Origin: Natrinema salifodinae | GTDB taxonomy: Archaea > Halobacteriota > Halobacteria > Halobacteriales > Natrialbaceae | Reading direction: 5' to 3' | Assembly: GCF_900110455.1 (NCBI RefSeq) | Contig: NZ_FOIS01000002.1 | Span: 806,001 to 870,000 of the forward strand | Length of the DNA: 64,000 nt | Shown here: positions 1 to 64,000 of the stretch, piece by piece | Layout of the letters: the number at the start of each line of letters is the position of its first letter | Position numbering within the stretch: the first letter of the stretch is position 1 | Notes under the pieces: model-generated | The model's database searches: none | Told to the model about the DNA's origin: nothing | What the model saw: only the letters and a program-made list of their open reading frames with translations | Program-made: the position numbers and the translations under genes

Positions 1-8
1 TCCCGCCC

Positions 9-416
9 ATGCAGGAAAACGAGTTCTACGGACTGGTACAGGAAGCGGGCCACCTCGACACGACGGATCGCGCGCAGGCCGCGACCGAGGCCGTCCTCGC
101 CACGCTCGGCGAGACCCTGACCGGCGGCGAGGCCGAGAACGTCGCCGCCCAGCTTCCGGACGGCCTGGCGTCGATCGTCGAGGACGCCGATCACGACGGC
201 GCCGGCTACGACCGCGAGGACTTCGTCGAGCGCGTCGGCGAGCAGCTCCGCGGGACAGACGTCGAGCCCGACGATGCCGAACAGTTCGCCGACGCGGTCA
301 CCGACGCGCTCGCGGTCGCGCTGACCGACGGCGAGCTTCAGGATCTGAAGTCCCAGCTCGACGACGACCTCGATCCGCTGTTCGAGGGCGTCACGATCGA
401 TCAGGAGAACGTCTGA
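9..416 (+). CDS. DUF2267-family protein
   Basis: This 135-aa acidic, all-helical-looking protein opens with the pattern of DUF2267 (N-E-F-Y-G-L-V-Q-E-A) and has two repeated helical halves of about 60 residues, each with a conserved A-V-L-A-T-L-G or A-V-A-L-T-D-G segment. Length and helix spacing fit the family; its biochemical role is unknown. No signal peptide or membrane segment is seen, so it is probably cytosolic. The ATG at 9 gives the canonical N-terminus, so the gene looks complete even though it abuts the window edge. Confidence 0.75.
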   Translation: MQENEFYGLVQEAGHLDTTDRAQAATEAVLATLGETLTGGEAENVAAQLPDGLASIVEDADHDGAGYDREDFVERVGEQLRGTDVEPDDAEQFADAVTDALAVALTDGELQDLKSQLDDDLDPLFEGVTIDQENV

Positions 417-608
417 CCGGCCGCGGTTCGCCCCGACGCGGCGACGGACCGCCGTGGGTCTCGAACCGGCAGCGGACGGCGACTCGAGCCGCTCGGTCAG
501 CGGCCCGTTTTTCGCCGCGTGTCGTATCGAGCCACCGAATTCGGCCGGCCGTGGCTGATACCGCCGCAATAGATTCGTTCAAGTGCGTCTCGTCCCACCT
601 GTGGACCG

Positions 609-773
609 ATGACCGATTCGACGGCCGAGGACGCACCCGAGTGTCGACAGTGTGGTAGCTCCGTAGGATCGACCGCCGACCGACGCGTCGTGCCGACGGT
701 CGAGGACGGCGAAGCCGTCTACCGCCACTTCTGTAGCGACGACTGCCTCGAGATCTGGGAGGCGGCGAACTAG
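609..773 (+). CDS. 54-aa zinc-finger microprotein (DUF7576-like)
   Basis: A short ATG-to-TAG frame encodes 54 residues with two metal-ligand pairs: C-R-Q-C-G near residue 12 and H-F-C-S-D-D-C near residue 41. This CxxC...HxCxxxC layout resembles the small TRASH/MYM-like zinc fingers common in haloarchaea, annotated as DUF7576. The rest is acidic and ends E-I-W-E-A-A-N. A role as a zinc-binding adaptor or regulator is plausible but not shown. It stands alone between the DUF2267 gene and a hydrolase. Confidence 0.7.
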   Translation: MTDSTAEDAPECRQCGSSVGSTADRRVVPTVEDGEAVYRHFCSDDCLEIWEAAN

Positions 774-866
774 GTCGCGACCGACGCGGCGGCTCGCGTC
801 GGCCCGCCCGCGCTCATGCGCACAGCCACCCCAACAGTCAATCCCGTGCGCGGTGGACCGACCGAC

Positions 867-1541
867 ATGCCGTCCGACGGGTCACACACCGACGCTGACA
901 CTGACACTGGCATCGGCACCGTTACCGACATCCCGGTCGACGACGTGACACTCGAGGGCGAACTCGCCGTGCCGCCGGACGCGACCGGCCTGGTCGTCTT
1001 CGCCCACGGGAGCGGGAGCAGTCGGCACAGCCCGCGAAACAACTTCGTCGCCGAGCGGCTGCGCGAGCGCGGCCTTGGCACGCTGCTGTTCGACCTGCTC
1101 ACCGAGGCCGAGGATCGGAACCGAGAGAACCGGTTCGACATCCCGCTGCTGACCGATCGCCTGGTCGCGGTCACCGAGTGGGCCCGCGAGCGACCGGCCG
1201 CGAGCGCCCGGTCCGTCGGCTACTTCGGCGCCAGCACGGGCGCCGCGGCGGCCCTCCGCGGGGCGGCCAGGCCGACGACGGAGATCGACGCGGTGGTCTC
1301 GCGCGGCGGGCGGGTCGACATGGCGGCCGAGGTTGTCGACGACGTGACCGCGCCGACGCTGCTCGTCGTCGGCGGCGAGGACGACTCGGTCCGCGAACTG
1401 AACCGCGAGGTCTACGACGCCCTGACCTGCGAGCGGGAGCTCAGGATCGTCGCGGGCGCGGGCCACCTCTTCGAGGGGCCAGGCGAACTGGAGGCAGTCG
1501 CCGACCACGCCGCGGACTGGTTCGCGACACACCTCGAGTGA
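867..1541 (+). CDS. alpha/beta hydrolase (dienelactone hydrolase-like)
   Basis: A 224-aa cytosolic hydrolase. The oxyanion/first-strand motif F-A-H-G-S-G-S-S lies near residue 45. The nucleophile elbow G-A-S-T-G puts the catalytic Ser at about 123, an acidic residue follows strand V-V-G-G-E-D-D near 172, and the catalytic His is in G-A-G-H-L-F near 200, so the triad appears complete. Such proteins hydrolyse esters or lactones; the substrate here is unknown. The frame is open from 816, but I chose the ATG at 867 because upstream residues are non-conserved and compositionally intergenic. Confidence 0.8.
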   Translation: MPSDGSHTDADTDTGIGTVTDIPVDDVTLEGELAVPPDATGLVVFAHGSGSSRHSPRNNFVAERLRERGLGTLLFDLLTEAEDRNRENRFDIPLLTDRLVAVTEWARERPAASARSVGYFGASTGAAAALRGAARPTTEIDAVVSRGGRVDMAAEVVDDVTAPTLLVVGGEDDSVRELNREVYDALTCERELRIVAGAGHLFEGPGELEAVADHAADWFATHLE

Positions 1542-1624
1542 CGTCTCTCACGGTCTCGAACGACTTACGGCCACGAAACGAGAACCGAAAACGAAAGCGG
1601 AAGAGAACGGTCCGATCGCGACGC

Positions 1625-2623
1625 CTACGAATCGTCGGCGATCGCACTGCCGATCCCGTCGACCGGCCGGTCCGGCGTGACCTCGTCGACCTTGTCGGGC
1701 AGGCCCAGCTGATACTGCGTGCCGTTCTCGCGGACCGACGTCCGGCCGCGGTGGACCGAGACGTCGCCGTTGAGGTGGAGTTTGACCGCTTCGAGCAGGG
1801 CGTCGGCCTCCAGGGGCTGGCCGCGGCGTTTCATCTCGTCCAGGTCGGCGTCGTCGGGAACGTCGAACGCGCGCTGGGTGATGATCGGCCCCTGATCCAG
1901 ATCGGTCGTAACGTAGTGGGCCGTAACGCCGGCGACGCGGACGCCTTCCTCGAGCGCCTGGCGGTAGGCCTCGGCGCCGGGGAACGCGGGCAGCAAGGAG
2001 GGGTGGACGTTGATGATGCGGTCCTCGTAGCGGAAGACGACGTTCGGGCTGAGGATGCGCATGTACCGCGCGAGGACGATCAGGTCGACGTCGTACTCGG
2101 CGAGGCGGTCGAGGAGTTCGTCCTCGTTTTGCTGGCCCTTCTCGTCGCCGATATCGTGGAAGGGGACGTCGTAGTGTTCGGCTAGCGGCTGAAGGTCGTC
2201 GTGATTCCCGATGACGACGCCGATGTCCGCGCCGAGTTCGTCGTTGGCCCAGGCCTCGAACAGCGCCTCGAGGCAGTGGCTCTCCTTGGTGCCGAGGACG
2301 GCGATTTTCTGGGTCTCGCGGTCAGCGGGGAACCGCACCTGGACGTCGAGTCCGAGGTCGTTCCCGAGTTCGTGGAGGTCCTCGCGAAGCGTCCCCTCCG
2401 TACAGACCATCTCGGAGGTGTCGACGGCGAGATACATCCGGAAGACGTCGTCGCGGACCGCCTGGTCCATGTCCTCGATGTTGACCCCGCGCTCGAACAG
2501 GAGGCTGGTCACCCGGGCGACCAACCCGGTATCGTCGTCTCCAATCACCGTAATTTCGGTCACGTCGGTCGTCAACGGTGCCACCTCCGCTCGAGCGAAT
2601 GTCGATTCATCACGACGGATCAC
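1625..2623 (-). CDS. purU: formyltetrahydrofolate deformylase
   Basis: PurU hydrolyses 10-formyl-THF to formate and THF, balancing one-carbon units for purine synthesis. An N-terminal ACT domain (about residues 22-100, starting E-I-T-V-I-G-D-D-D-T-G) is fused to a formyltransferase-fold domain (about 105-310). The latter has I-G-N-H-D-D-L near 138, I-N-V-H-P-S-L-L-P near 204 with the catalytic Asn/His pair, and V-T-T-D-L-D-Q-G-P near 238. The first 15 or so residues are not conserved, so a TTG start near 2575 is possible. In some archaea formate released by PurU feeds PurT; the purS/purQ genes lie 0.8 kb away on the other strand. Confidence 0.85.
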   Translation of the reverse strand: MIRRDESTFARAEVAPLTTDVTEITVIGDDDTGLVARVTSLLFERGVNIEDMDQAVRDDVFRMYLAVDTSEMVCTEGTLREDLHELGNDLGLDVQVRFPADRETQKIAVLGTKESHCLEALFEAWANDELGADIGVVIGNHDDLQPLAEHYDVPFHDIGDEKGQQNEDELLDRLAEYDVDLIVLARYMRILSPNVVFRYEDRIINVHPSLLPAFPGAEAYRQALEEGVRVAGVTAHYVTTDLDQGPIITQRAFDVPDDADLDEMKRRGQPLEADALLEAVKLHLNGDVSVHRGRTSVRENGTQYQLGLPDKVDEVTPDRPVDGIGSAIADDS

Positions 2624-2939
2624 AGTCTACGAACGGCTAAAAGTCCTGCTTTCCGTGGATGCCCGTGAGAATCGACCGCATCGTTACGCGATTGCCGGAA
2701 TTCGCGCCGCGATCGGATCGTCGGGTCACGTCACCGGAACGGATCGCGGTTGACCACCTCTCGCCAACCGGTCGCCGGATCCCCGATCGATCGTCCGACG
2801 CCCGGTCGGTGCGGATTCGCCACCTATTTATTTCGCCACACATCCGAATGAATCGCGTCTGACAGGGTTTTATACATCCGATTGTGGAACGTCAGATCAG
2901 TCACAATCAGTGACAGTCCCCAGGCGATAGGTGAATACA
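2624..2939. other. gene-free divergent spacer between purU and HalOD1 gene
   Basis: No convincing reading frame is seen. The stretch carries promoter material for the two divergent neighbours. AT-rich segments at about 2822-2838 (ctatttatttcgcc) and 2866-2876 (ggttttatac) are TATA-like for the rightward HalOD1 gene. The purU side has only a weak AT patch near 2630. Confidence 0.4.
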
Positions 2940-3254
2940 ATGACCGCGACACCACACGACCACGGCCGCCCACGGATCGACCCCGACCGGAAGACCGCGT
3001 TCGTCTCGCACGACTGGACGGGCGCCGACTCGCTGACGAACACGATCGTTTCGACGGTCGCCGAACTCTCGGGGACCGACCCGATCGAGCTGGACCGGCT
3101 CTACGACCGAATCGATCCCGAAAGCCTCGAGACGCTCTTCGCGCCCGCGAACGGGGCTGCCGGCCGGAACACCGGCCAGGTGTCGTTCCGGCTGGACGGC
3201 TACACCATCACCGTTCACGCGACGGGCGACATTGTCGTCGAGCGCGCGTCGTAA
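2940..3254 (+). CDS. stand-alone HalOD1 output-domain protein (copy 1)
   Basis: A 104-aa protein whose central segment fits the haloarchaeal HalOD1 output domain: an I-V-S-T-V-A-E-L-S-G helix, then D-P-I-E-L-D-R-L-Y-D-R-I-D-P-E-S-L-E-T-L-F, and a C-terminal hairpin V-S-F-R-L-D-G-Y-T-I-T-V-H. HalOD1 is often the output module of haloarchaeal response regulators; here it stands alone without a receiver domain. The ATG at 2940 is preferred over the in-frame GTG at 2931. A second, diverged copy lies at 9648-9968. Confidence 0.8.
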   Translation: MTATPHDHGRPRIDPDRKTAFVSHDWTGADSLTNTIVSTVAELSGTDPIELDRLYDRIDPESLETLFAPANGAAGRNTGQVSFRLDGYTITVHATGDIVVERAS

Positions 3255-3429
3255 GCGTCCGGTATCGGACGAGCTGCGGAGCGATCGGGACGAAGCCGAA
3301 ACCGGACGCCGTTCCGGGGGAGACGCGAGCGGACGACGAGCGCGGCACCGTATCCGACCAGTACCCACGAACGTGCATTACGGGGCCGAGCCGAAAGCGT
3401 TTTTGAGCACGGTTACGGGGTATCAGGTG

Positions 3430-3681
3430 ATGACCGCCTACACCGCGACGGTGACGGTTCGACTCAAACGCGGCGTACTCGATCCCGAGGCCGAGACCAC
3501 GAAGGGCGCCCTCGAGCGCCTGGGCTTCGAACTCGAGGACCTGCGCTCGGCCGACCGCTTCGAGATCGACCTCGAGGCCGACTCCGCGGACGGCGCCCGC
3601 GAGCGCGCGAGCGAGATGGCCGAACGGCTCCTGGCGAATCCGACCATCCACGACTACGACGTGGAGGTCGCCGAACGGTAG
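3430..3681 (+). CDS. purS: phosphoribosylformylglycinamidine synthase subunit PurS
   Basis: PurS is the small (83-aa) structural subunit of the three-part FGAM synthase (PurLQS) of de novo purine synthesis. The protein has the family's beta-alpha-beta pattern: A-T-V-T-V-R-L-K-R-G-V-L-D-P-E at the N-terminus, L-G-F-E-L-E-D-L-R in the middle, and the closing L-L-A-N-P-T-I-H-D-Y-D-V-E motif. The ATG at 3430 yields the expected length; the longer frame from 3232 is upstream read-through. purQ follows in the same orientation after about 50-60 bp, consistent with an operon. Confidence 0.93.
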   Translation: MTAYTATVTVRLKRGVLDPEAETTKGALERLGFELEDLRSADRFEIDLEADSADGARERASEMAERLLANPTIHDYDVEVAER

Positions 3682-3740
3682 ATGACGGTCTCTCACACAC
3701 TGATCGAAACCGTCTGTCGCAACACCAGGGGGTGGCGACT

Positions 3741-4433
3741 GTGACGGTTTCGATCATCAGATTCGGCGGTTCGAACTGCGACCGCGACGCCGAGCGCGCC
3801 CTGGAACACCTCGACGTCGACGCCGAGATCGTCTGGCACGAGGACGGCCTTCCGGACGACGCGACCGGCGTCGTCCTCCCCGGCGGGTTCTCCTACGGCG
3901 ACTACCTGCGTGCGGGCGCGATGGCCGCCCGCTCGCCGATCATGGAGGACGTCCGCGCGGCCGCGGCCGACGGCGTCCCCGTCCTCGGCGTCTGCAACGG
4001 CGCCCAGATCGGCTGCGAGTCCGGCCTCACCGAGGGGGCGTTCACGACCAACGAGAGTGCCCGCTTCCAGTGCGAACACGTCTACCTTCGCGTCGAGCGC
4101 GCGGACACTCCCTGGACCGCCGCCTACGAGGAGGGCGAGGTAATCGAGATTCCCATCGCCCACGGCGAGGGTCGCTACGAGATCGGCGACGACCGCCTGG
4201 CCGCCCTCGAAGACGAGGACCGGGTTCTCTTCCGGTACTGCGACGAGGACGGTGAGACGGACCCGGATGTGAACCCGAACGGCTCGAAACACAACATTGC
4301 GGGCGTTCTCGGGGAGCGCGAGACCGTCGCGGTGTTGATGCCCCACCCCGAACGGGCGACCCTACCCGACGTCGGCCCGACGGACGGCCAGGGGATTCTT
4401 CGCGGGTTCGAAGCGGCAGCGAACGACGCATAG
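3741..4433 (+). CDS. purQ: phosphoribosylformylglycinamidine synthase subunit PurQ (glutaminase)
   Basis: PurQ is the class I glutamine amidotransferase subunit that releases ammonia from glutamine for the PurL reaction. The protein starts T-V-S-I-I-R-F-G-G-S-N-C-D-R-D. It has the nucleophile Cys at about 85 in G-V-C-N-G-A-Q-I and the His-Glu part of the triad in the C-terminal P-H-P-E-R-A motif. A GTG at 3741 gives the canonical start; an in-frame GTG at 3732 is the alternative. It follows purS closely. No purL is in the window. Confidence 0.92.
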   Translation: MTVSIIRFGGSNCDRDAERALEHLDVDAEIVWHEDGLPDDATGVVLPGGFSYGDYLRAGAMAARSPIMEDVRAAAADGVPVLGVCNGAQIGCESGLTEGAFTTNESARFQCEHVYLRVERADTPWTAAYEEGEVIEIPIAHGEGRYEIGDDRLAALEDEDRVLFRYCDEDGETDPDVNPNGSKHNIAGVLGERETVAVLMPHPERATLPDVGPTDGQGILRGFEAAANDA

Positions 4434-4461
4434 ACAGAACACGGCTGTTTCGACGGACTCG

Positions 4462-4466
4462 TTTTT
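4462..4466 (+). terminator. T-run terminator candidate after purQ
   Basis: A TTTTT run lies about 30 bp past the purQ stop in otherwise GC-rich DNA. Archaeal transcription commonly ends at such T tracts. No stem is required or obvious. Confidence 0.35.
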
Positions 4467-4540
4467 CACCACCGAGGACGCTCAGTCGCTGCGTCGAAAG
4501 GAGGGAGTGTCCCGCGGTGCCCCGGGCCAACGCGGAATCG

Positions 4541-4585
4541 GCCGAGGTGGCTTCGGCCGAGATGGCTCCGGCCGAGGCGGCCGCC
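4541..4585. repeat. three imperfect 15-bp tandem units
   Basis: Units of the form gccgagRtggcttcg repeat three times with a few substitutions. They lie between purQ and the small membrane-protein gene and belong to no reading frame I accept. Low-complexity slippage is the simplest explanation. Confidence 0.5.
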
Positions 4586-4613
4586 GGGCAGACGGTCTCG
4601 AATCCGCCGCCCG

Positions 4614-4784
4614 CTATCGACCCCATTCGTAGAACCACCAGCTGATTCCGAACAGCATGAGTCCCGCGCCGAGCGCGGAGGTCGCGGGCTCGGGGAAGAC
4701 GAACAGGACGAAGCCCACGAGGATCACGATCGTGGGTTCGATCTCGTTCCAGTAATTCGAGAGCGTCGGAGTCGGAAGCGCCAT
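4614..4784 (-). CDS. small two-helix membrane protein
   Basis: A 56-aa protein with two hydrophobic helices: T-I-V-I-L-V-G-F-V-L-F-V-F-P near residues 19-32 and A-L-G-A-G-L-M-L-F-G-I-S-W-W-F near 37-51. It ends Y-E-W-G-R. The ATG at 4784 gives a start with no upstream charged extension; the open frame reaches 4859 but those residues look intergenic. No family recognised; many haloarchaea carry such tiny membrane proteins. Confidence 0.6.
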   Translation of the reverse strand: MALPTPTLSNYWNEIEPTIVILVGFVLFVFPEPATSALGAGLMLFGISWWFYEWGR

Positions 4785-4890
4785 ACGATCCGTTCCCGGA
4801 CCGAGAAGAAAGGCGTTGGTCCTGAATACGCCGTTTCGGCGGCTCCGTCTCCGGAGCAACCGAAGTGAAGCGCGGAGTCGCTGCTATCTG

Positions 4891-5988
4891 CTATCGCGTC
4901 AGCGGCTGATTGAACCCGCGCTCGCGCTCCATAACGGTCTCCCAGGTTAGTTCGCACTCGCAGGAAACCTGCTTGAAGACGGTGGGGTCCTGCCGAAGGT
5001 CGAAGTCCTTGATGGCCTTCTGGACGAGGTCGTCGCACTCGCCGCAGTTGTGCGGCCCCCGATCCGAGCCGTGTCCGACCGGGTCCGAGACGACGATGGC
5101 GTCGACGTCGGCGGTCTCCTCGAGCACGCGAGCGACCGACCACAGCCACGGCGGTCGGTAGCCGTCGTCGAAGTAGAGTTCGTCGACCATCGTGTAACGC
5201 TGGACGTTACACGGGTTCATCGAGACGGTGTGACAGCCCTCGACATCGGCGCAGCGCTCGATCGAGGAGATCATGTCGTCGGCGGCCTCGGACTCCGTGA
5301 GGAAGGGCGGCTTCATCAGGAGGTAGGCCTTGATCCCCGCGGCGGCGTCGCCGGCGTCCTCGTCGGCTGCTGCGGCCTCCGCGCAGGCGTCCTCGAAGTC
5401 GGCGAAGTCGAAGTACTTGTTCACGCAGTCGTGGCGCACGCGGTCAGTAGCCGTCTCGAGGCCGATCGCGACGTCGGTGTCAAGTCCGCGGTCGGTGAAG
5501 TCGGCGATCTTCTCGCGGTCGACGAAGTCGGGCAGCGACTCGACGACGATCCGGTCGCGGTCGGCGAAGGTCTCGGCGATCGCGTCGCGCGTCTCGGCGC
5601 CGACCTCGCGCTCGTCTAAGAACGAGCCCGACGTGTAGATCTTGATTAGTTCCGCGGGCTCGTCGGCGTTCTCGCGTTCGTGATCGAGACAGACCTCGAT
5701 CTGGTCCATCAGGGCCTCGTGAGAGACCGAGCCACCGTCGACGCTCTCGGCGACGTAGCCGCACATCGTACAGCCGCCGGCGCGGGCCCACCGACAGCCG
5801 CCCGTGTTTAGGATGATCGTCAGGCTCTGTTTGACGCCGTCGGGCGTGTTGTCCTCGTCGAGCCAGACGCGGGTGGGTTCGTGGGGATCGTAACTGGCCT
5901 CCTTGCGCGACCGGATCTCACGCATCGCCTGGTTGTGGGCGTCCATGCCCTTGCCCTGCTCGTAGACCTCGGGCGTGGGTTTACTCAT
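4891..5988 (-). CDS. raSEA: archaeosine biosynthesis radical SAM protein RaSEA
   Basis: RaSEA works with ArcS to convert preQ0-lysine adduct at tRNA position 15 into archaeosine, cleaving the lysine C-N bond by radical SAM chemistry. This 365-aa protein has the cluster motif G-G-C-R-W-A-R-A-G-G-C-T-M-C-G-Y, with Cys at about 65, 73 and 76. The spacing C-x7-C-x2-C differs from the usual CxxxCxxC. I-K-I-Y-T-S-G-S-F near 124 and I-G-L-E-T-A-T near 187 fit Elp3/MiaB-like radical SAM cores. A Cys-rich C-terminus (H-N-C-G-E-C and S-C-E-C-E-L) may hold another metal. Start chosen at the second Met (M-S-K-P-T-P-E). tgtA and arcS are 2 and 7 kb downstream on the plus strand. Confidence 0.85.
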   Translation of the reverse strand: MSKPTPEVYEQGKGMDAHNQAMREIRSRKEASYDPHEPTRVWLDEDNTPDGVKQSLTIILNTGGCRWARAGGCTMCGYVAESVDGGSVSHEALMDQIEVCLDHERENADEPAELIKIYTSGSFLDEREVGAETRDAIAETFADRDRIVVESLPDFVDREKIADFTDRGLDTDVAIGLETATDRVRHDCVNKYFDFADFEDACAEAAAADEDAGDAAAGIKAYLLMKPPFLTESEAADDMISSIERCADVEGCHTVSMNPCNVQRYTMVDELYFDDGYRPPWLWSVARVLEETADVDAIVVSDPVGHGSDRGPHNCGECDDLVQKAIKDFDLRQDPTVFKQVSCECELTWETVMERERGFNQPLTR

Positions 5989-6170
5989 TAGGAGACGCAA
6001 GCGGGCCAGCGCGTAAAGCGCCTTCGTCTGTCATCGGGACTCGCGTTCGATCCGCTCGTCTCGCATCACGACGGTTCAACGTCGGTGCTGTCGCTGCGCT
6101 GGGACGCGAGCTGAGAAAATGAGAGTCGGTCAGCGACAGTGCAACTGGCGCTGTCGGACCGCAGGTCGCG

Positions 6171-7808
6171 TTAGATGTCGGACTCGTTGTCCTCGTCTTC
6201 ACCGAGCTCGGAGTCGGTCTCGTTGTCCTCCTCGTCCGTCTCGTTCATCTCGTCGTCCGACTCGGTGTCCGTGGTCTCGCCGCTGCTGACGTCGTCGAGT
6301 TCGCTCGCGTCGCCGAGCGTGAGCGTGTCGGCGGACGCGTTCTCGATGGTAATCGACGACGCGGAGAGACTGGAGATCGTCTCGCCGGAGCTCTCGGTCT
6401 CCATCTCGTCGGATTCCGTCTCGATCTCAGTCTCGGACTCGTTGTCCTCGGTCTCCGTCTCGTTGTCCTCGGTTTCGGTCTCGTTGTCCTCGGTTTCGGT
6501 CTCAGTTTCGGTGACGTTGTCCTCGGTTTCGGTCTCGTTGTCCTCGGTTTCGGTCTCAGTTTCGGTGACGTTGTCCTCCTCGTCCGTCTCGTTCATCTCG
6601 CTGTCCTCGGTCTCCATGGCGTCGTCGCCTTCCTCGACCGAGTCGACGGACATCGACTCGATGGTTATCTCCTCGACGTCGAACTGCTCGATCGTGAGTT
6701 CCTCGATCTCCTGGGACTCGTTGTCCTCAGTTTCGGTTTCAGTCTCAGTCTCCGTCTCGTTGTCCTCAGTCTCCGTCTCGTTGTCCTCGTCCGTGGCGAG
6801 TTCGTCCTCGCTGTCGTTCGATTCGTTGTCCTCGTCCTCACTGATGTTGAAGCCCTCGTCTTCACTATCGGACTCGTTGTCCTCGTCGTCCATCGCGAGA
6901 CCGTCGCTCTCCTCGGTCTCGTTGTCGTCCGTCTCGGTTTCGTCGGCGTCCTCACCGGCCGTCAGCTCTTCGATGGTCAGCGTCTCGACGTCCATCGTCT
7001 CGATGGTGAGGTTCTGAATCGTGACCTCGCTGGCGTTCTCGTCGATCAGCTGCTCGCTCTCGGTTTCGGACGTGGCGTTGTCCTCTTCGGTCGCGTTATC
7101 TTCGGCGGTGTCAGTCTCGAGACTGTCTTCGGTCTCGTTGTCCTCTTCGGTCTCAAGACTGTCTTCAGTCTCGTTGTCCGCTTCAGTCTCAAGACTGTCT
7201 TCAGTCTCGTTGTCCTCTTCGGTCTCAAGACTGTCTTCAGTCTCGTTGTCCGCTTCAGTCTCGTTAGTCGACTCGTTCATCCCTGCGTCCGAGACGTTAC
7301 CGCCGTCTTGCTCGAGGTCCTCGAGCGATACGCCCTCGAGCTCGAGCTGCTCGAGCTGGATGTCAGAGAGGGTGACTTCCTCACTGGCAGTCTCGTTGTC
7401 CTCTTCGGACTCAAGACCGTCTTCGGTCTCGGATTCGTTATCTTCGGTATCGAGGCCGGTCTCAGTCTCTGATTCGTTATCTTCGGTATCGAGGCCGGTC
7501 TCAGTTTCGTTCTCGCTGTCAGCGGTGTCGCCCTCGTCGAGTTCGTCCTGCAGTTCCTCGACGTCAGCGTCGAACTCCTCGACGTTCAGTTCCTCGATCG
7601 TCGCGTTCTCAACGGTGACGTTATCGAGTTCGAGTGTCTCGACCTGAACGTTCTCCAGTGTCGCACTCGATTCCGTTTCCGCTTCGTCGCCCATGTCTCC
7701 GGCATCGTCGCCCGCACCCGCTGTGGCACCCGCGAGGGCAGGACCCCCCGAGAGTGCGACCAGCAGTGCGACCAGTACGACGCCGAGTTTCTGCGGTCGT
7801 GAAACCAT
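6171..7808 (-). CDS. secreted sequon-rich pentad-repeat protein (copy 1)
   Basis: A 545-aa protein of unknown function. A Sec-type signal peptide occupies residues 1-26 (L-G-V-V-L-V-A-L-L-V-A-L then A-L-A-G-A). Five short blocks have a strict five-residue period (N-V-Q-V-E / T-L-E-L-D / N-V-T-V-E / N-A-T-I-E), as expected of a beta-solenoid. They are separated by Asp/Glu/Thr/Asn linkers. By my count there are more than 30 N-x-S/T sequons, mostly N-E-T and N-E-S, so heavy N-glycosylation is likely if exported. No C-terminal anchor or sorting signal is seen. A paralogue at 51237-52628 shares the signal peptide, the five blocks in order, and the promoter. The serine-rich frames on the opposite strand are shadows. 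Confidence 0.85.
   Translation of the reverse strand: MVSRPQKLGVVLVALLVALSGGPALAGATAGAGDDAGDMGDEAETESSATLENVQVETLELDNVTVENATIEELNVEEFDADVEELQDELDEGDTADSENETETGLDTEDNESETETGLDTEDNESETEDGLESEEDNETASEEVTLSDIQLEQLELEGVSLEDLEQDGGNVSDAGMNESTNETEADNETEDSLETEEDNETEDSLETEADNETEDSLETEEDNETEDSLETDTAEDNATEEDNATSETESEQLIDENASEVTIQNLTIETMDVETLTIEELTAGEDADETETDDNETEESDGLAMDDEDNESDSEDEGFNISEDEDNESNDSEDELATDEDNETETEDNETETETETETEDNESQEIEELTIEQFDVEEITIESMSVDSVEEGDDAMETEDSEMNETDEEDNVTETETETEDNETETEDNVTETETETEDNETETEDNETETEDNESETEIETESDEMETESSGETISSLSASSITIENASADTLTLGDASELDDVSSGETTDTESDDEMNETDEEDNETDSELGEDEDNESDI
7121..7264. repeat. four 36-bp tandem repeats inside the copy-1 linker
   Basis: Four head-to-tail 36-bp units start at 7121, 7157, 7193 and 7229. 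Each encodes twelve residues E-D-S-L-E-T-E-(E/A)-D-N-E-T on the minus strand and each carries one sequon. Units alternate between Glu and Ala at one codon. The repeats are coding and contiguous. Confidence 0.9.
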
Positions 7809-7831
7809 GCGCTCTCGGATACCGGCGGATC

Positions 7832-7864
7832 GGGGCTAAAACGAGGCGACTGTTACGGGATTAC
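7832..7864 (-). promoter_or_regulatory. promoter element shared with the 51-kb paralogue
   Basis: Read on the minus strand, this holds TAATCCCGTAACAGTC followed six bases later by GTTTTAGCCC, ending 24 bases before the ATG at 7808. Upstream of the paralogue at 51237 the same words occur at the same distance with few changes. The TTTTAG part sits where a TATA box for a leaderless transcript would lie; the conserved upstream half could bind a regulator. Confidence 0.65.
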
Positions 7865-8081
7865 CTCGCCGAAAACCAGTGTTGGAATCGTGCAACGGTC
7901 CTCAATCTCCGGTTCATCTGTCGAGCTTGCTGACGGTACCGATCATCGGAGGCGAACGATCGACGGATTATTACGCGACTACGAGCGCTCGAAACGAGCG
8001 TTGTGCTTGCGATTGCCTGTCACATAGCGGCGGACGGCCCGGAACGGAACGTTTACCGGCACGCTCGTCAACACACGGTCG

Positions 8082-9563
8082 ATGCGCGAGTGCTTCGAAG
8101 TCCAGGACACCGACGCCGGCGGCCGCATCGGCGACCTCACCGTCCCGCGTGCTGACGTCACCGTCGAAACCCCGGCGTTGTTGCCGGTGATCAATCCGAA
8201 CCTGGACACGATCAGTCCCCGCCGGCTCGCCGACGAGTTCGGCGCCGAAATTCTCATTACGAACTCCTATATTATCCACGGCGACGACAATCTCCGCGAG
8301 CGGGCCCGGGAGCAGGGCCTGCACGAACTCCTGGATTTCCCCGGCGCGATCATGACCGACTCCGGCTCCTTCCAGCTCTCCGAGTACGGCGAAATCGACG
8401 TCACGACCGAGGAAATCCTCGCCTTCCAGCGCGAGATCGGCTCTGACATCGCCACGCCCGTCGATATCCCGACCCCGCCGGATGTTCCCCGTGATCGTGC
8501 CGCGGCCGACCTTGAGACCACCCAGGAACGCCTGGCCGTCGCCGAGGACGCCGACACCGGCGAGATGCTCGTCAGCGCACCCGTCCAGGGCTCGACCTAC
8601 CCGGAGCTCCGCGAACGGGCCGGCCGCCACGCCGACGAAACCGATCTCGACGTCTTCCCGGTCGGCGCGGTCGTCCCCCTGATGAACGACTACCGCTACG
8701 ACGACATGGTCGACGTCGTCGCCGCCGCCAAGCGCGGTCTGGGTGGCGACGCGCCCGTCCACCTCTTCGGCGCCGGCCACCCCATGATGTTCGCGCTGGC
8801 GGTCGCGATGGGCTGTGATCTGTTCGACTCGGCGGCCTACGCGCTGTACGCCCGCGACGACCGCTACCTGACGGTCCGGGGCACCCGGGCGCTCGAGGAC
8901 CTCGAGTACTTCCCCTGCTCGTGTGCCGTCTGTACCGCCCACTCGCCCGATGAACTCCGCGCGCTCCCCGACGACGAGCGCGAGTCGGAACTGGCCGCCC
9001 ACAACCTCCACGTCACCTTCGCCGAGATCCGCCGGATCAAGCAGGCTATCCGCGCCGGCAACCTGCTGGAACTCGTCGAACAGCGCGCCCGCGCCCACCC
9101 GACGATGCTTGACGGCTACCGCACGCTGCTCGACCACGCCGCCCAGCTCGAACGCTCGGACCCGGTCTCGAAGGGCGCGTTCTTCTACACCTCCCACGAG
9201 AGCGCCCGCCGGCCAGAAGTCGTCCGCCACCACCAGCGCCTCGAACGGCTCGACGTTCCCGATACGCTCTTGCTCACCGTCGACCGATCCGCGCCCGACG
9301 CCGAGTTCGACGCCGCCTGGCGCGTCGAGCCGCCGTTCGGCCCCTTCCCCCGGGCGCTCTCGAAGAGCTATCCGCTGACCGCGGAAGTGCCCGACCGGAC
9401 CGACCGGGCCGCCCTCGAAGCCGCCGCCGACGGCGTCGCTCGCCTGGTCGCGGCGAACCCAGAGGCCGACGTCACACTCGCCCATCGCGAGTGGCCGGCG
9501 GACGCCCTCGAACGCGTCCCCGACGACGTCGAACTCGTCGATCTCACCGCGGAACGGGCGTGA
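8082..9563 (+). CDS. tgtA: tRNA-guanine(15) transglycosylase
   Basis: ArcTGT exchanges guanine-15 in the D-loop of archaeal tRNAs for preQ0, the first tRNA-level step of archaeosine formation. The 493-aa protein has the nucleophile region M-T-D-S-G-S-F-Q (Asp about 93), a second Asp in L-F-D-S-A-A-Y (about 249), and the zinc site P-C-S-C-A-V-C (Cys about 279, 281, 284). Length matches haloarchaeal TgtA. The start M-R-E-C-F-E-V matches the conserved N-terminus, which is homologous to the start of ArcS at 13371. tRNA-Pro at 61.4 kb carries a G15 that could be a substrate. Confidence 0.95.
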
Positions 9564-9647
9564 GCCGCGGCTCTCCGAGGCCTGTACGAACAGTGAAAAG
9601 GTGCCCTCTGCGGGACAGCGGGTCGGACGAACCGGTCGAACCGTCTC

Positions 9648-9968
9648 TCAGGCGTCCGTCACGGGACCACGGGGACTGGCGGCGATGGCGTCGGCCATCT
9701 GCGTGCCGTCGACCGTGATCGTCACCTCGTCAGTGTAGTCGACGACGACGGTGTGGCCGTCGTACGGAAATTCGAGGCGGCCGCGTCGGGGCCCGCCGGT
9801 CCGCGTCGGCTCGAAGAGCGAGTCCAGCGCGTCCGGGTCGATCCACTCGTAGAGCGTTGGGAGTTCGACCGGATCGACGTCTCGATGTGCCGCGACCGCG
9901 TTGACGACGGCGAGGCTCACCGACTGCTGGGCACCGTCGCCGGACGACCCGCTGAATGTGTTCTTCAC
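9648..9968 (-). CDS. stand-alone HalOD1 output-domain protein (copy 2)
   Basis: A 106-aa protein with the same domain as the one at 2940-3254: S-L-A-V-V-N-A-V-A-A-H, then D-P-V-E-L-P-T-L-Y-E-W-I-D-P-D-A-L-D-S-L-F, then L-E-F-P-Y-D-G-H-T-V-V-V. No receiver or sensor domain is attached. It is convergent with tgtA. The promoter would lie in the AT-richer stretch 9985-10020. Confidence 0.8.
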   Translation of the reverse strand: MKNTFSGSSGDGAQQSVSLAVVNAVAAHRDVDPVELPTLYEWIDPDALDSLFEPTRTGGPRRGRLEFPYDGHTVVVDYTDEVTITVDGTQMADAIAASPRGPVTDA

Positions 9969-10141
9969 GACCGGTCCAAACGGTCGAGTACATAAAAGAG
10001 TGACGGGCGTAATTCGGATTTCGAAATGAAAGCCGCATAGATCTCGCTTTCCTAAATCCCCTCCCCTCGCGGACCGGCCGCCGGATCACTATCGCGCTGT
10101 GGCGGCTCGACGGAGCTCGCCGGGCTGGACGATGAATTCGC

Positions 10142-10612
10142 TCAGGAGCCGGATTCGGACGCGAAGTGGTCGAACGGCTGCAGGTGTTCCGCTTTGAGCA
10201 GTTCCTGTTCCTCGACGTCCATTCCCTGTTTCTGGAGGCGGCTCACCGCCGCCGTGATCTCGTCGGTATCCTCAGCGACGAGGTCGATCCGAAGGTTTCG
10301 GTGCCCGGTCATCACCTCGCGGACGCCGACGACGCCGCGGATTTCGAGAGCCGTCTTCGCGTAGTCCCCCCGTTCGTCGATCGGGACCGTACACTGGACG
10401 ACCATGTGCATCGCCTTGGCTGTCTGTTCGTAGTCGATGATCGGCAGATAGCCCGCGATGACGCCTTCCTCCTCGAGCCGCCGAATCCGATTCCGGACGG
10501 TGTTCGCCGTCACGTCGACGTCTTCGGCGATGTCGGTCGCCGTGTTGTGCCGAGCGTCCTGTTGCAGCGAGTGTACGATCGCCTTATCGACCTCGTCGAG
10601 CTCGATCCCCAT
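10142..10612 (-). CDS. Lrp/AsnC-family transcriptional regulator
   Basis: A 156-aa protein with an N-terminal helix-turn-helix (D-K-A-I-V-H-S-L-Q-Q-D-A-R then T-A-T-D-I-A-E-D-V-D-V-T-A-N-T-V-R-N-R-I-R-R-L-E) and a C-terminal RAM/Lrp ligand-binding ferredoxin-like domain (V-V-Q-C-T-V-P-I ... M-T-G-H-R-N-L-R-I-D-L). Such proteins sense amino acids or other small ligands and act as dimers to octamers. The ATG at 10612 (M-G-I-E-L-D-E-V-D) is preceded by a GGAGTG ribosome-binding site; the longer open frame upstream is spurious and overlaps the divergent TRAM gene's region. Confidence 0.9.
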   Translation of the reverse strand: MGIELDEVDKAIVHSLQQDARHNTATDIAEDVDVTANTVRNRIRRLEEEGVIAGYLPIIDYEQTAKAMHMVVQCTVPIDERGDYAKTALEIRGVVGVREVMTGHRNLRIDLVAEDTDEITAAVSRLQKQGMDVEEQELLKAEHLQPFDHFASESGS

Positions 10613-10715
10613 GGCACTCCCTTGCGCCGTCGGCGGAAAGCGCTTCCGACCCGCAGCTCGCAGCGACGCGCCGTCGATCGGAACACGGAAGCCCGCGGCG
10701 GCGTCGGATTCCGAT

Positions 10716-11078
10716 ATGCTCGGTCCAGTCGTGCTCGGTTTCGTCCTGCTCGTCGCCGTCGGCCTTGGCTCGTGGCTGTTCAGACGCCGTCGCGGTCGAT
10801 CCCGTTCCGACGCGGAACGTCGTTCCCGAGAGCGCCACGAAGCGGCGCAGAACCGCGAGCCGCCGGTCGATATCGGCGACGTCGTCGACGTCGGAATCCA
10901 CGAGTTCACCGACCACCACTCCGGCGAGCGGCGCGCGGTCGGAAAGGTCGAGGGATTCGTCGTCTTCGTCGAGGACATCCCCGACGACTGCGAGCCGACG
11001 GACGTGATCCGGATCAAGATCCTCTCGTTCAACCGCGGGCACACGTCGGCGACGGCGACGTACCTCGAGACTGTGTAG
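10716..11078 (+). CDS. membrane-anchored TRAM-domain protein
   Basis: A 120-aa protein with one N-terminal membrane helix (V-V-L-G-F-V-L-L-V-A-V-G-L-G-S-W-L-F), a short Arg-rich linker, and a C-terminal TRAM domain (P-V-D-I-G-D-V-V-D-V ... A-V-G-K-V-E-G-F-V-V-F-V ... V-I-R-I-K-I-L-S). TRAM domains bind RNA. Small TRAM proteins in archaea act as RNA chaperones, but a membrane-anchored version is less usual. The start at 10716 leaves a 103-bp divergent spacer to the Lrp gene. Function inferred from the domain only. Confidence 0.75.
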   Translation: MLGPVVLGFVLLVAVGLGSWLFRRRRGRSRSDAERRSRERHEAAQNREPPVDIGDVVDVGIHEFTDHHSGERRAVGKVEGFVVFVEDIPDDCEPTDVIRIKILSFNRGHTSATATYLETV

Positions 11079-11175
11079 ACCGAGCGATACCGCTCGACGG
11101 TCGGCGTGTGGCACGCCGGCGAAAAAGACGATTCGAGTTGCAGCGATCGTAGGCTGCGACGGTATTCTGTACGCG

Positions 11176-13191
11176 CTATTCCTGCGCCTGGCGACGGAGC
11201 ACGAGCGTCGTCAGCAGTCCCGCGATGACTGTGAGGCTGACACCGACACCGAAGCCGGGGATGCTGTCGCCATCGTCGGCTTCGTCTTCCTCCGCGGCTT
11301 CTTCGCTCTGGCTGCTGACGTCGAGGTAGTCGCTCATGCCGGCGGTGTCGGGCTCGGAGAATTCCTCGTCCCAGTCACCGGCCGCGTGAACGGTCGTCTC
11401 GGAATCGACGACGCCGAGGTGTTCGACGTCCGACTTGGTTGCCGTCTCGGTATCGACGCCGGCCACGTCGTCGACGTAGACGTAGATCGACGACGTCTCG
11501 TCGGCGTGTTCGCTCGCGATTCCGCTGATAGCCAGGCTGTCGCTGAACGTGTCCGTCACCGCGCTCATGTTCGCGAACTCCGCCCCGCCCTCGACGCGCA
11601 CCGTGCCGTCACCGATGTCGGCGTCGACGCGGGCGACCTCGAGTTCGGACTCGGAGAGCGCCGTCACGAACTGCTCGGTGTCCGAGGACATCGTCGTCGT
11701 GGTCGGATCGTTCTGGATCGACTCGGCCCACGCGTTGATCGCGTCGCCGGCCAGGTCCTCGGCCTCGATATCGAACTGGCCGTTGACCGTGAGTTCCTCG
11801 CCGTCGGTCTCGGCGGTCAGGCTGAAGCTGACGTCGTTTTGCGTGTCGACGCTCCGTGCCTCCAGTTCGTCGATGTAGGCGGCCCAGTTGTCAGTCTCGC
11901 TCGTGATCTCGGCGTCGAGTTCCATCTCACCGGTCGACGTCCCCTCGACGGCGACGTCCCACTCGAGTTCGGTGGTGAGATCGGCGGCCTGCTGCGCTTC
12001 GATGCCCGCGCGGGCATCCTCGAAGTCCGCCTGGTCGAACTGCTCGCTCATGGAGCTCGCTTCGGCCAGGTCGATCAGCGCGACGGTGACCTCGTCGTAG
12101 TTCGTGAGCGCGATATCCCACTCGGCCTCCATCGCTGCCCCCTGCTCGGTCATCGTGAACTCGAACGTCTCGATCCCGATGTCGGTGACGCTCTCGGCGA
12201 TCGTCTCGGCGTCCGACCGAGTCAGGTCGCTGGACGGATCGTTCGCCAGCTCGTCCGTGAGCTGTCGTTCGATCCCGTCGTCGATTCCGGTGTACTCGAC
12301 CGAGAACTCGAGTTCGAGCCGGTACTGTCCGTGGTCGCGTTCCTCGAAGTCGTAGTGGTCGATCTGAATGTCGCTCGTTCCGCCCAGGTTCGACGCGAGG
12401 GTTCCGTACTCTTCCTGAAGCGTCTGTTCGGCCTGATCGCGCGTCTCCCACCGGTCGGCCGACCAGTCGTAGACCGTTTCCTCGCGGGTCACGTCGACCG
12501 CGTAGCCGTCGGTCGTGTCATCCAGGGAGACGTCGAGGGTCGTCCCTTCGTCGTCGGCCCCCATGCCCATCGCGTAGTCGACCGTGGCGGTGCCGCTCGT
12601 CTCGAGCCGATCGGCAGTGGCGGTGACGTGTCCGTCCGTGCTGATCTCACCCGGAGCTGCGGTTCCGGAGCTCTGGAACGTGCCGGTAGCGGTCGCGTCG
12701 AACTCGTTGGTCTCGTCGGTCACCTCGCCGGTGACATCGACGGAGAGGTCCTCGACGTCCGCCGGCTGCTGCATGACGAGCGAGCCGTCGCCGGTGAATC
12801 CGTTCTGGTCGAGGACCGCCGAGAAGTTCGCTTCCTCGAAGTCGTCGTCCTGATCGTACTCGTCGACGACGAGCATATGGACCAGGCCTTCGCTGACGTC
12901 CATCCCCAGATCGAACTGGTCGACATCGGCGTCGTCGTCATCGTACTGGAGAACGGCGCTGCCGTCCTCACGGAGATAGACGTGATCGGCCGGATCGAGT
13001 TCCGATTCGGCCTGCGAGATGGTTTCGTACGATTCGACGTCGGCGTCCGCCGCTTCGGCGGTCGCCGTCGGGCCCCCGTAGGCGACTGGGAGTCCGATGG
13101 TCGCAACCCCGACGGCCGCGACCATGAGGACGGCCATAAACGCTCTGACGCCGGCCTCCGATCGCAATCTGGATCCTCTCTCTGATGCCAT
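11176..13191 (-). CDS. large secreted PGF-CTERM surface protein
   Basis: A 671-aa exported protein of unknown role. After a charged N-region, a signal helix spans about residues 17-38. The mature part is Asp/Glu/Thr-rich with several beta-rich domains of about 120 residues. The C-terminus is an acidic stretch, then P-G-F-G-V-G-V-S-L-T-V-I-A-G-L-L, then L-R-R-Q-A-Q-E. This is the PGF-CTERM layout recognised by archaeosortase A, implying removal of the helix and lipid attachment at the cell surface. The region upstream (13205-13250) is AT-rich and holds the likely promoter. It separates tgtA and arcS but need not be related to them. Confidence 0.85.
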   Translation of the reverse strand: MASERGSRLRSEAGVRAFMAVLMVAAVGVATIGLPVAYGGPTATAEAADADVESYETISQAESELDPADHVYLREDGSAVLQYDDDDADVDQFDLGMDVSEGLVHMLVVDEYDQDDDFEEANFSAVLDQNGFTGDGSLVMQQPADVEDLSVDVTGEVTDETNEFDATATGTFQSSGTAAPGEISTDGHVTATADRLETSGTATVDYAMGMGADDEGTTLDVSLDDTTDGYAVDVTREETVYDWSADRWETRDQAEQTLQEEYGTLASNLGGTSDIQIDHYDFEERDHGQYRLELEFSVEYTGIDDGIERQLTDELANDPSSDLTRSDAETIAESVTDIGIETFEFTMTEQGAAMEAEWDIALTNYDEVTVALIDLAEASSMSEQFDQADFEDARAGIEAQQAADLTTELEWDVAVEGTSTGEMELDAEITSETDNWAAYIDELEARSVDTQNDVSFSLTAETDGEELTVNGQFDIEAEDLAGDAINAWAESIQNDPTTTTMSSDTEQFVTALSESELEVARVDADIGDGTVRVEGGAEFANMSAVTDTFSDSLAISGIASEHADETSSIYVYVDDVAGVDTETATKSDVEHLGVVDSETTVHAAGDWDEEFSEPDTAGMSDYLDVSSQSEEAAEEDEADDGDSIPGFGVGVSLTVIAGLLTTLVLRRQAQE

Positions 13192-13370
13192 GGTTCGACC
13201 TCCAACTCAAACAACATAAGTATTAACTTTCTCTAATTTTTCGTGATGTATTCAATCCATAGTAGTACGCAGACAGTAATTACCAGCAACAGTGAACGAC
13301 GGGAAACGGCAGTTGCGACCCGGTCGTCGGCGACCGACAGCCTCTTTCACCAGCCCCGGCCATATCGAGT

Positions 13371-15122
13371 ATGACCGACTACTTCGAAGTGCACGAGCGC
13401 GACGGGGCCGCGCGCGTGGGCGAACTCCGCCTCTCCTCGCCCCAAACGACGCCGGCGCTGGTCGACGACGTCCTCGAGGACGCGGGGTCGCTCTGGAGCG
13501 CCGACCGCGAGATTCCCGAGGGCGACGAGTCGACGCTTACGGTGCTCCCCCACCGAGCGTTCCCCGGTGGTACCGCCGACGAAGTCCAGGAATCGTTCGC
13601 CGTCGAATACCCCGACGTCGACTATCCGAGCGTCGCCGTCGTCTCGAGCGACCACGTCGAGGATCACGGCACCGACGCGTACGCCCTCTCCGACGTCCAG
13701 TCGGTGATCGGCCACGGCGCAGCGCTGGTCGAGGCCGTCGTGTCCGTCCGCCAGGCGATCCCGACGGACACCGCCCTCCTGTTTTCCGGCGTCGCCACGC
13801 CGCGCAACGTCGCCCTGTTGGCCTACGCCGGCGTCGACCTGTTCGACGAGACCGCGGCCGTCGTGAAGGGGACCGAAGGTCGATACCTCACGACCGACCA
13901 GGCGTACTTCCTCGAGGACCTCGAGGAACTGCCCTGCTCGTGTCCGGCCTGCCAGCAGCCCCGCGAGGAGTTCACCCGCGAGGACTGCGCCGAACACAAC
14001 CGAAACGCCCTCCGGTCCGAACTGGCGATCGTCCGCCGGCGGATCCGGGACGGCCGCCTCCGGGACTACCTCGAAGGCCAGGCCCGCCACGATCAGTGGC
14101 TCACCGCGGCCATGCGCGAACTCGACTCCGAGTGGGGATACCTCGAGGAGCGCACGCCGATCCTGCGGGACGCCCAGATCAACGCCGCGACGGCGGACAC
14201 CCTCCGCCGCGTCGAGATTCAGCGCTTCGCCGACCGGGTGACGACGCGGTACCGAAACCGGTTCCAGAACCCGCTCGTGCTCGTCCCCTGTTCGGCGGCG
14301 AAACCCTACAGCGAGTCCCAGAGCCACCGGCAGTTCCACGACGCCGTCCAGTGGCGCGCCCACCTGGTCTCGATGACCAGCCCGATCGGCGTCGTGCCCC
14401 AGGAACTCGAGACGACCTATCCGGCCCAGCACTACGACACCGTGGTGACGGGTCGCTGGTCCGAGGACGAAAAGCAGTTCGTCAGCGAGGTCCTGCGACG
14501 GTATCTCGAGCGCAACGAGTACCCCGAGATCATCGCCCACGTCCCCGACGAGGGCTACCGCGACATCGTCGAACGGGTCGAGAAGTCGCTCGACCTCGAT
14601 ATTACGTACACCGTCGCGGAGCACCCGACCGACGACGAGTCGCTCGCGAACCTCTCGGAGGCGCTGTCGGGCGAACTCAAGTACTCCAAGCGCGAACGGG
14701 AGCACAACACCGTCCGCGCGATCGCGGACTACCTGCTCGGCGACGGGGCCGGCGACGAGCTATTCGAGACCATCCAGACCACGAGTCGCTATCCCAAGAT
14801 TCAGGTCCGCGACGACGAGGGCACCCAACTCGCGACGATGGTCCCCCAGTACGGCACCCTGTCGTTCACGCTCGCGGGCGCTCGTCGCTGGATCGAGAGC
14901 GATGCACCGGTCAAGCGCGTCGAGATCGACGGCTTCGTTCCCCACGGCAGCGTGCTCGCGCCCGGTGTCGTCAACGCCGACGAGGACATCCGCGTCGGCG
15001 ACGAGGTGATCGTCGAGGGGCCGCGGGCGTTCGCGGTCGGTCGCGCCGAGATGTTCGGTCGCGAGATGGCCGAGAGCACCCGCGGGGTCGCGTGCGAGAT
15101 TCGCCACGTCGAGGAGACGTAG
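13371..15122 (+). CDS. arcS: archaeosine synthase subunit alpha
   Basis: ArcS attaches lysine to the preQ0 base at tRNA position 15, and RaSEA then releases archaeosine. The 583-aa protein starts T-D-Y-F-E-V-H-E-R, like TgtA. It keeps a TGT-like fold with the zinc motif P-C-S-C-P-A-C (Cys about 189, 191, 194). It then has the ArcS-specific motif L-V-P-C-S-A-A-K-P-Y-S near 304-314 and a C-terminal PUA domain (about 508-583, with V-E-I-D-G-F-V-P-H-G-S-V-L-A-P-G-V). The start matches the conserved N-terminus. With tgtA and raSEA the tRNA-level pathway appears complete in 10 kb. Confidence 0.92.
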   Translation: MTDYFEVHERDGAARVGELRLSSPQTTPALVDDVLEDAGSLWSADREIPEGDESTLTVLPHRAFPGGTADEVQESFAVEYPDVDYPSVAVVSSDHVEDHGTDAYALSDVQSVIGHGAALVEAVVSVRQAIPTDTALLFSGVATPRNVALLAYAGVDLFDETAAVVKGTEGRYLTTDQAYFLEDLEELPCSCPACQQPREEFTREDCAEHNRNALRSELAIVRRRIRDGRLRDYLEGQARHDQWLTAAMRELDSEWGYLEERTPILRDAQINAATADTLRRVEIQRFADRVTTRYRNRFQNPLVLVPCSAAKPYSESQSHRQFHDAVQWRAHLVSMTSPIGVVPQELETTYPAQHYDTVVTGRWSEDEKQFVSEVLRRYLERNEYPEIIAHVPDEGYRDIVERVEKSLDLDITYTVAEHPTDDESLANLSEALSGELKYSKREREHNTVRAIADYLLGDGAGDELFETIQTTSRYPKIQVRDDEGTQLATMVPQYGTLSFTLAGARRWIESDAPVKRVEIDGFVPHGSVLAPGVVNADEDIRVGDEVIVEGPRAFAVGRAEMFGREMAESTRGVACEIRHVEET

Positions 15123-15168
15123 ACACGAGCGGCGGATCAAGCGCCACCTCACGCCCGAGTCCGTCCGC

Positions 15169-15297
15169 CTACACGCAGTCACAGGCGTCCGGCATCTCTT
15201 TGCGACAGGACGGACACCGACAGCCGTTCACGAATCCGTTCACGGACCGACCACACTCCGGACACTGCCAGAGAGTCGAATTTCGGATCTCCGCCAT
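15169..15297 (-). CDS. 42-aa double-knuckle zinc microprotein
   Basis: A minus-strand frame from the ATG at 15297 encodes 42 residues with C-P-E-C-G at 12-16 and C-R-C-P-S-C at 26-31, ending D-A-C-D-C-V. Two CxxC pairs plus extra Cys are typical of a treble-clef or zinc-ribbon microprotein. It is convergent with arcS. No name can be assigned; coding support is the codon pattern and the ligand spacing. Confidence 0.65.
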   Translation of the reverse strand: MAEIRNSTLWQCPECGRSVNGFVNGCRCPSCRKEMPDACDCV

Positions 15298-15401
15298 TGT
15301 CGCGAACCATTACTAACGGAGTAAATAGGTGTTTTCCCTCTTTTCGAACGGCGAAACGGATCGAAAGTGAAAGGTCGCCCGTACCCCGTCGAGACGGGGA
15401 C

Positions 15402-15509
15402 TCAGTCGCCCGGACACTCCTTGAGCAGGTGCTCGTGATAGACCGCCGCGGGGACCAGTTCGCCGCAGAGTTCACACTCGTGTCGGTCCCCATCGCTATC
15501 GTCGGTCAC
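15402..15509 (-). CDS. 35-aa C2HC zinc-finger microprotein (GTG start)
   Basis: From a GTG at 15509 a 35-residue protein is read with C-E-L-C-G at 12-16 and H-E-H-L-L-K-E-C at 25-32, the spacing of a single CxxC...HxHxxxxC zinc finger. The N-terminus is acidic (T-D-D-S-D-G-D). It lies about 100 bp upstream of the 42-aa zinc protein in the same orientation, so they may be co-transcribed. Its small size and GTG start leave some doubt. Confidence 0.6.
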   Translation of the reverse strand: MTDDSDGDRHECELCGELVPAAVYHEHLLKECPGD

Positions 15510-15670
15510 GATTCGTGCTGGTACTCGAGGAGAAATAATAGTCGCGTTTCACCGGTCGACTGGTCCCGTTCCTCCCTCGGGCGATCCGGCCCGTGACCGC
15601 TCGAAGATCGCGTTCATCCCGTTTCCGGACCGGTCCATTCGCCTGAGCTACTGTCAAATCGTATATTTGT

Positions 15671-15679
15671 ATTATATAC
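15671..15679 (+). promoter_or_regulatory. TATA box of the DUF308 gene
   Basis: The word attatatac lies 32-40 bases before the ATG at 15711, inside a sharply AT-rich patch (15655-15700) in GC-rich surroundings. Position fits an archaeal TATA box for a transcript with a very short leader. Confidence 0.5.
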
Positions 15680-15710
15680 GTACACGACGTACTGTATACC
15701 TGTGGTTCCG

Positions 15711-16310
15711 ATGACCCGAAACCAAACAACTACTGAACACGCCGAGGGATACTCCCTCGAGAACGGATGGCGAATGCTCGCGCTCGCGGGCGCAGCGGTA
15801 GGCGTACTCGGACTGCTCGCGATAGCCCTCCCGGTCGCGACGGGACTCTCGATATCGATCGCGCTCGGTATCCTCCTCGTCGTCGGCGGGATCGTCCACG
15901 GCGTCCACGCGTTCGCCGCCCGCGGCTGGCGCGGGTCGGCCTGGCAACTCGCACTCGCGATCGTCTCGGTGGTCGCGGGCCTGGCCGTACTCGCGGCCCC
16001 CGTCGTCGCACTCGTCACGCTAACGCTGGCGCTGGTGGCGTACCTGATCGTCGACGGCGTCGCCGAACTGTGGACGGCGATGCGCCTAGCTGGGACGCCG
16101 GGCCGGACCTCGATCGCCGTCAGCGGCGTGGCCTCGATCGTCCTCGCCGCCCTCCTCTGGGCGGGGTTCCCGGCCGACGCGATCTGGGCGATCGGCCTGC
16201 TCGTGGGCGTGAACCTCCTCGTGACCGGGCTCTCTATGGTGGCCGTCGCCATCGCTGCCCGACCGATGGACGATGTGGCCCCGCCCGCGACCGAACCGCG
16301 CAGCACGTAA
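15711..16310 (+). CDS. DUF308 (HdeD-like) membrane protein
   Basis: A 199-aa integral membrane protein with six hydrophobic segments in three hairpin pairs, the pattern of the DUF308/HdeD family. Helix one is L-A-L-A-G-A-A-V-G-V-L-G-L-L-A-I-A-L, and later pairs include I-V-S-V-V-A-G-L-A-V-L and A-I-G-L-L-V-G-V-N-L-L-V. HdeD of E. coli is linked to acid stress; the archaeal role is unknown. The ATG at 15711 is preferred over one nine bases earlier because of the TATA spacing. Confidence 0.8.
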   Translation: MTRNQTTTEHAEGYSLENGWRMLALAGAAVGVLGLLAIALPVATGLSISIALGILLVVGGIVHGVHAFAARGWRGSAWQLALAIVSVVAGLAVLAAPVVALVTLTLALVAYLIVDGVAELWTAMRLAGTPGRTSIAVSGVASIVLAALLWAGFPADAIWAIGLLVGVNLLVTGLSMVAVAIAARPMDDVAPPATEPRST

Positions 16311-16404
16311 TCCTTTTTGACCGACCCGCGGCCGTTTCGTCCACCGCGCCCGAGACGGACGGAACGAACGGTTATTCAGCACTACGTCCCAACCGAGCAT
16401 TGAT

Positions 16405-17424
16405 ATGGATCTCTCCATCGTCGACCTCGCGCCCGTCCGGGACGGCGAGAGCGCGACCGAGGCGTACGACAACACGGTCGAACTCGCCCAGCGGGCCGAA
16501 GCGTTGGGATACTCTCGGTTCTGGGTAGCCGAACACCACGGGATGGCCGACTCGATCGCGAGCACAACCCCCGAAGTGCTGATCAGCCACCTGGCGGCCG
16601 AAACCGAGACGATCCGGATCGGGTCGGGGACCGTTCTGCTCAACCACTATCAGCCGTTCAAAGTCGCGGAGACGTTCGCGTCCTTGGACGCGCTGGCACC
16701 GGGCCGCGTCGATCTCGGCCTCGGACGGGCGACCGGGATTCCGGCCGCCGACCGCGCGCTGGGGACCGATCGACAGAAGCGCGATCCGGACGAGGACCAC
16801 GCCGAAAAGATCGAGGCGACGATCAATCACCTCTACGACGGATACCCGGACGGTCACTCCTACGACGAGTTGCAGTTACCGCGGTCCGACGACGACGTTC
16901 CCGAGCCCTGGATCCTCGGGTCCAGTCCGTCAAGCGCAGAAATCGCCGGCGAACTCGGCCTGCGTTACTGTTTTGCCGCGTTCATCCGGCCACATCTTGC
17001 CGAGGCCGCCTTCGAGACCTACCGGGAGCACTTCGAACCCTCGCCGCTGGGTGCCGGCCCGGACGAACCCGCAGGGATGCTCGCAGTCAACGCCGCCTGC
17101 GCCGAGACCGACCGCGAGGCGGCAAGGCTACGGGCGACCGCCGAGGCGTCCTACCAGCGGATGCGACGTGGCGTCGTCGGCTCCCTGCCGCCGGTCGAGG
17201 AGGCGATCGACGAGCTCGGCGGGGTTCCGGAGCCGACGCCGAACCCGCTTCCGGACGGCGAGTGGCCGCGGTCGATCTCTGGAAGCCCGGAGACGGTGGC
17301 CGACCTGCTCGACCAGCTCACCGATCGGGTCGGCGTCGACGACGTGATCGTCCAGAACCTGATCGCGGACCACGACGACGTCCTGCGCTCGCACGAACGC
17401 CTGGCGGAGGGCGTTGGTCTCTAA
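16405..17424 (+). CDS. luciferase-like (LLM class) flavin-dependent oxidoreductase
   Basis: A 339-aa TIM-barrel flavoprotein of the bacterial-luciferase superfamily, MsnO8-like subgroup. The family signature runs from L-S-I-V-D-L-A-P-V-R-D-G at the N-terminus through R-F-W-V-A-E-H-H-G-M near 42 and I-R-I-G-S-G-T-V-L-L near 71 to R-V-D-L-G-L-G-R-A near 105. Such enzymes use FMN or F420 to oxidise or reduce small organics; the substrate is unknown. The gene is preceded by a 90-bp spacer with no clear TATA and followed convergently by the Bat-type regulator. Confidence 0.85.
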   Translation: MDLSIVDLAPVRDGESATEAYDNTVELAQRAEALGYSRFWVAEHHGMADSIASTTPEVLISHLAAETETIRIGSGTVLLNHYQPFKVAETFASLDALAPGRVDLGLGRATGIPAADRALGTDRQKRDPDEDHAEKIEATINHLYDGYPDGHSYDELQLPRSDDDVPEPWILGSSPSSAEIAGELGLRYCFAAFIRPHLAEAAFETYREHFEPSPLGAGPDEPAGMLAVNAACAETDREAARLRATAEASYQRMRRGVVGSLPPVEEAIDELGGVPEPTPNPLPDGEWPRSISGSPETVADLLDQLTDRVGVDDVIVQNLIADHDDVLRSHERLAEGVGL

Positions 17425-17460
17425 GAACAGCGCCGGAATCGGCCGCCGAAGGCGGAGTAG

Positions 17461-19164
17461 CTACTCGCCGAAGACCGATTCGAAGAACTTCCGCTCGGCC
17501 GTTCGGAGGTGCTGGTTGAAGGTCGCCGGCGCGATGCCGAGGCGATCGGCGATCTCCTCGCCGGTGCTCTCGCGGGGCCAGTCGAAGTAGCCCGCGAAGT
17601 AGGCCGTCTCGAGGGCCGCCCGCTGTTTATCAGTCAGCTCGTCCTGGAGTACCGACGACGAACCCGAGTCGCTGCGATCGCTTCGCTCGGTGGTCCGCTG
17701 GGCGAGGTAGGTGGCGTCGTCGCGCTGGGACTTGATGAGCTCGATCATCCGGCGAGTGTCGCGACCCCGCGGGAGTTCGACGACGAAGCGGAACTCGTTG
17801 TCGGCGATCGTCGCCGACGCGACGTGGCCGCCGTGGGTCGCGATCGTCTCGAACAGGGAGACGGCCGCGGGAGCCACGAGTTCGAACTCGAACTCGTCGC
17901 GCCTGGCCGCGAGGAAGCGGACGTCACCGATCCCCTCGGTCTCATCGATGGTCTCGCTGAACGTCTCCTGTGAGACGCCGCGTGCCGATCCGTACGCCAG
18001 CAGTGTCTCGTCGCCGCTGACCAGTTGCTCGAACTCGATCGTACACGACTCGTCGGCCGAGAGTTCGACCAGCGGTTCGGCCAGTTCCTCGACGCGGAAC
18101 TCGAGTTCGACGACGGCGTCGCTGACGAGGGCGTCCCGGCGCTCGATCGCGGTAATTGCGTGGGCGATGACGTCGCCGATTCGGGCGAGGACGGCGGTTT
18201 CCGGGCCCGTAAACGTCCGCGACGACGACGAGTAGACGTTCAACACGCCGTAGACGAGGTCCTCGTGGATGATCGGGATCGCCGCCGACGATCGGTAGCC
18301 GCGGGCGCGCGCCGCTTCCTTCCACGGGCCGAACTGGGGGGCGGTCTGAACGTCGTTCGTGACCTGGACCTGGCCGGTCCGGATCGCCGTCCCGGCCGGC
18401 CCCTGGCCGGTCGCCTCGTCCTCGTCGGCGGAGATCTCGATCTCGTCGAGGTAGCCGTCTTCGACGCCGGCCGCGGCCTGCGGAACGACGCGATCGCTCC
18501 CGGGGTTGACCGCGCCGATCCAGGCGAATCGATAGGCGTCGGAGGCGGCGAGCCGATCGCAGACCTCCTGTTCGAGTTCCGCGCGCGTCTCGGTCGTGAT
18601 CACCGCGTGGGTGATGTCGTGGCCGATCCGGTTGAGCCGATTGAGCGCCTCGAGTTGCTCGCGTTGCTGGCGGCGCTCGCGCTGCTGGCGAGCGCGTTCG
18701 ATCGCGTGGTGGATCGTCCGCACCAGCAGTTCGCTGGTCACCTCGTCCTTGACGAGGAAGTCCTGGGCGCCCCGCTGGATCGCCTGGACGCCGACCTGCT
18801 GATCGCGGACGCCGGTCAGGACGACGATAGGCGTCTCCGAGGTTTCCTCGTGGACCGACTCGAGGGTCTCGAGCCCCTCGCTGTCGGGGAGGTTCAGGTC
18901 GAGCAGGACGATGTCAGTCGACTCGGACGAGATCGCATCGAGCCCCGCTTCGAGGCGGCTCTCTCGGGTGATCTCGGGCGTCTGTCCCGTCGCCTCCGAC
19001 GGACTCACCCGCTGGGCGAGTTCCTCGGTCCCCTTGAGCATCTCCTGGATCAGCCTGGCGTCGCCGGGATTGTCCTCGATCAGGAGAATGCGGAGCGCGT
19101 CGTCCGCTTCGGTCTCGGGCCCGTGTTCGCGCTCGGTCTCGGTTCGGGCGTCGGTGCCGCTCAT
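17461..19164 (-). CDS. receiver-GAF-Bat-HTH_10 regulator (bacterio-opsin-activator type)
   Basis: A 567-aa signalling protein. Residues 24-145 form a receiver domain (I-L-L-I-E-D-N-P-G-D-A-R, phospho-acceptor Asp about 89 in V-L-L-D-L-N-L-P). A short coiled linker follows, then a GAF domain (about 190-335), a Bat-type domain (about 345-500) and a C-terminal HTH_10 DNA-binding domain (about 510-562: Q-R-A-A-L-E-T-A-Y-F-A-G-Y ... T-F-N-Q-H-L-R-T-A-E). Phosphorylation would be relayed to transcription. Its ATG overlaps the stop of the preceding response regulator (ATGA), showing translational coupling. The cognate kinase may be the relic at 19674-19930. Confidence 0.9.
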   Translation of the reverse strand: MSGTDARTETEREHGPETEADDALRILLIEDNPGDARLIQEMLKGTEELAQRVSPSEATGQTPEITRESRLEAGLDAISSESTDIVLLDLNLPDSEGLETLESVHEETSETPIVVLTGVRDQQVGVQAIQRGAQDFLVKDEVTSELLVRTIHHAIERARQQRERRQQREQLEALNRLNRIGHDITHAVITTETRAELEQEVCDRLAASDAYRFAWIGAVNPGSDRVVPQAAAGVEDGYLDEIEISADEDEATGQGPAGTAIRTGQVQVTNDVQTAPQFGPWKEAARARGYRSSAAIPIIHEDLVYGVLNVYSSSSRTFTGPETAVLARIGDVIAHAITAIERRDALVSDAVVELEFRVEELAEPLVELSADESCTIEFEQLVSGDETLLAYGSARGVSQETFSETIDETEGIGDVRFLAARRDEFEFELVAPAAVSLFETIATHGGHVASATIADNEFRFVVELPRGRDTRRMIELIKSQRDDATYLAQRTTERSDRSDSGSSSVLQDELTDKQRAALETAYFAGYFDWPRESTGEEIADRLGIAPATFNQHLRTAERKFFESVFGE

Positions 19165-19625
19165 CAGTTATCGACCTCCGGTGGCAGCCGGACGACCGAG
19201 AACCAGAACTTCTCGAAGGCTCGGACCGTCTCGATGAACTCGTCGGGATCGACCGGCTTCGTGAGGTAGGCGTTGGCGTGGAGCTCGTAGGACTTGACGA
19301 CGTCCTCCTCCGCGCGCGAGCTCGTTAGCACGATCACCGGGATCGATCGGAGCGTCGGGTCGTCCTTCAGTTCCTCTAAGACCTCCTCGCCGTCCTTGCC
19401 CGGCAGGTTGAGATCGAGCAGGATGAGGTCCGGTCGCGGCGCGTCCTCGTAGTCGCCGCGCTGAGAGAGGAAGTCCAGCGCCTCGACGCCGTCGGAGACG
19501 ACGTACAGATCGTTCTCGATTCGCCCCTGTTTGAACGCCTCCTTGGTCAGGCGGACGTCCCCCGGGTTGTCTTCGACTAAGAGGATCTGTGCCGACTCGG
19601 GTTGTGAGGTACCAGACTTACTCAT
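19164..19625 (-). CDS. single-domain response regulator (Rcp1-like)
   Basis: A 153-aa stand-alone receiver domain: [14 protein letters not shown], phospho-acceptor Asp about 71 in [13 protein letters not shown], Thr/Ser switch V-L-T-S-S-R-A-E, and the conserved Lys in L-T-K-P-V-D. The C-terminal [12 protein letters not shown] is typical of Rcp1/phytochrome-type regulators. It overlaps the Bat-type gene downstream by four bases. The start M-S-K-S-G-T is preferred over one eight codons upstream. Confidence 0.9.
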
Positions 19626-19673
19626 TGGTCGGTGGTTCTGTAGCGCCATCGCGTCCCGCCGCCGCGGCCGAGA

Positions 19674-19930
19674 TCAGTGTCGCTGCGCCGGTCGCGTCTG
19701 CGGTCGTCTCCGCAGCCGATCGAAGACCTGAAAGATCCGGTCTCCGTCGGCCGGGTCGATTCCAATTCCCCCGATCGTACACTGAGATAATCCACGTTGG
19801 TTCCGTATTGGCTGTGAACACGGATATACGTGGGGTTCCGTCGCCGGAATAGGGACTCGCGTCGTCGATCACGTTGTGGACCAGCTGGCGGCGCTGACTC
19901 GGATCGCCGTCGACGCGGGACGGCGACTCG
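19674..19930 (-). pseudogene. frameshifted remnant of a histidine-kinase ATPase domain
   Basis: On the minus strand, D-P-S-Q-R-R-Q-L-V-H-N-V-I-D-D-A-S and Y-S-G-D-G-T-P-R-I match the N-box region of a HATPase domain. The frame then reads W-I-I-S-V-Y-D-R-G and breaks at a run of five G (CCCCC on the plus strand, 19768-19772). Dropping one base restores G-I-G-I-D-P-A-D-G-D-R-I-F-Q-V-F-D-R-L, the G1 box of haloarchaeal kinases, which then stops at 19674. No dimerisation domain or sensor is recognisable upstream, so this is the decayed 3' end of a kinase directly upstream of the receiver/Bat pair. A sequencing error could explain the shift but not the missing N-terminus. Confidence 0.75.
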
Positions 19931-20125
19931 ACGTCGCGCGAGGACCAGGCGGCCGAGCGCTGCGGCGGTCGCTCGAGACCTGTGCCGCGCGCAGCGCTCG
20001 CCCGGCGAATCGGGGCAGCCATATTGTACTCCACAACATCAGCGACCGGTGTAAACTTAGCGTTGAACGGTCCCTCGAATCGATCCCTCTCGTCGGGCCG
20101 ACGGGCGTGCTCGAGCGGCGACTCG

Positions 20126-21016
20126 TCACCCCATCGGCCGGATTCGAATCTCGATCCCGTCCGGATCCGTCACCTCGATGCCGCCGCCGTCGGTGCGCTC
20201 GTCGACCGTTGCGCCGCCGTCCCGGTCGGCCAGGCGCTCCCGGATCCCATCGATCGCCCGGGCGTCTGGCACGAGCAGTTCGAACCAGGCCAGGCCCCGG
20301 GCCCGGTCGTCGGCCGGCTCCGAGCGCCGGTTCCAGACGTTCGTTCCGACATGGTGGTGGTAGTCGCCGGCCGCGAAGAAGCGCGCACCGGGCGCGTACG
20401 ACATCGTGACGTCGAACCCGAGCGCGTCCGCGTAGCACTCGCGGGCCGTCTCGAGCGAGGTCACCTCGAGGTGGACGTGTCCGACGGTCGTTCCCGCGGG
20501 TACCGTTCCATCCTCGCTCGCCGCGGAATCTCCGTCGGCGGCCGCGGTTGCGGTCGTGAGATCGTCGAGATCTAGCGGCCCGCCGGTCGCCCGGATCGAG
20601 CCGTCGTCGGCCCGCGGCCAGACGTCCCGCGGCTTGTCGCGATAGATCTCGACGCCGTTGCCCTCGGGGTCGGTACAGTACAGCGCCTCGCTGATCCCGT
20701 GGTCGGAGGCCCCGTCGAGCGTCCATCGGTCGCGAATCCGGCCGAGCGCGGCCCCTAACGCCTCGCGCGAGGGAACTCGAAACGCGGCGTGGTAGAGCCC
20801 CGCCGCCCGTTCGTCCCGGGGCTCGGCGGTCGGCTCGTCGAGCAGAACGAGCAGCGGCGTTTCGTCGACGCCGAGCACAACCTCGGTCTCGTCGCGCGAG
20901 ACCACGCGAAGCCCGACGACGTCGCGGTAGAACTCGGTCAGCCGTGCGCGGTCGGCGACGCGAAGCGCTGTCCGACCGATGCGAGTGTCGTCCGGAAGGT
21001 CCGGAGCGCGGTCCAT
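20126..21016 (-). CDS. VOC-family protein (two-domain glyoxalase/extradiol dioxygenase fold)
   Basis: A 296-aa protein with two tandem VOC modules, each a pair of beta-alpha-beta-beta-beta units. Module one starts I-G-R-T-A-L-R-V-A-D-R and has A-G-L-Y-H-A-A-F-R-V near 92 and E-I-Y-R-D-K-P near 152. Module two has V-G-H-V-H-L-E-V near 196, D-Y-H-H-H-V-G-T-N near 237 and I-E-I-R-I near 290. The His/Glu residues are those that bind the divalent metal in CatE-like catechol dioxygenases. Substrate unknown. It lies head-to-tail with the downstream kinase relic. Confidence 0.8.
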   Translation of the reverse strand: MDRAPDLPDDTRIGRTALRVADRARLTEFYRDVVGLRVVSRDETEVVLGVDETPLLVLLDEPTAEPRDERAAGLYHAAFRVPSREALGAALGRIRDRWTLDGASDHGISEALYCTDPEGNGVEIYRDKPRDVWPRADDGSIRATGGPLDLDDLTTATAAADGDSAASEDGTVPAGTTVGHVHLEVTSLETARECYADALGFDVTMSYAPGARFFAAGDYHHHVGTNVWNRRSEPADDRARGLAWFELLVPDARAIDGIRERLADRDGGATVDERTDGGGIEVTDPDGIEIRIRPMG

Positions 21017-21095
21017 ACGACTTGTACGAGCGCAACCCTCGTAAGTGGCCCCTTCGACCGGTACGCTCCGCCGCGACGGGTTCGGACGGCCCGGC

Positions 21096-22130
21096 TCAGT
21101 GACTGCCGTCCGCGTCGTCGGCGTCGTCCGCGTCGACCAGGCGGTAGGTCCGGCCCCGGCGCTCGCCGACGGCCTCGATCAGGTCGTAGTGGACCATCTT
21201 CGTCAGGTAGTTGCGCAGCGTGCGGTTCGTCTTCGGCTCCTCGACCCGCCGTTCGTATTCTTCGTAGAGTTCGCCGGGTTCGATCTCGCCTTCCTCAGCG
21301 ATCACGTCGTACAGCACCCGCTGGTGCTCGATCAGCCCCTCGACGGTCTTCCGGCGGATCGCCGTTCGCGCGTCCGGGATCGCCGCCTCGAGCGCCGCGT
21401 CGGTGATTGACGCCAGGCCCTCGCGCTCCGCCCGGCGAGCGGCCGACCGGAGGATGCCGATCCCCACGCGGGCGTCCCCCGACGCCGCGTCGGCGATCGT
21501 CCGCAACTGCGCGTCGCTCACCGCGCCCGGTTCGAGCGCCTGGTCGGCCCGCTCGGCGAGGATGGCCGCAAGTTCGTCGGTGCCGTAGCGGTCGAACCGA
21601 ACGCGGGTGCCGGCGTGGAGCCGCGAGCGCACGCGGTCGTCGAAGCTCGCGAACAGTTCCTCCTCACGGTTGGCGATCAGGACGGGCGAGACGTGGGGCA
21701 GCCGATGGAGGTCGTACAGCGCGCCCGTCTCCTCCAGTTGGTCGACCTCGTCCAGAATGGCGACGATCGGTCCCTCGTCCGCGCGGGCGAGCCGCTCGAA
21801 CAGTTCGTCCTTCGGCGTCGAGCGGTGGACGTCGACCGCCCGATCGATCGCGTCGAGGACGCTATAGAGGACCCGAAAGCGCGTGTACTCCTGCCAGCAG
21901 TTGACGTACGCGACCCGAACCGCCGGCGCCTGGTCGCGCAGTTGGGCCAGCGCGTAGCGGGCGATACAGGTCTTGCCGACGCCGGTCGGGCCGAACAGGA
22001 AGGCGGGATCCGGCCGCCCGTCGTACAGCAGCGGCTCGAGAGCCTCCGAGAGGAGGTTCACCTCGTCGTGGCGGTGGACCACCTCGCCGGGGACGAAATC
22101 CTCGCGCAGGACGCGGGCGTCGACGATCAC
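21096..22130 (-). CDS. orc: Orc1/Cdc6-family replication initiation protein
   Basis: A 344-aa AAA+ ATPase of the archaeal Orc1/Cdc6 family, which binds origins and loads MCM. Walker A is F-G-P-T-G-V-G-K-T, Walker B I-L-D-E-V-D, and sensor-1 follows in V-L-I-A-N. The C-terminal part is a winged helix (V-L-Y-D-V-I-A-E-E-G-E ... T-N-R-T-L-R-N-Y-L). The GTG at 22130 gives the conserved start V-I-V-D-A-R-V-L-R-E-D-F-V-P; a longer ATG frame to 22229 adds unlike residues. Haloarchaea carry many orc paralogues and only some mark active origins. A 1.3-kb gene-free stretch lies upstream. Confidence 0.9.
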   Translation of the reverse strand: MIVDARVLREDFVPGEVVHRHDEVNLLSEALEPLLYDGRPDPAFLFGPTGVGKTCIARYALAQLRDQAPAVRVAYVNCWQEYTRFRVLYSVLDAIDRAVDVHRSTPKDELFERLARADEGPIVAILDEVDQLEETGALYDLHRLPHVSPVLIANREEELFASFDDRVRSRLHAGTRVRFDRYGTDELAAILAERADQALEPGAVSDAQLRTIADAASGDARVGIGILRSAARRAEREGLASITDAALEAAIPDARTAIRRKTVEGLIEHQRVLYDVIAEEGEIEPGELYEEYERRVEEPKTNRTLRNYLTKMVHYDLIEAVGERRGRTYRLVDADDADDADGSH

Positions 22131-23434
22131 ACCGGACCGATTCGTCCGCGATCGCCTTAAACGACGGCGGGTGGGTTCCGAAACTTCCGAAACGATCCGA
22201 CGAATTCGGTATAGCGCTTTTTGGTTCATTATCGCTGCTGTCGGGAGAGACGATTCCTGCCCGAAACACGAGCAGCGCCGCGCACGAACTCGAGACTCGA
22301 CTGGCCAGGCGAGCGCGGAAACCCGGGAAGCGGAACGTGGTTGCTGGCGATGCGGTGCGTCCCGTGTACCGACCCCGGCGATCGATCACCGTCGATCTCG
22401 TCCCGAAATCGGAGATTCGGAGACCGGACACGGTGTTCCCTGGACTCGCTGCTGATACGGCCGTCGCTCTCGGAACCGTGCTGTCGTACTCGGCCACCAG
22501 TGGAAACGGCAGGCGGTCGTCGGTTTGCGCGGTGAATGAATGCCACTGCCGCGAACTCAAACGTACCTCGAACGAATCGCGACGAGACCATCGACGGCCG
22601 GACCGCAACTGCCACGAACTGGACCGCGAGCGGGTCGATCGACTCGTCGTTCGCGGCCGGACCAGCGATGGATTCACGCGCTCGATCGACGGCCGATGCG
22701 AGAGGATCGTGGCTCCGACGGCGCCCCTTAGGACGGGATTCAGTGTGAACGGGAGCGAATTTCGGTCGACCACTCGAACTCCCGCTCCCGAACGGCACGT
22801 CTCGGAATCCTCACCATGGGTGTACAATGCCGACACCGGCTTGCACCTCGGCAGTCGAATGCGCGGGTCGTCCGTCGACGGCGACTTTTCGACTCGCGTG
22901 CGCGACGCGCGACTTGGTCGACGCGGCGGAGTACAGCGGCACGGCGGAATACGACGGCCCTCGAGTCGGTTCGGAAACACATTCCGCTGCTCATCGTTGG
23001 CCGGATCATTCTCAGTTCTGCCGCAGTAGCGGATAGCGCGATTTCGCAAGTCCGATCGACTTGGGACGAACACCCGATAGCCGCGCCAGCGGTGGCTCCC
23101 GACCAACTTCCGAGTGGGCGCCTGGCTGTGCGTGATAGATCCGGACGGTGCCGTGCGGTTACGGCGTCGTTCCCAAAGCGGCCCGAGAGACGGTGCCGAT
23201 CAGTTCTGTCCCCGCCATAAATCAGATGGTGCGATATGAATTTCTGCGAGTCGACCTCCCCGTTCTTCGATCGGAGCGACGATCGCTAACAGGGAATTGG
23301 CCGGACGTCGCGACGCCGAGCGGGGTTCGAAACGGTTCGCCGTCGCCCCTAATCGGTCGCTTCGCCACGGTAAGTTCCCGGCGGCGCTCGATACGGGTCG
23401 CATACTAATGGCGGCGGTCGGTGGGTGCGTCCGT
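22131..23434. other. 1.3-kb gene-free region upstream of orc, candidate origin
   Basis: No frame here has recognisable domains or convincing codon use on either strand. A perfect tandem TTCCGAAAC pair sits at 22176-22193, just upstream of the orc start. An AT-rich patch (22205-22235, atagcgctttttggttcattatc) follows. Archaeal origins usually lie beside orc genes in long intergenic regions with repeated ORB boxes. I do not recognise the classical haloarchaeal ORB consensus, so origin function is a guess. Decayed genes are the alternative. Confidence 0.35.
22176..22193. repeat. tandem TTCCGAAAC pair upstream of orc
   Basis: Two perfect 9-bp copies abut each other 46-63 bases before the GTG of orc. 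The position suggests binding by Orc itself or by a regulator, but two copies are too few to be sure. Confidence 0.45.
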
Positions 23435-24307
23435 ATGAGCATGTATCCGTCCGGCTCGTTCGAGGACGACGTCCAGCGGCGCGTCTACGAGTACGTGGAG
23501 CGTAACGGCGCCGCGACGCCGGCCGAGCTGGCGCGGTCGATCGAACTCGACGGCGGCCGTCCCCACTCCAAACCCGCTAGGTCGGGCACCTACACCGAGA
23601 CCGTCGCGCCCGAACCGGACGAACTCCGCTCGTGTATCGAGGCGCTGCAGGCGGAGGGGTATCTGACCGAAGTCGACGGCAAGCTGCGAGTCGCGCTCGA
23701 AGCGACGACGACCGATCTCGAGTGCGAGGGCTGCACGGTCACGATCCGGCCAGCCCGTGAGGAGGATCGGGACGGCGTCGTCGAGACGATGCGGACGGTC
23801 GCCGAGGAGGAAACGTACGTCGTCGCCGAAAACGTCGCGACGGAACTCGAGCGCGAACCGGCGCTCGTCCGGGCCAACGAGGAGCGTTCGCGGATCTTCT
23901 TCGTCGCTGTCCGCCGAGAAGAACCCACCCACGAGGAAACCGGCGAGAGCAACGCGTCCGAGACGACCGAGGCGAACGACGAACCGACGACGGGGAACGG
24001 CGAGGTCGTCGGCTGGCTCCACGTCGACGCGCCGACGCTCCCATCGCTGCGCCACACCGCGGAGATCACCGTCGGCGTCGATCCCGCCAGCCGTCGCCAG
24101 GGGATCGGCTCGTCGTTGCTCGAGTACGGCCTCGAGTGGGCGAGCGACGCGGGCTACCAGAAACTCTACCAGAACGTCCCCGCGACCAATCAGCCCGCGA
24201 TCGAGTTCCTCGAAGAGAACGGCTGGCAGCGCGAGGGCGAACACGAGGGCCACTACTGCCTCGACGGCGAGTTCGTCGACGAAATCATGCTGGCGATCTG
24301 GCCGTGA
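23435..24307 (+). CDS. GNAT acetyltransferase with N-terminal winged-helix segment
   Basis: A 290-aa protein. Residues 1-85 look like a winged helix (Y-E-Y-V-E-R-N-G-A-A-T-P-A-E-L-A-R-S-I ... C-I-E-A-L-Q-A-E-G-Y-L). Residues 105-290 form a GNAT domain: V-T-I-R-P-A-R-E-E-D near 107, the acetyl-CoA loop R-R-Q-G-I-G-S-S-L-L near 225, and N-Q-P-A-I-E-F-L-E-E-N-G-W near 251. A Glu/Thr-rich insert interrupts the middle of the GNAT domain. Target unknown; the fusion suggests regulation or protein acetylation. Start at 23435 chosen; an ATG at 23408 is also possible. Confidence 0.8.
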   Translation: MSMYPSGSFEDDVQRRVYEYVERNGAATPAELARSIELDGGRPHSKPARSGTYTETVAPEPDELRSCIEALQAEGYLTEVDGKLRVALEATTTDLECEGCTVTIRPAREEDRDGVVETMRTVAEEETYVVAENVATELEREPALVRANEERSRIFFVAVRREEPTHEETGESNASETTEANDEPTTGNGEVVGWLHVDAPTLPSLRHTAEITVGVDPASRRQGIGSSLLEYGLEWASDAGYQKLYQNVPATNQPAIEFLEENGWQREGEHEGHYCLDGEFVDEIMLAIWP

Positions 24308-24542
24308 GGCCGGCGGCCGGTCGAACGATCACCGTCCGCCGCGAACCGACCGACGCCGCGACGGCGCTGGGCGGTGGTACGCGGGAGGTGGCGGCTCCTC
24401 GCCAGATGGAGCCAATTCCTGAGAGGATCGACCCGCAGTCTCCAGTTCACGGACCGCATTCTCGATCGGTCCCGAAAGTGGAATCACTGCACGAAATTCG
24501 CCGAACCGTACTTTCTTGAGAGTGACTGGCATATCTCGAATC

Positions 24543-24929
24543 ATGACGACCGTCTCACTCGGCGTTCCGGAACCGATCCTCGATCGACTGCCCGCCGACG
24601 ACGAGACCGCTGCGGCGGACATGCAGCAAACCGTCGCCGACTGGGAACAGCGGCTCAATCGCGCGATAGAGGACGCCGACGACGACCGCGAGGCGGCCGG
24701 TCGCGTCCTGGAGGCGATCGATCGCTTCGAGGAACGCTACGAAACCTACGACGAACTGGTGCCCGAACTGCGTGCGTGGGGGCAGTCCCCGATCTACGCG
24801 ATCGCCTGGCGGACCCTGTACGCCGACGTCATCGCGCAGTTGTACGACCACGACGATCTCACAGACCACCTCGAACGGGAGCGAAACGCGCGGTTAGTAC
24901 AGGACGGGATTCGACTGCAGGACCTGTAG
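24543..24929 (+). CDS. conserved-looking hypothetical helical protein
   Basis: A 128-aa acidic, helix-rich protein with no family I recognise. Features include W-E-Q-R-L-N-R-A-I-E near residue 36, R-V-L-E-A-I-D-R-F-E-E-R-Y-E-T-Y-D-E-L-V-P near 55, and W-R-T-L-Y-A-D-V-I-A-Q-L near 88. No signal peptide or membrane helix, so probably cytosolic. The ATG at 24543 lies a few bases after an AT-richer patch; a few codons upstream are also open. Confidence 0.6.
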   Translation: MTTVSLGVPEPILDRLPADDETAAADMQQTVADWEQRLNRAIEDADDDREAAGRVLEAIDRFEERYETYDELVPELRAWGQSPIYAIAWRTLYADVIAQLYDHDDLTDHLERERNARLVQDGIRLQDL

Positions 24930-24985
24930 AGGCCGGGACCGACACCAGTCGGCAACTAGCAAACGTATCATATTGGAACATAATG

Positions 24986-25010
24986 CTAAATAGCACTATA
25001 TTCTATTTAG
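24986..25010. promoter_or_regulatory. inverted repeat CTAAATAG / CTATTTAG in AT-rich promoter
   Basis: Two perfect 8-bp arms separated by nine bases (25 bp in all) lie in a strongly AT-rich patch (24960-25080), about 90 bp upstream of the gene at 25102. It could be an operator or the hairpin of a terminator for the preceding gene, whose stop is 57 bp away. Confidence 0.5.
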
Positions 25011-25101
25011 GAGCAATTATACATCGATTTCCCATCCAATCCACATAATTGAAATAAATATAACAGTAATGATTTTGTAGTCGTGCCGGAGAGGATTACC
25101 T

Positions 25102-25581
25102 GTGGCGACCAATGGGACGACGACGGACGGCACCGACGCGATCGACCTGACGACCCACGTTCGCCGCCGCATCCTTCCGGCGCTTCACCGAATCAAGGAA
25201 CCGCTCGGCGGCTACGCCATCTGCAGGCAACACCCCAAGGAATACGTCGGGACCGTCAAGCGCGATCTGGGCGCGGTCCGAGACGCGCTCGCGGACCTGG
25301 CGTTCGAACCGGAGCCGATCGCATCCCTGAAAGTCCACGACGACGGTCGGCTCTCGGCCGGGAGTTGGGTTCGCCGACCGTCGGCATTGGCGACCTGGCA
25401 GCTGCACGTCACCCTCTTTCGGAGGGGTGAGGGAACCGTCGAGCTGTTCGCTCACCGCGAGTACTCCTGGCTCCGCCATCCCTACAAACACTATACGCGC
25501 GAAGGGTGGGACACTGAGAGCGGCGTCGAACGAATGCGATCCTTGCTGTCAGCACACGGGATACCCTTCTGGGTCGAGTGA
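25102..25581 (+). CDS. hypothetical protein
   Basis: A 159-aa protein from a GTG start, of no family I recognise. It reads L-T-T-H-V-R-R-R-I-L-P-A-L-H-R near residue 16, then W-Q-L-H-V-T-L-F-R near 98, E-L-F-A-H-R-E-Y-S-W-L-R-H-P near 113, and ends I-P-F-W-V-E. The mid-part looks like a small alpha/beta domain rich in aromatic residues. No signal peptide. An AT-rich promoter region with an inverted repeat precedes it. Codon use is GC-rich, unlike the genes that follow. Confidence 0.6.
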   Translation: MATNGTTTDGTDAIDLTTHVRRRILPALHRIKEPLGGYAICRQHPKEYVGTVKRDLGAVRDALADLAFEPEPIASLKVHDDGRLSAGSWVRRPSALATWQLHVTLFRRGEGTVELFAHREYSWLRHPYKHYTREGWDTESGVERMRSLLSAHGIPFWVE

Positions 25582-25749
25582 GGACAAGCAGTAGTAAAGT
25601 GACAGGAGAAGCGAGTCGATCGTTCACGGCCCGAGATCACGGTCGTAATTAGTTCGTAACGGTGTGCCGAACGGCGACGGTTTCGGATTCCGATTTTGCG
25701 GTTAGTGGCCTCACGCGGTTAACGCAGCGTAGGAGCGGGGGGACCGTCA

Positions 25750-25910
25750 TTTTCCGAGGAGAAATACGGCGTCAGCGACGTCGTGTTTCTCGGCTGGTTC
25801 CAGGAAAGATTCTGTAAGGCCGGTCGCTACCGATGATCGGTGATCCGAATCGCGGTTTCATCGTTCAGGACGTGATCCGAAGATTCCCGTTCGCGGACCA
25901 GAGATCTGCT
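25750..25910 (+). pseudogene. possible transposase relic (IS6-like) in a 377-bp gene-free gap
   Basis: The gap between 25581 and 25959 has no intact gene. One frame reads F-S-E-E-K-Y-G-V-S-D-V-V-F-L-G-W-F-Q-E before a stop. A second frame continues I-V-Q-D-V-I-R-R-F-P-F-A-D. Both resemble pieces near the C-terminus of IS6-type transposases of haloarchaea (E-E-K-x-x-V-x-D-A-V-F-L and V-E-R-V-F-x-x-x-K-R-R). The match is weak and from memory. Confidence 0.3.
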
Positions 25911-25958
25911 TCTAGATCAAGCCGTGAACTGCGTTTCGTGATCGGTGTCACCGAACTC

Positions 25959-28256
25959 CTACTCACCGAACTCGTGGGAAAATTGAAACTCGTGCGCCTG
26001 GTCTGCGTCTGATTGTGACGAGGTCTTGAATTGATCGAGGGTGGTATGAAGCGACTGCGCCTCGCCAGCGAGTTGATTTGCGCTTACCGTAACTTCTTGG
26101 AGCGACCCGGTCTGTTCCTGTATGGCCCCTGAAACTGTTTCAGTTTCTGCAGTAACTCGGTCGCTTAGCTCCGTTGCATTGGTGATCAACCGGCTCACGT
26201 CCTGGGTTGACTCGGATTGCTGTTGAGTGAGTGACGCGATCTGCTGGACACCGTTCGATGTAGATTCAGTGTAGTCGGCAATATTTTCGAGCGCAGACAC
26301 GGTGTCCCCGATAACTTTTTTACTCTCGTCGATTTCTTCCTGCGTCATTTGAACCTCCGCCGTCGTGCGGTTGAGTTGCTTTTGGAGAGAGGTGACGGTG
26401 GTGTCGATCTCTTCTGCGGTCGCTTTTGTTGCCCTGGCCAGTTCTTTTACTTCGTCGGCAACAGTGCCGAATTCGGTCGTTTCGTCTTCCTGTCGCGATG
26501 CTTCGATATTCGCATTGAGTGCAAGGAGATCCGTCTGTTCTGCGTGCTCTGTAATAACGTCCGCCATTTTCTCGATTTGCTCCATTTGGTGTTGGAGCTT
26601 TTCGATTTCCTGAAGCGTGTTCCGAGACTCGGAATCGATCCGTGACATCGCCTCCTTTGCATCCTGGGCAGTGGACCGGCCGGCATCACCGGCCTGAGCG
26701 GTTCGTGACGCCGACTGGCTGACCGTTTCAGAAAGTGAGGCAATATCGTCGATCATGCGTGCGATCTCTTCCATCTCGGAGGCCGCCGATTGGAACATGA
26801 CGTGCTGTCGTTCGATATGAGACGAAATATCCTCCATAGACGCTGTCACCTGCTCGCTCGCGGCTTGCACCTCTTCAACATTCGCGGTGACTTGCTCACT
26901 GTGAGCCGCCACATCAGCGGCGAAGCGTTTCGGCTCTTCTATCGTCGTCTCGATATCTTCGATCATCGTGTTGTACTCCTGCTCGACCCGTTTTATCGCC
27001 TCGTTCCCCTCATCGACGTCCATCCGCTGTGTAAGGTCGCCGTCAGCGGCCTGCTCCATCACCTCGCTTGCTTCCTGTTCGAGTTGTTGGACCAGCGTTT
27101 CGAGTGTTTGCTGTCGCTCCTCGGCTTGCCGTTTCGCGGTTTCGGCCTCCGTGATCGTCTCTTGAAGCGAATCCCGCATATTACTGAAGGCAGTGTAGAG
27201 ATCTCCGATCTCGTCGTCTCGGTTCGAAGCGAGCGTCGTCTCTAAATTACCTCTCTCTACCTCGCGGGCCTTCTCCGAAAGTTGAGTTAATGCCCGAGAC
27301 GTGTTTCGACCGACAACAACTCCGATCGTCCCTAACCCGAACAGCGAGACAAGAATTAGCGCGATCACCGATCGAGTAACGTCTCGGTGAAGCGCGTAGG
27401 CGGCTTCCTTGGGGGTATGGGCCATGATCACCCAATCAGTGCCCTCGACCGGCGCATACCCCAGTGCCATCTCCGTTCCATCCACAGTCGTTTCGAGATA
27501 CCCTGTCTCACCCGCGAGACCGCGCTCCACGGCCGTCGATCGGTCATCGTCCGGCGCACTCATCGTGAACTGTTCGTCGGACGCCTTGGTATCGTAGCGT
27601 AGCACGACGTCTCCATCGGCGTTGACGACCTGCGTGAACACCGCATCCTCCAGAGAAGGAGTTGCCAGTTCGGCCGCGTGGTCATCTAGGTCGATAACGA
27701 AGATAACGCCGCGATCCGGATCCTCGGGAACGGCGCTTATAATGGCGAGAGATGACTCGTCGGTCACCGGATCGTGATACGGATCTGTTAGATGGATATT
27801 AGATTGGTTGTCACGAAGGATATCATCCTCGGCCCAATCGACACTGTGATCGCGAAAGCTAACTCCCGTTGCATTTTCGTCGCTACTGCTGAGAATTTCG
27901 TAGTCGTCCGTCTCGACGTAGTGTGCTGCAACGACGCTATCCGGGGCCGAGGAAACTTCGTTTAACAGCGTTACCTGGATCTCGTCGTCCGTCCCGCTGT
28001 TGATCACGTTCGACGCCGCCAGCGTCCGAACGTGGTGTTTGTAGCGGTCGATTCGCTCGGCCAACGTGTTCGATTGCAACTGCGTCGATTGCTCGAGTTC
28101 GTTCTCCGTTTCCGTCTCGAGAGCACTGCCAGTCTGGAAGTAAATCACGCCGCCGATAGTAGTAATAAATAGTAGTATCACTGCAAAAAGGACGAGCATT
28201 TTTCGCGAGTACGACCGTCGAATTCGGTCGGGGAGACGGTCGGATAGAGCAGTCAT
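25959..28256 (-). CDS. methyl-accepting chemotaxis transducer (Htr type)
   Basis: A 765-aa membrane receptor. TM1 is at about 20-40 (M-L-V-L-F-A-V-I-L-L-F-I-T). An extracellular dCache-like sensor follows (about 45-280), then TM2 (S-V-I-A-L-I-L-V-S-L-F-G-L-G-T), HAMP (A-L-T-Q-L-S-E-K-A-R-E-V-E-R-G-N-L), a long coiled coil, and the MCP signalling tip with E-I-D-T-T-V-T and V-A-D-E-V-K-E-L-A-R. It would signal to CheA/CheW, none of which are in the window. Start set at M-T-A-L-S-D-R; an ATG 24 codons upstream is open but adds an odd hydrophobic leader. Codons are less GC-rich than most neighbours, hinting at acquisition. Confidence 0.9.
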   Translation of the reverse strand: MTALSDRLPDRIRRSYSRKMLVLFAVILLFITTIGGVIYFQTGSALETETENELEQSTQLQSNTLAERIDRYKHHVRTLAASNVINSGTDDEIQVTLLNEVSSAPDSVVAAHYVETDDYEILSSSDENATGVSFRDHSVDWAEDDILRDNQSNIHLTDPYHDPVTDESSLAIISAVPEDPDRGVIFVIDLDDHAAELATPSLEDAVFTQVVNADGDVVLRYDTKASDEQFTMSAPDDDRSTAVERGLAGETGYLETTVDGTEMALGYAPVEGTDWVIMAHTPKEAAYALHRDVTRSVIALILVSLFGLGTIGVVVGRNTSRALTQLSEKAREVERGNLETTLASNRDDEIGDLYTAFSNMRDSLQETITEAETAKRQAEERQQTLETLVQQLEQEASEVMEQAADGDLTQRMDVDEGNEAIKRVEQEYNTMIEDIETTIEEPKRFAADVAAHSEQVTANVEEVQAASEQVTASMEDISSHIERQHVMFQSAASEMEEIARMIDDIASLSETVSQSASRTAQAGDAGRSTAQDAKEAMSRIDSESRNTLQEIEKLQHQMEQIEKMADVITEHAEQTDLLALNANIEASRQEDETTEFGTVADEVKELARATKATAEEIDTTVTSLQKQLNRTTAEVQMTQEEIDESKKVIGDTVSALENIADYTESTSNGVQQIASLTQQQSESTQDVSRLITNATELSDRVTAETETVSGAIQEQTGSLQEVTVSANQLAGEAQSLHTTLDQFKTSSQSDADQAHEFQFSHEFGE

Positions 28257-28360
28257 AGTGACAGGGAGGAAGATTGACATCGGTAAAAAGATACCGAGAA
28301 GATTTGTCTCTTTCAATGATGATATCATATATCACAATATTCAGAGAAGCCGGACTAGCA

Positions 28361-28390
28361 TACAGATTGCGTACTGCCGTACAGATTGCG
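28361..28390. repeat. 11-bp direct repeats upstream of the transducer
   Basis: TACAGATTGCG occurs at 28361-28371 and 28380-28390, start-to-start 19 bp, in the AT-rich spacer about 105 bp upstream of the transducer start. It may be a regulator site for either divergent gene. Confidence 0.4.
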
Positions 28391-28520
28391 GTGTACCGGT
28401 ATATCAGACGAATCTCGGCAAATCACACGGCTAATTCCGGCAGTGGACGATATGAGGTCTCACCGACAGAAGATGTGTCAGTGGTTGTGTATTATACCGG
28501 AAACGAAGAGGTGAAACAGG

Positions 28521-28943
28521 ATGATTTATCTTGCCGGAGTTAACTGGTCTCGTGTAATGAACGGATATTTGATGCGTGTCTCGGGGCTGTTGGGCTTCGG
28601 GGCGTGGTTTGCGCTAGAACTGTATCGACAACTGATTCAGGATCCCATCTTCTTCGGCGGGCAGGGTATTCCCCCGGAATTTGTCGTGACGGCCCAACAA
28701 TCGTTACTCGTCGGGTCGATCGTCGTAATCGTTTACGGCCAGATCCTCGCGCAGGGATCGGCGGCTAAATCGCCAGGATCGCTGCGTTCGCTCGCAATCG
28801 GAGTCCAGTGGGGTGTGCCAGTGTTGTTCGCACTCGATGCGATCGTTGATGGAATCACGTCCCTCGGGTTCTTCGCACTGGTTGCACTCTTCGCAGGGGT
28901 TATTGTCCCGATCGGGATCGTTTCTATCGATCGACCAAAGTAG
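28521..28943 (+). CDS. small integral membrane protein
   Basis: A 140-aa protein with four hydrophobic helices: L-L-G-F-G-A-W-F-A-L near 23, S-L-L-V-G-S-I-V-V-I-V-Y-G near 65, V-P-V-L-F-A-L-D-A-I near 99, and F-F-A-L-V-A-L-F-A-G-V-I-V-P-I-G near 116. No family recognised. It lies divergent from the chemotaxis transducer across an AT-rich spacer. ATG at 28521 or 28557 could be the start. Confidence 0.6.
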   Translation: MIYLAGVNWSRVMNGYLMRVSGLLGFGAWFALELYRQLIQDPIFFGGQGIPPEFVVTAQQSLLVGSIVVIVYGQILAQGSAAKSPGSLRSLAIGVQWGVPVLFALDAIVDGITSLGFFALVALFAGVIVPIGIVSIDRPK

Positions 28944-29198
28944 AGTATTGTTCGCGGCGGAAGCGAAAGTCGAGTTGGGGCGGCCCTGAACTAACGGGTC
29001 TGTTGCCAGGGAGGGAACGAATTTAGTACCGTTCAATATTACCTGTTCCATTTAGAAACATTCTTCAATAAAGAAAACTCCAACCAACATATTAAAACAA
29101 TAATACATTAGTGAATACGATATTCTTGAACGAAAGGCTTATCATACCTGATACAAATTACTGGGTATCAACCCTACCAAGTGGTTGAAATACAACAC

Positions 29199-29891
29199 AT
29201 GACAGAGAACAACAAATTTCTGACACGTCGGACAGTACTCAGATCAGGTGCCGTCACCGCAACGGTCGGTGCAGTCGGTGCCGGTGCGGTAGTCTACGGC
29301 TCACAGCCCGCGTTAGCGGCTGATACCACGTTAGGTGATAGTGGTCAAGAAGTCAGCATTCAAGCTGACGAAAATGGAGATATTAGTGCTGTTGACATCG
29401 AGCCAACGTTTGATATCTCGTGGGAAAATTTTGACAGCACTATCAGCACGGCAAACGTCGAAGTCAGCGTTACCGTTACTTCTCCAGAGCGATCTGACTC
29501 GACTGGGGAAACGATCACCTCAACATTAACGAGCGGTAATACAGTAGATCTAGACGGTTCATCTGGCGAGATCCTCGGAGCCGAAACCAACGCTAATATT
29601 GGCGTCCTAAATATTATCGGTGCAACGGATGACGAGGACGGGACAGAAATTACGAGCGCGCATTTCCCAGAGACGGAAGAGGAGAACGGCTTCACTGACC
29701 CAACTACAGTAGACGTGTCTATCGTTGTGAGCGTCGATGGGTCTGAAGACAACTATATTAGCAATAGTCTTAGCAGTATTACTGATGGTACGATCAGTGT
29801 GCTTGTAGAGCCGGGTTCTGAGATCACGGTTAGTGGTGATTCGAACCTAAGTGCTGACTCTGATGTTGACAACAATAGCACGAGCACATAA
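29199..29891 (+). CDS. Tat-exported beta-rich surface or secreted protein
   Basis: A 230-aa protein. The N-terminus T-R-R-T-V-L-R-S-G-A-V-T-A-T-V-G-A is a twin-arginine signal, with cleavage likely after A-L-A-A. The mature part is acidic, Ser/Thr-rich and beta-rich (V-E-V-S-V-T-V-T-S; V-D-V-S-I-V-V-S-V-D-G) and ends in a low-complexity tail (D-V-D-N-N-S-T-S-T). Base composition is clearly AT-richer than the window average, and an AT-rich promoter (29085-29160) precedes it. Function unknown; a secreted partner gene follows at 30086. Confidence 0.75.
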   Translation: MTENNKFLTRRTVLRSGAVTATVGAVGAGAVVYGSQPALAADTTLGDSGQEVSIQADENGDISAVDIEPTFDISWENFDSTISTANVEVSVTVTSPERSDSTGETITSTLTSGNTVDLDGSSGEILGAETNANIGVLNIIGATDDEDGTEITSAHFPETEEENGFTDPTTVDVSIVVSVDGSEDNYISNSLSSITDGTISVLVEPGSEITVSGDSNLSADSDVDNNSTST

Positions 29892-30085
29892 CGTAATCGC
29901 AGTGCTGCGATTACTATCGTAGATGCGGTTACGAGCGCGAATCGGAATTTAACCGTTTTATCCGGTAGAATACCGATGCGGGAGGGGGACGAACAGCCAA
30001 TTTCAACATGTTGGGATAGACAGCATCACTAACCACTCCAGTAAGACTGTCACGACATACTGAAACCTGTTTGCATACCCTCACA

Positions 30086-31183
30086 ATGGGATCAAAGACA
30101 CGTCACCTCGCCGTATTTGCGCTATTCGGAGTGGTGGTTGTGTCAGGGCTCATCGTTGGAACGAGTACAGCGATCACATCCCTCAGTAGTGATGAGCCGA
30201 CGATTGAGTTCAATAACAGAAGCATCAATTTTTCTGTCGGTTCACCCATCGATGAAGTGAATGGGTCGCTCGAATCCGATTCCAGTTCGAATGACTCAGG
30301 TCCCGGCGGCGGGCTACAACTCCCACCACTGGGCCCGGGTTCGAGCACGGATTCGAGTTCATCCACCAACACGGTCGGCTCCGCGCCGAGCGACGTCACC
30401 GTCCTCGAGTCTGAGTCGGGAATCGTCACGACGACCGAACCAGTCGCCTTCAGGCAGACGGCCGTCAAGTCGCTCGAGTTCGACGACCCCGATCCCACGT
30501 GGTCCGTCACGGTTCGCGACTTCGACACGGAACCGTCCGCGAACGGACCCGCACCAGGCGAGACGCTCAGCGTCAGCCAGGTAAGCATCTCCGACGAAGC
30601 GACGGACGAGTCCGCGACGATCCGGATCGCGGTCGATCCCGCGCAACGTACGGACAAGCGTCCCGACAATCTCCGGATCATGGTTGCGACCGACGACGGC
30701 TGGACGCAACTCGAGACAGCGGTCGTCAAAGACGGCACCGAGGACGGCGCTGCAGTCCTTCTCGAGGCTGACACGCCGAAAGTCGGCCGTTTCGTCGTGA
30801 GCGACGTCGGCCAGCCGACGGCAGCCGTTGAACTCGAGTCCGGGACGATTACCGCCGGAGACGAGATCGAACTCTCCGGCAGTCGATCGATCGATAGCAA
30901 CCTGGCCCTCGAATCCTTCGAGTGGATGGTCGGTAACACGACGTTCGAAGGAGAAACGATCACAGCAACGATCGACGAACCGGGAGAGTACACGGTCTGG
31001 CTCACAGTCACGAACGACGCTGGTGAAACCGACACGACAACGGCGACGCTCACCGTCACAGACGACACCAGACAAGCGAGCGACGACGATCTCGTCGATG
31101 GCAGCCTGGTCTGGGCTGGACTCGCCGCAGTCGTCGCCGCGGTGGTCGGCGGCGGAGCGTACTGGTTCCGCCGGGAGCAGTAG
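30086..31183 (+). CDS. membrane-anchored surface protein with PKD and PGF-pre-PGF-like domains
   Basis: A 365-aa exported protein: N-terminal signal helix (A-V-F-A-L-F-G-V-V-V-V-S-G), Ser-rich linker, a domain at about 85-250 resembling PGF-pre-PGF (I-R-I-A-V-D-P ... L-R-I-M-V-A-T-D-D-G-W-T-Q-L-E), a PKD-like domain (about 255-335, with S-R-S-I-D-S-N and G-E-Y-T-V-W-L-T-V-T-N-D-A-G), then a C-terminal helix (L-V-W-A-G-L-A-A-V-V-A-A-V-V-G) and R-R-E-Q. The first 50 codons are AT-rich and the rest GC-rich, suggesting a recombination joint. It follows the Tat-exported gene by 194 bp in the same direction. Confidence 0.75.
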   Translation: MGSKTRHLAVFALFGVVVVSGLIVGTSTAITSLSSDEPTIEFNNRSINFSVGSPIDEVNGSLESDSSSNDSGPGGGLQLPPLGPGSSTDSSSSTNTVGSAPSDVTVLESESGIVTTTEPVAFRQTAVKSLEFDDPDPTWSVTVRDFDTEPSANGPAPGETLSVSQVSISDEATDESATIRIAVDPAQRTDKRPDNLRIMVATDDGWTQLETAVVKDGTEDGAAVLLEADTPKVGRFVVSDVGQPTAAVELESGTITAGDEIELSGSRSIDSNLALESFEWMVGNTTFEGETITATIDEPGEYTVWLTVTNDAGETDTTTATLTVTDDTRQASDDDLVDGSLVWAGLAAVVAAVVGGGAYWFRREQ

Positions 31184-31482
31184 AACGACGACGGCAGCGA
31201 CCCGCGGTCGCGGTTCTCGTCAATTCGACACCGCGGCTCATCGCTGCACTCCATCGGCACGAGGTCCGATTGTGACGAAATTCTGGAACTCGAAACGCCG
31301 TCGAGTGCCGCTGCCAAGGGAGAAACTGACGGCCTTCTCCGGTTTGGAGACTGCGGTAGAGCTGCCAATCCAGCGACCGCCGAAACAGGGCACCGGAGCG
31401 ACGCGTACTAGTGGCAGCAATTGTGCTGACCGATACCGACCGTACCCCAAGCGTTCAACTAGTGGGACTGAGTAACACAAAT

Positions 31483-31833
31483 ATGGAGTTCGCTGTGTCC
31501 CGCGACGGGACGACACTCGTAACCCTCCACGGGGGGTCCGATACGACCGCCTGCGAGGAAGCGACGTCGGACCTCGCCGACAGCCTCGAAACCCTCGCGG
31601 CGGCGGAAACGGTTACGGCCTGGGAAATCACTGACGCGGACGTGTACGAACACCCGACTGCGCCGTTTGATCCGTACACGATCGCCGTTTCGTTTACGGT
31701 AACGGTCACCGTCGACGCCGCCGACGCCGACCAGGCGACCGAGATCGGCGCGGACGCGATCGACGACGCGCTCGCGAACGCCGGCGTCGAGTCCGTCACG
31801 TATACGTCGTCGCCGGCGGCGTCGGCGGCCTGA
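31483..31833 (+). CDS. hypothetical acidic alpha/beta protein
   Basis: A 116-aa protein of no recognised family, with M-E-F-A-V-S-R-D-G-T-T-L-V-T-L-H-G at the start, a helical D-L-A-D-S-L-E-T-L-A-A-A, and a strand-helix repeat (T-I-A-V-S-F-T-V-T-V-T-V-D-A-A-D-A-D-Q-A). The pattern resembles dodecin or ACT-size ferredoxin-like folds. The ATG at 31483 is preferred over upstream open codons, which look intergenic; no clear TATA is seen. Confidence 0.55.
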   Translation: MEFAVSRDGTTLVTLHGGSDTTACEEATSDLADSLETLAAAETVTAWEITDADVYEHPTAPFDPYTIAVSFTVTVTVDAADADQATEIGADAIDDALANAGVESVTYTSSPAASAA

Positions 31834-31936
31834 GTCGACTCGTTTCGGACGCGCCTCGACGTTGACGGCCCGACACGGCGGACGCGCTGCCGAATCGACC
31901 GCCCGGACTTATGTCATCCGCTCACGAGGCTAGCGT

Positions 31937-32215
31937 ATGGAGATCGATCTCCGATTCTTCGCCACCTATCGGGACGCCGTCGGCCAGAAGGAGCGCACGC
32001 GGACGGTCGCGGACAGGGCCACCGTCGGCGACGTCCTCGCCGATCTCGAGAACGACTACGACGGACTCGACGAGCGATTGCTCGCGGACGGAACGATCCG
32101 GCCGCAACTGAGCGTGCTGAAAAACGGCCGCAACGTGATGCATATGGACGGCGCCGAGACGACGCTGGACGACGGCGACGTGGTATCGGTGTTCCCGCCG
32201 GTCGCCGGCGGCTGA
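31937..32215 (+). CDS. MoaD-like ubiquitin-like small archaeal modifier protein
   Basis: A 92-aa beta-grasp protein ending V-F-P-P-V-A-G-G, the di-glycine tail used by MoaD and SAMP proteins for thiocarboxylate formation and, in haloarchaea, for protein conjugation. The N-terminal strand M-E-I-D-L-R-F-F-A-T-Y-R-D-A-V-G and A-T-V-G-D-V-L-A-D-L-E are typical. It could supply sulfur for molybdopterin, needed by the formate dehydrogenase and aldehyde oxidoreductase in this window, or modify proteins. Which SAMP it corresponds to cannot be told by eye. Confidence 0.85.
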   Translation: MEIDLRFFATYRDAVGQKERTRTVADRATVGDVLADLENDYDGLDERLLADGTIRPQLSVLKNGRNVMHMDGAETTLDDGDVVSVFPPVAGG

Positions 32216-32412
32216 GTCGGACCCGGTGACGGACTCACAGGACAGGGGGGAGGGGGTGATACCGTCCGATAAAAGCGAGAGACGGCCGTCGACGGTATCG
32301 CGGGCGCGACTCCTGTTGGTCGGTAATCGGACCGCCGCCGTGATCGACCGACGACCGCGACGGCCGCGGACGATTCGAGAGCGATTTACGCGTCGTTCGA
32401 TTGGGAACGAAC

Positions 32413-33198
32413 GTGGCAGGTACTGACGGCAATCCACCCGACCCCGACCGGACCGATCGGCCGACGGACGCGATATCAGGCGACGAGCCGACGCCGACGG
32501 ACGCGGAGCCCGAGACGGTGACGTTCGAGCGGGAGGGCATCCGGGCCGGCTTCCTGACCTGTCTCCCGGTCGCGCTGGGCGTCGGGGGGTACGGGATCGC
32601 CTTCGGGATGCTCGCCCGTCGAGCCGGGCTGAGCGTCGCGGAGGCGGCGCTGATGAGCGCGACCGTCATCGCCGGCGCGGCCCAGATCGTCGCCGTCGAG
32701 CTCTGGACGGAGCCGCTCCCGGTCGCGACGATCGTCCTCACGACGCTGGCGATCAACCTGCGCTACTCGCTGATGGGCGCCGCGCTGGGGCCGTGGCTCG
32801 CGCGGCTCTCGCCGCTGCGGAGCTACGGGAGTCTCCTGCTGATGGCCGACGAGAACTGGGCGTTGACGATGCGGGAACTCAAATCCGGCAGCGGTCGGGG
32901 CGCGTTCCTTCTGGGCACCGGGATCGCGATCTGGCTCTTCTGGGTCGGCTCGACGGTGCTCGGAGCGGCCGCCGGCGGCGTGATCGGCGATCCGGAGCAG
33001 TACGGCTTCGACTTCGTCCTCGCGGCGGTGTTCGTCGCGCTCGCGGCCGAACTCTGGGAGGGAAAGCCGACGCTCGTTCCCTGGCTCGTCGCGCTCGCGA
33101 CGGCGCTCGTGACGGCGGCGTATCTCCCCGGCCGGTGGTACATCCTGCTCGGCGGGGTCGCGGCCGCCGTCGTCGAGGTGATCCGCCATGGTCGGTGA
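32413..33198 (+). CDS. azlC: AzlC-family branched-chain amino acid exporter, large subunit
   Basis: AzlC with AzlD forms a two-subunit exporter for branched-chain amino acids or analogues. The acidic N-terminus of about 40 residues is followed by six or so membrane helices with the AzlC signature L-P-V-A-L-G-V-G-G-Y-G-I-A-F-G-M-L and I-N-L-R-Y-S-L-M-G-A-A. The frame starts at TTG 32401; a GTG at 32413 is used here. azlD overlaps its end by 11 bases, showing coupled translation. The 437-aa frame on the other strand is a shadow. Confidence 0.88.
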   Translation: MAGTDGNPPDPDRTDRPTDAISGDEPTPTDAEPETVTFEREGIRAGFLTCLPVALGVGGYGIAFGMLARRAGLSVAEAALMSATVIAGAAQIVAVELWTEPLPVATIVLTTLAINLRYSLMGAALGPWLARLSPLRSYGSLLLMADENWALTMRELKSGSGRGAFLLGTGIAIWLFWVGSTVLGAAAGGVIGDPEQYGFDFVLAAVFVALAAELWEGKPTLVPWLVALATALVTAAYLPGRWYILLGGVAAAVVEVIRHGR

Positions 33199-33508
33199 GG
33201 GGGTCCTCGCGCTCGATCCACTCGTGGTCGGCGTCATTGTCGCGATGACGGTCGTGACGGCGCTCACGAAGGTCGGCGGCCTCTGGCTTCTGCGCCGGAT
33301 CGACGTCAGCGAGCGCCTCGAGGCCGGGCTCTCGGTCCTTCCGGGCGCGATCGTGATCGCGATCCTCGGGCCGGAGCTCGCGGAGGGCGGCCCGGCGGAG
33401 TGGGCCGCGGCCGGCGTCGTGCTGGTCGTCATGTGGCGCACGGAGAGCATCCTGGCGTCGCTGTGTGCCGGGGTCGGGGCCGTGGTCCTGTTCCGGACGG
33501 TCGTCTGA
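33188..33508 (+). CDS. azlD: AzlD-family exporter, small subunit
   Basis: A 106-aa membrane protein with three to four helices: V-V-G-V-I-V-A-M-T-V-V-T near 12, the AzlD signature R-R-I-D-V-S-E-R-L-E-A-G-L-S-V-L-P, I-V-I-A-I-L-G-P near 55, and L-C-A-G-V-G-A-V-V-L-F near 92. It is the partner of AzlC and starts inside that gene. Confidence 0.88.
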   Translation: MVGEGVLALDPLVVGVIVAMTVVTALTKVGGLWLLRRIDVSERLEAGLSVLPGAIVIAILGPELAEGGPAEWAAAGVVLVVMWRTESILASLCAGVGAVVLFRTVV

Positions 33509-33583
33509 GGGCCGACTCGCGCCGCCGCTCTCACCGTTACCGACGAACGCGAATTTATCCGTCCGGCGGTCGAACGCGAAGGT

Positions 33584-33844
33584 ATGACGACTCGTCTAGA
33601 GCGTTCCTTTCGCGGCATTTCCGAGCGACTTGCGATCCGGTATCTGACGAAGCTCGGCGGCGATCGCGTCGGCGAGAACACCGTCGAGGGCGACGGCTGG
33701 ACCGCGACGCTCTCCTCCGAAAAGGTCGACATCGGCCCCACGATGCAACTGACCGAGGTAACGGTCGTTTTCGAGGGCGAGGAAGACACCCTCGAGCCGC
33801 TCGTCGAGCAGTTCGCCCAGAAGGCGATGCGTGCAGGTGGCTGA
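33584..33844 (+). CDS. small conserved haloarchaeal protein (possible MoaD-related C-terminal domain)
   Basis: An 86-aa protein with R-L-E-R-S-F-R-G-I-S-E-R-L at the start, G-W-T-A-T-L-S-S-E-K-V-D-I-G-P near 43 and V-T-V-V-F-E-G-E-E-D-T-L near 60. The pattern resembles the MoaD-related C-terminal domain (DUF1952), often linked to molybdopterin genes; I am not certain of that assignment. The next gene begins one base after its stop codon, so the two are surely co-translated. Confidence 0.65.
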   Translation: MTTRLERSFRGISERLAIRYLTKLGGDRVGENTVEGDGWTATLSSEKVDIGPTMQLTEVTVVFEGEEDTLEPLVEQFAQKAMRAGG

Positions 33845-33845
33845 G

Positions 33846-34289
33846 ATGGCAGGCGAGCCGATCGATGGCCAGGTGCTCGTGCTGACGGCCGCCAAGGCGA
33901 GCGTGTCGCCGACCAGGCTGCCCGACCTGGTCGAGCGTGCCCAGCTGGTACTGGAATCGGAGTGCGAGCGCTATCGCCGGGAGTACGAGCGGCTGTACGC
34001 GGACGACGACCTCAAGATCTTCCTCGTCGAGTGGGGCCACTGGGACGAGATCGGTGCGGAGTTAGGCGTATCCGACCGCGAGCTGTCGGCGATCCGCCGC
34101 GCCCACGAGGAACAGTTACTGCGGATCGGCCGGCGGACGGACCGCGAGGACGAGTTCGAGACGGCGCTGGAGATTCGGGAACCGGTGGTCGTCGGAACCG
34201 GGGACGAGTCCGAATCCACCGAGACCGGATCCGGAATCAGGGTCGCGGGCGAGGACGTGAACGAAAACGAAGACGAAATCGGCGGCTGA
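33846..34289 (+). CDS. conserved haloarchaeal protein of unknown function
   Basis: A 147-aa cytosolic protein starting one base after the previous gene's stop (tgagATG). Features are V-L-V-L-T-A-A-K-A-S-V-S-P-T-R-L, a long helix with L-E-S-E-C-E-R-Y-R-R-E-Y-E-R-L-Y, V-E-W-G-H-W-D-E-I-G-A-E-L-G, and S-A-I-R-R-A-H-E-E-Q-L-L-R-I-G. The last 40 residues are acidic low complexity. No family recognised; co-translation with the DUF1952-like protein suggests a joint role. Confidence 0.65.
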   Translation: MAGEPIDGQVLVLTAAKASVSPTRLPDLVERAQLVLESECERYRREYERLYADDDLKIFLVEWGHWDEIGAELGVSDRELSAIRRAHEEQLLRIGRRTDREDEFETALEIREPVVVGTGDESESTETGSGIRVAGEDVNENEDEIGG

Positions 34290-34405
34290 GGGACACATTC
34301 CGCCAGTGTCCGGAGTATTTTGAGCAACGATAGCTAGCAACGTGATTGGAAGGGGACGGCGCGGCGGCGGGTCGCTGCCGTCAGCCGCCGTATCGGGGCC
34401 GGCGA

Positions 34406-36589
34406 TCAGTCGTCGCCCGCGGGATCGGCCGGCTCGCCGAGCGGTTCGACGTCGACGTCGATCTCCGCGGCGGCGGCCTTGTACTCGGGAATCTTCGCCC
34501 GCTCGTCGAGTACGTGGTTCGTGAGCTTGTTCGCCGAGGCGGCGGCGAAGTGCGGCGTCGTCCAGACTACGCCCTCCTTGGTGTCCTCGGTGACGTGGGC
34601 CTCGAGCGTGATCTCGCCGCGGCGGGAACTGAGCCGGACGTACTCGCCGTCCTCGATGCCGTACCGGTCGGCGTCTGCGGGGTGGACGTCGACGAAGTTC
34701 TCCGGGGTCTGGCGGTTGAGCGTCGACGACCTGGTGCTCATCGTCCCGGTGTTGTAGTGTTCCTCGAGTCGCGCCGTCGTGAGGATCAGCGGGTACTCCT
34801 CGTCCGGCGTCTCCGCCGGGGGCTGGTGCTCGACGCCCTCGATGTGCCCGAGCCCGCTCTCGGTGTCGAACTCCTCGGCGTAGAGGTACGGATCGCCCTC
34901 GTCGCCGGGCTCGTAGCAGGGCCAGTGTAGGCCCCCCTTGCCGAGGCGGTCGTAGGTCATCCCGTGGTAGATAGGACAGACCTGGCGAAGTTCCTCGAAG
35001 ACCGCTTCGGGATCGTCGAAGTCGAACCCACCGCCGGACCCCGTCCGGCTCTCCGAGGAACCTCGGTCCTCGCTCTCGTCAAAGAGACGCGTCCCGACCT
35101 CGCTCAGAATTTCGAGGTCGTGCTTGGTGTTCTCGTGGACTTTCCCGACGCCGCGCATCCGCTGGACGCGGCGGTCGGTGTTGGTGACGGTGCCGCCGCG
35201 CTCGGCCCAGGTCGTCGCCGGCAGGATCACGTCGGCGTACTCCGCGGTCTCGGTGGGGAAGATGTCCTGGACGACCACGAACTCGAGATCCTTGAGCCGC
35301 TCGGCGACGCTGTTGGCGTCGGGCTCGCTCATCACGGGATTCTCGCCCATGACGTACAGCCCCTTGATCGAGTCGCCGGCCTCGTAGGAGATCTCGACGT
35401 TCGTGAGCCCCGGCTCGTCGGGGACCTCGAAGCCCCAGACCTCCTCGACGGACTCGCGAGCCTCGTCGTCGTCGACGAGCTGGTAGCCGGGGAGTACGTT
35501 CGGCATCGCGCCGACGTCGCTGGTCCCCTGGACGTTGTTCTGGCCGCGCAGCGGGTTGACGCCGGTGCCGGGCCGGCCGAGGTTGCCCGTGATCAGCGCC
35601 AGGTTGATCTCGTTTTGCACGTTGTCGACGCCGCAGGCGTGCTGGCTCATCCCCATTCCGGTGAAGATGGCCGCGTTGTCGGCCGTGGCGTACTTCTCCG
35701 CGGCCAGTTCGATGTCCTCGAGCGGGACGCCGCACTCCTCGGCCGCGGCCTCCTTGTCGAAGCCCTCGAGGGTCTCTACGAGGTCCGCGAACCCCTCAGT
35801 GCGCTCTTCGATGAACGCCTCGTCGATCCAGCCCTCGTCGGGGTTTTCCTCGTGTTTCTCGAGGATCGTCTTGAGGACGATGTTCAGCAGCGGGATGTCC
35901 GTCCCCGGATTCAGCTGGAGGTGCATGTGGCGGTCGCTGTCGTCGATCCCGAACGACCGCGTCGTCTTGTTCGCGTGCGGGTCGACCTGGATGACCGTCG
36001 CGCCGTCCAGCACCGCCTGGCGGAAGTACTGGCTGTTGGCGATCGGGTGTTGCTCGCCCGGGTTCGCCCCCTGAATCCAGAAGACGTCGGCCTCCTCGCG
36101 GAGGTCGCGCATGCTGTTGGTCATCGCGCCCGCGCCGAGGCTGGTCCGCAGCGCCCAGACCGTCGAGGCGTGGCACATCCGCGTGCAGTTGTCGACGTTG
36201 TTGGTGCCGTAGCGCCTGGCGAGCTTCTGGAGGAGGTAGTTCTCCTCGTTCATCGTCTTCGAGGAGCCGAAAAAGCCCATCGCGTCCGGGCCGTACTCCT
36301 CGCGGATGCGCTCGAGTTCGTCGACGACGTACTCGAAGCACTCCTCCCAGGTGGCCTCGCGGAACTCGCCGTCCTCCTTTAGCAGCGGGTCGGTGAGCCG
36401 ATCCTCGTGGTCGATCACCTCCGTCGCCGCGCCGCCCTTGATACAGACGCGCCCCTCGTTGACCGGCGCGTCGCCCCACGGCATAAATCGGACGTCGCTC
36501 GGTTCCTCGCCCTGTTGGATCTGGATGCCGCACCCGACCCCGCAGTACGGACAGATCGTCTTGACTGGATCTTGCTGATCACTCGACAT
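34406..36589 (-). CDS. fdhA: molybdopterin formate dehydrogenase alpha subunit
   Basis: A 727-aa DMSO-reductase-family enzyme that oxidises formate to CO2 using bis-MGD. The N-terminal [4Fe-4S] site is C-P-Y-C-G-V-G-C (Cys 13, 16, 20) plus Cys about 49. The catalytic ligand is probably Cys about 139 in T-R-M-C-H-A-S-T. W-I-Q-G-A-N-P-G and R-G-Q-N-N-V-Q-G-T-S-D-V-G fit FdhF-type enzymes, and the C-terminal cofactor-binding beta-barrel follows. There is no Tat signal, so it is cytosolic. No beta or gamma subunit lies nearby, so the acceptor is unknown. Codons near residue 510 include a paired-hairpin insert (35033-35066). mobA is 0.8 kb away on the other strand. Confidence 0.88.
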   Translation of the reverse strand: MSSDQQDPVKTICPYCGVGCGIQIQQGEEPSDVRFMPWGDAPVNEGRVCIKGGAATEVIDHEDRLTDPLLKEDGEFREATWEECFEYVVDELERIREEYGPDAMGFFGSSKTMNEENYLLQKLARRYGTNNVDNCTRMCHASTVWALRTSLGAGAMTNSMRDLREEADVFWIQGANPGEQHPIANSQYFRQAVLDGATVIQVDPHANKTTRSFGIDDSDRHMHLQLNPGTDIPLLNIVLKTILEKHEENPDEGWIDEAFIEERTEGFADLVETLEGFDKEAAAEECGVPLEDIELAAEKYATADNAAIFTGMGMSQHACGVDNVQNEINLALITGNLGRPGTGVNPLRGQNNVQGTSDVGAMPNVLPGYQLVDDDEARESVEEVWGFEVPDEPGLTNVEISYEAGDSIKGLYVMGENPVMSEPDANSVAERLKDLEFVVVQDIFPTETAEYADVILPATTWAERGGTVTNTDRRVQRMRGVGKVHENTKHDLEILSEVGTRLFDESEDRGSSESRTGSGGGFDFDDPEAVFEELRQVCPIYHGMTYDRLGKGGLHWPCYEPGDEGDPYLYAEEFDTESGLGHIEGVEHQPPAETPDEEYPLILTTARLEEHYNTGTMSTRSSTLNRQTPENFVDVHPADADRYGIEDGEYVRLSSRRGEITLEAHVTEDTKEGVVWTTPHFAAASANKLTNHVLDERAKIPEYKAAAAEIDVDVEPLGEPADPAGDD
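35033..35066. repeat. paired perfect hairpins inside the formate dehydrogenase gene
   Basis: The first hairpin has arms GCCGGAC and GTCCGGC with a CCC loop (35033-35049). Three bases later the second has arms CCGAGG and CCTCGG with an AA loop (35053-35066). On the coding strand the region reads R-G-S-S-E-S-R-T-G-S-G-G, a small-residue linker. The same two-hairpin architecture is found in the aldehyde oxidoreductase gene at 48348-48386. Confidence 0.75.
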
Positions 36590-36766
36590 TGGCTATTGAT
36601 CCCCGTTAGCACAACCCACTACGTTATCGTGTATGAGGTTTTCTACCGTACTCGCGGTATGTAGCGGCGAGCGATGGATCGCTCCGGCGGAGTGCGACGA
36701 GAATCGCCGCTCGCGGGAGGAGAATCGGGGAAACGCTGACGACGGTCCGTGCGAGATAGTCGCACG

Positions 36767-37327
36767 ATGGAGCTGAGTCGTTCGCTCGTCGCAGCGAAAG
36801 CCCGTGAATACCGAGAGAATGAGCCGCTGGACACGGTCGAACGGGAACAGATCGAGACGCTCCCAGCGGCGTTCGCGTCGGGCGAGTACGGCCGGCGGGA
36901 CGCGGCCTGGGTCGTCAGGTGGTACTACCGGCGGTTCCTGGGCGACTACCCCGACCGGGAGCGCCGGGCGGCGGAGGAGGCGTTTCGGGAGAACGACTTC
37001 GAGGCCGTCCGGGCAGCGATCGCGGACGCCGTCGCCGCAACTGACGCCGCGACGGGACTCGATCGGCTGACCGACCTCGACGCGGTCGATGTCCCCGTCG
37101 CGTCCGCGTTCCTCGCGTTCATCGAGCCGGACGAATACGTCGTCGTCGGCCCCCGCGTGTGGGCGACGCTCCGTGAGGCCGGCGAACTCGACCGGTCCTA
37201 CCCGGATCCGCCGTCGGTTCCGGCGTACGAGGACTACCTCGAGCGGTGTCGAGCGCTCGCCGATCGCTTCGACTGCGACCTCCCGTCGCTGTATCGTGCG
37301 CTGTGGCGCCTGGCGTCGTCGGAGTGA
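36767..37327 (+). CDS. hypothetical helical protein, possibly helix-hairpin-helix glycosylase-like
   Basis: A 186-aa helix-rich cytosolic protein. W-V-V-R-W-Y-Y-R-R-F-L-G near residue 48, D-V-P-V-A-S-A-F-L-A-F-I-E-P-D-E-Y near 108 and V-V-V-G-P-R-V-W-A-T-L-R near 125 recall the OGG-like HhH fold, in which a buried helix contacts a small ligand or DNA. The similarity is faint and from memory. Start at the ATG 36767. It lies between fdhA and mobA without obvious coupling. Confidence 0.55.
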   Translation: MELSRSLVAAKAREYRENEPLDTVEREQIETLPAAFASGEYGRRDAAWVVRWYYRRFLGDYPDRERRAAEEAFRENDFEAVRAAIADAVAATDAATGLDRLTDLDAVDVPVASAFLAFIEPDEYVVVGPRVWATLREAGELDRSYPDPPSVPAYEDYLERCRALADRFDCDLPSLYRALWRLASSE

Positions 37328-37402
37328 CGAGTCCGAACGAGGCGAAGCGATTCGTGACGACGCGACCGGAGGCTTTTGCCCCCGCTGGACGAACCGTCGA
37401 GT

Positions 37403-38044
37403 ATGACCCCCAAAACCGGGCGCGACGAGCGGACGGGCCTGATCGTCGCCGGCGGCCACTCGACCCGCTTTGGCGACGAGGACAAGGCCGTCGCCGAACT
37501 CGCTGGCACGCCGATGATCCGCCGGGTCGTCGATCGGATCGAGCCGGCGGTCGACGAGTTCGTGATCAACTGCCGGGAGGATCAGGTGCCGGCGATCCGG
37601 GACGCGCTCGACGGCGGGCCGGCGGCGTCGTTCGCGGTCGATCCGATCCCCGACCGCGGACCGATGGCGGGCATCATGACCGGGCTGCGCGAGACCGCGA
37701 CCGAGTACGCCGTCATCGTCGCCTGTGACATGCCCTTCGTCGAACCGGATCTCGTCGACCACCTCTTCGAGCGCGCGGCGGGCCGCGACGCCGCGGTCCC
37801 GCGGCTCGACGACCAGTGGTTCCAGACCACCCAGGCCGTCTACCGGGCCGAGCCGATGGCTGCGGCCTGCGAGCGCGCGCTCGAGCGCGACGAGCGCCGG
37901 ATCGTCGAACCGCTGTTCGACCTCGATTACGTCGTCGTCGACGAGGACGAGGTCCGCGAGTACGCCGCGCTCGAAACGTTCGAGAACGTCAATACCCGCG
38001 AGGAGTTCGACGACGCGACCGCGCGACTCGGCGGTGAGGTGTGA
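37403..38044 (+). CDS. mobA: molybdenum cofactor guanylyltransferase
   Basis: MobA adds GMP to molybdopterin, forming the MGD cofactor that DMSO-reductase-type enzymes such as the adjacent formate dehydrogenase require. The 213-aa protein has the nucleotidyltransferase signature G-L-I-V-A-G-G-H-S-T-R-F-G-D-E-D-K-A near residue 12, G-P-M-A-G-I-M-T-G-L near 86, and V-A-C-D-M-P-F-V near 106, with the metal-binding Asp. The ATG at 37403 gives the usual start. Confidence 0.9.
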   Translation: MTPKTGRDERTGLIVAGGHSTRFGDEDKAVAELAGTPMIRRVVDRIEPAVDEFVINCREDQVPAIRDALDGGPAASFAVDPIPDRGPMAGIMTGLRETATEYAVIVACDMPFVEPDLVDHLFERAAGRDAAVPRLDDQWFQTTQAVYRAEPMAAACERALERDERRIVEPLFDLDYVVVDEDEVREYAALETFENVNTREEFDDATARLGGEV

Positions 38045-38112
38045 GTCGGCGGTCGCAGTTCGATGGGCGACGAGTCGACACCGGGGACGATCGGTCCGTC
38101 TCGCGAGCCGAG

Positions 38113-38131
38113 AATGGATGTGACATTCATT
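38113..38131. promoter_or_regulatory. 19-bp palindromic operator over the DUF4242 promoter
   Basis: The sequence fits AATGnATGTnACATnCATT, symmetric at all 16 paired positions apart from the marked spacers. It ends 31 bases before the ATG at 38163 and abuts the likely TATA (cattatcat). A dimeric repressor bound here would block transcription. Because the gene product is a DUF4242 (metal-binding-type) protein, a metal-responsive regulator is plausible. Confidence 0.6.
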
Positions 38132-38162
38132 ATCATGGGCGGCAAACGGCCGGTCGGACCAC

Positions 38163-38477
38163 ATGACCGACCAGGCGACCACCGACGAGGACCTGACCGA
38201 CTTCCTGATCCTGCGATCGCTCGACGAACCGATCACCGCGGACGAACTCGAGGCCGCCGGCGAGCAGTCCGGCCAGGCGCTCTCGGAACTGCGCGACGAG
38301 GACGTCGCCATCCGCTGGGTCGAATCGGAAGTGATGACCGACGAGGACGGCCGGGTTACGGGCACGTTCTGTCACTACCGGGCCGAGGGCGAAGACGCGA
38401 TCCGCGAGCACGCCGATCGGGCCGGACTGCCCGCGACCCGAATCGATCGACGCGGAGCACCCCTCGAGGGGGAGTGA
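38163..38477 (+). CDS. DUF4242-family protein (putative metal-binding)
   Basis: A 104-aa ferredoxin-like protein. D-F-L-I-L-R-S-L-D-E-P-I-T-A-D-E-L at the start, I-R-W-V-E-S-E-V-M-T-D near 47, G-T-F-C-H-Y-R-A-E-G-E-D-A-I-R-E-H-A near 66 and A-G-L-P-A-T-R-I near 86 fit DUF4242. One studied member (Streptomyces SCO4226) binds nickel. The Cys-His pair in F-C-H-Y may be a ligand. It is preceded by a palindromic operator and followed 257 bp later by a CobW metallochaperone. Confidence 0.75.
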   Translation: MTDQATTDEDLTDFLILRSLDEPITADELEAAGEQSGQALSELRDEDVAIRWVESEVMTDEDGRVTGTFCHYRAEGEDAIREHADRAGLPATRIDRRGAPLEGE

Positions 38478-38734
38478 GCGGCGGCGAAAACGGAGCGGAC
38501 GGGTGAACTACTTGCCGCTGAGCGCGCCGACCGCGTCGAGCCGTGACTGTCGAGGGAGCGGCCCTGCTCCTCCGCGGAATCGACGACGTACTCGACGGGC
38601 TGGCGCTCACCGCCTCGGACGAGGAACCGTCTCGGGGCCGTTCCTGAATCCGTGCAGAACCGTCTCCGCCCGATACAGTCGGTGCGGTTCGCCCGGTCAC
38701 TTAGTACCGTCCCCGTCGTGGTATCTGACACCGT

Positions 38735-39835
38735 ATGGCTCACAACAACAGAATTCCCGTAACCGTCGTCAGCGGCTACCTCGGCGCGGGGAAGACGACG
38801 CTGATCAACCACGTACTGTCGAATCCGGGGGATCGGCGGGTAGCGGTGATCGTCAACGATATGGGGGAAGTGAATATCGACGCGGAACTGATCGCGCGAA
38901 CCAACGACGACGAGGGCATCGTGGACCTCTCGAACGGCTGCATCTGCTGTCGGTTACAGGGGGATCTCCTCGCGGAAGCGGCCCAGTTGGCCGAAAGCCG
39001 AACGTTCGACTACCTGCTGGTCGAATCCTCGGGGATTAGCGAACCGATTCCCGTCGCGCAAGTATTCACCGAGGGAACGGACGAGAGCGACGTGGACCCG
39101 ACGAGCCTGTTCCGGTTGGACACGATGGTGACCGTCCTCGACACCTACGGGTTCTGGAAGGAGTTCGACGCCGGGGAGCAGTTGCCGGAGGGCGCTCAAC
39201 CCGACGAAGATAGGCCATTGAGCGAGGTCCTCGTCGAGGGGATCGAGTTCTGCGACGTCTTGCTCCTCAACAAGTCCGACATGGTTCCGGACGACGTCCT
39301 CGAGGAGATCGAAGCGGTCGTCGAGACCCTCCAGCCGCGGGCGAAGCGACTCCGAACGACCTACTCCGAGGTGGATCCGGACGTCATCCTCGACACCGGC
39401 CAGTTCGACTTCGCGACGGCGAAACGCTCCCAGGGGTGGAAACGCCACCTGCGCGGAGAAGGACACGACCACGACGCGGGACCGAGCACGGCCGAACGGC
39501 ACGGCGTTTCGTCGTTCGTCTTCCGATCCGACCGACCGTTCCACCCGGAGCAACTCGCCGCCTGGCTCGAGGACTGGGACGGCGCGATTATTCGAGCGAA
39601 AGGCGTCTGCCACGTCGCGAACCGCGACGAGGTGATCGGCGTCAGCCAGGCTGGGCCGTCCGTCAGGGCGGGCCCGATCGGCGAGTGGCGGCCGGACGAC
39701 GACCGGCGCACGCGGCTGGTGTTCATCGGCCGGGAGATGAACGAAGATCGAATTCGGACGGAACTCGAGGCATGTTTGGTCGAGGGTCCCGACCCGGAGA
39801 CGGTGGACGCGGCGGCCGATCCGTTCCCGCTGTAG
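38735..39835 (+). CDS. CobW/COG0523-family GTP-dependent metallochaperone
   Basis: A 366-aa P-loop GTPase that delivers zinc or another metal to client proteins. Walker A is G-Y-L-G-A-G-K-T-T-L. The family metal motif C-x-C-C is present as S-N-G-C-I-C-C-R. The GTP-specificity motif is L-L-N-K-S-D. A His-rich stretch G-H-D-H-D-A-G lies before the CobW C-terminal domain (about 260-350). Neighbouring zinc microproteins at 39853 and 40271 and the DUF4242 gene suggest a small metal-homeostasis group. Confidence 0.9.
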   Translation: MAHNNRIPVTVVSGYLGAGKTTLINHVLSNPGDRRVAVIVNDMGEVNIDAELIARTNDDEGIVDLSNGCICCRLQGDLLAEAAQLAESRTFDYLLVESSGISEPIPVAQVFTEGTDESDVDPTSLFRLDTMVTVLDTYGFWKEFDAGEQLPEGAQPDEDRPLSEVLVEGIEFCDVLLLNKSDMVPDDVLEEIEAVVETLQPRAKRLRTTYSEVDPDVILDTGQFDFATAKRSQGWKRHLRGEGHDHDAGPSTAERHGVSSFVFRSDRPFHPEQLAAWLEDWDGAIIRAKGVCHVANRDEVIGVSQAGPSVRAGPIGEWRPDDDRRTRLVFIGREMNEDRIRTELEACLVEGPDPETVDAAADPFPL

Positions 39836-39852
39836 CCGCTATCCGCACGGCC

Positions 39853-40011
39853 CTACAGCTCCAGCTCGTCGCTGAGTTCCTCCCAGGACTCGTGAAAGCC
39901 GTGGGTCGACCGATCTGTCGTCCGGTCGGGGAGGGCGTTCTGATAGATGTCGTCGTACTCGAGCAACCGCGTCCAACCGTCGTGAAAGGAGTAGTTGCAG
40001 TACTGGCACAT
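39853..40011 (-). CDS. 52-aa CxxC microprotein
   Basis: A minus-strand frame from the ATG at 40011 encodes 52 residues: C-Q-Y-C-N at 2-6, H10, then acidic and aromatic residues, with H-G-F-H-E-S-W at 37-43 and an acidic tail. CxxC plus several His suggests a zinc site. It is convergent with the CobW gene, only 17 bp from its stop. No family recognised. Confidence 0.6.
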   Translation of the reverse strand: MCQYCNYSFHDGWTRLLEYDDIYQNALPDRTTDRSTHGFHESWEELSDELEL

Positions 40012-40270
40012 GCATCCGGCTACGTCGGTCGACGGTATACCCGTTTCTCCGATCGAGCGGCCGGCGAGATCGCGGGCACCTCACTCATTCCGGAGCGCGA
40101 CGGGGCATCCTCGACGGTACCGAATCGTGATCGAAACCCGCTATCGGAACGGACGGCGATCGGACTCGCTCGGATCGCAAGCAACAGGGCGAAGTTGTGG
40201 CAGCATCGAACGCGAGTGACCACCGGATGCGCCGGACGAGCGACGACCTTCCGAGGGAGTGATGAGGAGC

Positions 40271-40432
40271 ATGAATCGAAGAGGCGAATACGTCAGTAGC
40301 GCGGACGACACGATCGAGCGTGAGTGCGATCACTGCGAGTGGCACGCGGTTGCGGGGTCCTACCCGGAACTGATCAAACGGTATCAGGATCACCTTCGCG
40401 ACGAACACCCGACAACGTGGCTACGGAGCTGA
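40271..40432 (+). CDS. 53-aa C2H2 zinc-finger microprotein
   Basis: A 53-residue protein with E-C-D-H-C-E at 18-23 and H-L-R-D-E-H at 41-46, a classical C-x2-C ... H-x4-H zinc finger with an aromatic helix (Y-P-E-L-I-K-R-Y-Q-D) before the His pair. Two ATGs (40262, 40271) are in frame. It is divergent from the 39853 gene across 259 bp in which nothing else is seen. Confidence 0.65.
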   Translation: MNRRGEYVSSADDTIERECDHCEWHAVAGSYPELIKRYQDHLRDEHPTTWLRS

Positions 40433-40516
40433 AGCCGCGCTCGCTCGCGTACCGAGCAGGGTCTCGGTCCGTTCGGTCCCGAAACGCGGCTCCGATCGGA
40501 GCCGCCGTCGAACCGG

Positions 40517-41683
40517 TTACGGTTCGAGCAAGACTTTGATGACGCCTTCTTCGCGCTCGTCGAACTTCTCGTACATCTCCGGCGCCTGCTCGAGGTCGAC
40601 GCGGTGGGAGACGACCCAGCTGGGGTCGGCGCGCCCCTCGATGATCATGTCTCGCAGCTCCCGATTGTACTGCTTGACGTTCGTCTGGCCGGTACCCAGC
40701 TTCAGTCCCTTCTCGAAGGCCTTGCCGAAGTCGATCCCGAGTCGGCCCTGGGCCGCCATCTCGTCGGGAGCGCCGGGGTCCGACGGGACGTACAGTCCCG
40801 GAATGCCGAGATTGCCGGTCGGACGGATGGTCTGGATGAGCTGGTTGAGTACGATCGCGGGGTTTTCTCGGGCCGGATCGTAGGCGTCGTCGGTCGGATC
40901 GGTCTCGGGGTCGATCGCTTGATACCCGACGGCGTCGACGCCCGCGTCCACGCCGCCGCCGTGGGCGTCTTTGATCTGTTCGACGGGATCGCTCTCCTCG
41001 AAGTTGATCGGGCGGGCGTCGCAGTGGTCTTCGGCCAACTCGAGGCGACTCTCGACGCGGTCGACGACGTAGATCTCCGATGCGCCCTGGATCTTGGCGC
41101 TGTAGGCGGCCATCAGGCCGACGGGGCCGGCCCCGAAGATCGCGATCGATTCGCCCGGATCCAGGTTCGCGAGTCGGGTACCGTGCCATCCCGTCGGGAA
41201 GATGTCCGCGAGGAGCGCGAAGGCGTCCTCGTGTTCGTCGCCCTCCGGCAGTTTCAGCGCGTTGAAGTCGGCGTACGGCACCCGAAGTTTCTCGGCCTGG
41301 CCACCTTTGTACGGCCCCATCGCGACGTACCCGTACGCGCCGCCGGCGAAGCCGGGATTGACGTTGGTGCAGAAACCGGTGTAGCCGTTCTCACAGTTCC
41401 GACAGAACCCGCAGGCCACGTTGAACGGCATTACGACGCGGTCGCCCTCTTCGAGCGTCGTGACGGCGTCGCCGACCTCGCTCACGATTCCCTGGTTTTC
41501 GTGACCGAAGACGATCCCCGGATCGGCCGAGGTTCGCCCCTCGTACATGTGGAGATCCGAGCCACAGATGCACGTCGTCGTGATGTCGACGATAACGTCG
41601 TTCTCGTGTTCGATCTCAGGTTCATCGACCTCTTCGACGGCGACATCGTGCGGTCCCTGATATACGACGGCGTTCATTGACAT
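40517..41683 (-). CDS. zinc-dependent alcohol dehydrogenase, formaldehyde-dehydrogenase (FdhA) type
   Basis: A 388-aa medium-chain dehydrogenase. The catalytic zinc site is formed by C-I-C-G-S-D-L-H and F-G-H-E, and the structural zinc site by C-G-F-C-R-N-C ... G-F-C. The NAD fold is I-F-G-A-G-P-V-G-L-M-A. The longer insert near residues 225-300 and T-G-W-H-G-T-R-L are typical of the glutathione-independent formaldehyde dehydrogenase group, which oxidises aldehydes with tightly bound NAD. Start placed at M-S-M-N-A-V-V-Y. It is divergent from a GlcG/HbpS gene and 0.7 kb from the quinoprotein operon, so it could handle the aldehyde formed there. Confidence 0.85.
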   Translation of the reverse strand: MSMNAVVYQGPHDVAVEEVDEPEIEHENDVIVDITTTCICGSDLHMYEGRTSADPGIVFGHENQGIVSEVGDAVTTLEEGDRVVMPFNVACGFCRNCENGYTGFCTNVNPGFAGGAYGYVAMGPYKGGQAEKLRVPYADFNALKLPEGDEHEDAFALLADIFPTGWHGTRLANLDPGESIAIFGAGPVGLMAAYSAKIQGASEIYVVDRVESRLELAEDHCDARPINFEESDPVEQIKDAHGGGVDAGVDAVGYQAIDPETDPTDDAYDPARENPAIVLNQLIQTIRPTGNLGIPGLYVPSDPGAPDEMAAQGRLGIDFGKAFEKGLKLGTGQTNVKQYNRELRDMIIEGRADPSWVVSHRVDLEQAPEMYEKFDEREEGVIKVLLEP

Positions 41684-41842
41684 TTGGTATCGACCCTCAG
41701 TGAACCGTCCACAGACGCCGTTGTAAATGTTCGTGTGACTGCCGCCGTTCATCAACGCTCGTGTGACTGGAGAGTACCGCCGCTTGATGACTCCAAAATA
41801 TACTCACATCAATCGAATATATTATGTTTTTTACAATGGATA

Positions 41843-41850
41843 TTTATATT
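41843..41850 (+). promoter_or_regulatory. TATA box of the GlcG/HbpS gene
   Basis: tttatatt lies 26-33 bases before the ATG at 41876 in a long AT-rich spacer (41795-41860), the right place for a leaderless archaeal transcript. The same spacer must hold the promoter of the divergent dehydrogenase. Confidence 0.55.
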
Positions 41851-41875
41851 GCCTCATACTGTGGTAAGAGACCGC

Positions 41876-42295
41876 ATGGTTGATACAGTGAGTCTCGACA
41901 CGGCGAAGGAAATCATCGACGCGGCAGAGCAACGGGCGGCGGAGATCGACAATCCCATGGTGATCACGGTCGCGAATTCCGAGGGGAACCTTATCGCCCA
42001 ACACCGGATGGACGGCGCGTGGCTCGCGTCGGTCGATATTTCGCGAAACAAAGCCTACACGGCGGCCGCCCTGGACATGCCGACGCACGACCTGGCCGAT
42101 CCGACCCGACCGGGCGAATCGCTGTACGGCTTGCAGAACACCAACCAGGGACGGATGGTCATTTTCGGCGGCGGCTACCCGTTGATGCGAGACGGCGACG
42201 TCGTCGGGGCGATCGGCGTCAGCGGGGGCGCGGTCGAGCAGGACATGGACGTCGCGGAGTCGGGCGTCGACAAATTCGACGAACTCTCCGCGTAA
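41876..42295 (+). CDS. GlcG/HbpS-family protein (DUF336)
   Basis: A 139-aa protein of the GlcG/HbpS fold. T-A-K-E-I-I-D-A-A-E-Q-R-A near residue 8, V-I-T-V-A-N-S-E-G-N-L-I-A near 28, S-R-N-K-A-Y-T-A-A-A near 55, and G-G-G-Y-P-L-M-R-D-G-D-V-V-G-A-I-G-V-S-G-G near 98 are the family's hallmarks. Members bind haem or corrinoids, or are found in glycolate, diol and alcohol oxidation operons, including beside quinoprotein dehydrogenases. The ATG at 41876 fits the TATA spacing. Confidence 0.88.
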   Translation: MVDTVSLDTAKEIIDAAEQRAAEIDNPMVITVANSEGNLIAQHRMDGAWLASVDISRNKAYTAAALDMPTHDLADPTRPGESLYGLQNTNQGRMVIFGGGYPLMRDGDVVGAIGVSGGAVEQDMDVAESGVDKFDELSA

Positions 42296-42431
42296 CGGCC
42301 GCCTCGAGTTCGGCGGTCATCGATCTCCGGCACGGACGGCAGATTCGGCCGGTTCTCGACGCGTACCAGGCGCTCTACCGCGTTCGGATCGCACCGAAGA
42401 AAAGCGAGCGCCGCCGGGCGGAGAACCGGTA

Positions 42432-43892
42432 TCAGTCGCCGTTCGTTTCGTTGCCCTCCGCCTCGGCGGTCTCGTTACCGTCCCCGGTCTCGTTTCCGTC
42501 CATGTCTGCGGTCTCGTTACCGCCCATCCCGTCACCGCCCCGTTCGATCTCCTCTTGCTGGATCTCGCCCGTCGCTTCGGTTTCGCCTTGAACGGTGATC
42601 TCGCCGACCGCATCGAGTTGCGACTGATCGAGGTAGACGCCCATATCCTCTTGGGCGACGAATTCGACGGTCTGGGTCTCGCCCTCCTCGCTGGTGAAGT
42701 TCGACCGGACGTACGTGCTCCACTCGTTGGTGTCGCCGCCGCTGGCGATCACGAAGTTGTGGCCGGGCAGCGGTTCGAAGGTCATGTTTTCCGCTTCGGG
42801 CTGGTGACGACCGAGCGCGTTCTCCCACTCGACCGCGTACGTCTCGCCCGCCTCGAGTTCGAGCGGCGGGTTCTCCTCGTCGGCGATATCATCGGGTTCG
42901 ACGCCGACCCACTGGCCCTCCTCGAGCGCGAACGAGTAGGTCTCGGTCGGGTCACCCGTTTCGATCGCCGGGACCGTGACCGTGACCTCCTGACCGTCGC
43001 CGTCGACCGACACCGTGTCGGTGACCCGTTCGTGGCCGTAGGTCCAGACTTCGAGGTTGTACTCGCCGTCCTGGAGCATATCGAACCGGGCGACCGCCGG
43101 CGCGTCCTCCTCGGCCGGCGTCTCTTCCTCTTGGGCGCCGCCCATGTCCGATTCGTTTCCGGCCGTTTCGTTTCCGGCCGTTTCGTTTCCGGCCGTTTCG
43201 TTTCCGGCCGTTTCGTTCCCTCCCGTCTCGTTCCCGCCCGTCTCGTTTCCGCCTTCGTCGTCGCCTGGCTCCCGTTGGGACTGTTCCTCCTCCGGCGGGG
43301 CGGGTCGCGCGGCGATATCGGAGAACGCGTGGTACTCCTCGGAGGGGGTCCTGAGGAACACCTCGGCCTCGAGGGGGTTCCCCTCCTCGTCTTCGACCTG
43401 AACCCGGAGTTCCCGGACCTCGTCCGGACTGACCAGTTCGACCGGGCCGCGCATCTGGACCGGGTGCGGCATGCAGTAGTACTCCGCCACTCCCTCTTCG
43501 GGAGTGAACGTGAGCGAGGTGGATTCGCCTTGCTCCTCGACGAAGTCCGTCGCTTCGACCACCTCGCCGTTCTCGTCCTCGAGGACGAAGTTGTGCCGCG
43601 AACCGTCGCCGTTCGTCCAGACGACTTCGTTTTCTTCGCCTTCGATCAGTCGCAGCGTCGGGTTGGAGGCGCCGTCGATTTCCGCCGGCGCGACGCCTTG
43701 CCAGCCACCGACGAGACCCACTAACGAGAGCGTCCGTCCCTCTCCGTCGTTCTGCGTAGCCGGAAGCCGGAAATCGATCTCGTCGCGGTAGGCGCCAGCG
43801 GTGCCGGCCATCGCAGCCGTGCCGGCGATCGCCGCCCCCTTCAGTACCCCGCGACGGGAAACGTCTTCGCGTGATTGCTTTTCGTTTGACAT
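42432..43892 (-). CDS. Tat-exported two-domain cupredoxin
   Basis: A 486-aa exported electron-transfer candidate. The Tat signal is S-R-R-G-V-L-K-G-A-A-I-A. Cupredoxin domain one (about 50-155) has a full type-1 copper site: His 100 (S-R-H-N-F), Cys 140, His 143 and Met 147 (Y-Y-C-M-P-H-P-V-Q-M). A linker of seven G-G/A-G-N-E-T pentads (about 213-248) follows. Domain two (about 315-435) repeats the fold and keeps a G-H-N-F motif but lacks the Cys/His/Met ligands. The C-terminal tail again is N-E-T-rich. It is the last gene of the quinoprotein operon, 25 bp after the dehydrogenase, and is its likely electron acceptor. Confidence 0.88.
   Translation of the reverse strand: MSNEKQSREDVSRRGVLKGAAIAGTAAMAGTAGAYRDEIDFRLPATQNDGEGRTLSLVGLVGGWQGVAPAEIDGASNPTLRLIEGEENEVVWTNGDGSRHNFVLEDENGEVVEATDFVEEQGESTSLTFTPEEGVAEYYCMPHPVQMRGPVELVSPDEVRELRVQVEDEEGNPLEAEVFLRTPSEEYHAFSDIAARPAPPEEEQSQREPGDDEGGNETGGNETGGNETAGNETAGNETAGNETAGNESDMGGAQEEETPAEEDAPAVARFDMLQDGEYNLEVWTYGHERVTDTVSVDGDGQEVTVTVPAIETGDPTETYSFALEEGQWVGVEPDDIADEENPPLELEAGETYAVEWENALGRHQPEAENMTFEPLPGHNFVIASGGDTNEWSTYVRSNFTSEEGETQTVEFVAQEDMGVYLDQSQLDAVGEITVQGETEATGEIQQEEIERGGDGMGGNETADMDGNETGDGNETAEAEGNETNGD
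43152..43253. repeat. seven 15-bp tandem units encoding the cupredoxin linker
   Basis: Units of ttcgtttccggccgt repeat at 43152, 43167, 43182 and 43197 without change, then three diverged units follow. Each gives one N-E-T or N-E-S sequon on the minus strand, so the linker is likely glycosylated. Recent expansion is implied by the identical copies. Confidence 0.9.
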
Positions 43893-43917
43893 AGTTGTGT
43901 GAGTGCTATCGTGGTGT

Positions 43918-45627
43918 TCAGGCGTCCATCGAGAACACGGCGAGCGTGTCGCCGCGATCTCCCTGACGGAGCCAACCGCTGCCGCCGACCTGGACGGCGA
44001 CGTACTGTTTCTCCTCGCCGGGGTCGTACCAGCTCATCGGCGAGGCGCTGATCGGCACGTCGAACTCGTACTCCCAGAGGCGGTCGCCGCTCTCGCCGTC
44101 GTAGGCGACGAGGACACCGTTCTGGGTCCCGTTGAACACGAGTCCCGTCGCGGTCGACATCGAGCCGCCCCACATGTAGTACTCGTCTTCGCTCTCGATC
44201 CAGTCGCGCCAGACGCGCTCGCCCGTCGCCGGATCGACCGCCGCGAAGGCGGTGATCGAGTCGTTCCACTCGTCGGGGAACTCCTCGGCCGGATCGGCCA
44301 GGCCGCCGCCCCAGTAGGGATTACCCTCGCTGTACTCCTCGTACCGCCAGTAGAGGTCCTGCGGGTAGTTCTGGTGGACGACGTACACGTACCCGGTCTC
44401 GGGGTTGTACGACGGTGGCTGCCAGTCGTTGCCGCCAGGCGCGCCGGGGACGAACGGGACGCGTTCGTCCTCGCTGATGTGGGGAATCATCTCCCACATA
44501 TTGATGTGTTGGCAGATCTCCTCGCTGCGTTCGTGGAGTTGGCCGGACTCGGCGTCCATCATGTACACCCAGCCGGTCTTGTCGGACCCGACGACCATCT
44601 CCGACGGCCCGTCGTCGACGTCTACGTCGCGCAACAGCACTCGCGGCGCGACCGCGTCGTAGTCCCAGACGTCGTGCGGACTGCTCTGGAAGCCCCACTG
44701 GAACTCGCCGCTCTCCAAGTCCAGCGAGATGGTCCCACAGGTGGGGAAGTTCGGTCCCGGCCGGACCGTCCCGTCGAAGTCCGGTCCGGGATTCGCGACC
44801 GCCGTGTAAAGGACGTCCCGCTCCTCGTCGATCGTCGGCGTCATCCAGGTCGTGCCGCAGCCGTGCTCGCGGCTCTGGCCGATCCACTCGTCTTCCGGGA
44901 GCGTATCGTTCTGCCAGAGCATGTCGCCGCTCTCCGCGTCGAGCGCGGCGACGAATCCGAGGACGCCGTACTCGCCGCCGGCGCTGCCCGTGTAGATCGT
45001 CCCGTCGTAGATCACTGGGGCCCACGTCGCGGAGTACCCGACTTCGTGTTCGCCGGTACTCGTGTACCACTCCTCTTCGCCGGTGTAACGGTCCAAGGCG
45101 ACGACGCCCGAGTCGAGCGTCGTCATGTAGACCTTGTCGCCGTAGACGGCGGCGCCGCGGTTGTTGTCGTCGCAGCACAGCTCGACGCCCATCGGAACCG
45201 CGTAGGTGTAGCTCCAGAGGACCTCCCCCTCGCGGGGGTCGATCGCCTTCATGTGGTTCGGGCCGTTCGTCTGGTACATGACCGGGGGATCGCCCGGAAC
45301 GACGATCGGCGTCCCCTCCATGCTCGAACCCGTCCCGACCGACAGCTCGTACTCGAGTTCGAGATCGTCGACGTTGTCGGGCGTGATAGCGTCGGCGGTC
45401 GTGACTCGATGTTGCTCGTAGTTCCCGCCGTACATCAACCACGACCGGGGATTCTCCCCGGTATTACTCAGCATCTCCTGGTCGACGTCCTGCTCAGGAA
45501 TGCGCTCGGGATCGTGCTGCTCGGTGATCGATTCCTCGGGGCCCCCGACCAGCGTATAGCCGTCCTCGATCTCTCTCAGTTCGATGTCTCGGGCGGCTTG
45601 TACCGCCTTATCGTTGCGAAGTGCCAT
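43918..45627 (-). CDS. PQQ-dependent quinoprotein alcohol dehydrogenase, DYD (lanthanide-type) motif
   Basis: A 569-aa eight-bladed propeller protein of the methanol/alcohol dehydrogenase family. The vicinal cysteines over PQQ are C151-C152 in E-L-C-C-D-D-N-N-R-G. Active-site counterparts are Glu 219 (G-G-E-Y-G-V), Trp 261, Asn 279 (A-N-P-G-P-D) and catalytic Asp 322 in H-D-V-W-D-Y-D-A. Asp 324, two residues on, is the extra lanthanide ligand known from XoxF-type enzymes; calcium-type MxaF has Ala there. Lys 350 replaces the usual Arg. Repeated W-motifs (G-E-V-L-W-S, G-E-E-E-W-Y, G-D-M-L-W-Q, G-E-F-Q-W-G, G-D-R-L-W-E) mark the blades. Unusually no signal peptide is visible. It starts 6 bp after the unknown 309-aa gene. 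Confidence 0.88.
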   Translation of the reverse strand: MALRNDKAVQAARDIELREIEDGYTLVGGPEESITEQHDPERIPEQDVDQEMLSNTGENPRSWLMYGGNYEQHRVTTADAITPDNVDDLELEYELSVGTGSSMEGTPIVVPGDPPVMYQTNGPNHMKAIDPREGEVLWSYTYAVPMGVELCCDDNNRGAAVYGDKVYMTTLDSGVVALDRYTGEEEWYTSTGEHEVGYSATWAPVIYDGTIYTGSAGGEYGVLGFVAALDAESGDMLWQNDTLPEDEWIGQSREHGCGTTWMTPTIDEERDVLYTAVANPGPDFDGTVRPGPNFPTCGTISLDLESGEFQWGFQSSPHDVWDYDAVAPRVLLRDVDVDDGPSEMVVGSDKTGWVYMMDAESGQLHERSEEICQHINMWEMIPHISEDERVPFVPGAPGGNDWQPPSYNPETGYVYVVHQNYPQDLYWRYEEYSEGNPYWGGGLADPAEEFPDEWNDSITAFAAVDPATGERVWRDWIESEDEYYMWGGSMSTATGLVFNGTQNGVLVAYDGESGDRLWEYEFDVPISASPMSWYDPGEEKQYVAVQVGGSGWLRQGDRGDTLAVFSMDA

Positions 45628-45633
45628 TTAAAA

Positions 45634-46563
45634 TCACCTCAGTTCGCTCGGCGCGCGTTTCTCGTCCGTGATGTAGAACACGTCGTGCAACAGCTCTTCC
45701 TGGCTGATGATCTGGACGGCCGCGCCAGCGGTGAACGCGGCTGTCAGCTGTTCGTCCGTGAACCGGTCTTCGCCCTCGCCCCCGCCGGCGAGATCGCAGG
45801 CGGCGGTCGCCGAGACGAACAGCCCGCCCAGCATCGCCTTCACGTACCTGGCCGCGTCGTCGAGGATGTCGTCGGTGACGAGCACCTCGTTCTGCCAGAG
45901 GTGCCTGTCCAGCCCGTTGATCCACAGCAGGACGCCGCCCATCGCGCGCTGATGAAGCGGCGGCACGTTTTCGGTGTCGAACTCGACCCCGTCGGGGATC
46001 TGGTTCGAGGGGACCCAGCGCGCGAGTCGCTCGTCGTTGTTCGCGACCGCCGTTAGAATCGCCGTCTTCTCCGATTCGTCGAACCCGACATCGTCGAGCG
46101 CCGCCGACAGCGGCTCGGTCAGGACCAGTTCGCGCGTCGTGTGCTCGATGTGGTCCGCCGTGAACCGCGGCAGGTTCTCGTCTACACTCTCGAAGAAGCC
46201 GACATCGAGCAAGTGGTCGTAGAGGTGCCAGCCCGGTGCCGCTACCTCAGTATACAGTCCCTCAGGTACGTCGGGGACGCCGACATCGCGGACGGCCGAC
46301 AAGCGTTGGATCTCGTCCGCAACGTTCTCGCGCTCCCGTTCGATCAGTTCGCGGTCGAGTTGCGCCCCGAGATCGGCTCGGATTGCTTCCCCGCAGGAGG
46401 CCAGCGCCGAGTCGGTCTGCGATTCGACCTTCCCTGCGAGCGAGTCCCACGTGAGAGGACCGTCCCCCGGTACATCGACTCCGAGTCTCGTCGTCAGGTC
46501 ACGCCGGTCCGCAACCGTCGTTCGTGACGCAGTGCGTATTTGTTTCATGCTACCACTGCACAC
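45634..46563 (-). CDS. unknown helical protein, first gene of the quinoprotein operon
   Basis: A 309-aa (or 304-aa from the ATG at 46548) acidic helix-rich protein of no family I recognise. Features are R-L-G-V-D-V-P-G-D-G-P-L-T-W near residue 27, P-G-W-H-L-Y-D-H-L near 110, H-I-E-H-T-T-R-E-L near 138, L-L-W-I-N-G-L-D-R-H-L-W-Q-N-E near 219, a hydrophobic helix A-M-L-G-G-L-F-V-S-A-T-A-A-C near 253, and Q-E-E-L-L-H-D-V-F near 290. No signal peptide or clear membrane span. Its stop is part of the ribosome-binding site of the dehydrogenase, so the two are coupled. A chaperone, export partner or accessory subunit is possible; nothing proves it. Confidence 0.7.
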   Translation of the reverse strand: MCSGSMKQIRTASRTTVADRRDLTTRLGVDVPGDGPLTWDSLAGKVESQTDSALASCGEAIRADLGAQLDRELIERERENVADEIQRLSAVRDVGVPDVPEGLYTEVAAPGWHLYDHLLDVGFFESVDENLPRFTADHIEHTTRELVLTEPLSAALDDVGFDESEKTAILTAVANNDERLARWVPSNQIPDGVEFDTENVPPLHQRAMGGVLLWINGLDRHLWQNEVLVTDDILDDAARYVKAMLGGLFVSATAACDLAGGGEGEDRFTDEQLTAAFTAGAAVQIISQEELLHDVFYITDEKRAPSELR

Positions 46564-46583
46564 CTACTGCCATCTCCTGATTT

Positions 46584-46596
46584 GATAATGCTTATC
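46584..46596. promoter_or_regulatory. inverted repeat GATAA-TGC-TTATC before the quinoprotein operon
   Basis: Perfect 5-bp arms around three bases lie 21-33 bases upstream of the ATG at 46563 (36-48 upstream of 46548), in an AT-rich patch running to 46635. It overlaps the expected TATA region and may be an operator controlling the dehydrogenase operon. Confidence 0.45.
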
Positions 46597-46772
46597 GAAG
46601 AATTCCAGACCTATAAGGAATATCTAAATCCAGTCATCGGTTCGACAAATAAACCTCCCGCTCGCGTTCCAACTCTCGAATTGTAACTCGTCGAAAGCGA
46701 CGCCGCGACGGCAGCGGTAGGCGGTCGATACGAGCGCAGATGGCTCTCCCTGGTAGTAGCAGGTCCCGCGTA

Positions 46773-47543
46773 TCACCGGTCGGCAGCCGACGCCGGCGTC
46801 GCGACGAGCACGAGATACGGCTCGTCGGACCGGCCGCGCTCGATCCGATCGACCGTCTCGATCCGAAAGCCCGCCGCCGACACGCGCTCCCGCCAGTACC
46901 CCTCCGGCTCGCGATCGACGCCGTCGGGAACCAGCGGGAGTTCGAGCACGCCGAGCGTCCCGTCGGGCTCGCAGACGCGCCGGCTCTCACGCAGCGTCCG
47001 ATCGACGTCCCGCGCGTCGAGGTCGTGGAGAACCCGACAGGCGGTGACGACGTCGACCGAATCGGTCGCCAGCGGCAGCGCCGCCGCGTCACCGGCGATC
47101 GGTTCGACCGCCAGGCCGGCCCGCGTTCCGTTCCGGCGCGCGAGCGCCGGCCCGTTGCCGAAGATGACCCGATCGTCGAAGACGTCGAGGCCGATCACGG
47201 TCCGGCCAGGCGGGACGTGAGGTGCGAGTCCGACGAGCGAGCGCCCGGTCCCGCAGCCCACGTCGAGGATCCGATCGGCGCGATCGAGCGGGAGTCGCGC
47301 CGCGAGGGCGTCGTACTTGCCGCGTTCGATCGCCCACGGCGGCGGGGAGAGCAACGATTCGAGTATCGTGCCCGCGTGGACGGCCGCCCCCGTCGCGACG
47401 AGACCCGCAGCGAGCCGCCCGCGGGAATCGTCAGTCCGCCGCCTGGCGACGAGCGCGAGGACGGCGACGGCGATCGCGGCGCCGACCGCCCGGCATCGCC
47501 GCCGCCAGTGGTACAGACCGAAGTTGTATCGAACGGGGAGCAT
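46773..47543 (-). CDS. class I SAM-dependent methyltransferase with N-terminal membrane segment
   Basis: A 256-aa protein. The first 65 residues hold two hydrophobic stretches (A-V-G-A-A-I-A-V-A-V-L-A-L-V and A-A-G-L-V-A-T-G-A-A-V-H). The methyltransferase core follows: motif I I-L-D-V-G-C-G-T-G-R-S near 92, motif II G-L-D-V-F near 118, and the post-I acidic region D-A-A-A-L-P-L near 150. Substrate unknown. A similar membrane-anchored methyltransferase group is common in haloarchaea. It lies between the quinoprotein operon and the aldehyde oxidoreductase, in the same direction. Confidence 0.82.
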   Translation of the reverse strand: MLPVRYNFGLYHWRRRCRAVGAAIAVAVLALVARRRTDDSRGRLAAGLVATGAAVHAGTILESLLSPPPWAIERGKYDALAARLPLDRADRILDVGCGTGRSLVGLAPHVPPGRTVIGLDVFDDRVIFGNGPALARRNGTRAGLAVEPIAGDAAALPLATDSVDVVTACRVLHDLDARDVDRTLRESRRVCEPDGTLGVLELPLVPDGVDREPEGYWRERVSAAGFRIETVDRIERGRSDEPYLVLVATPASAADR

Positions 47544-47594
47544 CGTCACTCTCGAGGGGTGAGAAATGAGAAACCGTGACGCGATCGGCGGCGA

Positions 47595-49577
47595 TCAGTC
47601 GTCGCTCGGTGCCGCGGCACCGCCCTCGCCCGTGCTGACGCCGGTACCGGGGCCGATCTCGATTCCAAGGTCGTCGAGTTTCTCGTCGGGGACGACGCCG
47701 TCGACCCAGCCGCGGTAGTCGTAGTACTCCTCTTTCATCCGCTCGAGCTCGCAGTACTCGCCCTCGGAGGCGCCCTGGCCGGGGATACCGTCCGCGAGGA
47801 AGCGGTCCGGCAGCGAGTCGTCGGTCCCGTCGAACCCGGCGAGGTTGTTGTAGTAGCGCTCCAAGTTGTAGACCCGTTCGCCGGCCTCGAGGAGGTCGTC
47901 CTCGGTGACGTCGCGGCCGGTCATCCCGTTGTACTGGGTGACGTACTCCTCGATGCCCTCAGCGAAGGCGTTGAACTTGCAGATGTCGAAGCTGTCGGAG
48001 ATGGCGTGCAGATCCTGGAACTGGGCGGTGAGCTCGCCCTTGCCCTCCCACTCGTAGGGGTCGACCTTCTCGGGAATGCCCAGAATCTCGGCGGCGGGCG
48101 TGTACCCGCGCAGGTGGCAGGCCCCGCGGTTTGAGGTGGCGTAGCCGATCCCCATGCCCTTCATGCAGCGGGGGTCGTAGGCCGGAATCGTCTGGCCCTT
48201 GACCGCCAGGGAGTTCTCGCGGGCGTCTCGCATCTCCGCGATCCGGTCGGCGCCCTCGGCCAGGAGGTCCGCCAGGTCGTCCTCGCGGTGAGCGATCCGC
48301 TCGATCATGTCGACCATCTCCTCGGAGTCGCCCCAGTCGAGGCCAGCGTGGGACTCTGTCCCACGAGCAGACGGGCTTTGCCCGTCGACATCGTTGAGGT
48401 CGTCGAGTTTGCCCTCCTCGGTCATCTCCATGGCCATCGCCATCATGTTGCCCACTTCGATGGTGTCGACGCCCATGTCGTTACAGCGGTCGATCATCAG
48501 GGCGATGTCGTCGCGGTCGGTGTGGCCGGAGTTCGGGCCGAGCGCGAACGCCGACTCGTACTCGTAGGACTCCGTCCGGACGTTCATCTCCTCGCCCTTG
48601 TGCATCGCCTGAACTTCGACCTCCTTCTTACAGGCGACCGGACAGGAGTGACACGTGGGTTCGTCGACGAGGATGTTCTCGCGGACGTTCTCGCCGGAGA
48701 CCTGCTCGGAGTCGAACTCGTCGCCGGCCCAGCCGTCGTCGCGGGCGTCCCCGGTCGAGGTGTACTTCCCGTTGCGCGTCGGGAGCCCGGACATCTCCTC
48801 GGTGAGGTTCATCAGGACGTTCGTCCCGAACTTCGAGAGCCCGCCCTCGTTGGGCGCGGTGACCTCCGACTCTTGGATGGCCTGCATCGCCTGCTGGTGA
48901 CCCTCCCGGAACGTCTCCGAATCGGCCGGTTTGGGCATCCGCGTGTTCGACTTGACGACGACCGCCTTGAGGTTCTTCGAGCCGGCGACGCAGCCGGTGC
49001 CGCCCCGACCCGAGGCGCGGTCGTCCTCGTTCATGATCGTGGCGTAGCGAACCTGATTCTCGCCACCGGGACCGATCCCCATGATGCTCAGGTTCTTGCC
49101 GTAGGAGCCCTCGACCTCCTCTTCGATCGCGTCGCGGGTTTCGTGGAAGCCCATCCCCCAGAGGTGCGAGGCGTCCCGAAGTTCGACCTCGCCGTCCTCG
49201 ACGACGGCGTAGACCGGTTCGTCCGCCTGGCCCTCGAAGAGTAGGCCGTCGAAGCCGGCCCACTTGAGTCGGGCGCCCGACCAGCCGCCCTGGTGGCTGT
49301 CGGTGACGGTGCCGGTCAGCGGCGATCTCGTACAGACGGCGATCCGGCCGCTCATGGTCACTTGGGTGCCCGACAGCGGGCCGTTCATGAACGCGAGCAG
49401 GTTGTCGGGTCCGAGCGGATCAACGTCCGGTCCCTGTTCGAAGACGTACTTTACCCCCAAGCCGCGCGCACCGATATACTTCTTCGCGTCCTCGTCGTCG
49501 ATCGACTCGTACGCGACCTCCCCGTCCGAGAGATCGATGCGAGCGACCCTATCTTGGAATCCACCGAGTTCGGTCAT
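47595..49577 (-). CDS. aor: aldehyde:ferredoxin oxidoreductase (tungsten AOR family)
   Basis: A 660-aa AOR-family enzyme that oxidises aldehydes to acids with ferredoxin, using tungsten bis-pterin. N-terminal G-A-R-G-L-G-V-K-Y and N-G-P-L-S-G-T bind cofactor. The [4Fe-4S] ligands are Cys 309, 312 and 316 in P-T-C-H-S-C-P-V-A-C and probably Cys 533. G-R-G-G-T-G-C-V-A-G-S-K-N-L-K-A near 190 and M-K-G-M-G-I-G-Y-A-T-S-N-R-G near 472 are family signatures. An odd linker (G-Q-S-P-S-A-R-G-T-E-S-H) near 400-410 is encoded by a paired-hairpin insert. Upstream lies a perfect inverted repeat. It could remove aldehydes made by the neighbouring dehydrogenases. Confidence 0.92.
   Translation of the reverse strand: MTELGGFQDRVARIDLSDGEVAYESIDDEDAKKYIGARGLGVKYVFEQGPDVDPLGPDNLLAFMNGPLSGTQVTMSGRIAVCTRSPLTGTVTDSHQGGWSGARLKWAGFDGLLFEGQADEPVYAVVEDGEVELRDASHLWGMGFHETRDAIEEEVEGSYGKNLSIMGIGPGGENQVRYATIMNEDDRASGRGGTGCVAGSKNLKAVVVKSNTRMPKPADSETFREGHQQAMQAIQESEVTAPNEGGLSKFGTNVLMNLTEEMSGLPTRNGKYTSTGDARDDGWAGDEFDSEQVSGENVRENILVDEPTCHSCPVACKKEVEVQAMHKGEEMNVRTESYEYESAFALGPNSGHTDRDDIALMIDRCNDMGVDTIEVGNMMAMAMEMTEEGKLDDLNDVDGQSPSARGTESHAGLDWGDSEEMVDMIERIAHREDDLADLLAEGADRIAEMRDARENSLAVKGQTIPAYDPRCMKGMGIGYATSNRGACHLRGYTPAAEILGIPEKVDPYEWEGKGELTAQFQDLHAISDSFDICKFNAFAEGIEEYVTQYNGMTGRDVTEDDLLEAGERVYNLERYYNNLAGFDGTDDSLPDRFLADGIPGQGASEGEYCELERMKEEYYDYRGWVDGVVPDEKLDDLGIEIGPGTGVSTGEGGAAAPSDD
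48348..48386. repeat. paired perfect hairpins inside the aor gene
   Basis: Hairpin one has arms GTGGGAC and GTCCCAC with a TCT loop (48348-48364). Hairpin two has arms GACGGGC and GCCCGTC with a TTT loop (48370-48386). Five bases separate them. The insert keeps the aor frame open and encodes a Ser/Gly/Ala-rich loop between two conserved helices. This looks like a small palindromic mobile element that has been tolerated in a coding region. Confidence 0.8.
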
Positions 49578-49600
49578 GGTAAACGCTCGCTCTTATCTAC

Positions 49601-49622
49601 AACGCCTATCGTGTTAGGCGTT
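49601..49622. promoter_or_regulatory. perfect inverted repeat before aor
   Basis: Arms AACGCCTA and TAGGCGTT surround six bases (TCGTGT), 24-45 bases upstream of the aor ATG. The position overlaps the core promoter, so a bound dimer would repress, or the repeat could be recognised by an activator. Confidence 0.6.
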
Positions 49623-49844
49623 CCCTCCCACCGGTAACCGGATTCGATTACGGCGCTGGCGGAACCGACGTGCGGATTCTCGCGGGAACGCCCGCGACGG
49701 ATCCGTTGCTGACTCTCCCGCGAACTGGCACGTCCTGCAGTCGCGTAACCGACGGTACTCACGTCGCGGCTGCAGTCGACATGGATGCCGCGACGTGCGA
49801 GCGGTCGAACCGCACGACAGCGGTCGCCGCAGACGGTTCGGGAC

Positions 49845-50033
49845 CTACAACAGTAACGCGACCACCGCGAGGATGATGAAGATCAGTACGAAGATGCGCG
49901 CGATCTCCATCGAAACGCCGGCGACGCCGCGGGCGCCGACGGCGGCGGCGACGATCGCGAGGACGAAGAAAATGATCGCCCAGTACAGGAACCCACCGCC
50001 GCCCATCTGGAGTGGAGTTGCGAACGTGAGCAT
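49845..50033 (-). CDS. DUF1328-family small membrane protein
   Basis: A 62-aa protein with two helices: F-L-Y-W-A-I-I-F-F-V-L-A-I-V-A-A-A-V-G and I-F-V-L-I-F-I-I-L-A-V-V-A-L-L. Between them is the family's G-A-R-G-V-A-G-V-S-M-E-I-A-R segment. DUF1328 (YtjA-like) is widespread and of unknown role. Start at the ATG 50033; nine earlier codons are open but unlike the family. Confidence 0.82.
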   Translation of the reverse strand: MLTFATPLQMGGGGFLYWAIIFFVLAIVAAAVGARGVAGVSMEIARIFVLIFIILAVVALLL

Positions 50034-50094
50034 ACGACCCGCTCCCACGGCGGCCCACATAAACGCCGGCGACTGTCCGCGGGATAACTGGCAT

Positions 50095-50570
50095 CTACAG
50101 GTCTCTCGCGGTGATTTTCATCCGATTTGTGACGGGAGCGGTACGCTTCTCCGCGCCGAAGACGGGCCGACACCGCTTCGCCTCGGTCGTCCGTAGGCAC
50201 TCGCAGAACGTCGGCCGCGAGACGGCCATCGACTGACCAGTTCCTCGCCGATCGACGGCCGCGGCCACTCGACGTAGCCGCCGAGGGCCGCCCGCTAACG
50301 CGCGGCAACCTGCCGGTCGATCAGCGCCGCCGCCAGGCTGGCGGCGAACGCCTGGCGAGTCTCGCTGTCGGACTCGCTGTCGCGTCGTGCTCGTGACGAT
50401 CACCAGGGACATGGGCGAATCAGTCGCAAGCGTCTCGGCGGAGAGGTGCCCGTACTCGATCCCGTGCGGTCCGCGCCCGCGCTCGACCGCACGTCTGATC
50501 GTCCTCGGCGCAAAATCGCTCCGATTACGAGATTTCGATCGCCGATACAGGCGTCTAAGACCCGTCACGT
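50095..50570 (-). pseudogene. degraded Bat-family (HTH_10) regulator
   Basis: Three reading-frame pieces on the minus strand line up with the end of a Bat regulator. Piece one has G-I-E-Y-G-H-L-S-A-E-T-L. Piece two has L-I-D-R-Q-V-A-A-R and a stop at 50295. Piece three has R-A-A-L-G-G-Y-V-E-W-P-R-P-S-I-G-E-E-L and then, after another shift, R-P-T-F-C-E-C-L-R-T-T-E-A-K. The intact regulator at 17461-19164 has the same order (L-T-D-K-Q-R-A-A-L ... Y-F-D-W-P-R ... A-T-F-N-Q-H-L-R-T-A-E). Multiple shifts argue for decay rather than a single sequencing error. Confidence 0.7.
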
Positions 50571-50636
50571 TCGGACCCTGGCCGTTTCGGACACGAAGGC
50601 TAGAGTGTTATACGTTACCACGTGTTAACCGTCCAT

Positions 50637-50828
50637 ATGTCGACCTACCGTTCACCCTTCGAACGACTCCGCGAGAAGTTCGACGAGTCCGAAATGCGCT
50701 GTCCGGCGTGTGGCTACGTCGACACCGACGGCAGCTGGCGCGTCACCACCACCGGGGATCGCGTCCGCTACCAGTTCATCTGCCCGACCTGCGACGCCGT
50801 CGAGACCAGGGAACTCCGGCTCGGGTAA
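50637..50828 (+). CDS. HVO_0649-family zinc-finger protein
   Basis: A 63-aa protein with two zinc knuckles, R-C-P-A-C-G-Y near residue 21 and F-I-C-P-T-C-D near 47. The start is S-T-Y-R-S-P-F-E-R-L-R and the end T-R-E-L-R-L-G, as in the haloarchaeal HVO_0649 family I recall. Role unknown; likely nucleic-acid or protein binding. A TATA-like gttata near 50608 is 29 bp upstream of the ATG at 50637. Confidence 0.78.
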   Translation: MSTYRSPFERLREKFDESEMRCPACGYVDTDGSWRVTTTGDRVRYQFICPTCDAVETRELRLG

Positions 50829-51180
50829 CGTGTCCGCGCCAACGATCGACGGACGGTGGACCGACCGCCGCCGACGTGCGGTTAGCGCCGGCGGTGGCCC
50901 GAGACCGGCCGCGACGGCCCGTTTCGTCACGACAACGGATGCTTTTCGAGCCTGAAGTGCGGTAACAACTCGCTTAGACGAACGACGGACTCGGCGCAAC
51001 GCCGGGTCCGACACCGACGGCGGATTCGACGGGACGCGAATCCAACGGCTCGGTTCCGCCTGGTGCCGACTCGATTCGGGACGACTGGCGGTCCGAAACG
51101 ACGGCGATGCGCGGCTCACAGCCGCTCAAAACCGGTTACGTCCGGTTCACGCCGAATTCTCAACGGCGATTTTCTCGACG
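50829..51180. other. gene-free spacer
   Basis: About 350 bp without an acceptable frame, RNA gene or repeat. It may hold the terminator of the zinc-finger gene. The end of the spacer becomes the promoter of the next gene. Confidence 0.3.
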
Positions 51181-51213
51181 ATAATCTCGTAACAGTCTGC
51201 CCGTTTTAGCCCG
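51181..51213 (+). promoter_or_regulatory. promoter element shared with the 7.8-kb paralogue
   Basis: ATAATCTCGTAACAGTC is followed six bases later by GTTTTAGCCC. The block ends 24-25 bases before the ATG at 51237, the same spacing as in the paralogue at 7808. The TTTTAG part would serve as the TATA region. Conservation outside the coding region suggests common regulation of the two secreted proteins. Confidence 0.65.
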
Positions 51214-51236
51214 AGAACGGCTGTACGTCGGGGCGT

Positions 51237-52628
51237 ATGGTTTCACGACCGCGAACACTCGGTGTCGCGTTCGTTGCCGTGCTCGTCGTGCTCGCGGGGG
51301 GTCCCGCCCTCGCCGGTAGCACGACCACGAGCGCGGCCGCGGACGACGATGCCGGAGACATGAGCGCACCGAGCGCGACGCTCGAAAACGTACAGGTCGA
51401 GACGCTGGAACTCGAGAACGTCACCGTCGAGAACGCGACGATCGAGGAACTCAGCGTTCAAGAGCTGGGCATCGAGGACAGCGAGGAACTCGAACAAGAA
51501 CTGAACGATACCGAAGACGGGGGCGAAGACAACCAGTCCGAGGGCGACGAGAACCAAAGCGATGGCGCTGAGAACCAGAGCGCCGAGGGAGATAACCAGT
51601 CCCAACAGGAAGTGACGATCTCAGACGTCTCCTTCGAGACGCTGGCCCTCGAGAACGTTTCTGTCGACGATCTCCAGACCGACGGAGGCGGCATGGACGG
51701 TAACCAGACCGATGCCGGCAACGAGTCGGAGGACGGTAACCAGACCGACGCCGAAGATGGCAACGAGTCAGCCGAAGACGGTAACCAGACCGAAGCTGAT
51801 GGCGGCAACGAGTCGGAGGACGGCAACCAGTCCGCCGAAGACGGCAACGAATCGGCCGAAGACGGCAACGAGTCGACCGGGATCGACCAGGTGATCGGCG
51901 AGGACGCCGACAACGTGACGATCCAGGACCTGACGATCGAGGAGATGAACGCCGAACAGCTGACGATCGAGAACCTCAACGTCGAGGAAGACGAGGGCGG
52001 CATCCTCTCGGGTATCTCCGACTTCGTCGGCGGTCTGTTCGGCGGTGACGGCGGCGACGGTGGCGATGGTGGCGACGGCGGCGACGGCGGCGCGAACGAG
52101 TCCGACGCCGGCGGCGAAGAGATCGAGGCGCTGACCATTGAGCAGTTCGACGTCGACGAGATCACCGTCGAGACGATGGACGTCAACACCCTCGAGAGCC
52201 AGGACGGCGGGAACCAGACGGCCGAAGACGGCAACGAGACGGAAAACGAGACGAACGAAACCGACGACGAGGCGGCCGCAGGCGAAAACGAAACTGACGA
52301 GGGCGAAGACGGTAACGAGACCGAAGCCGATGGCGGCAACGAATCGGCCGAAGATGGCAACGAGTCAGCCGAAGACGGCAACGAAACCGCCGCGGACGGA
52401 GCTGAGGGCGAGACGATCTCGTCACTCTCCGCGGGGACGATGACGATCGAAAACGTCACCGCTGATACCGTTTCCCTCGGCGAAACAGAGGGGCTACAGG
52501 ACGCACTCGAACAGCAACAGTCCGACGGCGGCAATCAGACCGACGACGGGAACGAATCTGACAACGAGTCAGACGGGGGCGGCGGCAACGAGTCTAACGG
52601 CGGCGACGAGGGCATGGCACTCGGCTGA
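51237..52628 (+). CDS. secreted sequon-rich pentad-repeat protein (copy 2)
   Basis: A 463-aa paralogue of the 6171-7808 protein. The signal peptide (M-V-S-R-P-R-T-L-G-V-A-F-V) and five pentad blocks match in order: V-E-T-L-E-L-E-N-V-T-V-E-N-A-T-I near 55; D-V-S-F-E-T-L-A-L-E-N-V near 130; V-T-I-Q-D-L-T-I-E-E-M near 228; L-T-I-E-Q-F-D-V-D-E-I-T-V near 300; I-S-S-L-S-A-G-T-M-T-I near 395. The linkers differ: here Gly/Asn/Gln-rich with N-Q-S, N-Q-T, N-E-S and a G-D-G run, but still over 30 sequons by my count. There is no C-terminal anchor. Function unknown; secretion and glycosylation inferred. Confidence 0.85.
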   Translation: MVSRPRTLGVAFVAVLVVLAGGPALAGSTTTSAAADDDAGDMSAPSATLENVQVETLELENVTVENATIEELSVQELGIEDSEELEQELNDTEDGGEDNQSEGDENQSDGAENQSAEGDNQSQQEVTISDVSFETLALENVSVDDLQTDGGGMDGNQTDAGNESEDGNQTDAEDGNESAEDGNQTEADGGNESEDGNQSAEDGNESAEDGNESTGIDQVIGEDADNVTIQDLTIEEMNAEQLTIENLNVEEDEGGILSGISDFVGGLFGGDGGDGGDGGDGGDGGANESDAGGEEIEALTIEQFDVDEITVETMDVNTLESQDGGNQTAEDGNETENETNETDDEAAAGENETDEGEDGNETEADGGNESAEDGNESAEDGNETAADGAEGETISSLSAGTMTIENVTADTVSLGETEGLQDALEQQQSDGGNQTDDGNESDNESDGGGGNESNGGDEGMALG

Positions 52629-52737
52629 CCAGCCGAACCGATCGGTTGCACCGCCGTAGCGTCGAATCGGTACCGGAGTGATTCGACGTGCCGTCGGCAC
52701 CGTTCCGACGGCCGACTACCCGCGCCGGACCGGCGCG

Positions 52738-53304
52738 CTATTTTCGGTCCGGTCCGCGCTCCTCGAACAGGCGATAGTACGAGAGAGCGAGTACCGTCCG
52801 CCCGTCGCGGATTTCGTTGTCCGCAACTGCATCCGTCAGCTCGTCGAACGACCGCGTCCGAACGCGAATGCTCTCGTTGTGATCGAGTCGCTGTTCAGCG
52901 GTCGGCCGACAGCCCCGGGCGACGAAAAAGTGTAAGACGGCGTCCGCGATCCCGTTGGCTGGCTCGACGGTCACGAGCGGCTCGAGCGACTCGGCCTCGT
53001 AGCCCGTCTCCTCGGCAAGTTCCCGCCTGGCCGCGGCCTCGAGATCGTCGTCTTCGGGTTCGGTGCCGCCGACGGGGAGGCCGCGGCTGATCCGGGAGAC
53101 CGCCTGGCGCCACTCCTCAATGCAGACGACGTCGCCGTCGGGGGTAAACGGCAGGACGCAGACGCTCGGCGGTTCCGAGAGGTAATCGAACTCGGTTTCA
53201 GTGCCGTCCGGCAGTTGAACGGATTCGTTAACAACATCAAAACCGGGACAAGAGTAGGCTACTCGGCGCTCGGTGGTCTCCCAGGCGAGTCGATCGTCCG
53301 ACAT
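52738..53304 (-). CDS. NUDIX hydrolase (ADP-ribose pyrophosphatase-like)
   Basis: A 188-aa Mg-dependent pyrophosphohydrolase. The NUDIX box is G-G-T-E-P-E-D-D-D-L-E-A-A-A-R-R-E-L-A-E-E-T-G-Y near residue 84, with the R-E-L-x-E-E core intact and one extra residue in the loop. V-C-V-L-P-F-T and E-W-R-Q-A-V precede it, as in ADP-ribose or nucleoside-diphosphate-sugar hydrolases. Start at M-S-D-D-R-L-A-W; upstream open codons look intergenic. Confidence 0.85.
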   Translation of the reverse strand: MSDDRLAWETTERRVAYSCPGFDVVNESVQLPDGTETEFDYLSEPPSVCVLPFTPDGDVVCIEEWRQAVSRISRGLPVGGTEPEDDDLEAAARRELAEETGYEAESLEPLVTVEPANGIADAVLHFFVARGCRPTAEQRLDHNESIRVRTRSFDELTDAVADNEIRDGRTVLALSYYRLFEERGPDRK

Positions 53305-53599
53305 AGCGGCTGCTACGGCAGTGGCCGTCAAAAACGCCGCGTCACGCATGCGTCGTCGCCGACGCGCGTCGCTACGGCTGGCGGAATCACCGGCACGGAA
53401 GCGGTTCTACGTGGTGCCTTCCGCCCGCTCGGCGGTTCGCGTTCGGGTCGGTTCTGACGCGGACTGCACGCGCGACGGCCAGGCGGACGACGACCACCGT
53501 TGTCCCGGTTTCATCTCCCGTTAAAGGCCGTCCCGGACGCCTTGGCCGCTTCATAACAAAACCACAGGACGGTGAACGTCGTCACTCAGAGGGTGATCC

Positions 53600-53875
53600 A
53601 TGGACCAGCTCACTGGCTTCCAACGTGACCTATTGTACGTGATCGCAGGGAAAGACCGGCCGTCAGGGCAGGAGATTCTCGACGATATCAATGACTATAT
53701 CGAGCAGCCGGTCACCCACGGCCGGCTATATCCGAACCTCGATACGCTCGTCGAGAAGGACCTCGTCGAGAAGGGACAACTCGACCGACGGACGAACTAC
53801 TACGCGCTGACGCCGAAGGGCCGACGCGCGCTGCAGCGCCGTCAGGAGTGGGTCGACCAGTACGTCGACGTCTGA
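53600..53875 (+). CDS. PadR-family transcriptional regulator
   Basis: A 91-aa winged-helix protein: F-Q-R-D-L-L-Y-V-I-A-G near residue 7, S-G-Q-E-I-L-D-D-I near 22, recognition helix V-T-H-G-R-L-Y-P-N-L-D-T-L near 38, and the wing N-Y-Y-A-L-T-P-K-G near 66. Stand-alone PadR proteins act as dimers, often responding to stress. The preceding 295 bp (53305-53599) hold no gene. Confidence 0.88.
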   Translation: MDQLTGFQRDLLYVIAGKDRPSGQEILDDINDYIEQPVTHGRLYPNLDTLVEKDLVEKGQLDRRTNYYALTPKGRRALQRRQEWVDQYVDV

Positions 53876-54070
53876 CTTCTGACGCCGCAGTGCTCTCTCG
53901 CGTTGCCACAGTGACCGAATAGCGGCTGGGTTCGCGTTCGCCGTCGTCTTCACGCGTCGCGTCCGTCTCGGAACGGCTCGCGCGGTCCAGTCGAGTGAAC
54001 GGCGGGCCGCGGACCGAACGGTCGATCGGCGGCTATCGGCGACCGTTCGGCGGCTATCGGTCGACGGCCG

Positions 54071-54310
54071 TCACCGAGCGTCGTCGAGATCGACGACCGT
54101 CTCCAGATCCGCGGTCAGCCACGCGTTCAGTTTCTCCGTCGTCGAGCCGTCGTGGGGCACGAGCGTGCAGCGATCGTTGCCGGACTCGTAGCGGACGACA
54201 ATGGCGTCGAACAGCACCGCGTCGGGGTCGCTCCCATCGGTCTCGGTCGCGGATTCGGATTCGTATTCGTGGGCAGTTCCCTCGTCGGTCCCGTCGGCAG
54301 AGCCATCCAT
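54071..54310 (-). CDS. DUF7511-like small protein (copy 1)
   Basis: A 79-aa acidic protein. After an acidic N-terminal tail comes the domain A-I-V-V-R-Y-E-S-G-N-D-R-C-T-L-V-P-H-D, then L-N-A-W-L-T-A-D-L-E-T-V-V-D-L-D-D-A-R. The gene at 63436 has the same layout, so both belong to one haloarchaeal family, which I recall as DUF7511. Role unknown. The 325-bp stretch 54311-54635 upstream has nothing recognisable. Confidence 0.65.
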   Translation of the reverse strand: MDGSADGTDEGTAHEYESESATETDGSDPDAVLFDAIVVRYESGNDRCTLVPHDGSTTEKLNAWLTADLETVVDLDDAR

Positions 54311-54635
54311 GATAGTCCAGGCGAGCACCGTCGCCACCGTCCGCTAGGCGCAGACGGTACAAAACCACTGCTAGTTCCGGTATAGAGCGTTCGGGTGCGC
54401 TCGGTACCGGTCGGGAACCGTCTCGATCCGGTTCGACGTCGACCCGGATCGCCGACCACCGACCGCCGATCCGAGAGCGCCGTGACGGCGATAACCGCGA
54501 GTACGGGACTCGAAACAGTTCGTACGGACCCGTGAACGAGAGAAACGGCTCCGTACAGCACCGGCCGACCACGCGAACCGCCGCCGATGTCGAGGTCCGA
54601 GCCGGAGTTCGGATCGGTGCCCGGACTCCCGGTGA

Positions 54636-55355
54636 CTAGAACTCGACCGAGTCGAGGTCCGCCTCTAACTCCGCGACGTGCTCGTTGAACGCCTCGACGA
54701 ACGCGGGCACGTCGTCGACCAGGCGACGGACTTCGGGAGCGGCGGGCGGGCCGTACTGCGAGAGGAGGTAGACGCCGTCGGAGCCGCCGACGCGCAGGTA
54801 GGAGGCGACGTCGCCGTCCCACTTCAGCTCCCAGCGGGTTCCCGAGATCGTCGTCGCGTAGGTGCCGTAGTCGCCGTTGTAGCGGTGAAGTTGGCTGGCC
54901 ATCGCGTTTCCGACCTCGCGGACGCGATTGACGATGCGGTCGCGCTCGGCGACGAGTTCCGCCGTCGACTCGACTTCGGGGAAGTCGTCCGGCGCGTCCG
55001 CGAACAGCCCATCGAAGGAACGGACGTACTCGTTGTACGCCCGGACGAACGAGCCGTAGTCAGCCATCGCCGTCTCGAGGGCCTCGGGCTCGGGCGGCTG
55101 TTTGCTCGAGACGACGTAGGTCTCCGCGCCCGAATTCGGGTCGAACCGGAGGTAGTCGACGTCACCGGCCTCGTACTTGAGCGTCCACTCTCCGCCGTCG
55201 GTTTCGAAGGTCTCCTGCCCGTAGTCGCCGCCCTGGAGGACGGCGAGTTCCCGCGCGATCTCGCCGGCGTGGGCGCGCACGCGGGCCGCCAGGTCGTTGC
55301 GTCGCTCGGCGATCTCGTCCATCCCCTCGACGTCGGTCTCGAGTCCGTCGGTCAT
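54636..55355 (-). CDS. haloarchaeal protein with internally duplicated domain
   Basis: A 239-aa cytosolic protein of unknown function. Two halves are alike: G-D-Y-G-Q-E-T-F-E-T ... W-T-L-K-Y-E-A-G-D-V-D-Y-L-R-F ... F-V-R-A-Y-N-E-Y-V in residues about 43-115, and G-D-Y-G-T-Y-A-T-T-I ... W-E-L-K-W-D-G-D-V-A-S-Y-L-R-V ... F-V-E-A-F-N-E-H-V in about 158-230. Each has a helix, a three-stranded sheet and a helix. Duplication of an ancestral domain is clear. The ATG at 55355 gives a plausible short N-terminus. Confidence 0.75.
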   Translation of the reverse strand: MTDGLETDVEGMDEIAERRNDLAARVRAHAGEIARELAVLQGGDYGQETFETDGGEWTLKYEAGDVDYLRFDPNSGAETYVVSSKQPPEPEALETAMADYGSFVRAYNEYVRSFDGLFADAPDDFPEVESTAELVAERDRIVNRVREVGNAMASQLHRYNGDYGTYATTISGTRWELKWDGDVASYLRVGGSDGVYLLSQYGPPAAPEVRRLVDDVPAFVEAFNEHVAELEADLDSVEF

Positions 55356-55518
55356 CAGTCGAGGGAGGGCCCGACGGACAGTAACGGTTGTGCCTCGGGG
55401 CGACGAGCGGCAAGGCGGCCACGGTAACCGTCGAAGCGACGGTCGGGAGGCGGTCGAGGCGCGACGCGAGGGCGGCGATCGGACCGCTCCGATCGAGCGA
55501 GCGATGCGGCCGACAGAC

Positions 55519-55875
55519 TCACCCGCTGTCGTTCCCTCCGCCTCCGTTTCCACCACCGCTCTCGTTGCCGCCCTCGTTTTCGTTCTCCGCTTCAGTTTCG
55601 CCGCCTTCCGCGCTCTCGCCCTCGGGGGCGCCGCCCGAGTCGTTCTCGCTCTCGTTGGATTCCTCGCCAGTCTCGTTCGCGTTGTCGCCGGTCGGCGAGT
55701 CTTCGACGTCCTGGCCGTCGCCGGTTCCCTCTTCGCTCTCGGTTTCGCCCTCTTCCTCTTCTTCCCCGGTCCCGCCCCCGCCCGGGCCGCCACAGCCGGC
55801 GAGCAGGGCCGTCGACGCAGCGGCGCCGGTCAGTTGCAGTACTCGCCGACGGCCGAGTGCCTCCCGATCGGTCAT
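55519..55875 (-). CDS. Tat-exported lipoprotein with acidic sequon-rich tail
   Basis: A 118-aa protein. The N-terminus G-R-R-R-V-L-Q-L-T-G is a twin-arginine signal, followed by a lipobox L-L-A-G-C, implying a lipid anchor at the outer face. The rest is low complexity: Gly, Glu, Ser, Asn, with N-E-T, N-E-S and N-D-S sequons. There is no folded domain, so it may be a glycosylated spacer or truncated binding protein. The ATG at 55875 is chosen because it places the Arg pair at residues 9-10. Confidence 0.7.
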   Translation of the reverse strand: MTDREALGRRRVLQLTGAAASTALLAGCGGPGGGGTGEEEEEGETESEEGTGDGQDVEDSPTGDNANETGEESNESENDSGGAPEGESAEGGETEAENENEGGNESGGGNGGGGNDSG

Positions 55876-56082
55876 ACGGGAGCCCTCGCCGTCGTCCGTG
55901 ATAAGCCGCCAGCCGACACTTGCGTGGTCGTTGCGTGGCGGCGGGTGGGTGGGGCGCGGACGAACGGAATCGCGCCGGGACCCGTCTCTCCGTCTTACCG
56001 TCAACCCGTCCACGACGGAGCGGGTTTGCCGTCGGGATGAGTAGGCACTACAGCCAAGTCACAGGCCGACGAACGCCGGTCC

Positions 56083-56472
56083 ATGGGTTCGATTCCCGAC
56101 GAGTTCCACGAGCTGTTCGAGAAGGAAACGTTCGCGCACGTCGCCACCCTCACCGAGGAAGGGCTCCCGCACGTAACGCCGGTCTGGATCGACTACGACG
56201 CGGACGACGACCGCCTGTTGGTCAACACCGAACGCGGCCGCCAGAAGGAGCGAAACGTCCGGAACAATCCCGGCGTCGGCGTCAGCATGACCGATCCCGA
56301 CGACCCCTACACCCACCTCTCGGTGATCGGCGAGGTCGACGAGATCACGACCGAAGGGGCGCGCGAACACATCGACGTGCTGGCCCAGCGGTACATGGAC
56401 GTCGACGAGTATCCGAATCCGATCGAAACCGAACGCGTGCTCCTGCGGATTCGGCCGGATCGCGTCCTGTGA
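56083..56472 (+). CDS. PPOX-class (F420/FMN) split-barrel oxidoreductase
   Basis: A 129-aa protein of the pyridoxamine-phosphate-oxidase-like fold. F-A-H-V-A-T-L-T-E-E-G-L-P-H-V-T-P-V-W-I-D at about 17-37, L-L-V-N-T-E-R-G-R-Q-K-E-R-N-V-R near 45, and V-G-V-S-M-T-D-P near 64 are characteristic. Many archaeal members are F420-dependent reductases. Start M-G-S-I-P-D-E-F-H matches the family. Confidence 0.85.
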   Translation: MGSIPDEFHELFEKETFAHVATLTEEGLPHVTPVWIDYDADDDRLLVNTERGRQKERNVRNNPGVGVSMTDPDDPYTHLSVIGEVDEITTEGAREHIDVLAQRYMDVDEYPNPIETERVLLRIRPDRVL

Positions 56473-56569
56473 ACCCTCGGCGTCCGAAGCGGTTCGACGA
56501 CCGGTCCCGGCTTTTCTGCGGGAGCTGCAGGGTGGGCGATTAATGGACAGCGGTGTGGACGGGTCGACC

Positions 56570-58150
56570 ATGCAGTCCACAGCCGACCTGCTCGTCGACT
56601 GTCTCGAAGCCGAGGGCGTCGAGCGCGTCTTCGGGGTCCCGGGCGAGGAAATCGAGGATCTGCTGTTCTCCCTTCGAGACTCCTCGATCCGATTCGTCCC
56701 GACGCGCCACGAACAGGGCGCGGCGTTCATGGCCGACGTCCACGGGCGGCTGACCGGCGACGCGGGCGTCTGTCTGTCGACGCTAGGCCCCGGCGCGACG
56801 AACCTCATGACCGGCGTCGCCGACGCCCACCTCGACAAGAGTCCCGTCGTCGCCATCACCGGTCAGGGCGGCCGCGAGCGCCTCCACAAGGAGAGTCACC
56901 AGGCGCTCGACGTGGTCGACATCTTCGAGCCGATCGTCGAGTGGAACACCCAGATCGGCGAGCCCGAGATCACACCCGAATCGGTGCGCAAGGCGTTCAA
57001 GCTCGCCGAGTACGAGAAGCCCGGCGCGACCCATCTGGAGTTCCCCGAGGACGTCGCCGCCGAGGCGGTCGACGCCGAGCCGATCGCGATCCGCGATCCC
57101 GTGCGCCGGCCGGACCCCGACGACGAGTCGGCCGAGAGCGCGGCGCGGCTGCTCGAGGCGGCCGAGCGGCCGATCGTCCTCGCGGGCAACGGCGCGGTGC
57201 GGACCCCCGCGTCGGAGAGCATCCGCGCGCTCGTCGACCGCGTGGGCGTGCCCGTCGTCGAGACGTACATGGGCAAGGGCGCGATCTCCGACCGCGAGCC
57301 GGCCTCGCTGATGACCCTCGATTCGGGCCCCGACGACGAGGCCGCGCGGGCGATCGAGCGGGCCGACTGCGTCGTCGCGGTCGGCTACGACATCGCCGAG
57401 CACGACCCGGAGGGGTGGAACCCCGACCTCGACAAGACGATCGTTCACGTCGACTACGAGCCCGCGGAGGTCTACCGCCACTACAACCCCGACGTGGAGA
57501 TCGTCGCGGACGTCGGCGCCGCGCTCGAAGCGATCGACGAGCGCCTGCCCGACGGGGCGTGTTCGCTGTGGTGTAACGACCTCCACGATCGGCTGCTCGA
57601 CTCGGTGCTGGAGCCGCCCGCCGAAAGCGATCCGATCACCGTTCGGAACGCCCTCCCGCTGGTGCGCGGCGTGATGGACGACGCGGACGTGCTCGTCTCG
57701 GACGTCGGCAGCCACAAGATGGCGATCGCTCAGTCGTTCCCGACCTACGAGCCAAACACCTGCGTGATCTCGAACGGCCTGGCCAGCATGGGCATCGCCG
57801 TCCCGGGCGCGCTCGCAGCGGACCTGGCGACCGAGGCGAACGTGGTCGCCGCGACCGGCGACGGCGGGTTCATGATGAACGCGGCGGAGCTCGAGACCGC
57901 GACGCGGCTGGACTGTAGCTTCACGACCGTCGTCTTCAACGACGAGGACTACGGGCTGATCTCCGAGAAGCAGGAATCGCACCGGGGCGAGCACACCGGA
58001 ACGGAGCTGACGAACCCCGATCTCGTGACGTTCGCCGAGAGCTTCGGCATCGAGGCCTACCGGCCCGAGTCGTGGGACGAGATCCACCAGGCGTTCGCGG
58101 ACGCGGTGCCGTCCGACGACCCGGCACTGATCGAGGTCCGACTCGACTGA
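56570..58150 (+). CDS. acetolactate synthase-like ThDP enzyme, large subunit
   Basis: A 526-aa thiamine-diphosphate enzyme. The catalytic Glu is in R-H-E-Q-G-A-A-F-M, about residue 50. The ThDP motif is G-D-G-G-F-M-M-N followed by V-F-N-D-E-D-Y-G-L-I. L-S-T-L-G-P-G-A-T-N and G-Q-G-G-R-E-R are family loops. Because no ilvN-like small subunit is nearby, a catabolic (AlsS-type) role or a related carboligase is as likely as branched-chain synthesis. The next gene, 155 bp on, is an aldehyde dehydrogenase. An ATG at 56543 is also open. Confidence 0.85.
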   Translation: MQSTADLLVDCLEAEGVERVFGVPGEEIEDLLFSLRDSSIRFVPTRHEQGAAFMADVHGRLTGDAGVCLSTLGPGATNLMTGVADAHLDKSPVVAITGQGGRERLHKESHQALDVVDIFEPIVEWNTQIGEPEITPESVRKAFKLAEYEKPGATHLEFPEDVAAEAVDAEPIAIRDPVRRPDPDDESAESAARLLEAAERPIVLAGNGAVRTPASESIRALVDRVGVPVVETYMGKGAISDREPASLMTLDSGPDDEAARAIERADCVVAVGYDIAEHDPEGWNPDLDKTIVHVDYEPAEVYRHYNPDVEIVADVGAALEAIDERLPDGACSLWCNDLHDRLLDSVLEPPAESDPITVRNALPLVRGVMDDADVLVSDVGSHKMAIAQSFPTYEPNTCVISNGLASMGIAVPGALAADLATEANVVAATGDGGFMMNAAELETATRLDCSFTTVVFNDEDYGLISEKQESHRGEHTGTELTNPDLVTFAESFGIEAYRPESWDEIHQAFADAVPSDDPALIEVRLD

Positions 58151-58304
58151 GGCGGCCGCTGGGAATCGGCGGTCGATTCCGATCGTACTCGGCGGCGAGA
58201 GTCGGGCCGGCCGGACACTCGCTGCGAGACGCCCTTCACGCCGTCCGGACTCTCACGCCGATCGCCCTCGGCGACTTTTCCGTGACGGCCGCGTAGGGCG
58301 GTCC

Positions 58305-59795
58305 ATGTCACCTAACCTCTCGATCGAAGCCGACTGGAACGAACTCTACATCGGCGGCGACTGGGTCCCCTCCGAGAGCGGCGAGGAGATCGCGGTCACG
58401 GACCCCTCGACACGCGAGGAGATCGCGCGCGTCCCGGCCGGCGTCGAATCGGACGTCGATGCCGCCTACGAGGCCGCCGCCGAGGCCCAGAAGGAGTGGC
58501 AGGAGACGCCGCCGATCGAACGCGAGCAGATCGCCCAGAGCTACGCGCAGCTACTCCAGGAGCGCAAAGACGAGATCATCGAGCTGCTGTCCCGCGAGGC
58601 CGGCGGCACGCGGATCATGGGCGAGACGTCCGTCCAGATCTCGTCGGACCAGGCGGCCGAGGCGGCCACGTTCCCGCGGCGGATGAAGGGCGAGCAGGCC
58701 GACTCGAACGTTCCGGGAAAGGAGAACCTCGTTCGCCGCGTTCCGCAGGGCGTCGTCACGGTGATCTCGCCGTGGAACTTCCCGCTGAATCTCTCGGGAC
58801 GGGCCATCGGGCCGGCGCTCGCCACCGGGAACGCGGTCGTGCTCAAGCCCGCGACGAACACGCCCATCACGGGCGGGTTGCTCATCGCGAAGCTGTACGA
58901 GGAGGCGGGGCTGCCGGACGGGCTGATCAACGTCGTGACCGGCCACGGCTCCGACATCGGGGATCGGGTGGTGAGCCACCCCGAGAGCGACGTCGTCGCC
59001 TTCACCGGCTCGACGCCGGTCGGTCGCGGGGTCGCCGCCGCGGCCGGCGAGAACCTCTCCGTGGCGGCGATGGAGCTGGGCGGCAACAACGGCCACATCG
59101 TCACCGCGGACGCCGACGTGGACGCGGCGGTCGATTCGGGCACCTTCGGTTCGTTCGTCCACCAGGGCCAGGTCTGCATCTCGATCAACCGCCATATCGT
59201 CCACGAGGACGTCTACGACGAGTACGTCGAGAAGCTGACCGAGCGCGCCGAGTCGCTGCCGGTCGGCAGCGTCCACGATCCGGACACGGTCGTCGGGCCG
59301 ATCATCGACGAGAGCCAGCGCGACGAGATGCTCGGCTACGTCGAGGAGACGGTCGACGCCGGTGCGACGCTCGAGACCGGCGGCGAGACGGTCGAGGTAG
59401 ACGGCGTCGACGACTCGTTAGTGGTCGCGCCGACGGTGCTCTCGGACGTGACCAACGAGATGTCCGCCGCGTGTTTCGAGCACTTCGGCCCCATCGCGCC
59501 GGTCATCCCGTTCTCCGATATCGAGGAGGCGATCGAGATCCACGACGACACCGAGTACGGTCTCTCGGGGTCGGTCCACGCCGGCGACGTGGGAACGGGC
59601 CTGCAGATCGCCGAGCGACTGGACACCGGGATGGTCCACGTCAACGACCAGCCGGTCAACGACGAGGCTCACGTCCCGTTCGGCGGGACGAAGGCCTCCG
59701 GCGTCGGCGGCTACAACAGCACCGACATCATGGACGAGGTCACCGAGAAGAAGTGGATCTCACTGCAACACGACGAGCGGGAGTATCCGTTCTGA
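58305..59795 (+). CDS. NAD(P)-dependent aldehyde dehydrogenase
   Basis: A 496-aa ALDH-superfamily enzyme oxidising an aldehyde to the acid. The general base Glu is in M-E-L-G-G-N-N-G near 254 and the catalytic Cys in G-Q-V-C-I-S near 288. V-I-S-P-W-N-F-P-L near 155 and F-T-G-S-T-P-V-G near 232 bind cofactor. H-V-P-F-G-G-T-K-A-S-G-V-G near 455 is the C-terminal signature. The substrate is unknown (benzaldehyde/vanillin-like members share these features). It could act with the dehydrogenases at 40-50 kb. Confidence 0.9.
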   Translation: MSPNLSIEADWNELYIGGDWVPSESGEEIAVTDPSTREEIARVPAGVESDVDAAYEAAAEAQKEWQETPPIEREQIAQSYAQLLQERKDEIIELLSREAGGTRIMGETSVQISSDQAAEAATFPRRMKGEQADSNVPGKENLVRRVPQGVVTVISPWNFPLNLSGRAIGPALATGNAVVLKPATNTPITGGLLIAKLYEEAGLPDGLINVVTGHGSDIGDRVVSHPESDVVAFTGSTPVGRGVAAAAGENLSVAAMELGGNNGHIVTADADVDAAVDSGTFGSFVHQGQVCISINRHIVHEDVYDEYVEKLTERAESLPVGSVHDPDTVVGPIIDESQRDEMLGYVEETVDAGATLETGGETVEVDGVDDSLVVAPTVLSDVTNEMSAACFEHFGPIAPVIPFSDIEEAIEIHDDTEYGLSGSVHAGDVGTGLQIAERLDTGMVHVNDQPVNDEAHVPFGGTKASGVGGYNSTDIMDEVTEKKWISLQHDEREYPF

Positions 59796-60162
59796 GGAGG
59801 GGCCTCTCTTCGGCTATTGGTCGCGTTGGTTAATCGGACGATTTCGTGGGCTCAGTTAGATCGACCAGGCGGCTCCTGCGCTACTACTGTGTCGGAGTCG
59901 CCGACGCCTGGCCGTCACTCCTCACTCGTCATCGCCGCCGTCGCCGGCACCGGTCTCGTCGGCGAGCGCTCCGACACGGTGGCTATCTCGACCGCCGTCT
60001 GGCGTCTGCCAGACCGTCGAGACCGTATAACCAGAACAACGTCGTTCCCCGAGTGCCGCCAGGCGTCGAGCATCTCCTGAGCGACTCGGCGCGCGTTCTC
60101 GACGTAATCGGCCGTCCCTCTCGAGTCTCCGCGAAGGCGCTTAATATACTACGCGGTGGCAA
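59796..60162. other. gene-free spacer before the toxin-antitoxin pair
   Basis: No convincing frame or RNA is seen in about 370 bp. The last part becomes AT-rich (ttaatatact at 60141), which is promoter material for the next gene. Confidence 0.3.
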
Positions 60163-60170
60163 ACTATATC
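60163..60170 (+). promoter_or_regulatory. TATA box candidate of the antitoxin gene
   Basis: actatatc lies 25-32 bases before the ATG at 60195. A second AT patch at 60141-60150 is also possible. Confidence 0.4.
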
Positions 60171-60194
60171 CTGTCGCAGCCCGGTGTTCTAGCT

Positions 60195-60722
60195 ATGGGT
60201 TCGGGTGAGCCTCCAGAGCAGCCGCCTGGATTGGCCGACGAATGGGGTGCCCAGAAAGACCAGCAGTCGACCAGAGAGCGCATCTACGGCGTGGCACTCC
60301 AACTGTACGAGCCAACGCGTGTCGCGGCCGTCGCAGACCAGGCTAACGTCTCGAAGGAGACCGCTCGCGAGTATCTCAAATGGTTCGCGGAGATCGGGAT
60401 GGTGACCCAAGACGCTGAATCGCCCGCTCTGTTCAGCCGAAACGAAGCGTACTTCGAATGGCGACGCATCCAGCGTCTCCAGACGCAATCTCTCGAAGAG
60501 TTAGAACGGGAATTGGAGCACCTCGTCGCGAAAGAACGCGACTATCGCGACCGATACGACGCCGACGGACCTGGGGATGTCGACGCGCTCGAGCACGCCG
60601 ACTACGCCGATCTCGAGTCGGTGTGGATGGACCTCCAGGAGTGGCGGACGGTCCGACGGCGGATTCGCGAACTCGAGCACGCCCGACAGAACCGAAACGG
60701 GAGCGCACACGCTCCGGCGTGA
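60195..60722 (+). CDS. HTH protein, putative antitoxin (DUF7342-like)
   Basis: A 175-aa protein with an N-terminal helix-turn-helix (R-I-Y-G-V-A-L-Q-L ... V-A-A-V-A-D-Q-A-N-V-S-K-E-T-A-R-E-Y-L-K-W), then a coiled-coil region rich in Arg and Glu (L-E-E-L-E-R-E-L-E-H-L-V-A-K-E-R-D). I recall it as a haloarchaeal family (DUF7342) often next to TumE-type toxins. It would bind DNA and autoregulate. The downstream gene begins nine bases after its stop. The ATG at 60195 is preferred over a GTG at 60156. Confidence 0.75.
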   Translation: MGSGEPPEQPPGLADEWGAQKDQQSTRERIYGVALQLYEPTRVAAVADQANVSKETAREYLKWFAEIGMVTQDAESPALFSRNEAYFEWRRIQRLQTQSLEELERELEHLVAKERDYRDRYDADGPGDVDALEHADYADLESVWMDLQEWRTVRRRIRELEHARQNRNGSAHAPA

Positions 60723-60731
60723 GTCTGAGAG

Positions 60732-61163
60732 ATGACGAGTGACGGGAAGCCACTCGACGAAGCGCTGTTGCGCGAGGTCGCTCGCCGACTCGGGTCACTG
60801 ACGTTGATCGACACCGTCCGCGTGTTCCCACAGCAAAAGCCGGCGTCGGTCGTCGCGACGTTCGATTCGGTGTACTATCCTGACGAGATACGGCGCGTCG
60901 AACTCGAACTTCGCGCGTACCAAAACGACGATTTCAACGTGATCTATCGCGAGGTCAGGTCCGGTGAGGACTGGATGGCGAGGTGGGATCGCCACGACAA
61001 TCCGCACAATTCTCGAGATCACTATCATCGGCCACCACGTGCTCGAACGGAGGATGCAGTGGACAACGCGTATCCGACCGACTTATTCGACGTTGTAGAG
61101 GAGATCTTAGCCGAAATCGATTCTCGCCTCGGAGAGGTGTGGGACCACACGGAGGAAGAGTAA
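60732..61163 (+). CDS. tumE: TumE-family toxin (DUF6516-like)
   Basis: A 143-aa protein. T-L-I-D-T-V-R-V-F-P-Q-Q-K-P-A-S-V-V-A-T-F-D-S-V-Y-Y-P-D near 24, V-E-L-E-L-R-A-Y-Q-N-D-D-F near 57, W-M-A-R-W-D-R-H-D-N-P-H-N near 82 and H-Y-H-R-P-P near 97 fit the TumE/DUF6516 pattern, which includes an R-W-D-N-x-P-H motif. TumE proteins are toxins paired with an HTH antitoxin. It is co-transcribed with the upstream gene. The pair sits beside the 3' end of tRNA-Pro, a usual insertion point for mobile DNA. Confidence 0.8.
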   Translation: MTSDGKPLDEALLREVARRLGSLTLIDTVRVFPQQKPASVVATFDSVYYPDEIRRVELELRAYQNDDFNVIYREVRSGEDWMARWDRHDNPHNSRDHYHRPPRARTEDAVDNAYPTDLFDVVEEILAEIDSRLGEVWDHTEEE

Positions 61164-61367
61164 TCGCCACCGTGCCGGTCCATTGACGAGCATACACCTA
61201 CTGCGGAAAGGAAGACCCTGTACTACTTCTGGTTCCGGACTCGAACTTGGCGACTCTCCGAGACGCGCTTACTGCGGTACACGCGTCTCATCTGCTGAAT
61301 CTGTGCGGTTGCCCTTCCCGTAACACAGACTACTCGCTCCGCTCCTCAGATTGCGATGCGGGAGAAG

Positions 61368-61440
61368 TGGGCCGGCGCGAATTCGAATCGCGGTTACGGC
61401 CACCCGAAGGCCGAAGGATACCAAGCTACCCCACCGGCCC
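61368..61440 (-). tRNA. tRNA-Pro (anticodon CGG)
   Basis: A complete cloverleaf folds by hand on the minus strand. The acceptor stem pairs GGGCCGG with CCGGCCC, with discriminator A. The D-arm contains A14, G15, G18-G19 and A21. The anticodon stem pairs CGGCC with GGCCG around the loop TTCGGGT (anticodon CGG), and the T-arm pairs CGCGA with TCGCG around TTCGAAT. No intron and no encoded CCA are seen. G15 makes it a possible archaeosine substrate, and the TTCGAAT T-loop is a possible TrmY target at position 54. Confidence 0.95.
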
Positions 61441-61525
61441 GCATTCGAAGGGAGTGCGTCCGGTCCTTTAACGCTTCCGAATCCGAAGTCGGATCGCCGC
61501 CAGGCGCGCCGACGCCCGACCCGCG

Positions 61526-62128
61526 TTAGAACTGTTCGTAGCCCTCGGTGTCCAGGTAGTGGTGTGCAATCGTGATCGCCTGGTCCGCGTGCAACAACTG
61601 CGGCCCGAGCCGGAGTCGCCGGTCGGCGACGTCCGAGAGCAGCGCCGCTTCGTCGTCGGTGAAGTCCTGGTGGTCCGAGAGCACGAAGATCGGATCCGCG
61701 AGTGCCGTCGGGTCGACGTCGGCCGCCGCGTCGCCGTCCTCGTGGAGCTGGACGACCGTGCCGTCGGCGGCGAGTTCCTCGAGCGTGGCCTCGAATCCGC
61801 GGCGGTAGACCTCGATGCCGGGGCTGGGTTCGGCCGGGAGCGCGCCGATGGCCTCGTCGCGGTGCTCGAGAGCCTTGCGGACCAGCGCGGCGGTGCTGCG
61901 CTCGTCGGGGTTGAGCCGCTGGAGGTCGCTGCCGTCGAAGACGATGGTGAGTTCGTCTTGGGCGATCAGGTGCACTCGAACGTCCTCCCGAATGCCGTGA
62001 GAGGTGACGAAGGAGGCGGTGATCGACCGACAGAGCGCGTCGAGGCGACCGGCCCCGCCCGCGAGGTCGTCCAGCGAGAAATCGGGGTCCGTCGGGACGT
62101 CGTGACCGATGAGCACGAACTGGCGCAT
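61526..62128 (-). CDS. trmY: tRNA (pseudouridine(54)-N(1))-methyltransferase
   Basis: TrmY methylates pseudouridine-54 of archaeal tRNAs to m1-pseudouridine. The 200-aa SPOUT protein starts M-R-Q-F-V-L-I-G-H-D-V-P-T-D. It continues D-L-A-G-G-A-G-R-L-D-A-L-C-R near 21, S-H-G-I-R-E-D-V near 43, and has the cofactor knot P-I-F-V-L-S-D-H-Q-D-F near 145 and L-R-L-G-P-Q-L-L-H-A-D-Q-A-I near 172. It lies 85 bp upstream of tRNA-Pro on the same strand. Confidence 0.93.
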   Translation of the reverse strand: MRQFVLIGHDVPTDPDFSLDDLAGGAGRLDALCRSITASFVTSHGIREDVRVHLIAQDELTIVFDGSDLQRLNPDERSTAALVRKALEHRDEAIGALPAEPSPGIEVYRRGFEATLEELAADGTVVQLHEDGDAAADVDPTALADPIFVLSDHQDFTDDEAALLSDVADRRLRLGPQLLHADQAITIAHHYLDTEGYEQF

Positions 62129-62212
62129 ACCGGGAGAAGGACGGCCGGCGGGATAGCCGCCACGATTCGGCGGTGGCGGGCCGGTCGGGACCGCCCGCGA
62201 TCGGGATCGAGA

Positions 62213-62770
62213 TCAGGAGCCGACGCCCAGTCGCCTGGCGATCGAAGCGCGCACGAGACCGAGCCCCGGCGCGCCGTCGCGGTACCAGGCGATGGCGGCG
62301 ACGGCCAGCAGGCCGAACTGGAGCCACTCGTAGGGCCCCATGGCGTAGTAGTGGAGGAACGCGTCGAGGATGCCGGCGACGGGGTCCTCCGGCGGCTGCT
62401 CGACCGCGGGCCACAGGAGGTAGGCCGCGTAGGCGAACTCGCCGGAGAAGACCGCGGGCGGGATATCGGCGAGGAGGTGCGAGCAGTAGCCGAGGAGGAA
62501 GGCGACGCCGACCGGGCGGCGGTCGAGCCGGTCCGCGAGGACGAGCACGGCCGGGACGAGCAGCGCGACGACGAACAGCGAGTGCGCGAGGGTCCGACCG
62601 CCGGGGAGGATTCCGAAGTTCCACGCGAGCGGCTTATCGATCAGATCGGGCGTCTGCGAGCCGATCGCGACCGCGATCGCCGGAATCGCGCGCGGCGTGC
62701 GGCCGAACCGACGGTGCGTAACGATGGTGTACAGCAGGTACGCGACGGCGAGGTGTCCCCAAGGCCACAT
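62213..62770 (-). CDS. DUF457-type membrane protein (putative metal-dependent hydrolase)
   Basis: A 185-aa membrane protein. W-P-W-G-H-L-A-V-A-Y-L near residue 3, S-Q-T-P-D-L-I-D-K-P near 38, R-T-L-A-H-S-L-F near 60, and Y-C-S-H-L-L-A-D near 95 give the His/Asp set of the DUF457/YdjM family, thought to be metal-dependent membrane hydrolases. About five helices. Start at M-W-P-W-G; longer frames upstream lack conservation. Confidence 0.82.
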   Translation of the reverse strand: MWPWGHLAVAYLLYTIVTHRRFGRTPRAIPAIAVAIGSQTPDLIDKPLAWNFGILPGGRTLAHSLFVVALLVPAVLVLADRLDRRPVGVAFLLGYCSHLLADIPPAVFSGEFAYAAYLLWPAVEQPPEDPVAGILDAFLHYYAMGPYEWLQFGLLAVAAIAWYRDGAPGLGLVRASIARRLGVGS

Positions 62771-62879
62771 CCTCCGGCGATTCACCGGACGCGGGTATAG
62801 GGGCTTCGACTCGGGGCCTACCGGTGCGTTGCATAGGCATGGCCAACCGTTTCCCCCGCTTCCGGTATGCAATGACTAT

Positions 62880-63065
62880 ATGGCGAAATCAGAGTCGTCG
62901 CAGTCAGGCGGTCACCGACAGTTGCTCGCGATCCTTGAGGGACGGTCCTGTCCGAACTGCCCCGACGGCGAACTCGAGCGGGGCACGTACAAGGACAACC
63001 AGGCCGTCCTCTGTAACAGCTGCGGGACGCCGCAGGTTCAGGTCTGGCCGACGTCGCTCGACTGA
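62880..63065 (+). CDS. HVO_A0556-like zinc-finger protein
   Basis: A 61-aa protein with two CxxC pairs, S-C-P-N-C-P near residue 24 and L-C-N-S-C-G near 45, after a helix R-Q-L-L-A-I-L-E-G-R. It ends Q-V-W-P-T-S-L-D. It resembles the HVO_A0556 zinc-finger family I recall. Role unknown. The ATG at 62880 lies after an AT-rich patch (caatgactat). Confidence 0.72.
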   Translation: MAKSESSQSGGHRQLLAILEGRSCPNCPDGELERGTYKDNQAVLCNSCGTPQVQVWPTSLD

Positions 63066-63237
63066 CGATCCCCGGCGAGCGATCGGGATCGAGCGCGACG
63101 CTGGTACCGCGCCGACACGAGACGACACACGGTTTTTCGACGCATTCAGGCCGCTGTGGGTATCCTGAACCCGATCGAAAGTCCGCGGTGTCGCGTCCGC
63201 GCCGACGGCGGGGACCCGAAAAGTGAGGACCCGGCGG

Positions 63238-63426
63238 TCACCGCGACCGCGATGCCTGATAGTCGTGGCCGACGACGAGGGCGAGGACGTTGATCGCGAG
63301 GAGGCCGACGAACAGCGAGAGGCGACTCATCGAGTCGATCCCGGCGGCGATGACGGGTACGTAAACGATCGGCAGCACGGTGGCGATCCAGAAGCCGACG
63401 GCGGTGACGGAGCGGGTCAGGTGCAT
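63238..63426 (-). CDS. small two-helix membrane protein paired with DUF7511-like gene
   Basis: A 62-aa membrane protein with helices G-F-W-I-A-T-V-L-P-I-V-Y-V-P-V-I-A-A-G near residue 10 and L-S-L-F-V-G-L-L-A-I-N-V-L-A-L-V-V-G near 36, ending D-Y-Q-A-S-R-S-R. It starts nine bases after the stop of the DUF7511-like gene, so the two form an operon. Function unknown. Confidence 0.7.
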   Translation of the reverse strand: MHLTRSVTAVGFWIATVLPIVYVPVIAAGIDSMSRLSLFVGLLAINVLALVVGHDYQASRSR

Positions 63427-63435
63427 CGGCACTGG

Positions 63436-63627
63436 CTAGCGCATCGTCTCGAGGTTGACGAACGAGTCGTCGTAGGCCGAAATCCAGGCGGTCTGCATCT
63501 CGTCCTCGCTGGCGTCACGAGGAAACATCGCACACTCGTCGGGAGCGTCAGGGTTTTCGATCGTGACGTGGTCCAGTGCGATTCTTGATTCCTCGCCGTC
63601 GGGCGGGTGGATATCGGCGTCGGTCAT
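63436..63627 (-). CDS. DUF7511-like small protein (copy 2)
   Basis: A 63-aa protein with the core D-H-V-T-I-E-N-P-D-A-P-D-E-C-A-M-F-P-R-D and T-A-W-I-S-A-Y-D-D-S-F-V-N-L-E-T-M-R. The positions of Cys, Pro, Trp and the closing V-x-L-x-x-x-R match the protein at 54071-54310. First gene of a two-gene operon with a small membrane protein, suggesting a membrane-linked pair. Confidence 0.72.
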   Translation of the reverse strand: MTDADIHPPDGEESRIALDHVTIENPDAPDECAMFPRDASEDEMQTAWISAYDDSFVNLETMR

Positions 63628-63921
63628 TGCGGTATCAGGCGCCGGGTACTCGCGCCGAGAACTGCTACAACATTCGATACTATTGTTATCGACATGCTAA
63701 TGCGACGAACTCGGTCGATAGCGTCCGATTCCGAGTTGATTCAGCCGATATAATCGCTCGAAAAAGAACTCGATTGAATTTGACGTGTACGGTTCCGATA
63801 CGGAGCGAATCGGTTGTCGGCCGAGGCGAACAAGACAACGTAATGACTCGTTTCGAACGGTTTTCTCCGGTCGACGGCCGGCCTGGTTCGAGCGCACGGC
63901 GCTCGGAACGAACCGGCAATC

Positions 63922-64000
63922 CTAGGCCGAGAGCGAGGGACGCTTCCCGAGGGTCAGGTCTCTGGTGATCGTCCGATCGCCGCGCCGGAGCCGAAGCGTG
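63922..64000 (-). CDS. 3' end of a gene running off the window
   Basis: The minus strand from the window edge reads T-L-R-L-R-R-G-D-R-T-I-T-R-D-L-T-L-G-K-R and stops with TAG at 63922. Codon use is strongly coding-like. The fragment is too short to name. Confidence 0.55.
   Translation of the reverse strand, partial: TLRLRRGDRTITRDLTLGKRPSLSA

Follow-up and report, generated by a model that had tools for sequence, protein, structure and literature searches.

The closest described counterparts of the protein family analysed here belong to four different systems. Pentapeptide-repeat proteins, which fold into a right-handed quadrilateral beta-helix (PF00805/PF13599), share with the family a strict pentad period and two inward hydrophobic positions per pentad. 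However, their repeats follow the motif A-(D/N)-L-x-x, whereas the family places V/I/L together with L/M/A inward and scores below the Pfam cut-off; its predicted solenoid would also be broken at four points by disordered loops, each about 16-180 residues long. Pentapeptide_4 (PF13599) is the best Pfam match of the joined blocks of the family, below the cut-off (E 0.0038, 17.7 bits against a cut-off of 38).

The halomucin of Haloquadratum walsbyi is secreted, acidic and putatively glycosylated, and has been proposed to form an aqueous negative shield (PMC1544339). It comprises 9159 aa with mucin-like domains, whereas members of the family measure about 340-780 aa, lack such domains and are built on a core of five blocks; the giant, mucin-like multidomain plan is not that of the protein from which this analysis started, which has 545 aa and no Pfam domain. 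The haloarchaeal S-layer glycoprotein (TIGR04216) has secretion, N-x-S/T sites (sequons) and acidity in common with the family, which differs from it by the absence of PGF-CTERM or any other C-terminal anchor, by far denser sequons and by the lack of a sequence match.

Acidic cell-surface polymers are an established device of alkaliphiles (PMC8153356), and an extracellular cytochrome c segment of alkaliphilic Bacillaceae, rich in D/E and Asn, has been proposed to act as a proton ('H+') capacitor (PMC12457358). The linkers of the alkaliphilic family members share this richness in D/E and Asn, and the teichuronopeptide and acidic S-layer of alkaliphilic Bacillus (PMC8153356, PMC12457358) resemble the family in being polyacidic surface material tied to high pH. 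The Bacillus polymers are non-homologous to the family and of unrelated architecture, and the comparison is one of function only.

A secreted five-block protein and its family

The window, a stretch of 64,000 nucleotides from Natrinema salifodinae, carries a minus-strand open reading frame with an ATG start (gene A) that encodes five blocks joined by four linkers (Table 1). Asp and Glu make up 42% of its product, Lys and Arg occur once each over the entire chain, and the predicted pI is 4.05. An earlier note on this DNA had described a secreted protein devoid of an anchor. Secretion is supported by the Sec-type signal of gene A. As to the anchor, neither a lipobox nor a C-terminal hydrophobic segment was found in the gene A sequence, and PGF-CTERM is absent as well (the C-terminus reads ...EDNESDI, with 0 NCBIfam matches). 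The signal sequence, however, has a mean pairwise identity of 73% among 29 aligned proteins and, because it is conserved to the same degree as the blocks, it may act as an uncleaved N-terminal anchor.

Table 1. Features of genes A and B and their neighbours (positions refer to the window, aa numbers to the gene A protein)
Feature	Position	Strand	Evidence or remark
Gene A (P0001), 545-aa secreted five-block protein	6171..7808	-	ORF; relatives in 28/28 other Natrinema genomes searched
Sec-type signal sequence MVSRPQKLGVVLVALLVALSGGPALAGA, aa 1-28	7725..7808	-	Sequence; conservation unusually high in family
Block 1, aa 50-80	7569..7661	-	Lag-5 autocorrelation 0.79; 72% identity, gap-free; modelled as beta with high pLDDT from residue 63 onwards
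Linker 1, aa 88-142, acidic, rich in sequons	7383..7547	-	29% identity, 42% gaps; pLDDT mostly <50
Block 2, aa 144-166	7311..7379	-	AlphaFold, alignment, periodicity
Linker 2, aa 168-254	7047..7307	-	36/72-nt DNA tandem repeat encoding DNETEDSLETE units; AlphaFold, alignment
Block 3, aa 258-286	6951..7037	-	AlphaFold, alignment, periodicity
Linker 3, aa 287-365	6714..6950	-	Without the amphipathic segment present here in B-type members; alignment
Block 4, aa 366-394	6627..6713	-	AlphaFold, alignment, periodicity
Linker 4, aa 395-473	6390..6626	-	54-nt DNA tandem repeat encoding ETETEDNETETEDNVT; AlphaFold, alignment
Block 5, aa 475-506, periodicity weakest	6291..6386	-	AlphaFold, alignment, periodicity
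Acidic C-terminal tail, aa 508-545, anchorless	6174..6287	-	Sequence
Radical-SAM protein, presumably the archaeosine synthase RaSEA (our own reading of the protein sequence)	4891..6000	-	Adjoins A in other Natrinema too
Archaeal tRNA-guanine transglycosylase TgtA, divergent from A	8082..9563	+	PF01702, 4.8e-86; syntenic across Natrialbaceae
Gene B, 463-aa paralogue with the same five blocks, 33 sequons, DGNESAE linker units	51237..52628	+	
NUDIX hydrolase, neighbour of B	52738..53349	-	Syntenic
PadR-type regulator, neighbour of B	53600..53875	+	Syntenic

Members of the family were found in 29 of the 29 Natrinema genomes searched, in several further genera and in most of the sampled Natrialbaceae, where they occupy one syntenic locus; a profile built from 37 members matched 85 of 293 genomes of the order and 33 of 87 genera. 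The full gene A protein gave no family match in Pfam or NCBIfam, a single-protein search of PDB sequences returned no family assignment, and a literature search on the family, or on the loss of sequons in haloalkaliphiles, brought up no paper on either. In agreement with the earlier note, which knew of no description, this is a previously undescribed family of secreted haloarchaeal proteins.

Other haloarchaeal families hold more distant relatives, whose homology is less sure given the weakness of the pentad matches (E about 1e-10 to 1e-4). Some of them have TTE-rich linkers and a C-terminal domain that is weakly CARDB-like, below the cut-off, and others are compact, almost linker-free proteins of about 250 aa. 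Among the compact secreted relatives, those of one haloarchaeal family (L124-L130) have four blocks of pentads along with an insertion, the motif RSIWNVPGGxLFDPGV. A third, weak match in the genome of the window itself (G000:C3:737154) was discarded, being an acidic lipoprotein-like open reading frame that has no blocks.

Conserved blocks and a predicted solenoid core

Hydropathy in the blocks is strongly periodic, with lag-5 autocorrelations of 0.79, 0.68, 0.72 and 0.62 in blocks 1-4 and a weaker value of 0.32 in block 5, and with a best Fourier period of 2.5-2.6. Among 29 aligned members from many genera the blocks align without gaps, at mean identities of 50-72%. In the AlphaFold model of gene A each block reaches a pLDDT of about 90 and forms one continuous beta strand by DSSP. 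The pTM of this model is 0.44, though 372 of the 545 residues have a pLDDT below 50; the model of a 338-aa B orthologue with short linkers gives the same picture (pTM 0.52). The five blocks of five-residue period that the earlier note had read from the sequence, and their solenoid-like character, are thus matched by the autocorrelations and by the structure prediction. For that note, blocks predicted to be disordered and lacking conservation among relatives would have spoken against its reading; what was found is high-pLDDT beta structure, conserved and gap-free in the 29 aligned proteins.

Since the pTM is high for a chain of which two thirds are disordered, and since the strands assigned by DSSP are unable to pair with themselves, we infer from the models that the five blocks would pair with one another, stacked in one solenoid core. 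The weak sequence matches of gene A and of its blocks are mostly to beta-solenoid structures or models: the full P0001 protein matched the designed pentapeptide solenoid 4yc5 (E 0.022), and the joined blocks matched the 'putative adhesin' 3pet (E 0.0029), which we take to be a beta-solenoid. Searches with both AlphaFold models by Foldseek and VIA-align returned only noise-level matches and no similar solved structure. Linkers make up much of both models, and their interruption of the core is probably the cause of this failure.

Concerted turnover of the linkers

The linkers are predicted to be disordered (AlphaFold pLDDT below 50) and show 29-34% identity with 36-46% gaps in the alignment of 29 members; in some members they separate the blocks by as many as 118-181 residues. 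The acidic linkers of D-N-E-T/S-type units reported earlier proved to be encoded by tandem repeats in the DNA of gene A, with periods of 21, 33, 36 and 54. Their units are specific to the species, as illustrated by DNETE, DGNESAE, NGVDTDDDE, ENDVEEDE and AATDAAIQDDDD. Linkers of one and the same protein share 20% of their 5-mers, compared to 3.5% shared with the orthologous linker of another species and 2.4% with a shuffled partner. The linkers evolve in concert within each protein and turn over completely, which makes these loops a clear case of concerted evolution in disordered segments that are interleaved with conserved blocks.

Paralogue B and gene order

The usual order in Natrialbaceae is arcS - tgtA (divergent) - A - B - NUDIX - padR, with A and B often in tandem. 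In Natrinema, A stays by tgtA, together with the RaSEA-like gene, and B by the NUDIX gene and padR; in the window, about 43 kb lie between A and B, and the two fall in different clades of a tree computed from the blocks only. With the neighbours divided between A and B in this way, the two genes of the window are an ancient tandem pair that has come apart. Between them, at positions 26000-30000 of the window, lies a region of lower G+C (0.49-0.55), with a methyl-accepting chemotaxis protein at 25959-28328.

Between its third and fourth blocks, gene B carries an extra amphipathic segment, GGILSGISDFVGGLFGG (window 51996-52046, plus strand). Segments of this kind are conserved in B-type members (among them L007, L013, L055 and L068) and absent from A-type members, and they are possibly membrane-associating.

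Sequon density in gene A and its relation to habitat in the family

The earlier note had counted about 36 N-x-S/T sites and called the density extreme. The count is exactly 36, with 36 of the 38 Asn of gene A placed in sequons, compared to 9.0 +/- 2.5 (maximum 18) in 2000 shuffles of the mature protein. Linkers and tail hold 31 of the 36, the other five being located in blocks (63, 68, 258, 266 and 490). Among the 47 open reading frames of the window with at least 200 aa, gene A and its paralogue at 51237 rank highest (36 and 33), followed by a count of 13. The load of gene A is not unique, as seen in this paralogue and in a Haloterrigena salina protein with 53 sequons. In addition, the earlier idea that glycan-studding is a trait of the architecture as such does not stand, for soda-lake orthologues with the same five blocks have 0-5 sequons (Natronoglomus 11).

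Habitats were assigned on the basis of species names and general knowledge. On this assignment, 55-95% of Asn lie in sequons in neutral-brine lineages and 0-33% in soda-lake lineages, and 64 of 65 scored proteins split accordingly. A line drawn at 50% of Asn has 42 of 43 neutral proteins above it (the exception reaches 48%) and 22 of 22 alkaliphile proteins below it. Most neutral-brine members hold 17-53 sequons, at z +7 to +16 over shuffles, whereas soda-lake members hold 0-5 with 8-43 Asn available, at z -2 to +2. The soda-lake set comprises Natronococcus, alkaliphilic Natrialba, Natronorubrum, Natronolimnohabitans, Natronosalvus, Natrarchaeobius and Salinadaptatus; for Natronococcus amylolyticus, a reference list gives the description haloalkaliphilic. 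An intermediate sequon state is seen in Halopiger, Halobiforma, Natrialba asiatica, Natronoglomus and Halostagnicola. The sequon-count rows L007, L010 and L013 belong to other genera of the family Natrialbaceae and not to Natrinema.

On the block-only tree the sequon trait changes at least six times. Independent habitat contrasts amount to four on supported branches and six on all branches, with none in the opposite direction, and are too few for a firm test (sign test p 0.125). In block 1, the sequon sites Asn63 and Asn68 keep Asn in 12 of 36 alkaliphile cells of the alignment and mostly show Asp instead, whereas the non-sequon Asn53 and Asn75 keep it in 29 of 36, both counts being drawn from related and hence non-independent sequences. 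Because sequon Asn are replaced while neighbouring non-sequon Asn are kept, the loss of sequons in alkaliphiles looks selective. Alkaliphile linkers are also poor in Ser and Thr, and this low content is part of how their sequons vanish. Soda-lake members consist of 41-57% D+E, and the more D+E a protein contains, the lower its sequon density (Spearman -0.80).

The possibility that alkaliphile secretomes are devoid of sequons as a whole was ruled out, given that other large surface proteins of these species retain them. Among large surface proteins whose C-terminal region contains a PGF motif, those of alkaliphiles hold 52 sequons where 41.9 would be expected, and those of neutral species 107 where 73.4 would be; a weaker general trend pointing the same way is visible (0.59 sequons per 100 aa in alkaliphiles, 1.25 in neutral species).

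AglB and putative glycosylation

The idea that alkaliphiles lost their sequons because they had lost AglB was likewise ruled out, as every soda-lake genome examined has AglB over the cut-off. Named loci gave access to 22 genomes in total, those from soda lakes among them, and AglB is over the cut-off in each. In the window's own assembly (G000), by comparison, no canonical AglB was detected: there is no TIGR04154 match over the cut-off, while 28 of 28 other Natrinema have one; a protein search with AglB found no match; the WWDYGH codon pattern is absent, while present in three of three control Natrinema; and a shared nucleotide neighbourhood of the missing aglB was sought in this genome and not found. 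An STT3-like 817-aa paralogue in the same genome (L151:2010-4463) matches the AglB_L1 domain and has no WWD motif. Three explanations present themselves: the assembly has missed aglB, the strain has lost it, or the STT3-like paralogue acts in its place. As a canonical AglB is not detectable in the window's own assembly, glycosylation of gene A cannot be assumed, and in this genome it appears doubtful, even though the evolutionary past of the gene may speak for it.

A putative surface polyanion and its alternatives

We propose, at about even odds, that the family consists of secreted structural proteins of the cell surface or extracellular matrix, in which a stacked core bears disordered polyanionic loops whose sequons were selected in neutral brines and purged in soda. 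Each of the five blocks, with 25-35 residues, would contribute roughly one coil to a beta-solenoid of the pentapeptide type, and the coils would stack as a small rigid core. From it, the four linkers and the tail would project as disordered loops, giving a bristle-like and strongly hydrated polyanion. In neutral-brine species, including the Natrinema of the window, these loops would have been selected for dense N-glycosylation sites, and in soda-lake species the same loops would be bare Asp/Glu/Asn polymers. Tandem-repeat expansion would renew the loops and homogenise them inside each protein, with the core held constant. A hydrated polyanionic component of surface or matrix is suggested by the anatomy of core and loops, by the extreme net charge and by the carboxylates that take the place of glycan sites; hydration, proton retention, cation binding and shielding against phages or proteases may be the properties under selection.

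We speculate further, with rather less confidence than an even chance would warrant, that selection has repeatedly switched the loops of a conserved surface solenoid between an N-glycan brush in neutral brine and, in soda, a bare polyacid purged of sequons, that glycan and carboxylate are equivalent routes to a single surface property, and that alkaliphiles actively avoid sequons despite having AglB.

The tandem repeats of the linker DNA could also be taken to mean that sequons are a mere by-product of slippage amplifying DNET/NES repeats, with nothing glycosylated and with the linkers serving as neutral spacers whose acidity suits high salt and nothing else. The species-specific units, homogenised within each protein, would fit this, as would the undetectable AglB of the window's own genome. 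Yet A and B place 95% and 85% of their Asn in sequons despite their unlike units (DNETE and DGNESAE), other Natrinema members with unlike linkers reach 75-95%, the sequon state tracks habitat in separate lineages, and slippage does not predict that alkaliphiles would lose the sequon Asn of block 1 while keeping the non-sequon ones; we consider this account unlikely, if the best placed of the three alternatives. A different objection concerns the core. The blocks could be separate beta beads on a disordered string that pair between molecules into a fibre or matrix, for which one could cite the long distances between blocks in some members and the frequent occurrence of the family in two tandem copies. 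The pTM of 0.44-0.52 and the high pLDDT of every block in single-chain models agree better with an intramolecular core, and almost linker-free relatives exist, so that such a string seems improbable.

Marginally more improbable still is a role of the acidic loops in binding metals or divalent cations, as a polyaspartate-like sink or a mineral-controlling matrix protein, with glycans that only tune solubility in neutral brines rich in Mg and Ca, soda brines being poor in both. The high D+E content of soda-lake members and its inverse relation to sequon density speak for such binding; against it, no defined metal site is conserved, and conservation resides in the hydrophobic blocks and not in the linkers.

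The contrast between neutral and soda-lake lineages, found four to six times on the gene tree, opens to testing the long-standing question of the purpose of dense N-glycosylation at archaeal surfaces, and with it whether such glycosylation is costly or of no use when the pH is high. The family thereby offers a natural test of how the sugar coat of a cell surface adapts to pH.

Sequon-bearing proteins elsewhere in the window

Two other proteins of the window bear on the distribution of sequons. The product of 11176-13191 (minus strand) is secreted and has a PGF-CTERM-like C-terminus; its orthologues have 0 sequons in alkaliphilic Natrialba and Natronosalvus and 4 in N. asiatica. An unrelated protein with a Tat signal and a plastocyanin domain (42432-43892, minus strand) has a linker and tail of the same NET-type sequons, 13 in number. 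NET tails with up to 17 sequons are found in its orthologues from several Natrinema and from Haloterrigena salina, and the Natronococcus orthologue is linker-free, with 0 of 10 Asn in sequons.

Follow-up and report, generated by a model that had tools for sequence, protein, structure and literature searches.

We found that in haloarchaea a protein without an assigned family, here called P309, is obligately paired with a quinoprotein dehydrogenase that carries the metal-site residues of lanthanide-type enzymes. The two proteins have a shared history, a Tat signal is present on P309 in some clades and absent in others, and a cupredoxin gene is linked to the pair in four lineages, among them that of the locus described here, which lies in a stretch of 64,000 nucleotides from Natrinema salifodinae (the window). 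We propose that these genes encode a two-subunit quinoprotein dehydrogenase with a copper electron carrier, in which the dehydrogenase was ancestrally exported as a hitchhiker on P309, and we give this explanation as a whole an even chance.

Organization of the locus

The three genes are found on the minus strand of the window in the order P309, dehydrogenase, cupredoxin, separated by 6 and 25 bp:

45634..46563, minus strand: P309, all-helical partner protein (open reading frame; 309 aa from GTG 46563 or 304 aa from ATG 46548)
45634..45640, minus strand: ribosome-binding site for the dehydrogenase gene, which the stop codon of P309 overlaps (sequence)
43918..45627, minus strand: PQQ methanol/ethanol-type dehydrogenase, 569 aa, without signal peptide (Pfam, NCBIfam and PDB comparison)
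42432..43892, minus strand: cupredoxin with Tat signal, 486 aa (Pfam and sequence)

The GTG start of P309 at 46563 is preceded by a GGAG about 10 bases upstream, the ATG at 46548 being the alternative start. A sequence-only reading of the window had pointed to three tightly spaced genes and to an overlap between the first stop codon and the ribosome-binding site of the dehydrogenase. Both observations held: the open reading frames are real, and the TGA of P309 sits within the AGGTGA ribosome-binding site of the next gene (CTGAGGTGATTTTAAATG). The arrangement is not a matter of chance, because all 70 of the 391 genomes that have one of the two, P309 or the dehydrogenase, also have the other, and spacing and conservation suggest that the three genes share one transcript.

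Pairing of P309 with the dehydrogenase

Two independent profile searches of the 391 haloarchaeal genomes each gave 70 positive genomes, and the set was identical for P309 and the dehydrogenase. P309 was located directly upstream of a dehydrogenase and on the same strand for 104 of its 109 matches (modal gap 9 bp), and each of the 105 dehydrogenase matches was preceded by P309. Four P309-like genes were unpaired at the profile threshold (G240 C3:224684, C2:246376 and C1:739969; G190 C1:232704); some of these adjoin very divergent propellers and were paired by a looser search. Among plasmid records, P309 was found in eight, all haloarchaeal and all with a dehydrogenase (8/8), and in no bacterial plasmid, while relatives of the dehydrogenase occur in 566 records. 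The pairwise identity matrices of the two proteins were strongly correlated (r = 0.904, 95 pairs). Given the co-occurrence in the same genomes, the upstream position, the pairing on plasmids and this correlation, P309 is almost certainly a functional partner of the dehydrogenase. The sequence-only reading had suggested a search for the genes in other haloarchaea, and both the pair (70/391 genomes) and the trio indeed recur there.

The same reading could not place the first gene in a familiar family, and neither could we: the window P309 has no Pfam family and no relative in a PDB sequence search, and NCBIfam offers none for P309 apart from a Tat signal model in deep relatives. Neither the window P309 nor any of 10 deep relatives matched PF13618 (gluconate 2-dehydrogenase subunit 3) at E <= 1, and the fold of that family was not among the PDB structure matches listed for the P309 model. 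The structure prediction of P309 alone, likewise suggested earlier, gave a confident, all-helical AlphaFold model (pLDDT 87.7) without a match among known structures: Foldseek returned nothing at E <= 0.001, and no solved structure rose above noise (VIA Z < 8, which is within noise for helical bundles). Many polar residues are invariant in the P309 alignment. Outside the haloarchaea P309 was found in none of 392 genomes from the phylum (window's order left out).

Family and predicted metal site of the dehydrogenase

The dehydrogenase contains a PQQ propeller (PF01011, E 1.8e-52 in Pfam) and is homologous to eight-bladed propeller enzymes, its PDB relatives being PedH (6zcv, E 9.5e-66) and XoxF (6dam, E 1.3e-61), both of the lanthanide type. 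It scored 368.7 bits against the curated NCBIfam model TIGR03075, below the cut-off of 480.05, and is therefore a distant member of the PQQ methanol/ethanol dehydrogenases. The 'empty-quinoprotein' model TIGR04528 also matched, far under its own cut-off. The residues expected around cofactor and metal are the following:

45172..45177, minus strand: vicinal cysteines C151-C152, position of the disulfide ring beside PQQ (alignment)
44971..44973, minus strand: metal ligand E219 (alignment)
44791..44793, minus strand: metal ligand N279 (alignment)
44656..44664, minus strand: D322-Y-D324, catalytic Asp and extra lanthanide-marker Asp in the motif WDYD (alignment; position as in PMC5487730)

In exported PQQ dehydrogenases the vicinal cysteine pair forms a disulfide; here it was kept in all dehydrogenases of clade C, to which the window enzyme belongs (clades are described below). 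The extra Asp distinguishes the lanthanide enzyme PedH from the calcium enzyme PedE (PMC5487730), and D324 was present in 95 of 95 dehydrogenase representatives. In the same alignment D322, R157 and K350 were essentially invariant, and conservation of R157, W261, N279, D322, D324 and K350 extends to all or almost all clades. E219 was kept throughout clades B and C, but most members of the deep clade A lack it. In the latter (L130-L142) a Tat-bearing deep P309 is found beside a divergent propeller that usually has another residue in place of the metal Glu (D in 8/13), and this propeller may therefore differ in function from the others. From residues and homology, binding of a lanthanide and PQQ and an alcohol as substrate are predicted.

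The enzyme thus resembles XoxF and PedH in its propeller, its Glu/Asn/Asp metal ligands, the extra Asp and the vicinal cysteines, but differs from them in lacking a signal peptide, in its obligate P309, in the absence of detected PQQ synthesis genes and in having a cupredoxin or a ferredoxin as neighbour instead of a cytochrome c.

Distribution of Tat signals

A tree of 95 dehydrogenases separated a deep clade A, clades B1 and B2, and a clade C consisting of C0, C1 (the clade of the window) and C2. None of 123 dehydrogenases carries a Tat signal as judged by pattern, and that of the window has neither a signal peptide nor a hydrophobic N-terminus. P309 has a Tat signal in all 37 representatives of A, B1 and C0 (for example DRREFLKALGVGGAVAAG) and in none of the 58 of B2, C1 and C2; when 10 deep P309 proteins were scanned with the Tat model TIGR01409, 7 scored above its cut-off. 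The window P309 has no export signal and no hydrophobic N-terminus, and the stretch that matches the signal, DRRDLTTRLGVDVPGDG, is without a hydrophobic core:

46459..46506, minus strand: decayed counterpart of the Tat signal, P309 residues 20-35 (RRDLTTRLGVDVPGDG; deep relatives RREFLKALGVGGAVAAG) (comparison with deep P309 proteins)

The signal has been lost at least twice, also in the clade of the window, and the simplest history has it present in the ancestor and lost once before the split of C1 and C2 and once in B2.

In A, B1 and C0 the partner has a signal and the catalytic subunit has none; in the window this does not apply, the cupredoxin being the sole signal-bearing protein of the three. 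The layout of those clades is known from PaoABC and hydrogenase 2 of Escherichia coli, in which the catalytic subunit is without a signal and a partner has the Tat signal; in PaoABC one of three subunits bears it (PMC4273604). By analogy, P309 would escort the dehydrogenase through the Tat system, although the proteins are unrelated to the E. coli ones and the signal of the haloarchaeal escort was lost in some lineages. The most likely role of P309 is that of a structural subunit which, ancestrally, also served as the Tat escort.

The linked cupredoxin

The third gene encodes a protein with a plastocyanin-type copper domain (PF00127, E 5.1e-11 in Pfam), organized as follows:

43791..43865, minus strand: Tat signal (SRRGVLKGAAIAGTAAMAGTAGA) (sequence)
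43428..43736, minus strand: cupredoxin domain 1, with a complete set of type-1 copper ligands H100, C140, H143 and M147 (Pfam and alignment)
43149..43253, minus strand: NET-repeat linker with 7 tandem N-glycosylation sequons (sequence)
42585..42944, minus strand: second cupredoxin domain, degenerate, copper Cys and His lost (sequence)

The four ligands of domain 1 were invariant in 12 cupredoxins, and Cys and His are absent from domain 2. A twin cupredoxin, as the protein had been called, is therefore a fair description of its ancestry and not of its copper content. This twin-domain structure rests on sequence, since the structure model was too poor to use (pLDDT 53.5). With its Tat signal and 13 sequons, 7 of them in tandem in the linker, the cupredoxin is very likely extracellular. 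Like halocyanins and plastocyanin-type cupredoxins it matches PF00127 and has all copper ligands in domain 1; it is distinguished from these proteins by the second domain without copper ligands, the sequon-rich linker and, in B1, fusion to a glucose/sorbosone dehydrogenase domain.

A homologous Tat cupredoxin was found near the pair in 21/24 C1, 9/9 C0, 16/21 B1 and 5/6 B2 loci (51/60), and in 0/33 C2 and 1/13 A loci. As the loci in these neighbour counts are not phylogenetically independent, Fisher values computed from them serve for description only. Two of the three misses in C1 are gene-calling artefacts, as tblastn recovered the cupredoxin in L002 and L006. In the lineages that lack the Tat signal on P309 and have the cupredoxin (C1 and 5/6 B2 loci) its gene follows the pair on the same strand, in C1 with a gap of 24-43 bp in nearly all loci. 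In B1 it is convergent to the pair, and L109:1630-3942 and B1 relatives encode a Tat-exported protein that joins the cupredoxin to a glucose/sorbosone dehydrogenase domain (PF07995). Two types of quinoprotein may share one cupredoxin in B1.

The sequence-only reading had assumed that a copper protein takes the place of cytochrome c. This agrees with the cupredoxin found at 51 of the 60 loci that represent four lineages and with the recurrent neighbours, which include no haem protein (as seen without a dedicated c-type cytochrome motif search). It does not extend to a general rule, because the sister clade C2 has the pair, no cupredoxin (0/33) and a ferredoxin instead. The electron chain to the cupredoxin needs qualification as well: only domain 1 can bind copper, and in the absence of an export signal on P309 and the dehydrogenase of the window's clade a direct chain to an exported cupredoxin is not straightforward.

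Genomic surroundings

The trio of the window is flanked by genes for an aldehyde:ferredoxin oxidoreductase (47595-49577, minus strand), a formaldehyde-dehydrogenase-like zinc enzyme (40517-41755, minus strand) and an HbpS/GlcG-like protein (41876-42295, plus strand), all of which recur in related loci. A UbiE-like methyltransferase gene lies just upstream of P309 (46773-47549, minus strand); its relatives accompany the pair in 22/33 C2 and 9/24 C1 loci. The window also encodes a formate dehydrogenase alpha subunit (34406-36589, minus strand; TIGR01591, 723.6 bits, above cut-off). Relatives of formate dehydrogenase occur in the neighbourhood of the pair in 11/24 C1 and 8/9 C0 loci and those of formaldehyde dehydrogenase in 13/24 C1 loci. 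A pathway from alcohol via aldehyde to acid, perhaps for C1 compounds, is plausible from these gene contents.

Possible export of the complex or residence in the cytoplasm

In the mechanism that we propose, P309 would bind the dehydrogenase as an obligate structural subunit. The ancestral P309 would have borne the Tat signal, so that the folded, signal-less dehydrogenase could be exported riding on it. Once outside the cell, the reduced cofactor would hand its electrons to domain 1 of the Tat-exported cupredoxin, from which they would reach the respiratory chain. The signal of P309 has decayed in the clade of the window, leaving that of the cupredoxin as the last one in the operon. The three proteins would then most likely leave the cell as one complex on this signal, a cytoplasmic dehydrogenase being nearly as likely.

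The latter alternative holds that in C1 and C2 the pair now resides in the cytoplasm, the cupredoxin (where present) being exported separately without direct electron uptake and the acceptor in C2 being cytosolic, for instance a 2Fe-2S ferredoxin. We regard it as a tentative but real possibility. Within about 9 kb of the pair, C2 loci encode a 2Fe-2S ferredoxin in 29/33 cases and a CDC48-like ATPase in 30/33, with no cupredoxin; ferredoxin and ATPase are both absent near the pair in other clades. One such C2-type pair is the second P309-dehydrogenase pair of the window genome (L153, contig C5, 101962-104583). The C2 cluster is also present on plasmids, such as that of Halomarina sp. BND7 (L183), and its companions, including those in L183, comprise NMT1-type ABC transporter genes, an amphi-Trp protein, a winged-helix regulator and sodium:calcium antiporters, the transporters being candidates for cofactor or metal uptake.

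Cysteine contents point in the same direction as the missing signals and hydrophobic N-termini. P309 has no cysteine in 37/37 Tat-bearing proteins and at least one in 46/58 Tat-less ones, and the dehydrogenases of Tat-less clades have on average 2.7-3.9 extra free cysteines, versus 1.1-1.8 in the others. This gain after loss of the Tat signal suggests residence in the cytoplasm, most clearly in C2 and more weakly in C1. The recurrence of the cytoplasmic-type aldehyde:ferredoxin oxidoreductase and of formaldehyde- and formate-dehydrogenase relatives close by would also fit. However, C1 retains its closely spaced cupredoxin, and the vicinal cysteines are kept in all members of C1 and C2. The extra cysteines at 257 and 297, fixed in C1 dehydrogenases, might pair as a disulfide. 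With respect to the acceptor in C2, PQQ (near +0.1 V) would be a poor reductant for a ferredoxin (near -0.35 V), and the C2 ferredoxin may serve the neighbouring aldehyde:ferredoxin oxidoreductase. That a lanthanide-type quinoprotein moved from surface to cytoplasm in C2 after its partner lost the Tat signal, exchanging a cupredoxin for a cytosolic ferredoxin as acceptor and working without home-made PQQ, we consider rather doubtful. For the window, the retained cupredoxin and vicinal cysteines fit joint export of the trio on the Tat signal of the cupredoxin, which we put slightly ahead of a cytoplasmic pair.

Possible supply of PQQ

The PQQ synthesis proteins PqqC and PqqE reached the cut-off in none of the 391 haloarchaea, whereas both were found in the positive control pSymB (428 and 610 bits). 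Three options follow: import of PQQ, its synthesis by a different route, or an enzyme that does without it. The last option, a propeller that is an 'empty' quinoprotein or holds another cofactor, is in line with the missing enzymes, the low TIGR03075 score and the match to TIGR04528, itself far under cut-off, but is unlikely in view of the metal ligands and most PQQ-contact positions being kept in clades B and C. Imported PQQ, moreover, serves many bacteria that lack its synthesis (PMC12124388). Still less probable is that P309 is a factor for loading or assembly of the cofactor (PQQ, a PQQ substitute or metal) with a Tat signal for its own export only: the 1:1 pairing, the all-helical fold with many invariant polar residues and the lack of PqqC and PqqE would suit such a role, but it leaves the dehydrogenase without an export route in the Tat-bearing clades, and P309 shows no likeness in sequence or fold to a known cofactor enzyme (PDB, Foldseek).

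Relation to known systems and implications

An archaeal chain with a copper acceptor, which the sequence-only reading had taken to be possibly undescribed, is not new in itself. For heterotrophic marine Thaumarchaeota, PQQ dehydrogenases, some with the DYD motif, have been reported and copper proteins proposed as their acceptors (PMC7300363). The thaumarchaeal enzymes differ in lacking the Cys-Cys pair, in having signal peptides (15/21) and in the presence of PQQ synthase in the genomes, and the passages on them mention no P309-like partner. The literature searched, which excluded most subscription journals, contained no description of a PQQ or lanthanide dehydrogenase from haloarchaea. As far as this literature goes, what is new is the obligate P309 family, the shifting Tat signal and the clade with a ferredoxin for a cupredoxin, together with the predicted lanthanide-type quinoproteins across haloarchaea that lack PQQ synthesis enzymes.

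To our knowledge, all characterised PQQ alcohol dehydrogenases are active outside the cytoplasm, and the bacterial ones use cytochrome c. The haloarchaeal enzymes form a distinct archaeal lineage with a dedicated P309 subunit, lanthanide-type ligands and varied electron partners and export signals, which suggests a new way to export and wire a PQQ-type alcohol dehydrogenase. As haloarchaea can be cultured, they make testable the use of lanthanides by archaea, the source of PQQ or its substitute, and the way in which a redox complex evolves once its export signal is relocated or disappears.

Follow-up and report, generated by a model that had tools for sequence, protein, structure and literature searches.

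A haloarchaeal quinoprotein dehydrogenase with a candidate lanthanide-type metal site, paired with an unnamed helical protein

Introduction

The question raised by this locus is whether a halophilic archaeon possesses a quinoprotein dehydrogenase that works with a rare earth metal. The gene concerned lies in a 64,000 nucleotide stretch of Natrinema salifodinae DNA (the window), to which all positions given without a genome or locus label refer. A sequence-only reading had taken the product for a quinoprotein dehydrogenase with a second active site aspartate of the lanthanide type, and had considered such an enzyme notable in a haloarchaeon. Our open-access literature search returned no direct report of haloarchaeal lanthanide or PQQ dehydrogenases. 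There is, however, an archaeal precedent for the motif, as heterotrophic marine Thaumarchaeota have PQQ dehydrogenases, some with DYD, for which a blue copper protein has been proposed as a possible acceptor (PMC7300363). Compared by their description in that paper, the DYD quinoproteins of Thaumarchaeota all lack the vicinal Cys pair, many carry signal peptides or transmembrane segments, and the genomes concerned are reported to contain a PQQ synthase.

The dehydrogenase and its metal site

The open reading frame runs from 45627 to 43918 on the minus strand (43918..45627), begins with ATG and encodes 569 residues, which we take as the catalytic large subunit, a signal-less PQQ-type beta-propeller dehydrogenase. 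Its Pfam match to PF01011 has an E-value of 1.8e-52 (179 bits against a cut-off of 26.7), and the top Foldseek match of its AlphaFold (AF2) model, which has a mean pLDDT of 80.4 and is weak in some site loops, is the lanthanide-dependent PedH (E 1e-38, TM 0.76). Membership of the PQQ alcohol dehydrogenase fold family is supported by both results, and the family named in the earlier reading is borne out. The score with TIGR03075, the NCBIfam model for methanol/ethanol PQQ dehydrogenases, is 368.7 bits and under the cut-off of 480, so the protein is a divergent member of that family. In three otherwise good genomes the dehydrogenase gene looks damaged or split (G202:C1:1316967-1318853, G162:C12:128233-130228 and G192:C1:1281610-1282341), one by a TGA, one by lying in two pieces and one by being a fragment.

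All eight site residues are found at the positions that the sequence-only reading had given. On the minus strand, these are the vicinal pair C151-C152 (45172..45177) and the PQQ-stacking Trp position W261 (44845..44847), both assigned from sequence and conservation; the metal ligand positions E219 (44971..44973) and N279 (44791..44793), for which alignment to PDB chains agrees as well; the catalytic D322 and the lanthanide-type D324, in D322-Y323-D324 (44656..44664); and K350 (44578..44580), assigned from sequence and PDB-chain alignment. The two aspartates stand in the context P-H-D-V-W-D-Y-D-A-V-A. When 28 haloarchaeal homologues were aligned as a profile to PDB chains, the two aspartates fell on the WDFD of PedH (6zcw/6zcv) and the WDYD of XoxF (6dam), whereas the Ca-type enzymes have WDYT (1kb0) or WDFS (1flg) there; site residues of the PDB chains likewise match E219, N279, W261 and the Cys pair. 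By alignment D324, on whose position the earlier interpretation turned, lies inside the metal site, where PedH and XoxF have their lanthanide Asp. Judged from these alignments, the haloarchaeal dehydrogenase appears to have the extra Asp, two residues past the catalytic one, of a lanthanide-type metal site.

Two further positions deserve mention. The lysine at position 350 had been pointed out as replacing an Arg, and PedH and XoxF do have Arg there, but the Ca-type quinohaemoprotein 1kb0 has Lys as well. The substitution is therefore nothing special, neither favours nor disfavours a lanthanide, and was rejected as the sign of a new site. Asp401, which was not among the residues listed earlier, stands where PedH, 1flg, 1kb0 and XoxF all have Asn.

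Across the 48 haloarchaeal sequences that we compared, which make up three subfamilies, D322, D324, W261, N279 and K350 are unchanged in every one, whereas Cys151/152, Glu104, Glu219 and Trp486 vary, with losses in subfamilies II and III. Such invariance beside varying neighbours argues that the DxD is not there by chance. HDVWDYD and the Cys pair are present in all of another 30 loci from the subfamily of the window, a set that includes the window copy itself as L046. Subfamilies II and III (L067-L086) keep the DxD, but most of II and the whole of III have lost the Cys pair along with further PQQ contacts, so that the metal motif is better conserved than the quinone site. In a maximum-likelihood tree all haloarchaeal sequences form a single clade outside the 12 bacterial references (support 100/99), with subfamily III as its first branch, and they do not group with bacterial XoxF or PedH-like sequences; PedH itself was absent from this tree, and its root on the bacterial rows is an assumption. 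Remote matches in other classes of the phylum were partial and below 140 bits, and were left out of the counts.

Among known enzymes, PedH, the lanthanide-dependent ethanol dehydrogenase of Pseudomonas putida (6ZCW/6ZCV), is the best match by both profile and fold. It shares the Cys pair, Glu, Asn and the Asp-x-Asp site, and differs in having Arg for Lys350 and Asn for Asp401; aligned by structure, the two proteins are about 26% identical. The XoxF methanol dehydrogenases (6DAM, 4MAE, 6OC5 and a Sinorhizobium XoxF-like protein in L087) share WDYD and the metal and PQQ site, but form a separate clade in the tree. A signal peptide of its own, which would be expected of a periplasmic enzyme of the XoxF or ExaF/PedH type, is not seen on inspection of the haloarchaeal dehydrogenase.

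We consider the best explanation to be a two-subunit quinoprotein dehydrogenase specific to haloarchaea, its metal site being of the lanthanide type, at slightly better than an even chance; Ln3+, PQQ, an alcohol substrate, a cupredoxin acceptor and the side of the membrane are what we infer within it. The main competitor on the metal is a two-subunit quinoprotein dehydrogenase that uses Ca2+ or Mg2+, its second Asp being tolerated or its metal use promiscuous, which has been proposed for membrane glucose dehydrogenase. A membrane glucose dehydrogenase with DxD is active with Ca, Mg, Zn or Sr, and DxD is widespread among ocean PQQ dehydrogenases, glucose dehydrogenases that use other metals included (PMC11996626). 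DxD is thus insufficient for lanthanide use, and the earlier interpretation is supported in part, for the fold family and for the placing of D324 in the metal site. A scan of window genes turned up no recognisable gene for lanthanide handling, which also suits Ca2+ or Mg2+. However, the closest solved relatives with the Asp (PedH and XoxF) are lanthanide enzymes, the Ca-type ones have Ser or Thr, and D324 is invariant over divergent haloarchaeal subfamilies, so that we regard a calcium or magnesium enzyme as unlikely. Lanthanide dependence of the haloarchaeal dehydrogenase is plausible on this evidence, and a little more probable than its opposite.

The helical partner and export

Directly upstream of the dehydrogenase gene, with 6 nt between its end and the dehydrogenase start, lies an open reading frame of 309 residues (45634..46563, minus strand; likely start Met at 46548) that we take to encode a small helical partner subunit, from its pairing with the dehydrogenase and its all-helix AF2 model (pLDDT 89.7). 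A partner gene immediately precedes the dehydrogenase gene in 104 of 104 cases, in 70 of 392 haloarchaeal genomes, and the two genes co-occur in exactly the same 70. Three further partner genes that seemed unpaired had raised the prospect of another enzyme as their companion; this was rejected, since each precedes a dehydrogenase that the limits of the search had excluded, which brings the total to 107 copies. The exception to the pairing is a contig of a metagenome-assembled genome (L011), which has no partner. A tblastn search of plasmids found the partner in haloarchaea only, and the plasmid records name the two products "PQQ-binding-like beta-propeller repeat protein" and "hypothetical protein". 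This near-perfect pairing ties an unnamed helical protein family to one defined enzyme. One genome has a second dehydrogenase-partner module, 63% identical to its first (L027; G000:C5:101959-104583, L112/L113), and the neighbours of this copy include a NitT/TauT-type ABC transporter (substrate-binding protein, ATPase and permease), a ferredoxin and a CDC48 ATPase.

Searches gave the partner no Pfam or NCBIfam family, no sequence relative in the PDB, and no PDB fold match at E < 0.001. The family has a single invariant His and no conserved metal cluster, and on these grounds a PqqC-like or other enzymatic role was rejected. A relationship to Gluconate_2-dh3 (PF13618) was rejected too, as there is no Pfam match and hhalign gives a probability of 0.7% against the host's PF13618 protein. 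One partner member matched PF12318 (FAD-SLDH) at E 0.09, which is too weak to use. We know of no helical partner gene described for PedH, and the Sinorhizobium XoxF-like locus has genes for cytochrome c and for glutathione-dependent formaldehyde metabolism, without a cupredoxin or helical partner.

The N-termini suggest what the partner may once have done. By inspection, none of the 28 aligned dehydrogenase homologues has a signal peptide; common to them is an extension of hydrophilic character at the N-terminus. In subfamily III, all 8 partners tested begin with a DRRxFLKALGVGGAVAAGG-like sequence, a DRRxFLK-type motif followed by an uncharged stretch of 15-18 residues, and the Pfam TAT_signal model matches 11 of 29 partner members (best 8.4e-4). 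A twin-arginine (Tat) signal on the partner and none on the dehydrogenase is the arrangement throughout subfamily III and in some of II. The motif is eroded almost everywhere in subfamily I, and within subfamily I proper it is intact only in L017. The window's copy has the eroded motif DRRDLTTRLGVD with 5 uncharged residues, and its N-terminus reads DRRDLTTRLGVDVPGDG, without a hydrophobic stretch. The family therefore offers a natural series in which the Tat signal on a partner subunit was lost step by step. Since the deepest haloarchaeal branch has the motif and the branch of the window an eroded form of it, the partner looks like a hitchhiker export subunit, and if the root is right it was once a Tat carrier that has since lost its signal. 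By ancestry, then, it looks like a Tat hitchhiker or assembly subunit. There is a parallel in FAD glucose dehydrogenase, whose gamma subunit is a small helical Tat hitchhiker required for secretion and folding of the enzyme (PMC6719666). The haloarchaeal partner is likewise small, helical and encoded beside a dehydrogenase, with a Tat signal in part of its family; it shows no detectable homology to subunits of the gamma type (Gluconate_2-dh3, PF13618) and no PDB fold match, so the likeness is one of function only.

A destination for the electrons is suggested by the gene directly downstream of the dehydrogenase, after a gap of 25 nt (42432..43892, minus strand; PF00127, E 5.1e-11). It encodes a cupredoxin with a Tat signal (SRRGVLKG) and the type-1 Cu pattern Cys-x-x-His-x-x-x-Met (YYCMPHPVQM), a homologue of which occurs in 13 of 26 loci, and it is the probable electron acceptor of the dehydrogenase. 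At 43160-43260 the same gene has a short tandem run of Gly-Asn-Glu-Thr codons between its domains (NET, possible N-glycosylation sequons). Because the window's partner has only a degraded Tat motif and the dehydrogenase carries no signal peptide, there is no evident route by which this complex could reach an exported cupredoxin. An alternative is that the complex of the window's branch is cytoplasmic, with the signal-less partner as an assembly factor, a cytoplasmic acceptor and either metal. Erosion of the Tat motif in nearly all of subfamily I fits this, as does a branch at about 63% identity in which the cupredoxin is absent and a 2Fe-2S ferredoxin gene lies nearby. The potential of PQQ is, however, too high for ferredoxin reduction; the Tat-signalled cupredoxin still adjoins in the window's branch, and a vicinal disulfide would be unusual in the reducing cytosol. 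We see a cytoplasmic complex as a serious possibility that falls short of probable.

PQQ supply

Our search for the PQQ pathway covered pqqC, pqqE and the SPASM domain. In 40 haloarchaeal carriers, this genome included, there is no pqqC (TIGR02111); the sole match is spurious (17.6 bits, in a frame with three stops), and the positive control, Sinorhizobium pSymB, scores 428.9 bits. None of the 40 has a pqqE (TIGR02109) over the cut-off, the best haloarchaeal score being 139 against 607 bits for the control. The only match of this genome (68.7 bits) was rejected as a PqqE candidate, being by sequence a MoaA-type radical SAM protein. The SPASM domain is absent from this 100%-complete genome and was detected in 8 control genomes. 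Without a recognisable pqqC or pqqE, the host would have to import PQQ or make it by an unknown route, or else the enzyme does not use PQQ.

The last of these choices is a rival reading of its own, in which the propeller is an empty quinoprotein or holds another quinone or cofactor, the host being unable to make PQQ. The results on pqqC, pqqE and SPASM agree with it, as does the loss of PQQ contacts throughout subfamily III and in some of II. The acido-empty-quinoprotein model TIGR04528 also matches the dehydrogenase, at 269.6 bits against a cut-off of 650. Group A of those proteins shares the propeller family, but its profile match is the weaker one, TIGR03075 scoring higher, and the haloarchaeal enzyme has retained the PQQ-site residues: in the window's branch the Cys pair, Glu104, Trp261, Asn279, Asp322 and Trp486 are all in place. 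Moreover, many Gram-negative bacteria with PQQ enzymes import the cofactor rather than synthesise it (PMC12124388). We therefore judge a propeller without PQQ to be improbable.

Neighbouring genes and a possible pathway

Several genes recur around the module. An aldehyde ferredoxin oxidoreductase (AOR; 47595..49577, minus strand, PF01314/PF02730) and a class I SAM methyltransferase (46773..47549, minus strand, from Pfam; found close by in 11 of 26 loci) are joined by a formate dehydrogenase alpha subunit (34406..36589, minus strand; TIGR01591 at 723.6 bits, over the cut-off) and a Zn alcohol dehydrogenase (40517..41755, minus strand, from Pfam and NCBIfam) whose best NCBIfam model, under its cut-off, is glutathione-independent formaldehyde dehydrogenase. 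This company fits alcohol or C1 oxidation, the substrates being suggested by the neighbours. The window also has an SCO4226-like (DUF4242) protein on the plus strand (38163..38477), 70% identical to a Halomarina protein that matches PF14026.

In the two-subunit lanthanide enzyme that we favour, E219, N279, D322 and D324 of the propeller would most likely hold Ln3+ beside PQQ, and the metal would activate PQQ, so that the quinone could accept a hydride from an alcohol or aldehyde, D322 serving as the base. The helical partner would act as a Tat hitchhiker or assembly subunit in the manner of the gamma subunit. The cupredoxin, encoded alongside and exported by Tat, would receive the electrons and feed them into the respiratory chain; the neighbouring AOR, formaldehyde-dehydrogenase-like Zn alcohol dehydrogenase and formate dehydrogenase would oxidise the aldehyde product, and PQQ would be imported or made by an unknown route. 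The computed basis is the family, the placement and conservation of the motif, the strict pairing, the Tat motif with its erosion, and the absence of recognisable pqqC and pqqE. Counted against it are the occurrence of DxD in Ca and Mg enzymes, the lack of pqqC, pqqE and SPASM, the eroded Tat motif, the PQQ contacts lost in subfamilies II and III, and Asp401.

What is new at this locus is the unnamed helical partner paired with a signal-less dehydrogenase, the erosion of the partner's Tat motif, the Tat-signalled cupredoxin, and the absence of pqqC and of a true pqqE. The obligate unknown partner, the missing signal peptide and the missing recognisable PQQ pathway are more surprising than the metal motif itself. 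A doubtful but far-reaching version would be a lanthanide quinoprotein system confined to haloarchaea, cytoplasmic or Tat-carried, in which the helical partners form a new family and the quinone cofactor is acquired or synthesised by a route unrelated to pqqABCDE. If true, it would to our knowledge be the first rare-earth enzyme shown in a cultured archaeon, and lanthanide use would extend rare-earth biology to cultured archaea. Even without lanthanide use, the module is a clean test case of an unnamed protein family tied to a defined enzyme, and it raises the question of the PQQ source in organisms without a recognisable PQQ pathway.

Some minor observations concern other genes of these loci. 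In eight of them (L102 7063-10356, L002, L006, L007, L009, L013, L020 and L023) three consecutive NMT1/THI5-fold proteins and a cupin lie near the module, and in L017 such proteins are found without the cupin. They have no obvious signal peptides and could be enzymes akin to MqnA/MqnD or THI5 instead of transporters, possibly acting on a cofactor or substrate. Within the window, two related proteins with signal-like N-termini and many Asn-Glu-Ser/Thr repeats (6171-7808, minus strand, and 51237-52628, plus strand, the latter without a Pfam family) are 39% identical over part of their length. Beside a subfamily II module, L084 5259-7406 encodes a Tat protein in which a cupredoxin is fused to a GSDH (glucose/sorbosone dehydrogenase, quinoprotein-type) domain, and a Tat protein of equal length with a similar N-terminus adjoins another subfamily II module (L086 5052-7199).
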